Position numbers and translations under genes: made by a program. This document shows, piece after piece, positions 1 to 21,842 of a stretch of DNA of 21,842 nucleotides. Each line of letters begins with the position of its first letter. Position 1 is the stretch's first letter. The stretch is from positions 1 through 21,842 of the IMG/VR virus record IMGVR_UViG_3300020061_000028, one strand, 5' to 3'. Below the pieces are notes generated by a model. The model had not been told where the DNA came from. It saw nothing but the letters and a program-made list of their open reading frames with translations, and did no database searches. The stretch comes from a virus.

Positions 1-61
1 CCTACCTGACCTTCTGCTTTTGGACGCGCGAGCTTTCGCCAAATCCAGAAGGTCAGGTAGG
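1..61. repeat. 16-bp perfect inverted repeat at the window edge
   Basis: Bases 1-16 are the exact reverse complement of 46-61. After a 2x2 mismatch the pairing resumes for 5 bp (19-23 with 39-43). It lies inside the coding frame of the scaffold-like gene. It begins exactly at base 1, so it may be a fold-back artefact at a contig end rather than biology. Confidence 0.8.
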
Positions 62-657
62 GCATCCGTACTTCCCCAAATATCAAGTGCTCGTAGCTTA
101 CCTTCTTTCGAAGCAGCCTTTGCAACCTTTTCTTTGATGATGTCAAGAATAGCCTTGTGCTCTGCATCGCTAACTTTGTTTTCCGTATAAAACTCGGATT
201 GGAGACGGGTTGTTCGCTCAAGATCGCGGTCAGCTTTAAGCTCCTTTACGGTCTTTTCGAGTTCGTCATCTTCCTCTTCATCGTCATCTTGGCTAGGATT
301 AAGCTCTTCACGCTGATCTTTTAAATCTTTGTTAAGTGCCGCCGCATCTTTTTTAGCTTGCTGTTCACGAGTGAACTCACGTTGAGAGTTACGAAGGTCT
401 TGGTAGGCCTGTTTCTGCTCATCATTTTCAGCTTTTGGAAGCTTGCGTTTTTCCATCCAATCATCAAGATCGTCATCGAAAGTAGCGGGAGTATCAGTCT
501 CCTCGTCAGTGCTGTCGTTGTTATTTGCATCGTCAGACTGATTTTGGTCTTGATTCGATGTGTCCAGGTTGTCGGCATCATTGCCGGTCTGCTGGTCTGT
601 CGCTTGAGAGTCAGTATCCTGGTTGTTCTCGTCAGCGGTTGTAGACTTTCCGTCCAT
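1..657 (-). CDS. acidic scaffold-like protein, C-terminus cut by window edge
   Basis: The frame is open from an ATG at 657 to base 1 with no stop (219 codons), so the protein is partial. The first 60 or so residues are very rich in D, N, Q, T and S. They are followed by a DDDLDDWMEKRK stretch and a long charged helical region (QQAKKDAAALNKDLKDQREEL, then a DDDEEEDDELEK block). This composition and the position downstream of terminase and portal fit a phage capsid scaffolding protein, which guides procapsid assembly in the cytoplasm. That is inference from composition and order, since no catalytic motif is present. A GGAGA ribosome site lies 8 nt before the chosen ATG. A second ATG at 671 opens a different, basic, low-quality frame. 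The last six residues (SRRSGR) fall in the edge inverted repeat and may be artefactual. Confidence 0.7.
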   Translation of the reverse strand, partial: MDGKSTTADENNQDTDSQATDQQTGNDADNLDTSNQDQNQSDDANNNDSTDEETDTPATFDDDLDDWMEKRKLPKAENDEQKQAYQDLRNSQREFTREQQAKKDAAALNKDLKDQREELNPSQDDDEEEDDELEKTVKELKADRDLERTTRLQSEFYTENKVSDAEHKAILDIIKEKVAKAASKEGKLRALDIWGSTDALPDLLDLAKARASKSRRSGR

Positions 658-716
658 CTATTTTTCTCCATATTTTTGTGTTTTTGAATTGCGTGCTACG
701 CATGTAACATAACGTC

Positions 717-746
717 AATATACCACCAAAATAAAGAAGGAGTCAA
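717..746 (-). promoter_or_regulatory. sigma70-type promoter for the scaffold-like gene
   Basis: On the minus strand there is TTGACT (746-741), an 18-bp spacer and TATATT (722-717). It starts immediately after the stop codon of the upstream gene and points at the ATG at 657, giving a leader of about 50 nt. Confidence 0.55.
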
Positions 747-1163
747 CTATGTAACTGAATCAGCGGCCTTGGCTGTAAGATCGGCGTTCGGTGTAGGCGT
801 TTCCACTTTTGTTTGACGCTCCAAATAATCAATAAGTTGTTGAATGCCGGCGGCACGCTCTAATTCATTCACGCGCTTCTCTGCCGTTAAGTAGTATGTC
901 TCAGTCTCCTGTGACCCATCTTCAAGCTTGTAGCCTGTGGGACGCGCTCCTACGCCATCCTGTGCGATCTTTTGGTGATAGGCCACAAAAATTTTTGCTT
1001 TTTCCACCAAATCAACGAAGGCTGGATGTTCTTTAACCGCCTGATATGCTGCTTTAGTATTGGCAATTTTATCAGCTCGCTCTTTACTTCGCTGTTCGTG
1101 AAGAGCTTTCGCTTTTTGTGCTCGGTTACGATTTTCTTGGATGGTTTTAGCGTCTACAGTCAT
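747..1163 (-). CDS. hypothetical coiled-coil protein, late arm
   Basis: This is a 138-aa protein that I do not recognise. Residues 1-60 are strongly helical and charged (NRNRAQKAKALHEQRSKERADKIA region). A middle segment follows, with GVGARPTGYKLEDGS and a tyrosine pair. A second helix (ERAAGIQQLIDYLERQ) precedes a proline- and threonine-rich tail. No membrane segment or enzyme motif is visible. The gene lies between a ribbon-helix-helix-like gene and the scaffold-like gene in the structural arm, so a minor virion or assembly role is possible but unproven. It is preceded by a bidirectional terminator (1178-1207). A minus-strand TATACT ends only 7 nt before the ATG, so a very short or absent leader is possible. 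Confidence 0.75.
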   Translation of the reverse strand: MTVDAKTIQENRNRAQKAKALHEQRSKERADKIANTKAAYQAVKEHPAFVDLVEKAKIFVAYHQKIAQDGVGARPTGYKLEDGSQETETYYLTAEKRVNELERAAGIQQLIDYLERQTKVETPTPNADLTAKAADSVT

Positions 1164-1177
1164 AGCCCTAGTATAGC

Positions 1178-1207
1178 AAAAACACCCGGAATAGGACGGG
1201 TGTTTTT
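1178..1207. terminator. bidirectional rho-independent terminator
   Basis: A perfect 11-bp stem pairs AAAAACACCCG (1178-1188) with CGGGTGTTTTT (1197-1207) around an 8-nt loop. The A/T ends give a U tract in either direction. It lies just upstream of the start at 1163. Confidence 0.7.
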
Positions 1208-1262
1208 ATACGAGGCGGAGCGGTAAACCATATACCTAGTAGGGTACAGTTATATTATACCA

Positions 1263-1300
1263 CAAAAAAACCCACCTAAACATGCACGTCTCTGGTGGGT
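1263..1300 (-). terminator. rho-independent terminator, leftward
   Basis: Read on the minus strand, ACCCACC (1300-1294), a 17-nt loop and GGTGGGT (1276-1270) are followed by a run of Ts down to 1264. It ends transcription of the gene that stops at 1376. Confidence 0.7.
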
Positions 1301-1375
1301 AAAAACGGCTTTTCTGCACCCCGTTAGAGAAGGGTTCTAACTCGCAGTCCGTTATTGATTGGCTTTATTGTACTA

Positions 1376-1609
1376 CTATTTCGATTCAAATACTATTTTA
1401 CTAACAAATGTCTTACCGCTCGCATCAACTTCATTGAAGGCATATCCCAATAACATTTTCACTGTCATGTTCATACTCAGCTGATTCTGCCCCGCTATTT
1501 CTTCTAAACGCTGAAACATGGGATCGTTCTGGCTAAATCGTACCGCAATAACCGCCTGTTTAGTGTCCTCTGCACCTATTAATTTTTTCACATCTTCCGA
1601 TGTAATCAT
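1376..1609 (-). CDS. small ribbon-helix-helix-like protein
   Basis: This 77-aa protein has a predicted beta strand (QAVIAVRFS, about residues 18-26), then a helix (MFQRLEEIAGQN), a turn, and a second helix (MNMTVKMLLGYAFNEV). That is the strand-helix-helix order of CopG/Arc-type DNA-binding proteins; the family call is an inference from pattern, not a full motif match. A GGGGAG ribosome site lies 8 nt before the ATG. The gene is a single-gene unit: it has its own promoter (1642-1670), with a perfect 6-1-6 palindrome across the -10/spacer region, and its own terminator (1263-1300). Autoregulation through that palindrome is a reasonable inference. It could instead be an antitoxin-like protein, but no toxin partner is seen. 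Confidence 0.7.
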   Translation of the reverse strand: MITSEDVKKLIGAEDTKQAVIAVRFSQNDPMFQRLEEIAGQNQLSMNMTVKMLLGYAFNEVDASGKTFVSKIVFESK

Positions 1610-1641
1610 ATATTTTCTCCCCGTAACTTTATTGTATCTAA

Positions 1642-1670
1642 ATTATAACAGTGTTATGTCATAAACACAA
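1642..1670 (-). promoter_or_regulatory. promoter with overlapping palindromic operator
   Basis: On the minus strand there is TTGTGT (1670-1665), a 17-bp spacer and a perfect TATAAT (1647-1642). The palindrome ATAACA-G-TGTTAT (1645-1657) overlaps the -10 and spacer, a typical repressor position. The downstream gene encodes a ribbon-helix-helix-like protein. Confidence 0.65.
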
Positions 1671-1696
1671 CAACTACTTTTACAGTAAGAGTGTTG

Positions 1697-3739
1697 CTAT
1701 GCCGCTTGCATTGCAGCAGGTTTTTTAGCAGGAGTTGGCTCTGGTGGGTTAATATCGTTCTCCAAGCCAGGAACGATTGTGCCGTCAAGACGAGTTGCAG
1801 GATCCATGTCGTCCACACCTTCCACAGCTTGCTTAACCATACGATTCTGCATGTCAGCTTCAAGACTTGGGTCTGGTTCCCAGCCGGCTTTAATTTGTGC
1901 TTGACGGCGGCCCCATGGTTCAAGGTCTTTGTAGGCAATCGAAACTGTATCAAAAGCTGTTTCTTTTGGTGGTAGCGCGGGCGCAAGCATACTATTGAAT
2001 TTCTCATCAGTAAGATCGGGGTCAATGAATTGTGCCATCCACCTTTTAACTTCCACCTGATTGAACGCAGGGTCGCCAGTAAAGAGCTGGAAGACCTGAT
2101 TCATCTTCATGCCAACTTCTTGCTTTTCACGGTTTAGCGTGCTGGAAAGTTTAGCGTGTGCTTCGTATTGGCCGTTATACTCCCAAGGGTCAAAATCCTT
2201 AAAGACAACACCCATTTTACCAACAATACGAATGGCCGTCTTTTTCGTAACGAAAATTTGCACCAGTTTAAAGATGATGTTCGCAAGTTGAGCAAGCCCT
2301 TCGTCTTCAAGGTTTGCAATCTTCGTTGAGAAGCGCATTTGTGCCTGCGCCAACTGAGTAGACACTTCGGTTGCAGTTGTACGACTGTTGCCAGTTGAAC
2401 CACCCTGTACGCTTTCGTCTGCTGCCGTAGCGCGGCGCATACGCTGCATGATACGCTCTTTTTTATTATCAATATCGCCACTAAGCTGTGGTCGTTCAAG
2501 CGCACCCATTGCATTACGTGGGATAGGATAAACAGCCCCCGGAATAGTTTCAATTTCTGGTGCTAGATCAGCAAATTGCGGATCAATCCAATACATTGGG
2601 GTGTTCTGGTAAGCGTTATTGTCAATGTCCATTGCCTCAAGGTCGTTAAGCAGTTCCGCATCATATATGAGGAGTGCCATTTCACCTTCAGCGTAAAACT
2701 GGCTCGTGTCAATGTAATCACGCAAAACCGCCATAGGAATAAATGGCTTAATAGCATCAAGTTTTTGAGTAATTTGTTCATCTTTCCCTGTCTCAGGGTT
2801 AAGAACAAATGCCTCACGAGTTACTTCCTCGCGTTGACACCATGTAGGCTCATTATAGATAAACTCTTTTTTGTTACCTATTTCAAAGATACGACCAGTT
2901 GGGAGGTGGTACATTTTAATGACATGAATTTGATCTTTACTAGCAGACTCACCAAGTGTAGAGCCGTTGAACATGTCCTTAAATGCTTTGTCACCACCTT
3001 TGTTGTCACCATCACCATTAGCACTTGGCTTCGGCCCAAGGTTTTCAAGGTTCTTGTAACGTGGAATCCAGGCATTCGCCTCCGCATCAAATATTTCCAT
3101 ACGCTTAAGAGACTCTTTGTTGGCGAGATACTCGTAACCAGCATACTCAGCAGGGTTTGTGGTTTGTACCATACCAGTTGAGGTCGGATCAACAAAGAAA
3201 TCACGAATAGGAATATTTTCAATAACCGGGTGACCATCTTCCCAAGTAATATGGAGAATACCGGTACCATAAAGAAGCATGTCACGAACCCATTCCTGAG
3301 TCTTTAGCTTCATTTGGTTGCCCGTCATGAAGAAGCCCACCATATTATTGAGGACTTCTGTGTCACGGCTTTGCTCTTCATTAGTGGAGAAGAAGCTAAA
3401 AGTGGTGTCACCACCAGCAATGTTAGCTACAAGAGTCTCAATAATCGTATGTGACTCACGAATTATAGGCTCAGATACGCCTTCGTAGTTACGAAAGACA
3501 CGCGTACCTTTATAGACCTTAAAGTAGTTATCCCAGTTTACGCGGTGACCGTTATCAGTATACTTTTTAGCATCATCGTATAACCGTATAACCTCTTTAA
3601 GAGTAAGATTACCTTCCGCGTCTTTGGATCTTGTGCGCTGCTCTTTGTTGTCGTCTTCGGGCGACTGCATCTCTGGTGGTAAGACTGCGGGGTTCGCCTG
3701 CTGCAATGGATTCGAGGCTGGTTGTGCTTGTGGAGGCAT
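1697..3739 (-). CDS. phage portal protein
   Basis: The 680-aa protein has the layout of large portal proteins of tailed phages. These form the dodecameric ring at one capsid vertex, through which DNA is packaged and ejected. A proline-rich N-terminus of about 40 residues precedes a body with EVIRLYDDAKKYTDNG, a YKGTRVFRNYEG segment, a long helical core and PIRDFFVDPTST, which resembles the portal-core theme where the protein names its residue-determined positions. Later come QMRFSTKIANLEDEGLAQLANIIFKL and a proline/alanine tail. It directly follows the large terminase, the usual order. Its start overlaps the end of the terminase gene by 131 nt in another frame. The AGAG ribosome site 8 nt before this ATG supports the start, though an in-frame ATG at codon 24 would shorten the overlap. 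The call rests on family resemblance and neighbours. Confidence 0.85.
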   Translation of the reverse strand: MPPQAQPASNPLQQANPAVLPPEMQSPEDDNKEQRTRSKDAEGNLTLKEVIRLYDDAKKYTDNGHRVNWDNYFKVYKGTRVFRNYEGVSEPIIRESHTIIETLVANIAGGDTTFSFFSTNEEQSRDTEVLNNMVGFFMTGNQMKLKTQEWVRDMLLYGTGILHITWEDGHPVIENIPIRDFFVDPTSTGMVQTTNPAEYAGYEYLANKESLKRMEIFDAEANAWIPRYKNLENLGPKPSANGDGDNKGGDKAFKDMFNGSTLGESASKDQIHVIKMYHLPTGRIFEIGNKKEFIYNEPTWCQREEVTREAFVLNPETGKDEQITQKLDAIKPFIPMAVLRDYIDTSQFYAEGEMALLIYDAELLNDLEAMDIDNNAYQNTPMYWIDPQFADLAPEIETIPGAVYPIPRNAMGALERPQLSGDIDNKKERIMQRMRRATAADESVQGGSTGNSRTTATEVSTQLAQAQMRFSTKIANLEDEGLAQLANIIFKLVQIFVTKKTAIRIVGKMGVVFKDFDPWEYNGQYEAHAKLSSTLNREKQEVGMKMNQVFQLFTGDPAFNQVEVKRWMAQFIDPDLTDEKFNSMLAPALPPKETAFDTVSIAYKDLEPWGRRQAQIKAGWEPDPSLEADMQNRMVKQAVEGVDDMDPATRLDGTIVPGLENDINPPEPTPAKKPAAMQAA

Positions 3740-5573
3740 TTTTGTTTCTCTTTATTGGTTTTTGTATGTTTTGTTTTGCTATATCCGCGCTGAGATGTGT
3801 GTAGTTTGCGAGCTCAATAGCTATTGCTTTTGCCATTACCGTATCGTCAAACATTCCTTCTTGAGCGTTCGTGTGTCCCTGATCGTCAACAATATATGTA
3901 ATACACTCACGGATAAATACTATATCTAAGTCTACTATATCACCTTCCCTAAGAGCTGTCGCTAACTGGTTTATGATTAACGGTTTGGTCTTTTTATTAG
4001 TCTGCCAACCCATCGTTGCGGTACGTTCTTGGAACTGGTGTTCTTCACTCGTTTGGCGCATGTATAGGTTACGGTAAAACCTATTACGCAACTTCTGAAC
4101 AGTAGTAAGACCATGGTTATTGATCTCAACACCCACCAGAGCATTGTTATAAAACGTACCGAGCGCAAACACAATATCACCCAACATATCAGGATCAATG
4201 TGGCCGCGCCAACGAGCTACAGTTTGTAAGTCGCTAACACGCGTCACGTCAATTACTGAGTAGTCGTTTTCTTTTTTGTTGGACTCAACATTAAGCTTTC
4301 CTTCGGAAACATCCACCGCTACCACAAACTTTTCTTGTTTATTTTCTGGGTTAGGCAGTGCCCATACTTTAAGTGGTGTTGGATCTTGGTCTTGAAACTG
4401 CACTTCTGCTTCAACAAAAATATACTTCTCTTTGGAGTCCGTATCGGGATTTGCAACAACTGAACCAAAACGCTGCCCGTGCGCCTTTGTCCACTTCATT
4501 GCGTAATTCTCTAAGTTGACTAGCATCTTTGTATCGAACTTAGGGCGACCACTTGACAGGAAGGCTTCCATGTCATCTTTCGGATATTCTTGGTAGAACT
4601 TTTTAGGGTCACTCCGAAAATCCTTCATCTTCATGCGCCGCCAAACAATCTTACGATCCCAGGAATCTTCGGGATAGTCCTTTTCCTTAAAGATTTCGAT
4701 TAACTCTAACTCTTCTTCATTTAAAAGACCGGCTGGTTCGTCTATTTCGTATTCGGAGTGTTCGTGCCATGCGAAAAAGAGGGGCTTAAATGACGATTCA
4801 CCCTTTTTAGCGAACTGCCACTCATCATAAAAATATCCACCAACTCCGTTTGCGGTCGATTCCAAAAAGGCGAAAGTGTTTTTGTGCATTGGAACAGCCT
4901 GGACTGCCGATGAAACCACATCAGCCTTAGCTTCCCAGAACGCAACTTCCGAGCCGTGAAAGAAGTGAATGGTAGCAGAACGGCCCTTTCCCTCTTTGGC
5001 GACCAGAGTCTTGATTTCAGAACCAAGTCCCGGTGCGGGTTTGTTCTGTGCTTTGTACTCTTCTTTAATGTTGTCATCGACATCAAATACTAGCTCCTTT
5101 TTGTTATTATATTTTCTCCGTGGCTGAAAATAGGGATGACTATTATCAAAATACCTTTTAAACATAGTATAAAGGTTTGAGCTTGCCTCTGATTCGTGGG
5201 CAATAATCACCGACTTAATATTTTTATGAGTGGTTGTCCACCAATAACAAAGTGCCTCAATAACGGTACTCAGGCCCATTTGACGAGCTTTTAGCACGAT
5301 ATAACGTATCGGTCGCCCGTGCGCCAAATCATCCATCACACGATCTACAAGCATCTTCTGCGCCCAGTTTAATTGAAACGGTACAATTTCACCGGTGAGC
5401 TTGTCCTGAATGAATAGATTACGCTCACAGTAAATATAGAAGTCTTCTTTAATTACCTCGATTGCAGCAAGTAACTCTTCCTCTGGCGTGAAGGTAGCCC
5501 AGGCGGCCGGATTCCTGAGTTTGATACGCTCCTTTACAAGACGCTGCGTAGGCCCGGAGAGGTGTCTTTCCAT
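3609..5573 (-). CDS. terL: terminase large subunit (ATPase and nuclease)
   Basis: This is the 654-aa DNA-packaging motor. It cuts concatemeric phage DNA and pumps it into the procapsid through the portal. The Walker A variant KARQMGLST (residues 95-103) is the usual terminase form. An HFFHGSEVAFWE segment around residue 205-214 fits the Walker B/catalytic glutamate region. The C-terminal RNase H-like nuclease shows its acidic residues in AVDVSEG, GVEINNHG and MFDDTVMAKA. The tail is basic and low in complexity (RRRQQRAAHKIQRRGR) and overlaps the portal start. The first 40 nt overlap the preceding ribbon-helix-helix-like gene. The ribosome site before the ATG is weak, suggesting translational coupling. 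Confidence 0.95.
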   Translation of the reverse strand: MERHLSGPTQRLVKERIKLRNPAAWATFTPEEELLAAIEVIKEDFYIYCERNLFIQDKLTGEIVPFQLNWAQKMLVDRVMDDLAHGRPIRYIVLKARQMGLSTVIEALCYWWTTTHKNIKSVIIAHESEASSNLYTMFKRYFDNSHPYFQPRRKYNNKKELVFDVDDNIKEEYKAQNKPAPGLGSEIKTLVAKEGKGRSATIHFFHGSEVAFWEAKADVVSSAVQAVPMHKNTFAFLESTANGVGGYFYDEWQFAKKGESSFKPLFFAWHEHSEYEIDEPAGLLNEEELELIEIFKEKDYPEDSWDRKIVWRRMKMKDFRSDPKKFYQEYPKDDMEAFLSSGRPKFDTKMLVNLENYAMKWTKAHGQRFGSVVANPDTDSKEKYIFVEAEVQFQDQDPTPLKVWALPNPENKQEKFVVAVDVSEGKLNVESNKKENDYSVIDVTRVSDLQTVARWRGHIDPDMLGDIVFALGTFYNNALVGVEINNHGLTTVQKLRNRFYRNLYMRQTSEEHQFQERTATMGWQTNKKTKPLIINQLATALREGDIVDLDIVFIRECITYIVDDQGHTNAQEGMFDDTVMAKAIAIELANYTHLSADIAKQNIQKPIKRNKNASTSTTSLESIAAGEPRSLTTRDAVARRRQQRAAHKIQRRGR

Positions 5574-5860
5574 GTGTTTGTTTTCTTTCTTTGTATTCGT
5601 TTTTTTGTCATGGGATCGAGCGGAAACTCTTTGTTAAAGTCATCTGTTAAGTTTGGTGGAGGATTTTTGTCTATAGGTCGGGTGTACTTTTCTGGGTCAC
5701 TTTTCTTTAGTATAGCCCAAGTCATAATTCCAATGCAGTCATCAAGACAAAGTTGAATGAACTGAGAGCGGTTCTCTATAGAGTCCCATGTCTTACGATA
5801 CTGTTTTGGAATCCAGACGTTTACGCGCGTCCCTTCTGTATATACGCGTCTTCGCGGCAT
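5534..5860 (-). CDS. ribbon-helix-helix-like protein before terminase
   Basis: The 108-aa protein begins with a basic strand and two helices (TRVNVWIPKQYRKTWDSI, then RSQFIQLCLDDCIGI). This order matches ribbon-helix-helix DNA-binding folds. The rest is proline- and lysine-rich (PIDKNPPPNLTDDF). It overlaps the large terminase start by 40 nt and abuts the HAD gene at 5860. DNA-binding proteins directly before terL are often small terminase subunits, which recognise the packaging site. That role is possible here but competes with the candidate at 8758-9138. Alternatively it may be a transcriptional regulator of the late arm. Confidence 0.75.
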   Translation of the reverse strand: MPRRRVYTEGTRVNVWIPKQYRKTWDSIENRSQFIQLCLDDCIGIMTWAILKKSDPEKYTRPIDKNPPPNLTDDFNKEFPLDPMTKKRIQRKKTNTWKDTSPGLRSVL

Positions 5861-6210
5861 TACTTCTCCTTTACGATAAGGTTAATTAACCCTAAGTTCG
5901 TTTCTTGTATATCATCAATCGCTATGTCTGGTTTAAATCCCGAGAATTTACTTATACAGTTGCTTTCTTTAATAGACAAGTCAAATAGACGTGCGAATTG
6001 TAAGGCATACTTTGCGCCTCCCCCGCTCCAAACAAATAGTTCTACATTTTTAAAGGTAGATAAGATTTTAAATAGTTGAACAATTTTTACGTTAGGATCT
6101 TGACAGGTTTCGGTACAGTTACAACGTAAGGTACCGTCCACATCAAAAGCAATGGTCACTTTCTTCATTGGTGCGCGCGGTAACGTATTATAGTCACCTT
6201 CTAAAGCCAT
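5860..6210 (-). CDS. HAD-superfamily phosphatase-like protein
   Basis: The 116-aa protein carries the HAD motifs in order. Motif I is FDVDGTL, with nucleophile D23 and acid/base D25. Motif II is the serine in VWSGGG (S62). A lysine follows at K93, with the metal-binding acidic pair in IAIDD (D99, D100). There is essentially no cap domain, so it belongs with minimal phage HAD enzymes. Relatives include 5'-nucleotidase, polynucleotide-phosphatase and NLI-type enzymes, so the substrate cannot be named. It starts in a TAATG overlap with the RecA-like gene, and an upstream in-frame methionine at residue 15 (MKKVTIAFDVDG) is an alternative start. Position between a recombinase and the terminase suggests nucleotide or DNA-end processing, which is inference only. 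Confidence 0.85.
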   Translation of the reverse strand: MALEGDYNTLPRAPMKKVTIAFDVDGTLRCNCTETCQDPNVKIVQLFKILSTFKNVELFVWSGGGAKYALQFARLFDLSIKESNCISKFSGFKPDIAIDDIQETNLGLINLIVKEK

Positions 6211-7295
6211 TAAAACGCCTCCTCTGGCGGCTCTTCCACCAAGCCTAACTGGTCGTGATTGTCCTGATAATATAATTTAATTTTTTGTTTACGATGAGGT
6301 TGAGATACCTTACTTTTAAGAATGGTTACCTCAATTTCATGGCCTTTGTAAAGACCATTCTTAGCATCTTTGGGGAAACGCCAGCTGGGAATGGTTTTAA
6401 GCCCCAAAATAAGACTCGCTGCGTACACTGGCCCCATGCCCCCAGGGGTATATTTAACGGGAACATACGTTCCGATCATTTCTCTTTCCTGATTGATGAT
6501 AACTAACGCCGTGTCGCTGTTTTTAAGCTCCATAGGGACGATTCGCATCAGTTTGTTGACTATGAGTGCCTTTCCACCGATATTACGCGCAGCGGCCTCA
6601 TTAGCCTCCTCTGTGCGTGTCGTACAGCCCGCCAAAGAATCAAGAATAATAATGTCATACTTACCTGATTTAGCCGCTGGAATAATTTGATCGTAAATAT
6701 CTTCGATAAAGGCAGAATCGTTATACAAAGTAAAGCGTTTAGGATTTAGTTCTAGTTTGGCTAGCAATTCCGGGTTAAGTGACGCTTCTGAGTCAATGTA
6801 GAGCACTCGTTGCTCTTTTAGTCCACCAATCATATTAAGGGCTAAGGTAGTCTTACCCACTGCATATGGCCCCTGAATTTGTGTTACGCGCCCGCGCGGT
6901 ATCTTTTGAAAGGCATCTAGGTCTGGAATACCCGTAGTGATCCAGGCTACGCGTTGTAGACCCATTTTTTGAAAGGCTGCTAGATTTTTTTCGTAATCGT
7001 ATGGCTCCTCCTTTTGGGCAAGAGATTCATCAATTTTAGTAACCTTTGCTTTCACTTCACTAGCAAGCTCTACTGCTTCTTGGGCTGCACTCTTAGTCTC
7101 TACGGTAGGTACTTCAATTTCCTGAGGGGTGAACATGTCTCCACCATCCTTTACACGCTGTAAAAGATCATCCATTGTTTTATCAGAATCTTTTTTACGT
7201 GCATACGCTTTCTTACAGGCTTCACTACAGAACTTAGCTGTTTTACGTGTCGCCTCAAAGGGCTTACTATCGTTCAGACATTTTAGTACTACCAT
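6210..7295 (-). CDS. RecA-like recombinase with N-terminal cysteine cluster
   Basis: The 361-aa protein is a RecA-family ATPase. Walker A is GPYAVGKTT (142-150), Walker B is DIIILD (214-219), and YIDSEASLNPELL matches the RecA segment following Walker A. NQEREMIGTY followed by TPGGMGPVYAAS corresponds to the RecA DNA-binding/L2 area. Such proteins form filaments on single-stranded DNA for strand exchange and repair of replicating phage DNA. Unlike host RecA it has an extra N-terminal region of about 110 residues. This begins with C6 and FCSEAC (C23, C27), resembling a small zinc knuckle, and continues as a charged helix. The normal RecA C-terminal domain is absent. GGAAG precedes the ATG, and the start overlaps a 35-aa ORF. 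Its place in the structural arm, not with the replication genes, is unusual. Confidence 0.9.
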   Translation of the reverse strand: MVVLKCLNDSKPFEATRKTAKFCSEACKKAYARKKDSDKTMDDLLQRVKDGGDMFTPQEIEVPTVETKSAAQEAVELASEVKAKVTKIDESLAQKEEPYDYEKNLAAFQKMGLQRVAWITTGIPDLDAFQKIPRGRVTQIQGPYAVGKTTLALNMIGGLKEQRVLYIDSEASLNPELLAKLELNPKRFTLYNDSAFIEDIYDQIIPAAKSGKYDIIILDSLAGCTTRTEEANEAAARNIGGKALIVNKLMRIVPMELKNSDTALVIINQEREMIGTYVPVKYTPGGMGPVYAASLILGLKTIPSWRFPKDAKNGLYKGHEIEVTILKSKVSQPHRKQKIKLYYQDNHDQLGLVEEPPEEAF

Positions 7296-7374
7296 TTGCT
7301 ATTTCTTCCATTTCTGTTTGTGTTAATTTTAGTAACTCTTGATCGCTTATGTATTCATTATCAATCTTATCCAT
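7267..7374 (-). CDS. 35-aa charged ORF
   Basis: This short ORF starts MDKIDNEYISDQELLKL and ends KMSER. Its ATG overlaps the stop of the 31-aa membrane protein, and its 3' end overlaps the RecA-like start by 29 nt. It carries the ribosome-binding sequence of the RecA-like gene, so translational coupling may be its main effect. Function is unknown. Confidence 0.5.
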   Translation of the reverse strand: MDKIDNEYISDQELLKLTQTEMEEIANGSTKMSER

Positions 7375-7462
7375 GTGTTGCCCAGGCGAGGATCGCCGCA
7401 CCAAGAAAAAAGACTAAAATTATAGCCGCATACCCTAACGATTCTTGTAAATCATCGCTCAT
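7367..7462 (-). CDS. 31-aa single-pass membrane protein
   Basis: A strong GGAGG site lies 7 nt before the ATG. The protein has a short acidic N-terminus (MSDDLQESLG) and then one hydrophobic helix (YAAIILVFFLGAAILAWA). It is the third of three adjacent small membrane proteins (7367-7807), a grouping seen for holin-like or membrane-accessory phage proteins. That role is inference. Confidence 0.65.
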   Translation of the reverse strand: MSDDLQESLGYAAIILVFFLGAAILAWATHG

Positions 7463-7616
7463 TTCTTACCTCCAATAACACTGTCCTAAATAGTGCAGCA
7501 CCCGCGACCATTACAGTAAAATTGAGATTAAGCCATTTAGCTAAAAGGAAAAATATAGCTACAATTAGTATAAATAGTAAAAAGCTTACACCATATTCTA
7601 TAAATGAATCTTTCAC
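7452..7616 (-). CDS. 54-aa two-helix membrane protein
   Basis: I place the start at a GTG (7616) that overlaps the upstream stop as GTGA. A longer frame from ATG 7667 would overlap the upstream gene by 55 nt. The protein has a hydrophobic helix (YGVSFLLFILIVAIFFLLA), a short turn and a second, weaker helix (VMVAGAALFRTVLLE). The C-terminus is charged (VRNER). It sits with two other small membrane proteins. A holin-like role is possible, but no lysis enzyme is in view. Confidence 0.6.
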   Translation of the reverse strand: MKDSFIEYGVSFLLFILIVAIFFLLAKWLNLNFTVMVAGAALFRTVLLEVRNER

Positions 7617-7807
7617 CTTGAAGCTCTTTCTGCTAAAAATATTCCAAATACATATCCACCAAAACACATAAGGAGGCTAGTGAATGCACCTTCTAAACCT
7701 CGGTTATGATACCCAAAAATTGCGGACGCAACGAGCAGGAGCACCAAAATAATATAGTGAGTGTATTTACGCGTTATCTTTGTCCTGTGATTGTTTAAGG
7801 GTGGCAT
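7613..7807 (-). CDS. small two-helix membrane protein
   Basis: The protein has a basic N-terminus (NNHRTKITRKYTH), one hydrophobic helix (YIILVLLLVASAIFGY), a short loop (HNRGLEG) and a second helix (AFTSLLMCFGGYVFGIFLA). The C-terminus is charged. The ATG at 7807 has GAGAG 7 nt upstream; the GTG one codon earlier is too close to it. Two helices with a positive N-terminus fit class II holin-like proteins, though many unrelated small membrane proteins look the same. The start overlaps the preceding gene by about 40 nt. Confidence 0.65.
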   Translation of the reverse strand: MPPLNNHRTKITRKYTHYIILVLLLVASAIFGYHNRGLEGAFTSLLMCFGGYVFGIFLAERASR

Positions 7808-8174
7808 CACGAATCTCTCGGTTTGACCTGGTTATTTGATATGAGAACGACTTCTCTAGTTGGCCTTTGAGAGTGGATAGACGCTCTTCTAGGTACCTTG
7901 AGAGCGTATTGAGCGGTTCTTCACCTCTAGCGTTACGCTTTACATCAACCACAAAGTCTTCTGGTTCAAACGGGCAAGCGGCGTAAACCTCTTTAACCTC
8001 TTCCGTACGTGCAGCTAAGGCTATTTGTTGATCGTGAGCTAGTAGAAGTGGGATTATATCCGTGATGAACTGATAAACGGCAGTGTCTCCGTCATCGTGA
8101 TCGTTCTTAAATAAGGCGACAGCTGCATGTTTCGCTGGTGTAAAGAGTTCCCGCAGTTTTTCTTCATCATTCAT
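7767..8174 (-). CDS. hypothetical protein, late arm
   Basis: This 135-aa protein is not recognised. It is mostly helical and charged. Residues 1-60 form helices ending IIPLLLAHDQQIALAART. A central segment holds ACPFEPEDFVVDV, and a C-terminal helix (TLSRYLEERLSTLKGQLEKSF) suggests a coiled coil. The frame ends just inside the next gene. AAGG lies 5 nt before the ATG. It is the first gene of a tight leftward string after the gene-poor control region, whose TAGCGGGACA repeats begin 20 bp upstream of its start. Confidence 0.75.
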   Translation of the reverse strand: MNDEEKLRELFTPAKHAAVALFKNDHDDGDTAVYQFITDIIPLLLAHDQQIALAARTEEVKEVYAACPFEPEDFVVDVKRNARGEEPLNTLSRYLEERLSTLKGQLEKSFSYQITRSNREIRDATLKQSQDKDNA

Positions 8175-8193
8175 ATGCCTTAGCGTACCAAGT

Positions 8194-8416
8194 TAGCGGG
8201 ACAAAGTAAATAGCGGGACACTAACAGGAGTTTCTTGTCCCGGCAGGAGCGTTTTTTAGCGTGACATATGCAAATAATACAACATACGCTAACAGGGGTG
8301 GGGATTTATAACGCTTGTGTTGATACAAAAATGGGGTGATTTTTTAGCGGGACAATGTGGGAAAAATGTATAACGATAGCGGGACAAAAAGTTGGTAGAA
8401 ATATTTTAGCGGGACA
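8194..8416. repeat. direct repeats of TAGCGGGACA (iteron-like)
   Basis: The 10-mer TAGCGGGACA occurs at 8194-8203, 8211-8220, 8345-8354, 8377-8386 and 8407-8416. Two of these are part of a 21-bp exact repeat (8342-8362 and 8404-8424). One inverted copy lies at 9220-9229, and a partial inverted copy (TGTCCCG) lies near 8236. Spacing is irregular. Candidate roles are replication iterons, repressor operators, or terminase recognition sites. Confidence 0.85.
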
Positions 8417-8435
8417 ATGTGGGACGGTAAAATTT

Positions 8436-8461
8436 GGGGGGTAGGGAGTATGGGGTAAGGG
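8436..8461 (+). other. canonical G-quadruplex motif
   Basis: The + strand has four G runs: 8436-8441, 8444-8446, 8452-8455 and 8459-8461. Loops are 2, 5 and 3 nt. It sits just after the last TAGCGGGACA copy in a generally G-rich stretch (8295-8461). Confidence 0.65.
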
Positions 8462-8586
8462 ATGAGTCTCACTTACATTACATATATATAGCGTGTAAGC
8501 TGCACACCCAGTCGGGCCCACCCACCCCCGTTAGCCAGAACATTATAAGATAATAAGAAAACAAAATAAAGATAAATCAATAGCTT

Positions 8587-8687
8587 ATGCCTTGACATGT
8601 GTATGTATACATGGTGTGTACAGAGGTGAGTGTATGCGTATATGTGTCGCACAATATACATTTTCAGACACATAGGTATCAAGGCAT
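8587..8687. repeat. long inverted repeat with internal hairpin
   Basis: ATGCCTTGA (8587-8595) pairs with TCAAGGCAT (8679-8687). Inside are the palindrome ATGTATACAT (8603-8612) and a hairpin of 9 bp with a one-base bulge (8638-8646 with 8650-8659). The segment between is alternating purine and pyrimidine. There is no credible gene in 8462-8757, so this may be the folded region between two leftward genes or part of an origin. A 10-bp palindrome GTGAGCTCAC lies at 8739-8748. Confidence 0.6.
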
Positions 8688-8757
8688 AGGTGGATACATA
8701 CTCATCTTTATACCCACAAGGGCCTTAGAGAGGCTTAGGTGAGCTCACAAGGGGTAT

Positions 8758-9138
8758 TTATAACACGCTCTCTATTGATATATTGAGGTTCTTATTCTCA
8801 CTACGCTGTACCGCTTTACCCCTTAGATGATCGGTAACGTACATTGTTGCACGTAGCGCAATAGCCTCATCTGAACTATTCACAGAGTTTCCCAACACCT
8901 GCATTGCATCCCTTCCTATCTGTTGTAACGCTTCTTCAATATAGTCCGGAGTAGCAAGCTCTTTAGAAACATTCAATATATAGTTAGCACGCATATGTGG
9001 AGCATCATATTCGTCCGTAGTATCGGTGATCGCGCGTGTCCCGTTACCACTCAACGTTACCTGTGCTTGATGTTTAGCTACGACTTGTGGTGTTACTTTG
9101 CGCCAAGTTCGTTTACTGTTTTTGTGTTTATAAGGCAT
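8758..9138 (-). CDS. small terminase-like or DNA-binding protein
   Basis: The 126-aa protein has a basic N-terminus (MPYKHKNSKRTWRKV) and a central segment ending around ANYILNVSKELATPDY. A helical C-terminal half includes EEALQQIGRDAMQVLGN and ALRATMYVTDHLRGKAVQRSE, then a short polar tail. The helix plus a GKxxQ turn resembles small phage proteins found near terminase genes, some annotated as small subunits or terminase-associated, so I offer that as a hypothesis. It is the first gene after the leftward promoter at 9287-9315 and is separated from the rest of the arm by 580 bp. The ribosome site (AGGTG, about 13 nt upstream) is poor. Confidence 0.7.
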   Translation of the reverse strand: MPYKHKNSKRTWRKVTPQVVAKHQAQVTLSGNGTRAITDTTDEYDAPHMRANYILNVSKELATPDYIEEALQQIGRDAMQVLGNSVNSSDEAIALRATMYVTDHLRGKAVQRSENKNLNISIESVL

Positions 9139-9286
9139 AAATTAATAATATCACCTATTACAAACTCAAGGAGTTGTGTATAGAAATCTGTTCTATTTAT
9201 GTTCTTATTTGGTGCGTAGTGTCCCGCTAAATACAAGGCTTGTGACGTGGTAAATTGTTCTGTTTATTCGTCTTATTCATACTCTT

Positions 9287-9315
9287 ATTATACATTACGA
9301 TGCGTATTTATTCAA
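9287..9315 (-). promoter_or_regulatory. main leftward sigma70-type promoter
   Basis: On the minus strand there is TTGAAT (9315-9310), a 17-bp spacer and a perfect TATAAT (9292-9287). Transcription would start near 9280 and read into the gene at 9138, giving a leader of about 140 nt. The inverted TAGCGGGACA copy (9220-9229) lies inside that leader. Confidence 0.65.
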
Positions 9316-9347
9316 TTATGTAACAGTGGTTAAGTGTTGTAGAAAAG

Positions 9348-10000
9348 TAAAAAGGTATTGCCATTCAGTTAATGGCATGTTTAAATGTGTACATCACCAA
9401 CACAGAGCGGTGACCACCTAAACAACTTGACACACATTCCGCTAAAACTACATAGATAGCAGCGCACCAAATAGAATAAGTGTCAAGTTGTTACGGTAAC
9501 ATTAACAATTCATACAGTTACATGGCGTATCAACGCCTAAGCCAACCCACGAGCGAATCGAAGCAGAGGACTACGATGGTACGCTAACAGGAATGTTGAT
9601 ACGTTACATGGACATATAAATGTGATCAATTCCATAGACGTATGGTGATGACTGGAGGTGTATTTTATATGTTCAACCATGGCTACATAAGCAGCTGGGA
9701 GGGAGCAACATGAAGTGTTGACCTTGTAGAACGAAGTACTCGCTTAGCGGCGAAGAAAAAGGGATTCAAGTGCGGTTACAGCTGTCAGACTTGCCCTCTG
9801 CCACATGCTTATGTAGACCAAAGCTAGAGCGTAGTAGTGCTGGTAGCAATTAAACTCACCGAAGACTGGTAAGTGCAGATACCTGAGAGGTGTCTAAAAG
9901 CGTACCGAAGGACGAAAGTCTTAGGGCGACATACCTGGTTATCTATTGCTACTAGCACCATACGCTCTAGCGAGCTAGTAGTAACGGCAATACGTTTTTA
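9348..10000 (+). ncRNA. candidate large structured non-coding RNA (GOLLD/ROOL size class)
   Basis: About 650 nt contain no credible coding frame but several long complementary pairs. They are 9421-9433 with 9480-9492 (13 bp, perfect); 9683-9693 with 9806-9816 (11 bp); 9823-9833 with 9961-9971 (11 bp); and 9837-9850 with 9945-9958 (14 bp, one G-U). Smaller hairpins are 9524-9537; 9599-9604 with 9638-9643; 9706-9720; 9767-9771 with 9789-9793; 9877-9895; and a GAAA tetraloop at 9914-9917. The wobble pairs are G-U on the + strand and would be C-A on the minus strand, so the RNA is rightward. The ends may close together: 9355-9362 with 9986-9993, then A9349-9353 with T9995-9999. Phages are known to carry very large ornate RNAs such as GOLLD and ROOL. 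I cannot say whether this is one of them or a new class. Confidence 0.8.
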
Positions 10001-10070
10001 AATCGTTGTTTGTTAAGTGCCACTAGCCCATGCGACTGTATGAAACACATAATAAAAGTAAGGAGTTATT

Positions 10071-10244
10071 ATGCCACTTAATCTAAACAACGAACGAGAC
10101 ATTGACACGTATGGTTTCTGGGATAGGCTAGTACTTATGTTCGTACCAACACATGTCTACAATGACAAAGAAGCATGGATGCATGTGTACTACAAAGAAT
10201 ATCAGGGTATGCTTGTGATCGTTTCACGGGAAAGGTACCGCTAA
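10071..10244 (+). CDS. 57-aa hypothetical protein
   Basis: This is the first gene of the rightward arm, with AGGAG 5 nt before the ATG. It begins MPLNLNNERDIDTYGF and ends VSRERYR. It contains several aromatic residues (WDRL, WMHVYYKEY) and no recognisable motif. It starts 71 nt after the structured RNA, so it may be read from the same transcript; no convincing promoter lies between them. Confidence 0.7.
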   Translation: MPLNLNNERDIDTYGFWDRLVLMFVPTHVYNDKEAWMHVYYKEYQGMLVIVSRERYR

Positions 10245-10245
10245 A

Positions 10246-10443
10246 ATGACAACAGTAAAAATAGTAAGTCAAAACGTGTACGGCGTGGATAAATTCTACC
10301 CGTTCAACGATGAAGCGCATGAGCTTACACGCCTTACTGGTACGAAAACGTTTTCACAATACCACTTGAATACAATCAAACGTCTAGGCTTTGGCCTTGA
10401 GTTGGTTGCATCTAACGGTGTGGTGATTGAGGTAATGGCATAA
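10246..10443 (+). CDS. 65-aa hypothetical protein
   Basis: It starts one base after the preceding stop and ends in a TAATG overlap with the next gene, so it belongs to a tight operon. The protein is mixed alpha/beta, with KIVSQNVYGVDKFYPFND at the N-terminus and a final strand (GLELVASNGVVIEVMA). No family is recognised. Confidence 0.7.
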   Translation: MTTVKIVSQNVYGVDKFYPFNDEAHELTRLTGTKTFSQYHLNTIKRLGFGLELVASNGVVIEVMA

Positions 10444-10718
10444 TGGATATCATAGAATTAACCCCACAATACGATGCACGGGCAAGCTTTTATGGCAAGG
10501 CGCGTGTCGAGGCAACGTCTGATATGTTAAAACTCATTAGTTACACCACACACGTTGCAACCATTTATCTCGATACAAATAACCTAATCGGTGGCAATAA
10601 AGCAACAGTCAAAGGCACTTATAGCCAGACTACCTTACGCCACATCAAAGAATTTTTAAAGCAAAATGGGTTTAAGGCAGAAACGTCTGCCCAAATTACT
10701 AAGGACTACATAGCGTAA
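10443..10718 (+). CDS. 91-aa hypothetical phage protein with YDxRxSFYGKA motif
   Basis: The N-terminal YDARASFYGKARVE is followed by a strand-rich stretch (LISYTTHVATIYLD). A C-terminal helix (TTLRHIKEFLKQNGFKA) completes the protein. This order is familiar from small uncharacterised early proteins of several phages, in which YD-x-R-x-SFYGKA is followed by strands and an RHIxEFL helix. No function is known for them. It overlaps both neighbours through TAATG junctions. Confidence 0.75.
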   Translation: MDIIELTPQYDARASFYGKARVEATSDMLKLISYTTHVATIYLDTNNLIGGNKATVKGTYSQTTLRHIKEFLKQNGFKAETSAQITKDYIA

Positions 10719-10858
10719 TGAATACCGAATTAGCAAGCGTTGAATTTATCGGCAATAATTACATGGTGTTTTGGGATGGTGAACTCTATGAGGAAAACAT
10801 GACCCACACCGCAGCTGTTGAACTAGCAAACAAATTGAATGAAGAAGGCGTAGAATAA
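10718..10858 (+). CDS. 46-aa hypothetical protein
   Basis: It starts at an ATG overlapping the upstream TAA and ends by overlapping the next ATG. The sequence runs from MNTELASVEFIGNNYMVF to a helix, AAVELANKLNEEGVE. It resembles a minimal strand-helix fold. Function is unknown. Confidence 0.6.
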   Translation: MNTELASVEFIGNNYMVFWDGELYEENMTHTAAVELANKLNEEGVE

Positions 10859-11106
10859 TGTCACTTGCACTTAATTTTACACCACACTCATGGTACATGG
10901 ATTTTGCTATTGAACAAAGTCTTACAAGCTCGGTTAAACAACCGGTATACGCGCCTAGATGGAACGCATACATTGAGAACGGTATGACTGGATTTGTCGA
11001 TCAAATTGAAGCAAACACACTTGTTGATTTAAAAGCAGCTATCCGTAAATACCACATAAAAGAAAATGATGTATACGGTAAAAGGCTGTCAAAAGATGAA
11101 TTGTAA
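10858..11106 (+). CDS. 82-aa hypothetical protein
   Basis: This unrecognised protein is part of the TAATG-coupled early string. It has an aromatic N-terminal half (TPHSWYMDFAIEQS, PRWNAYIENG) and a C-terminal helix (NTLVDLKAAIRKYHIKEND) with a charged end. Its stop codon overlaps the -35 box of the promoter at 11101-11130, marking the end of a transcription unit or an internal boost. Confidence 0.7.
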   Translation: MSLALNFTPHSWYMDFAIEQSLTSSVKQPVYAPRWNAYIENGMTGFVDQIEANTLVDLKAAIRKYHIKENDVYGKRLSKDEL

Positions 11107-11130
11107 AAGTGGCTCTTAACTACTTATAAT
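11101..11130 (+). promoter_or_regulatory. sigma70-type promoter, rightward
   Basis: TTGTAA (11101-11106), an 18-bp spacer and a perfect TATAAT (11125-11130) precede a CAGGAG ribosome site and the ATG at 11157. Confidence 0.55.
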
Positions 11131-11156
11131 TATAGCAAATAACAGGAGTAAAAACA

Positions 11157-11318
11157 ATGAATAAAGAACTAGAAAAAGCTTTAGAAACCGAAGCACATTT
11201 AAACGGTTTGAACGAAAAGGAGTATCAAAAACTACTCAAGGATATTAACAAACTACTTGATAAGGCGGTGGCGGACTCAGTATTCATGGCTACTGACCGA
11301 AACCCAGCAGAGTGGTAG
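11157..11318 (+). CDS. 53-aa charged helical protein
   Basis: CAGGAG (11143-11148) precedes the ATG. The protein is nearly all helix (NKELEKALETEAHLNGL, then YQKLLKDINKLLDKAV) and ends NPAEW. A small regulator or binding protein is possible. No family is recognised. It is the first gene after the promoter at 11101-11130. Confidence 0.65.
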   Translation: MNKELEKALETEAHLNGLNEKEYQKLLKDINKLLDKAVADSVFMATDRNPAEW

Positions 11319-11320
11319 CC

Positions 11321-11560
11321 GTGAAAACGTTCGTGATTGTACTCATGGTACTAGTAGCTTGGGTGTGGGGCTACAACATCGGACACCTAGACGCGCCGCA
11401 ACCAATGACAGACGAAAGACTCAACAACATGGAACAAGTTAGGTGTGATGATATCGTAAGCCCACCAAATAGCAGCGAGCTAGTCTGTGAGGTTACTCTA
11501 AGGTCAAAAAATGACAACATTAAAATCTTTAAAGGTATAGGAACTTATGAAAGCAATTAG
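11321..11560 (+). CDS. membrane-anchored or exported small protein
   Basis: I choose the GTG at 11321, three nt after the upstream stop, with GAG 8 nt before it; the GTG at 11312 lacks a ribosome site. The 79-aa product begins with a lysine and a hydrophobic segment (TFVIVLMVLVAWVWGY). An extracytoplasmic-looking domain follows, with two cysteines (RCDD and VCEV) that could form a disulphide. A signal anchor or uncleaved signal peptide is likely. The role is unknown; superinfection exclusion or host-envelope contact are options without direct support. Confidence 0.65.
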   Translation: MKTFVIVLMVLVAWVWGYNIGHLDAPQPMTDERLNNMEQVRCDDIVSPPNSSELVCEVTLRSKNDNIKIFKGIGTYESN

Positions 11561-11744
11561 CACCAAAAAGTTAAAGAAGGCGCAGCAAACAATATCACCA
11601 GCAGAGTTTGCAGATATACACGCAGAGTTACCGGACGGAGCATTTTGGGCACTCGCTGAAGAGCACGGACTTATGCCTGAAGACTTCATAGATGAGGAAG
11701 AGGAGATAATAAATGACCAAAACGGAAAAGCTCATAGCCGTTGA
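11547..11744 (+). CDS. 65-aa acidic hypothetical protein
   Basis: It overlaps the preceding gene by 14 nt. A basic start (MKAISTKKLKKAQQ) is followed by a helical middle (SPAEFADIHAELPDGAFWALAE) and a run of acidic residues (DFIDEEEEI). No motif is recognised. Its 3' end carries the GAGGAG ribosome site of the next gene. Confidence 0.65.
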   Translation: MKAISTKKLKKAQQTISPAEFADIHAELPDGAFWALAEEHGLMPEDFIDEEEEIINDQNGKAHSR

Positions 11745-11853
11745 GATATACCTTCTGTGGCCCAGCAACACAGAGGAAGAAAAGTTGAAAATTTTGCGCC
11801 ACATTGAGGCAGTCGTACTGAATAATCAAGTATTAAATGAGGAGAAAAAATAA
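11713..11853 (+). CDS. 46-aa hypothetical protein
   Basis: A strong GAGGAG lies upstream of the ATG. The protein is one or two helices (TKTEKLIAVEIYLLW, then EEEKLKILRHIEAVVLNNQ). Its stop overlaps the next ATG as TAATG. Function is unknown. Confidence 0.6.
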   Translation: MTKTEKLIAVEIYLLWPSNTEEEKLKILRHIEAVVLNNQVLNEEKK

Positions 11854-11957
11854 TGGAAGATCATCCGATAATTATGTTCTTTGGTGGGGTAGTCGCCGCC
11901 GTAATTATGTTCGTAATAATTTTAGCCGCCTTAATGGCATTTGGAAATAAGTTATGA
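11853..11957 (+). CDS. 34-aa single-pass membrane peptide
   Basis: A GAGGAG site precedes the ATG. The peptide is almost entirely one hydrophobic helix (MFFGGVVAAVIMFVIILAAL) with short polar ends. It ends in an ATGA overlap with a second membrane peptide, so the two may act as a pair. Confidence 0.6.
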   Translation: MEDHPIIMFFGGVVAAVIMFVIILAALMAFGNKL

Positions 11958-12058
11958 ACGCACAACTAAAGGAAGAAATTAAAACAGGAATTGCCTTTGC
12001 AATCTGTGGTTTCATTATCTTTGGTGGGATGATTATGGAAGCTTTAAAGCACCAATAA
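11954..12058 (+). CDS. 34-aa single-pass membrane peptide
   Basis: It is coupled to the previous peptide by ATGA. A charged start (MNAQLKEEIK) precedes one hydrophobic helix (TGIAFAICGFIIFGGMIMEAL). No family is recognised. It ends five nt before the helicase gene. Confidence 0.6.
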   Translation: MNAQLKEEIKTGIAFAICGFIIFGGMIMEALKHQ

Positions 12059-12062
12059 AATT

Positions 12063-13307
12063 ATGACAATGCCTACCCTACGTGACTATCAAATGGATAT
12101 GGTAACCATCGGTGTGAGTGAACTCAACACACCAAAATGCGTACCGTTCATCCTTGTTGCGGCAACGGGTGCGGGCAAGAGCCTCGTGATAGCGGGGCTT
12201 GCTCGCGTTATGAAGAAAAAGACTTTAATCCTACAACCCTCCAAAGAGTTATTGATTCAGAATTATGACAAAATGATTGCCTTTGGTATTGAAGATGTAG
12301 CCAAATATAGCGCGAGTGTGGGTGAAAAAAATGTAGGCCAAATAACCATGGCAACCATTGGAAGTATTTACAAGAAACCTGAATTGTTTTCTGATGTGGA
12401 GTTGGTGATTATTGATGAAGCTCATCTAATCAATTCTAAGGACACCAAAAGTCGCCTGATGATATTCCTATCGACTTTGGGCGTAAAACGCGTTGTGGGG
12501 CTCACAGCAACGCCATACAGGCAAGATACTGTGTGGTTGAAGTTGCCAAATGGGATGTTAGAAAGTTCTGCGAGTCTAAAAATGATAAATCGAATGACAC
12601 GCACACCCTTTTTTAAAAAGATTCTCTATAAAATCGAAACACAAGAGCTGATTAACCGTGGGTACCTCGCACCAATCAAATATTTCACTAACAGCGTTGA
12701 CTGGTCGAGTCTTAAGGTCAACAGCACCGGGGCAGACTTCACGGAAGAGTCAATTGAAGAGTTCGCACGCACCAAAATAAATAGGATTGCTACCGCCGTG
12801 GAGTATAGCGAAAAAGAGGGACGTTGTTCGCTTACATTTTGTGCAAACATCGCCCAAGCAAAGGCAGTTATCCACATTGTGGAAAGTCTGGGGATAACTA
12901 CGGGTTTTGTAACCGGGGGAACTCCACCAAAAGAAAGGACTCAGCTAGTCGAAGATTACAAGAGCGGAAAAATTAAGCACATGATAAATGTGGGGGTGTT
13001 CACCACGGGCTTCGATGCACCAAAGTTAGATACCATCATCATGGCGAGGCCAACGATAAGCCTTCAATTGTGGTATCAGATCGTGGGGCGCGGCGTCCGG
13101 CTAGACCCAGACAAACCCGATAAAGTCCTATGGGTATTCGACCTAGCCGGCGTAACGAAACGGTTGGGCCGGGTGGAAACCATACGCATCAAAACGGAAG
13201 ATGGTGGTTTTCGCGATGAGGTGTGGAGCGAGCGTGGGCGAATGGACGGCTACCCGTTGTATAGCTTTATTGTTGAACCAAAACCTAAGAAAAAGGAGAA
13301 GAAATGA
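12063..13307 (+). CDS. superfamily 2 DEAD/DEAH-type DNA helicase
   Basis: The 414-aa protein has the superfamily 2 motifs in order. A Q-like LRDYQ lies at the start, Walker A is ATGAGKS (34-40), motif II is IIDEAH (116-121) and motif III is GLTATPYR (146-153). The second RecA fold carries TTGFDAPKLD and motif VI QIVGRGVR. It resembles the phage and UvsW/RadD-like branch that unwinds or remodels branched DNA using ATP, acting with recombination or replication fork repair. The length is that of a minimal two-domain helicase with a lysine-rich tail (KPKKKEKK). No clear ribosome site precedes the ATG, so coupling to the upstream peptide is likely; an ATG two codons later is equally possible. The last 4 nt overlap a tiny zinc peptide. 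Confidence 0.95.
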   Translation: MTMPTLRDYQMDMVTIGVSELNTPKCVPFILVAATGAGKSLVIAGLARVMKKKTLILQPSKELLIQNYDKMIAFGIEDVAKYSASVGEKNVGQITMATIGSIYKKPELFSDVELVIIDEAHLINSKDTKSRLMIFLSTLGVKRVVGLTATPYRQDTVWLKLPNGMLESSASLKMINRMTRTPFFKKILYKIETQELINRGYLAPIKYFTNSVDWSSLKVNSTGADFTEESIEEFARTKINRIATAVEYSEKEGRCSLTFCANIAQAKAVIHIVESLGITTGFVTGGTPPKERTQLVEDYKSGKIKHMINVGVFTTGFDAPKLDTIIMARPTISLQLWYQIVGRGVRLDPDKPDKVLWVFDLAGVTKRLGRVETIRIKTEDGGFRDEVWSERGRMDGYPLYSFIVEPKPKKKEKK

Positions 13308-13378
13308 TATGTACATTGTGCAATGAAGTGATAGACGAAAACAGTGAATGCTGGTGTACGCCAGAAGATAACTACTAA
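13304..13378 (+). CDS. 24-aa cysteine-rich micropeptide
   Basis: It starts as ATGA across the helicase stop, with GGAG upstream. The peptide has CTLC and later CWC, four cysteines in 24 residues, compatible with one zinc site. It may be a real micropeptide or only a translational bridge to the next gene. Confidence 0.5.
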   Translation: MICTLCNEVIDENSECWCTPEDNY

Positions 13379-13387
13379 GGAGTTGAA

Positions 13388-13549
13388 ATGAAAATGGTTA
13401 TTACAATTGGCGGTAAAGAGGTGGTGTTTTCGCACACCGCAATCAACCAAGACGCTCATATGTTCATAGACGGTTACCACAACCCCGATGTCTGTCCCGA
13501 GTGCATACAGCCCGGCATATTACAGTTCACAAATGACGAAGAAGAGTGA
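13388..13549 (+). CDS. 53-aa hypothetical protein with CxxC
   Basis: AAGGAG lies 5 nt before the ATG. The protein has a beta-rich first half (MVITIGGKEVVFSH) and a single CPEC motif near the end, followed by an acidic tail (NDEEE). A zinc site would need partner residues (for example H31) or dimerisation. Function is unknown. Confidence 0.65.
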   Translation: MKMVITIGGKEVVFSHTAINQDAHMFIDGYHNPDVCPECIQPGILQFTNDEEE

Positions 13550-13561
13550 TATGATGATATC

Positions 13562-13646
13562 ATTCGACTCACTCGAATAGAAAAAGAAGTACCCGCCACT
13601 GAAATGACGGGTACGGACTCACTGCCTCCGATGGTAGTGAATTTTT
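13562..13646 (+). terminator. three hairpins ending in a terminator-like stem
   Basis: Three stems follow one another. ATTCGA pairs with TCGAAT (13562-13578), and GTACCCG (13589-13595) with CGGGTAC (13608-13614). TCACTGCC (13619-13626) pairs with GGTAGTGA (13633-13640), with one G-U, and is followed by ATTTTT. The last one is terminator-like for rightward transcription; the whole could be an attenuator before the replication genes. Confidence 0.5.
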
Positions 13647-13677
13647 CACCAAAAGTCAACAAGGTATAGGGGGTAAA

Positions 13678-13875
13678 ATGCAGGGATTAAAAAATTTGAA
13701 CGCAATCATAGAAGACCATGCCAACCGAAAAAGCATCTTCATGGAAGCGGGTTCAGTGGTGAATTTTATCGACCACATTAGTCCTAGTGGGGACAATTGT
13801 GCTGAGTGTCGTAACGCCATCAGAAAATACACGAATGATGAGATTACAGTGTTAGTAACGGAGGGACTACTGTAA
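13678..13875 (+). CDS. 65-aa hypothetical protein with CxxC
   Basis: A GGGGG run lies 5 nt before the ATG. Helical start (MQGLKNLNAIIEDHANRK), then a central region with NCAEC, a partial zinc motif, and a final helix (DEITVLVTEGLL). It ends in TAATG with the replication initiator, which ties it to the replication module. No family is recognised. Confidence 0.7.
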   Translation: MQGLKNLNAIIEDHANRKSIFMEAGSVVNFIDHISPSGDNCAECRNAIRKYTNDEITVLVTEGLL

Positions 13876-14693
13876 TGGCAACAGTTCGTACAGAAAAGAA
13901 CCAAAACTATACACACATTTCAAACGTGGCGTTGAATGATAAAAATTTGTCGCTCAAAGCGAAAGGGCTTTGGGCTTTTATTATGTCCAAACCAAACGAC
14001 TGGAAAATCAACTATCGCGGGCTCGTTTCACAACTAAAAGAAGGGCAAACCGCTATACTCGCCACATTAGACGAACTCGAAGAAGCGGGGTACCTTATCA
14101 GGGGTGAAATCACCAAAGATAGGGCCGGAAAGTTCAAAACGGCAGATTCCATAATGTACGAACAACCGTGCGTGGGTTTTCCACGCGTGGATTCCCCACG
14201 CACTAAAGTAACTACTGACAAAACAAATACTATAGTGCCTAACGGCAGTCCTGATTCTAAAATCAATTCTAATTCTGTTATTAAATTGGTGGACGAGCCC
14301 AGTAATACAAGTTCCGTTGTGGGAAATACAACGCCTGAGAAAGACACTGTATTGAAGCATTACTACCTGGTTGTGAAGAAATATAGTTTGGTCGTAGTGA
14401 ATAACACTCATGTGAAGAAGTGGGCAAAAGACTTGGAAAATGCGTTAGGCTACGATCACGCTATGCTCTACCTGTTACGTTTGCAGCAACGTGATCTACG
14501 TAAAGAACGTGAGACACAAGAATTTGTACCCGCACTCTCAACTCCTTTGGAGATATGCACCAAAGCACCAAAAATTATTGAATACTTAAAGCGAACAAAA
14601 GACTTATCACTTGATACGGAGGTTCATACGCGGGCAATGGAACGGTTACGCCTTCAAGATGAGGCGGCGGAGCGTATTCGTAATGGCAAATAA
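13875..14693 (+). CDS. replication initiator / replisome organiser-like protein
   Basis: The 272-aa protein begins with a winged-helix domain (about residues 1-95) whose pattern is typical of phage replication initiators: YTHISNVALNDKNLSLKAKG, a SKPNDW turn, LDELEEAGYLIRGE, and the strand with YEQP. A serine/threonine/asparagine-rich linker (about 100-155) leads to a helical C-terminal domain (VKKWAKDLENALGYDHAMLY), similar in layout to DnaD-like helicase-loading modules. Such proteins bind the origin and load the replicative helicase. The gene lies directly before the DnaB-like gene, and its last 11 nt overlap it. Whether it binds the TAGCGGGACA repeats 5 kb away or sites within its own gene cannot be told. 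Confidence 0.85.
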   Translation: MATVRTEKNQNYTHISNVALNDKNLSLKAKGLWAFIMSKPNDWKINYRGLVSQLKEGQTAILATLDELEEAGYLIRGEITKDRAGKFKTADSIMYEQPCVGFPRVDSPRTKVTTDKTNTIVPNGSPDSKINSNSVIKLVDEPSNTSSVVGNTTPEKDTVLKHYYLVVKKYSLVVVNNTHVKKWAKDLENALGYDHAMLYLLRLQQRDLRKERETQEFVPALSTPLEICTKAPKIIEYLKRTKDLSLDTEVHTRAMERLRLQDEAAERIRNGK

Positions 14694-15519
14694 GGATAAA
14701 CCTTTTTCTAGCGAACTGTTGCTTTGGGGTGACTTACGTGAAGGGGCTCTTCGAGCAAAAGAGACTTATGGACGCACCGATAGGCACTCCACAGGTATAA
14801 AGTCGCTTGATGATTATTTGTACGGAGGGTTTGGCCGAACTGATAACTGGGAGGTATTTGTTATCCACGGTGCGTACAAGGTGGGGAAATCAACGATTGG
14901 TCTTAACATGCTCAGAGGTGCGATTGAGGATGGCACGAAAGTTGGGTTATTCATTTTAGAAGACGATCTTGACACAACTGCATACCGCCTAGCCTTAGCG
15001 ATGGATGATCCTGAGATGTTGGATAAGCGCCTCAATGATGGCACGGTACGATTTTTACCCCGTAAGAAGAAGGGACGTAACCGTTGGAGTCTTGAAGAAA
15101 TGTTGCAGGAACTAGAGAAGTGGTTTACTGATCCTGTGTATGGAGTTGAGATTATATTTCTTGACCACCTTCAATTTATGTTTGATAACGCTGAAACAAA
15201 TCACGATTATGGGCAGTGGGCAGCGCAAAATACTTTTATGCATGACCTCAACGATTTGATGGATAGGGTTAAAAAAACGATTGTTATTATCAGCCAAGAA
15301 AACAGAGACAAACAGATTGCAGGCTCGATTGGCGTTCCTCGTGCAGCCACGAAAATGGTAGGTATTGATGTCGTAAAAGGGGAGCCGACTGTTCGTTTAA
15401 TTCAACTAGAACCTGGTCGTAATACACCATCACGAGAGACTCCGTTTCGTGTTGAAATTCTTAATACCAGAATGTACCCGGACGCTCTACAAAACGGTGG
15501 CGTACAAGGAGGATTTTAA
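14683..15519 (+). CDS. DnaB-type replicative helicase, single RecA domain
   Basis: I start at ATG 14683 (MANKDKPF), overlapping the initiator stop, because GGAG lies about 10 nt upstream. An earlier in-frame start at 14611 would add residues that only shadow the initiator gene. The 278-aa product matches the C-terminal ATPase domain of DnaB: TGIKSLDDYLYGGF, Walker A GAYKVGKST (63-71), LFILEDD, Walker B IIFLDHLQFM (158-167), and the switch glutamine in ISQENRD. It unwinds DNA ahead of the polymerase as a ring. The usual N-terminal primase-binding domain of DnaB is missing. Primase contact must therefore differ, perhaps through the adjacent small protein. A circadian-clock KaiC/RecA-like ATPase is the main alternative reading, but the neighbours favour replication. 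Confidence 0.88.
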   Translation: MANKDKPFSSELLLWGDLREGALRAKETYGRTDRHSTGIKSLDDYLYGGFGRTDNWEVFVIHGAYKVGKSTIGLNMLRGAIEDGTKVGLFILEDDLDTTAYRLALAMDDPEMLDKRLNDGTVRFLPRKKKGRNRWSLEEMLQELEKWFTDPVYGVEIIFLDHLQFMFDNAETNHDYGQWAAQNTFMHDLNDLMDRVKKTIVIISQENRDKQIAGSIGVPRAATKMVGIDVVKGEPTVRLIQLEPGRNTPSRETPFRVEILNTRMYPDALQNGGVQGGF

Positions 15520-15761
15520 TGACAACCGATCAAATGGATAGCATTACACCTGAGGAGCGTAACTCGCTCGCGGGCTATTGTGAACATTGTGAGGAGTTTG
15601 TACCGTTCACTAAAAGCAGTAGTGGCATTCCACCGCACTCCAAGTGTGGAGAACCATTCAGCGCGGCGATTGGATTGCAACCAACCTCGAAGCGAACGTT
15701 TGACCTGATACGCTCCAAAAAGGATTTAGCAAAATGGAAGAAAAAAGTAGGAAAGAAATGA
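15519..15761 (+). CDS. 80-aa protein with a possible zinc site
   Basis: A near-perfect AAGGAGG lies 6 nt before the ATG, which overlaps the helicase stop. The protein has YCEHC (C21, C24) followed by PPHSKCGEPF (H40, C43), a possible zinc site. A basic C-terminal helix (KKDLAKWKKKVGKK) could contact DNA. It lies between helicase and primase, so a replication accessory role is plausible but unproven. Confidence 0.7.
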   Translation: MTTDQMDSITPEERNSLAGYCEHCEEFVPFTKSSSGIPPHSKCGEPFSAAIGLQPTSKRTFDLIRSKKDLAKWKKKVGKK

Positions 15762-16786
15762 GAGAATATGCCGCAGATACCTTCACGGAAAACGATGTTA
15801 AGAGCTGTCTTGATCAAGCAGGGTTGCGTTATATCGACAAAGATCGCTATATACTCGCCCATTGTCCCAGCCATGACGATACCCATCCGAGTGTGCAAAT
15901 CTACAAGGACGATTGGTTCGCCAACTGCCATGCAGGGTGTGGTCGTTTCCATATCACCAAGGCATTCCCGAGTCTTCGAAACAGTGCAAGCCCGATTCAA
16001 CGAAAAGATACAGGCGATGGAGGAAGCGGGCCTAGCCAAAATACAGGAACTCAAAGACAAAGGAGTGCTCCCAAAGTGAGTGAACACGAATACAAGGAGT
16101 TCGATCAAATGGAATACTGGAAGACGTTACCGCTTATTCCACGCGACCACAACTTTAAATTCCTTCCACTGACCACGTTAGACGATTTAGGCTGGCGCTG
16201 GTTAGAGGACAAGCAAAGCTACTACATCCCATACTTCAACCGCCCCAAGACAAAGATACCTTTTTCACAGTTACGTCACCTAAAAGGCGAACGCCGCTTT
16301 ACCTTCTTAAAGGACGCTAAGCCAACGTTATACGGTACATGGAACCTGATGCCAAATATGGGTAAAATATTTTTAGTGGAAGGAACTAGCGACATGGCGG
16401 TGCTTGAAACATGCGGTATTCCATGCCTAGCAGCGCCCTCAGCGGCTTCTGGCGTGTTAGTGGGGAAAATGTGCCAGTGGGCCAATCAAAACGGCGTACA
16501 GGTCGTCTACGCGGGCGATAGAGACGAAGCTGGCGATAAACTCATGGCTATTGTTGATGAAAATGCAAAGCTGTGGCGGCGCAAACAGGCCAGAGAACCC
16601 TACAAAGACTGGGGTGAGATGTACGAAGCAGAAGGCTACGATAGTGTAGTGAGTTACTGCATGAAGGAGCTTGATCCTACTTGGGAATCTCCTATACTTG
16701 CACCAAAAAAGTTACTGACTGATGAAGAGAAAATTTTAGACTTATTCCCCGGCGCAACGGTGCTTCAAATAAGAGGTAGAAAATAA
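15758..16786 (+). CDS. DnaG-type primase (CHC2 zinc finger plus Toprim)
   Basis: I place the start at ATG 15758, an ATGA overlap with AGGAAAG upstream, rather than the in-frame ATG at 15734. The zinc-binding part has C36, H39, C57 and C61 (HCPSHDD and NCHAGCGRF). A linker of about 35 polar residues follows. The Toprim catalytic part has LVEGTSDMAVLE (metal glutamate) and YAGDRDEAGD (the DxD pair). It makes RNA primers at the fork with the adjacent helicase. The linker is odd: one frame over, the same DNA reads as a clean amphipathic helix ending at TGA 16077-16079. A GTG at 16076 with AGGAG 10 nt upstream could start the Toprim part as its own protein. See the findings. Confidence 0.85.
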   Translation: MREYAADTFTENDVKSCLDQAGLRYIDKDRYILAHCPSHDDTHPSVQIYKDDWFANCHAGCGRFHITKAFPSLRNSASPIQRKDTGDGGSGPSQNTGTQRQRSAPKVSEHEYKEFDQMEYWKTLPLIPRDHNFKFLPLTTLDDLGWRWLEDKQSYYIPYFNRPKTKIPFSQLRHLKGERRFTFLKDAKPTLYGTWNLMPNMGKIFLVEGTSDMAVLETCGIPCLAAPSAASGVLVGKMCQWANQNGVQVVYAGDRDEAGDKLMAIVDENAKLWRRKQAREPYKDWGEMYEAEGYDSVVSYCMKELDPTWESPILAPKKLLTDEEKILDLFPGATVLQIRGRK

Positions 16787-16788
16787 AA

Positions 16789-16833
16789 GCAACCCCTCAT
16801 TCACCAACGTAAGGAGGGGTTGTGAGGGGTTGC
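16789..16833 (+). terminator. hairpin after primase with duplicated 3' arm
   Basis: GCAACCCCTCA (16789-16799) pairs with TGAGGGGTTGC (16823-16833). A second copy of GAGGGGTTG (16814-16822) can pair with the same 5' arm. The A-rich sequence after it is a poor U tract, so it may end or attenuate transcription of the replication unit. Confidence 0.5.
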
Positions 16834-16884
16834 TAAAAATCATTGTAACACGAACTATTCCTAAAAAAGGTCTTTACATTCAGT

Positions 16885-16914
16885 TTATTGTGGGTTAGTG
16901 TTGAGACACAATAA
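16885..16914 (+). promoter_or_regulatory. operator-like inverted repeat before the ParB-like gene
   Basis: TTATTGTG (16885-16892) and CACAATAA (16907-16914) are exact inverted repeats 14 nt apart, just before the AAGGAG at 16918-16923. A weak promoter (TTTACA, 17 bp, TAGTGT) overlaps it at 16873-16901. It could be a repressor site or an RNA hairpin in the leader. Confidence 0.5.
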
Positions 16915-16934
16915 CGTAAGGAGTTATCAAAGAT

Positions 16935-17678
16935 ATGTCAAAAGAATTACCTCAAATACAGGTAACAAAAGATTACAACATCTTTAAAACACTATCATCT
17001 AACCGTCAAGTTAATCAGAACCATGTAAAGCAATTGCAAAAAAGCTTACAGGAGAACCCACACCTGTTCGAGACTAGGCCAATTCTTGTCAACGAAAACA
17101 TGTTTGTCATAGATGGTCAACACCGCCTACAGGCAGCTAAGGCTAACAATTCACCAGTTTACTATGTGGTAGGTGAAGGCATTACTGTAGAAGATACCCG
17201 CTCTCTAAATACCACACAAAACAACTGGGCACCGATTGACTTTGCTCGTTCATATGCATCAACTGGTAACAAAAACTATAAAGAATTTTTATCGGCAGTT
17301 GCGAAGTTTCCAGGCATCCCTCAGTCTGTCGTCCGTAGTTACCTCGGCAATGGTAATACTCACTCAGAGGTAGAAACATTTAAAAATGGTTTATTTGTCG
17401 TTACTCGACCTATACTATCAAATCTTTACCTAGAACAACTTGATACCATCAAAAATTCTTTGCCAGGTTTAGTGTTGAGCCGTAGCTACGGACAGGCGTT
17501 TTATACATTATTTGAAAAGCCTGATGTATTTGACTATGACTATTTTGTTTCAAAACTAGCACAAGAAGGAACTCATGTTCTTATGAGAAGGTCAGCCACA
17601 CTGAAAGATACAATACGTTGCATTGAGGATGTGTACAACTATAACCGTCCCGAAAAGAACCACGTAAGGTTTTACTAG
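16935..17678 (+). CDS. ParB/sulfiredoxin-fold protein
   Basis: The 247-aa protein has the ParB N-terminal fold in residues 20-80: NRQVNQNHVKQLQKSLQ, then RPILVNENMFVIDGQHRLQA, the hallmark GQHR motif. This fold binds or hydrolyses nucleotides (CTP in ParB, ATP in other branches), and in phages it is often a DNA-modification, nuclease or regulatory domain. The C-terminal 150 residues are not recognised. No helix-turn-helix typical of plasmid ParB is obvious and no ParA neighbour is present, so partition is unlikely. It is first in a new rightward unit behind an inverted repeat, and its stop overlaps the next start. Its role is not established. Confidence 0.8.
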   Translation: MSKELPQIQVTKDYNIFKTLSSNRQVNQNHVKQLQKSLQENPHLFETRPILVNENMFVIDGQHRLQAAKANNSPVYYVVGEGITVEDTRSLNTTQNNWAPIDFARSYASTGNKNYKEFLSAVAKFPGIPQSVVRSYLGNGNTHSEVETFKNGLFVVTRPILSNLYLEQLDTIKNSLPGLVLSRSYGQAFYTLFEKPDVFDYDYFVSKLAQEGTHVLMRRSATLKDTIRCIEDVYNYNRPEKNHVRFY

Positions 17679-18433
17679 TGAATTTTCAAACAGGGGACAA
17701 AGTAAAGCTTAAGGCTGGGGTAAGGCTTGGGCAGTGTGGAACACTGCGTCAATACTTTGAAAGCGGGCGTATCAAATACCTCGTAATCAGAGAAGCTCGT
17801 AGTAGCACCTATATTTACGATGCATATGATGAAAATAATTTAATACTAACAAATTGCGGTGGATGTCTAAAAGACTCACACCTGGAACGATACTACGAAA
17901 TAGGAGTAAATATTATGGAAAAGAACTTTAAAGCTGGTGATGTAATTGATAAAACAGCAGTGCTTGTAGCATTCCCTAGTGGGTCACAAGGACACCGTAA
18001 AGCGGGTGAGAAATTTGTTGTTATCAATACGCAAAATGATCGCATCAAGAAATTTCAAATTGTTGAGCTTTCTGATAACGATGGAAGCGGCAACCCTGAA
18101 TTTCGTTACAACGCACACGGCAATTCCAGCTACATTGACTGGTCAAACTTATCAGAGCTACCTAAGATGTCTAATGGTAAAGCTGAAAAGCCTGTAGTCG
18201 CTAGCACCATGACCATATACTCGGATGGTGTTGAAGTAAATGAAAAAGAACTTCGATTTGAAGGACAAACATTTACTCGTGAAGCACTTACTGCTCTTGT
18301 TGCAAAGCATCAGGAAATTCTACGCCGACCAATCGCTGTAGTTCCTGAAAAAGCTGTTGCACCAAAACGAACGCGTGCAGCACGTACTAAAAAACTCGCT
18401 GTAGCAACGGCTGCAACCACACCAAAAGCATAG
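17678..18433 (+). CDS. 251-aa protein with KOW/SH3-like start and an internal start
   Basis: The start is a GTG overlapping the previous stop, with AAGG upstream. Residues 1-75 look like a small beta-barrel (KOW/SH3-like): GDKVKLKAGVRLGQCGTL, then a strand pair ending ENNLIL, then CGGC. From residue 80 a second, separate unit begins at an in-frame ATG (17915) that has its own AGGAG 8 nt upstream. It holds a beta-rich domain (FKAGDVIDKTAVLVAF, AGEKFVVINT) and a basic tail (PKRTRAARTKKLAVAT) suited to nucleic-acid binding. A shorter 172-aa product is thus likely. No family name can be given with confidence. Confidence 0.75.
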   Translation: MNFQTGDKVKLKAGVRLGQCGTLRQYFESGRIKYLVIREARSSTYIYDAYDENNLILTNCGGCLKDSHLERYYEIGVNIMEKNFKAGDVIDKTAVLVAFPSGSQGHRKAGEKFVVINTQNDRIKKFQIVELSDNDGSGNPEFRYNAHGNSSYIDWSNLSELPKMSNGKAEKPVVASTMTIYSDGVEVNEKELRFEGQTFTREALTALVAKHQEILRRPIAVVPEKAVAPKRTRAARTKKLAVATAATTPKA

Positions 18434-18471
18434 TACAATTAACTAAATAAGAAACTGAGGGGAAATAGCGT

Positions 18472-18786
18472 ATGTCAAAGAAATCAGAAGATATTGATAC
18501 TTGGATTGCCAAATATAGGAATGAACATAAAACGTTCTTGGAAGAGATGGAACGTGATGAAGTCAAGTACGCTACCTCTCAGTTTCGTTTAATGGTTGGG
18601 GTGTCGATATTTTATGTTGTTTTGCTGCTAGTTATTTTCACTAACGATAATGTGGACACTGGGATTATAATACTCGATTTACTGATGCTTATAGCATGGT
18701 CATGTTTGGCATACTTTTGGTATAAGAAACGCAACAAGCTAATAGCTAGGATAGAAAAACGAAAGCAGGAAGAAAGTGTCGAATAA
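18472..18786 (+). CDS. two-pass membrane protein
   Basis: GAGGGG lies upstream of the ATG. A charged N-terminal helix of about 40 residues (DTWIAKYRNEHKTFLEEM) is followed by two hydrophobic helices (LMVGVSIFYVVLLLVIF and IIILDLLMLIAWSCLAYFWY). A basic tail (KKRNKLIARIEKRKQEE) completes it. Both termini are probably cytoplasmic. Its last 11 nt overlap the next gene. Function is unknown; host membrane takeover or exclusion are guesses only. Confidence 0.7.
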   Translation: MSKKSEDIDTWIAKYRNEHKTFLEEMERDEVKYATSQFRLMVGVSIFYVVLLLVIFTNDNVDTGIIILDLLMLIAWSCLAYFWYKKRNKLIARIEKRKQEESVE

Positions 18787-19108
18787 AAAGGAAGAAATTA
18801 CTGATCTCATTGATCCATCCGCGTATGAAAGCAACTTTGAAGACTTTAAAAAAGGTGCGGTTATGAAGTTTGCGGAGGCGACCATTAAGATCACCAAAAT
18901 TGATCGTAAAAATAAGCGCACCTGGGGTGAGCATATTACTTTGGTGAATCAACGTATTGTCGGTACTCACCATGAGCACGATGTAGACACCTCAAAGGCT
19001 TCTTATGACTTATTCGGTACTCCTTTTTGTAAAGATTGCAAGGTGGCCGTTACTGAAACTTCTACAGAAGACGGTGAAAAAAGGCACTTGATCGCAAGGA
19101 TAAAATAG
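18776..19108 (+). CDS. 110-aa hypothetical protein with CxxC
   Basis: It starts at a GTG with AGGAAGAA upstream, inside the end of the membrane protein gene. An acidic start (KKEEITDLIDPSAYESNF) leads to a beta-rich central domain. It has HHEHD and a single CKDC, so a zinc site is possible. It abuts the next gene with no gap. No family is recognised. Confidence 0.7.
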   Translation: MSNKKEEITDLIDPSAYESNFEDFKKGAVMKFAEATIKITKIDRKNKRTWGEHITLVNQRIVGTHHEHDVDTSKASYDLFGTPFCKDCKVAVTETSTEDGEKRHLIARIK

Positions 19109-20107
19109 GTGAGTAACTATAAAAAAGAACTTAAGGCCTGTACTTTCTGTGGTGGGAAGAGAAATATAGAATTAAACCGTAAAGTTTGTAGCAGTTGTAG
19201 AGACATGATAGGTAAGTCAAAGAGAGAGGATGGTGTTCTTCCACCTGAATATAAAGACGTTACCATCACCAAATACAAAGATCCTATGGAGAAAGTTGAA
19301 GGTGGCTTCGGTTACTACGGAGCTATTACTGAAAGTAAAGACGGTGACTATTTACAGTGCCATATTTGTGGATTTCTTTTTCCGCATTTAGCAAACCATA
19401 TTCGTAAACATGAAGTCACTGGCAGAGAGTATAAAGAACGGTTTGGTCTTCGTATTCACGAGGGACTTGTTGGTAAAGGTACGCGTCACAATCTTCAAGA
19501 CAGCTTTAATAAATTGGTGCGTGCTACTAACATGACGCCAAGTGAATTTGCTAAGCAGGCATCTATTAAAGGTCACGAAGTAATGCAGGCTAACGACTAT
19601 AAAAATAACGGTGGTAACCAATGGAAGGCAGTTACACGTAATGAACGCGGTAACTGTCGCGAACAAACAATTGCAAAACTAAAAATACTTGCAGAAAGTA
19701 ATGGAGGTTCTATTAACGAATCTCAGTTTCTAAAGACTTATGGTCAAGGGCAGGATAATGTTATTCGTACACATTTCGAAACTTTCGATAACGCACTTAA
19801 AGAAGCTAACTTAGCTACTCGTCATGAACAACGTCTTAACAAGAGACAATTATCAGAACAGGAGGCAATTAATAGACTTAAAGCTTACTTTGAAAAGTAT
19901 GGCCGTTCTCCCCAGTGGTCTGATATTGTCGGTAAACGAATAGATGAAACTAACCTACCTTCAACGAATTACATTAAAAACCACTTTAGGTCAATTAATA
20001 ACTATAGGTTTTTGGCGGGTGTACCTTTACTAGTACAAAACGGTAGTAACTGGCACACTATTATGCCGGACTCTAAAGAATACGCAGAGTACAAATTAAC
20101 AATGTAG
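19109..20107 (+). CDS. MucR-like zinc-finger protein with homing-endonuclease-associated repeats
   Basis: The 332-aa protein has four recognisable parts. Residues 10-35 hold two CxxC pairs (CTFC and CSSC), a zinc ribbon like those seen at the front of HNH-type proteins. Around 84-115, YLQCHICGFLFPHLANHIRK resembles the MucR/Ros C2H2 region, followed by EYKERFGL. Residues 185-235 and 255-305 each match the pattern of the helical repeat found in homing endonucleases: a helix with LKxxxExxG, a loop, then HFxxFDNAL or HFRSINNYRFLAG. These repeats bind DNA. No HNH or other nuclease core is visible, so it may be a DNA-binding remnant or regulator rather than an active endonuclease. The GTG start sits directly after the upstream TAG. 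Confidence 0.7.
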   Translation: MSNYKKELKACTFCGGKRNIELNRKVCSSCRDMIGKSKREDGVLPPEYKDVTITKYKDPMEKVEGGFGYYGAITESKDGDYLQCHICGFLFPHLANHIRKHEVTGREYKERFGLRIHEGLVGKGTRHNLQDSFNKLVRATNMTPSEFAKQASIKGHEVMQANDYKNNGGNQWKAVTRNERGNCREQTIAKLKILAESNGGSINESQFLKTYGQGQDNVIRTHFETFDNALKEANLATRHEQRLNKRQLSEQEAINRLKAYFEKYGRSPQWSDIVGKRIDETNLPSTNYIKNHFRSINNYRFLAGVPLLVQNGSNWHTIMPDSKEYAEYKLTM

Positions 20108-20109
20108 GC

Positions 20110-20138
20110 TTGACTCTTCAACCATAAACTGATACGAT
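20110..20138 (+). promoter_or_regulatory. sigma70-type promoter for the Ro60-like gene
   Basis: TTGACT (20110-20115), a 17-bp spacer and TACGAT (20133-20138). Transcription would start about 25 nt before the ATG at 20168. It begins 3 nt after the preceding stop, so this gene can be expressed separately. Confidence 0.6.
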
Positions 20139-20167
20139 GAATACACTAAGAAGTAAGGAGCGGTAAA

Positions 20168-21613
20168 ATGTCTTTCCTAGACGAACTACAAAAAGGGACA
20201 AATAAAACTCGTACTGAAAACGGTGCGGTCACAAACAAGAGTACGCTTAACGCAAACCTTGACTTTTTTTCATTAGCAGCAGCTATGCGCGGTAACGTTG
20301 CGGGCGCTGTAAAGTTATTTGAAAAGGCGTACCATACCGATCCACAGATTGCTATTCGCACATTATTTTACCTTCGTGATGTTCGTGGTGGTCAAGGTGA
20401 GCGTGATATTTTTCGTGCTGGTTTTAATAAACTAATTGACCTTAACGAAGAACACGCAATGAAAGTTGCTCGACATATTGCTGAGTATGGTCGCTGGGAT
20501 GATGTTGTCGAACTATTATCTACCAAACTCGGTAGTCTTGCTGTGGATATGATTCGTGAACAGTTTGCAAAAGATAGCCAAGACATGAATGATGGTAACT
20601 CTATTTCTCTCATGGCTAAGTGGCTACCTTCCGGAAATGCTTCCAGTAAAACCCGCCGCGAACAGGCTAAACTATTAGCTAAAGAACTTAAGCTCGTAAG
20701 TAATAGTGGCAACCTTACACCTTATCGTAAAGATGTTTCTCGCCTTCGCAAGTACATTAAACTGCTTGAACAGCAAATGTCTGCAAAACAGTGGAGTGAA
20801 ATTGACTACTCTAAACTTCCTTCGCAGGCGCACCGTAAGCACACCAAAGCTTTTAAGCGCAATGATGAAGCACGTTATACAGAGTTCCTTGGTAAAGTTG
20901 AAAAAGGCGAAGCAAAACTTAATGCTGGCACACTTTATACCTACGAAATTTTTGATGCTGTTAAGGAAGGCAATTTGCAAGCTGCAAATGCCATGTGGAA
21001 GAGTCTTCCAGACTTCACCAATGGAAATGATGCCTTAGTAGTTGCAGACGTTTCAGCTTCAATGCAAGGTCGCCCAATGAGCGTATCTGTATCACTTGCT
21101 CTATACTACGCTGAACATAATAAGGGAACATTTCATAATAAGTTTATGACTTTCTCCGCACAACCACAGCTTGTGGATGTGGTTGGTACAACTTTGGTTC
21201 AAAAACTACACATGATTGAGAATGCTCACTGGGATATGAACACCGACCTAGAAGCTGTATTTGCGACACTACTTAATGCAGCGGTAGCTTCAGGTGCTAA
21301 AGGTGACGATATGCCCAAGGTGATTTATATCATTTCGGACATGGAGTTTGACCGATGCGTGGTTGTCGATGAAAGCGTATTTAACCGTGCTAAAAACGCC
21401 TTTACAGTGAACGGGATGACACTACCACATGTAGTATTCTGGAACGTAGACGCACGCAACGAACAAGCGCCTGCAACTAAATTTGATAACAATGTCACTC
21501 TTATTTCCGGCCTTTCACAAAGCACGTTCCAGTATGTTGTTGGTGGCAAAAACCCTGAAGAGTTGATGCTCGAAGTGGTCAACAGCGAACGCTACGCACC
21601 TATTACAATTTAA
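20168..21613 (+). CDS. Ro60/TROVE-like vWA protein (DUF2828-type)
   Basis: The 481-aa protein has the two-part layout of Ro60 relatives: a helical-repeat ring in roughly residues 30-280 and a vWA domain after it. Family landmarks are RTLFYLRDVRGGQGERD (64-80), EYGRWDDVVELL, SLMAKWLPSGNASSKTRR and KQWSEIDYSKLPSQA. The vWA metal site is DVSAS (D294, S296, S298), with the threonine in MNTD. Ro60 binds Y RNA and misfolded small RNAs through the ring and works in RNA quality control with an exonuclease. DUF2828-type proteins share the fold, but few have been studied. It has its own promoter and a strong AAGGAG 7 nt before the ATG. Structured tandem repeats follow its stop directly. The role in the phage is unknown. 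Confidence 0.82.
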   Translation: MSFLDELQKGTNKTRTENGAVTNKSTLNANLDFFSLAAAMRGNVAGAVKLFEKAYHTDPQIAIRTLFYLRDVRGGQGERDIFRAGFNKLIDLNEEHAMKVARHIAEYGRWDDVVELLSTKLGSLAVDMIREQFAKDSQDMNDGNSISLMAKWLPSGNASSKTRREQAKLLAKELKLVSNSGNLTPYRKDVSRLRKYIKLLEQQMSAKQWSEIDYSKLPSQAHRKHTKAFKRNDEARYTEFLGKVEKGEAKLNAGTLYTYEIFDAVKEGNLQAANAMWKSLPDFTNGNDALVVADVSASMQGRPMSVSVSLALYYAEHNKGTFHNKFMTFSAQPQLVDVVGTTLVQKLHMIENAHWDMNTDLEAVFATLLNAAVASGAKGDDMPKVIYIISDMEFDRCVVVDESVFNRAKNAFTVNGMTLPHVVFWNVDARNEQAPATKFDNNVTLISGLSQSTFQYVVGGKNPEELMLEVVNSERYAPITI

Positions 21614-21617
21614 TCTT

Positions 21618-21760
21618 TAGTCGCTAACAGCAACATTTTATATTTCCCGCTATTTTGGTAAAAATAAATGCGACTAGGTACATGAAGAATTTTTAGTCAC
21701 TCACAGCAACCCTTACACCTTTGTCTTTTGGAACAAACAAGTTAATGTGACTAGGTACAT
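21618..21760 (+). ncRNA. two tandem structured units after the Ro60-like gene
   Basis: Unit 1 pairs TAGTCGC (21618-21624) with GCGACTA (21670-21676). Unit 2 pairs TAGTCAC (21694-21700) with GTGACTA (21747-21753). The G-C pair in one is A-U in the other, a compensatory change. Both units carry ACAGCAAC two nt after the first arm and continue from the second arm as GGTACAT, while the 30 or so nt between are unlike. This is the pattern of a structured RNA, either a tandem regulatory element or a Y-like RNA. Confidence 0.65.
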
Positions 21761-21765
21761 ATCGC

Positions 21766-21839
21766 GGGGCTAGCAGCAATAGAGCTGCAAGCGGGTGGTA
21801 ATCAGGAATGCTCTAGTGACGGCTATCACGAACAACCCC
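21766..21839 (+). ncRNA. three-way-junction-like fold at the window end
   Basis: GGGG (21766-21769) can pair with CCCC (21836-21839), enclosing TAGAGC (21780-21785) with GCTCTA (21810-21815) and the hairpin GTGA-CGGCTA-TCAC (21816-21829). An alternative stem GCAGC with GCTGC (21773-21788) competes. It directly follows the tandem units, and no gene is visible between 21614 and the end. Confidence 0.4.
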
Positions 21840-21842
21840 ACT

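Follow-up and report, generated by a model that had tools for sequence, protein, structure and literature searches.

A candidate modular phage RNA in which a conserved stem clamp encloses exchangeable cargo

The window analysed here, a stretch of 21,842 bases deposited as an IMG/VR virus record, derives from a tailed phage with two divergent gene arms. The left arm (- strand) encodes an SU10-type portal, a terminase and a RecA-like protein, while the right arm (+ strand) encodes a helicase, replication proteins and a Ro-like RNA-binding protein (20168-21613), which matched phrog_850 ('RNA-binding protein', E = 1e-143; DUF2828/DUF7788). The Ro-like protein was missing from the protein relatives of this phage and from the clamp-bearing phages (see below) that were searched. 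The arms are separated by a control region at the start of the early genes, which an initial annotation, made from the letters of the DNA, had described as a gene-free stretch holding a candidate large ornate phage RNA. The absence of genes was borne out, as no ORF of at least 60 amino acids was present within 9139-10245. No terminator was seen between the RNA and the 57-amino-acid gene that starts at 10071. The features of the region are listed in Table 1, and other loci are referred to by L numbers.

Table 1. Genes, signals and predicted helices in and around the control region of the window
Feature	Position	Strand	Sequence	Basis or remark
Divergent gene, left border	8758-9138	-		Probably small-terminase-subunit-like (position and alignment)
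Candidate rightward promoter	9358-9386	+	TTGCCA (9358-9363), TTAAAT (9381-9386)	17-nt spacer; TGn precedes
First hairpin	9394-9413	+	TCACC/GGTGA	Fold; at presumed 5' end
Helix 2	9421-9492	+		13 perfect pairs, 9421-9433/9480-9492; branched interior
Helix P, 5' strand	9509-9525	+	TTCATACAGTTACATGG	Inverted repeat I4; closes multi-helix junction
Helix 3	9526-9534/9595-9603	+		Fold; no counterpart in L044
Helix A	9612-9620/9664-9672 (element 9611-9673)	+	ACATATAAA/TTTATATGT	
Helix B	9683-9693/9806-9816	+		11 bp, then ACCA
Helix C (clamp), 5' arm	9823-9850	+	GCTAGAGCGTA-GTA-GTGCTGGTAGCAAT	Exact core search, covariation
Variable cargo within clamp	9851-9944	+		Contains hairpin with GAAA loop near 9909-9922; no homology to other cargos
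Helix C (clamp), 3' arm	9945-9971	+	ATTGCTACTAGCAC-CA-TACGCTCTAGC	Partner-arm search
Helix D	9974-9979/10022-10027	+	GCTAGT/ACTAGC	MFE; no counterpart in L044
Helix P, 3' strand	10028-10044	+	CCATGCGACTGTATGAA	Inverted repeat, MFE
First rightward gene 3' of RNA	10071-10244	+		57 aa; Shine-Dalgarno AAGGAG

The long helices named in the initial annotation were all recovered, namely a perfect helix of 13 bp (helix 2), two perfect helices of 11 bp (helix B and 9823-9833/9961-9971) and a 14-bp helix with a single G-U pair (9837-9850/9945-9958), as was a hairpin with a GNRA loop (here a GAAA tetraloop at about 9909-9922). Its contention that chance would produce almost none of these also held: dinucleotide shuffles (n = 1000) contained a mean of 0.046 perfect helices of at least 11 bp, and three such helices were reached in 0 of 1000. 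Helix P is part of the unconstrained minimum free energy (MFE) structure of 9506-10050, with helices 3, A, B, C and D inside it. Folding z-scores were -7.3 for the + strand and -6.2 for the - strand, and since both strands fold far better than shuffles, the choice of strand was left to comparative data. A structured phage RNA of approximately 650 nt, read from the + strand at about 9393-10044, is supported by these predicted structures and by the comparisons presented below.

Both limits of the RNA differ from those proposed earlier (9348 and 10000). At the 3' side the predicted RNA extends beyond 10000, to about 10044, while its 5' end is placed, by inference, near 9393 because 9358-9386 looks like a promoter and is matched in protein relatives of the phage, where TTGACA-N17-TANNNT promoters were found at the corresponding place (L006, L009, L011, L014 and L019). 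The candidate promoter itself is weak evidence, since it was not picked up by a consensus promoter scan. The segments 9348-9365 and 9983-10000, which had been suggested to pair as the two ends of the RNA, are indeed complementary (18 nt, 89%), but this pairing was rejected as probably lying outside the RNA because its 5' strand falls in the likely promoter. A hairpin at the same place as the first hairpin of the window also occurs in the protein relatives. In the five relatives named above, the rightward promoter is followed by a hairpin and then by a stem with a common CGNAACTC...AACTAATAGRRC motif, a predicted conserved leader RNA; an alignment did not show homology of the first 100 nt in the window to this leader motif. 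A perfect 11-bp inverted repeat was also observed at 9206-9216/9463-9473 (TATTTGGTGCG/CGCACCAAATA), one copy being located to the left of the presumed promoter and the other inside helix 2.

The most conserved part of the RNA is helix C, a stem of approximately 25 bp with a GUA/CA internal loop, here called the clamp. Its 5'-arm core, GCGTAGTAGTGCTGGTAG, was found exactly in 21 IMG/VR contigs, and the 3' arm was located downstream in all 21; over 17 nt it was unchanged in 18 contigs, carried a single mismatch in two and lacked one base in one. L047-L050, L054 and L056 came from further searches, with the 3' arm and with a less strict 5' arm, L112 was reached through a search for a tRNA-like element, and a genome collection contributed two MAG contigs (among them L051, which has the same module as L045). 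Besides the window, the clamp is thus known from 28 virus contigs of IMG/VR and from two MAG contigs. L054 carries a tandem clamp pair, and L049 two identical copies. The clamp-bearing contigs are mostly unrelated and have few genes in common with the window. Against cultured phages, the clamp arms produced chance-level matches only, and a blastn search with the region did not find a related RNA. The invariance of the 5' arm is partly a matter of ascertainment, as the 5' core served as search key, while that of the 3' arm is not due to search-key selection; part of the conservation of the clamp could also stem from exchange between phages instead of function.

Covariation, which the initial annotation had named as a check on the long helices, was analysed for helix C in 27 distinct modules, and double changes exceeded those in all shuffles. 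Altogether, 93% of the cells pair; 12 pairs and 57 cells were changed on both sides, relative to shuffle means of 5.6 and 19.2, respectively, and either value was reached in 0 of 500 shuffles. When the partner was slid by up to three columns as a control, at most 12 double-changed cells were obtained. Compensation was seen outside the core (TAGA/TCTA, TTGA/TCAA, TTAA/TTAA and TAAG/CTTA), in L025_2 (GTGC/GCAC to GCGC/GCGC) and as an extra C-G pair in L054_1, and one series runs from GCGTA/TACGC through the intermediate GCGTA/TGCGC (L025) to GCGCA/TGCGC (L112). The GUA/CA internal loop is nearly invariant, one G-U pair is kept in 26 of the 27 modules, and the arms of the window fit this definition (GUA/CA loop, compensated pairing) with zero mismatches. 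G-U pairs of the + strand are frequent across the modules, and the strand was therefore settled as +, in agreement with the rightward RNA first proposed. An RCCA sequence is kept in nearly all modules after the inner stem in the 3' arm, and the resulting ...CUAGC-RCCA-... resembles the end of a tRNA acceptor stem, a likeness that is suggestive only.

The cargo enclosed by the clamp varies in size from about 35 to 235 nt across modules. No 8-mer was common to at least four cargos, and most cargos fold no better than shuffles. The cargo of L047 contains a tRNA-like fold, and those of L042, L045 and L052 hold an ORF of about 60 amino acids; these three ORFs have a ribosome-binding site and fill the exact space between the clamp arms. 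L025 and L049, from related phages (36 protein clusters in common), have near-identical flanks and arms around unrelated cargos, L112, from a third related phage, has the same flanks around a third unrelated cargo, and L028 and L036 likewise have like flanks and differing cargos, while in L030 and L035 cargos that are 91% identical are set in different flanks. Cargo and frame are therefore inherited apart.

For helices P, A and B the comparison is with one other phage only, L044, with which the window phage had no protein in common by blastp. A search of IMG/VR with the A-B junction sequence as key returned L044 alone, so the junction is known from two phages. The junction matches between the two comprise 46 nt at 93%, 26 nt at 100% and 27 nt at 96% identity. 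Helix A (96% over 27 nt, with one compensatory pair) corresponds in L044 to the acceptor stem of a tRNA-like domain, the nine terminal pairs of helix B are identical, and the counterpart of helix P (GTACAGATACATGG/CCATGTATCTGTAC) likewise surrounds these two helices together with C. Compensatory double changes distinguish the two phages at three pairs of P and at one pair of A. The covariation of helix C and the presence of the same junction in a second phage support the original description of a large ornate phage RNA in the control region. When a closing helix was searched for in the other clamp loci, only L050 was clearly above control, and most clamp modules are not obviously located within a large junction. 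Linkers of the ACATGG type precede successive stems in the window (9520-9525, 9606-9611 and 9677-9681) and also in L025, L044, L049 and L117, and they also stand after the tRNA-like element; the one CCATG in helix P could have several of these linkers competing for it.

In L025, L040, L041, L044, L047, L049, L050, L056 and L112, the clamp has a tRNA-like domain near it or within it. A tRNA-Leu-like element adjoins the clamp in L040, L041, L044, L049 and L112, with simpler versions in L050 and L056; its D-arm is GUGGCGGAAUAGGUAGACGC and its T-arm is interrupted by an insert (GCAGGGUGACUAUACGAGU...CUCG(U/G)CAAAUCCCUGC). The T-arm, searched for as an exact 19-mer, was found in 44 IMG/VR stretches (L110-L149, L040, L041, L044 and L049), and Rfam did not flag the element in the ten loci tested; this element with its T-arm insert may be a separate phage RNA family. 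The tRNA-like assignment rests on the conserved D- and T-arm sequences and not on ARAGORN, whose calls near clamps at lowered thresholds (ps80) were not in excess. Within the window, neither a recognisable D- or T-arm of the element nor a canonical tRNA (ARAGORN, Rfam tRNA model) was found. One phage contig with the tRNA-like element, L134, also carries a Type-P5 twister ribozyme (6887-6940, - strand).

A phage-encoded partner of the clamp was searched for by blastp, a method that misses distant homologues. Because some of the records are incomplete, absence from one means little and absence from all means more. RNase III domains were found in none of 25 phage records and RNA ligase domains in three of 25, which makes a shared phage RNase III or RNA ligase unlikely, and beyond small groups no gene adjoining the clamp was common to the loci. 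As no shared phage protein was found, a host factor is inferred, and a partner supplied by many hosts would be the simplest explanation; the GC content of the phages ranges from 34 to 60%, which suggests diverse hosts.

The reading we prefer, with a rough probability of 0.45, is a structured RNA, variable in its cargo, with a conserved clamp that a likewise conserved host factor would dock on or process. The RNA of approximately 650 nt would either form the leader of the early operon that runs rightward or be cut from the transcript of that operon. The clamp would be recognised by its sequence, for docking or for processing, by a factor presumably present in most bacterial hosts. The first candidates would be tRNA/rRNA processing enzymes or the translation machinery, because tRNA-like domains often adjoin or occupy the clamp and the 3' arm has RCCA after the inner stem. 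The cargo would be the variable part, probably specific to phage or host, exchanged by recombination in the arms. Eight clamp loci are preceded by promoter-like sites, and most are followed by genes in the same orientation, which also speaks for this reading. This explanation and its rivals overlap. It is possible, if somewhat unlikely, that the clamp is mainly an RNA-processing signal. Either the long stem would be a substrate of host RNase III, or RNase P would cut at the inner stem, which resembles an acceptor stem and bears RCCA; leader or cargo would thereby be separated from the downstream mRNA, and the cargo itself would have no function. This would be consistent with the long stem and its asymmetric internal loop, the predicted co-transcription of downstream genes with few terminators between, the near-constant RCCA and the lack of more structure than in shuffles in most cargos. 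However, the outer helix runs on beyond RCCA, a continuation that does not favour an ordinary RNase P site, and both arms are under strict sequence identity, which to our knowledge neither RNase III nor RNase P needs to such a degree. A scaffold or cage like those of GOLLD and ROOL, of a different family and holding tRNAs or other molecules, appears unlikely: the absence of an Rfam match and the lack of an obvious large junction around most modules argue against it, although phage setting, size, multi-helix junction and the tRNA-like domains beside or inside the clamp would all fit.

We consider it improbable that the clamp acts on RNA polymerase as a nascent-RNA element of the HK022 putRNA kind, carrying early transcription through terminators, since only five intrinsic terminator-like sites were found in 73 kb downstream of clamps compared to 10 upstream, and since the clamp is often hundreds of nucleotides away from the start point; on the other hand, the element lies shortly after early promoters, and a target present in all hosts would account for its conservation even if no phage partner exists. 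Replacement of cargo between fixed arms, the tandem L054 pair and the two identical L049 copies could also be read as an inverted-repeat cassette at the DNA level, with the arms as recombination or insertion sites and the RNA fold as a by-product. There is little likelihood of this either, as the arms differ in a fixed way (GUA versus CA, and the G-U pair in 26 of 27), changes in one arm are matched in the other so that RNA pairing is kept, often by way of a G-U pair, and each module has the orientation of its operon. That the RNA is a Y RNA, with the phage's own Ro-like protein (20168-21613) as its binding partner, is largely refuted and extremely improbable: the window encodes the strong phrog_850 match, and an end stem and possible tRNA-like domains are Y-RNA traits, but phrog_850 occurred in none of 21 other clamp-bearing records. 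Returning to the docking or processing clamp with varying cargo, a more speculative and in our view doubtful extension is that clamp and cargo form an exchangeable RNA payload system, in which a stem recognised by a conserved host factor carries and processes the enclosed RNA or small ORF, and phages would swap payloads like genes; such payloads might, for example, be used against certain hosts or competitors, as decoys or as regulators. Should the preferred explanation be correct, unrelated phages would have in common an RNA stem more conserved than any of their shared genes, with freely changing contents; its 25 bp would offer a precise bait with which to find what a large phage RNA binds, a matter also raised by GOLLD and ROOL, and phages would have one more way to exchange RNA parts.

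The comparisons suggest that phages have a class of modular RNA not described so far. While large ornate RNAs are already known from phages, a clamp with exchangeable cargo is, as far as tested, new; no description of such a clamp was found in a non-exhaustive coverage of the literature. Rfam 15 was searched with the window at gathering thresholds and with 9100-10120 at E <= 10, and neither search gave anything meaningful in the window, so the classes considered in the initial annotation (GOLLD, ROOL, OLE and HEARO) have no covariance-model match here. Skipping-rope RNA (RF02924) has a conserved stem around a variable part. It has also been reported in phage sequence, and it possesses a pseudoknot (PMC7779021). 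None of 28 clamp-bearing or related virus records matched its model at E <= 10. In bacterial Y RNAs, the partners of Ro60/Rsr, the end stem carries a binding site that is conserved, and tRNA-like domains can occur. The predicted RNA resembles them in its stem formed from two ends, conserved internal loop, variable body and, in some cases, tRNA-like domains, but differs in that the other clamp-bearing phages are without a Ro-like gene. HK022 putRNA, which according to PMC9378689 acts without phage proteins, is likewise a structured element at the start of a phage early transcript, and for the clamp no phage protein partner was seen; the two differ in size and structure, and there is no sign of terminators to be read through. 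GOLLD and ROOL are found in phages or prophages near tRNA islands, with tRNAs in the GOLLD linker, and form cages (PMC12286853). Like them, the RNA predicted here is large and highly structured, is encoded in a phage genome and lies near or contains tRNA-like sequence; unlike them, it has as its core a short clamp whose insert varies, and compact clamp modules also occur without a large junction.
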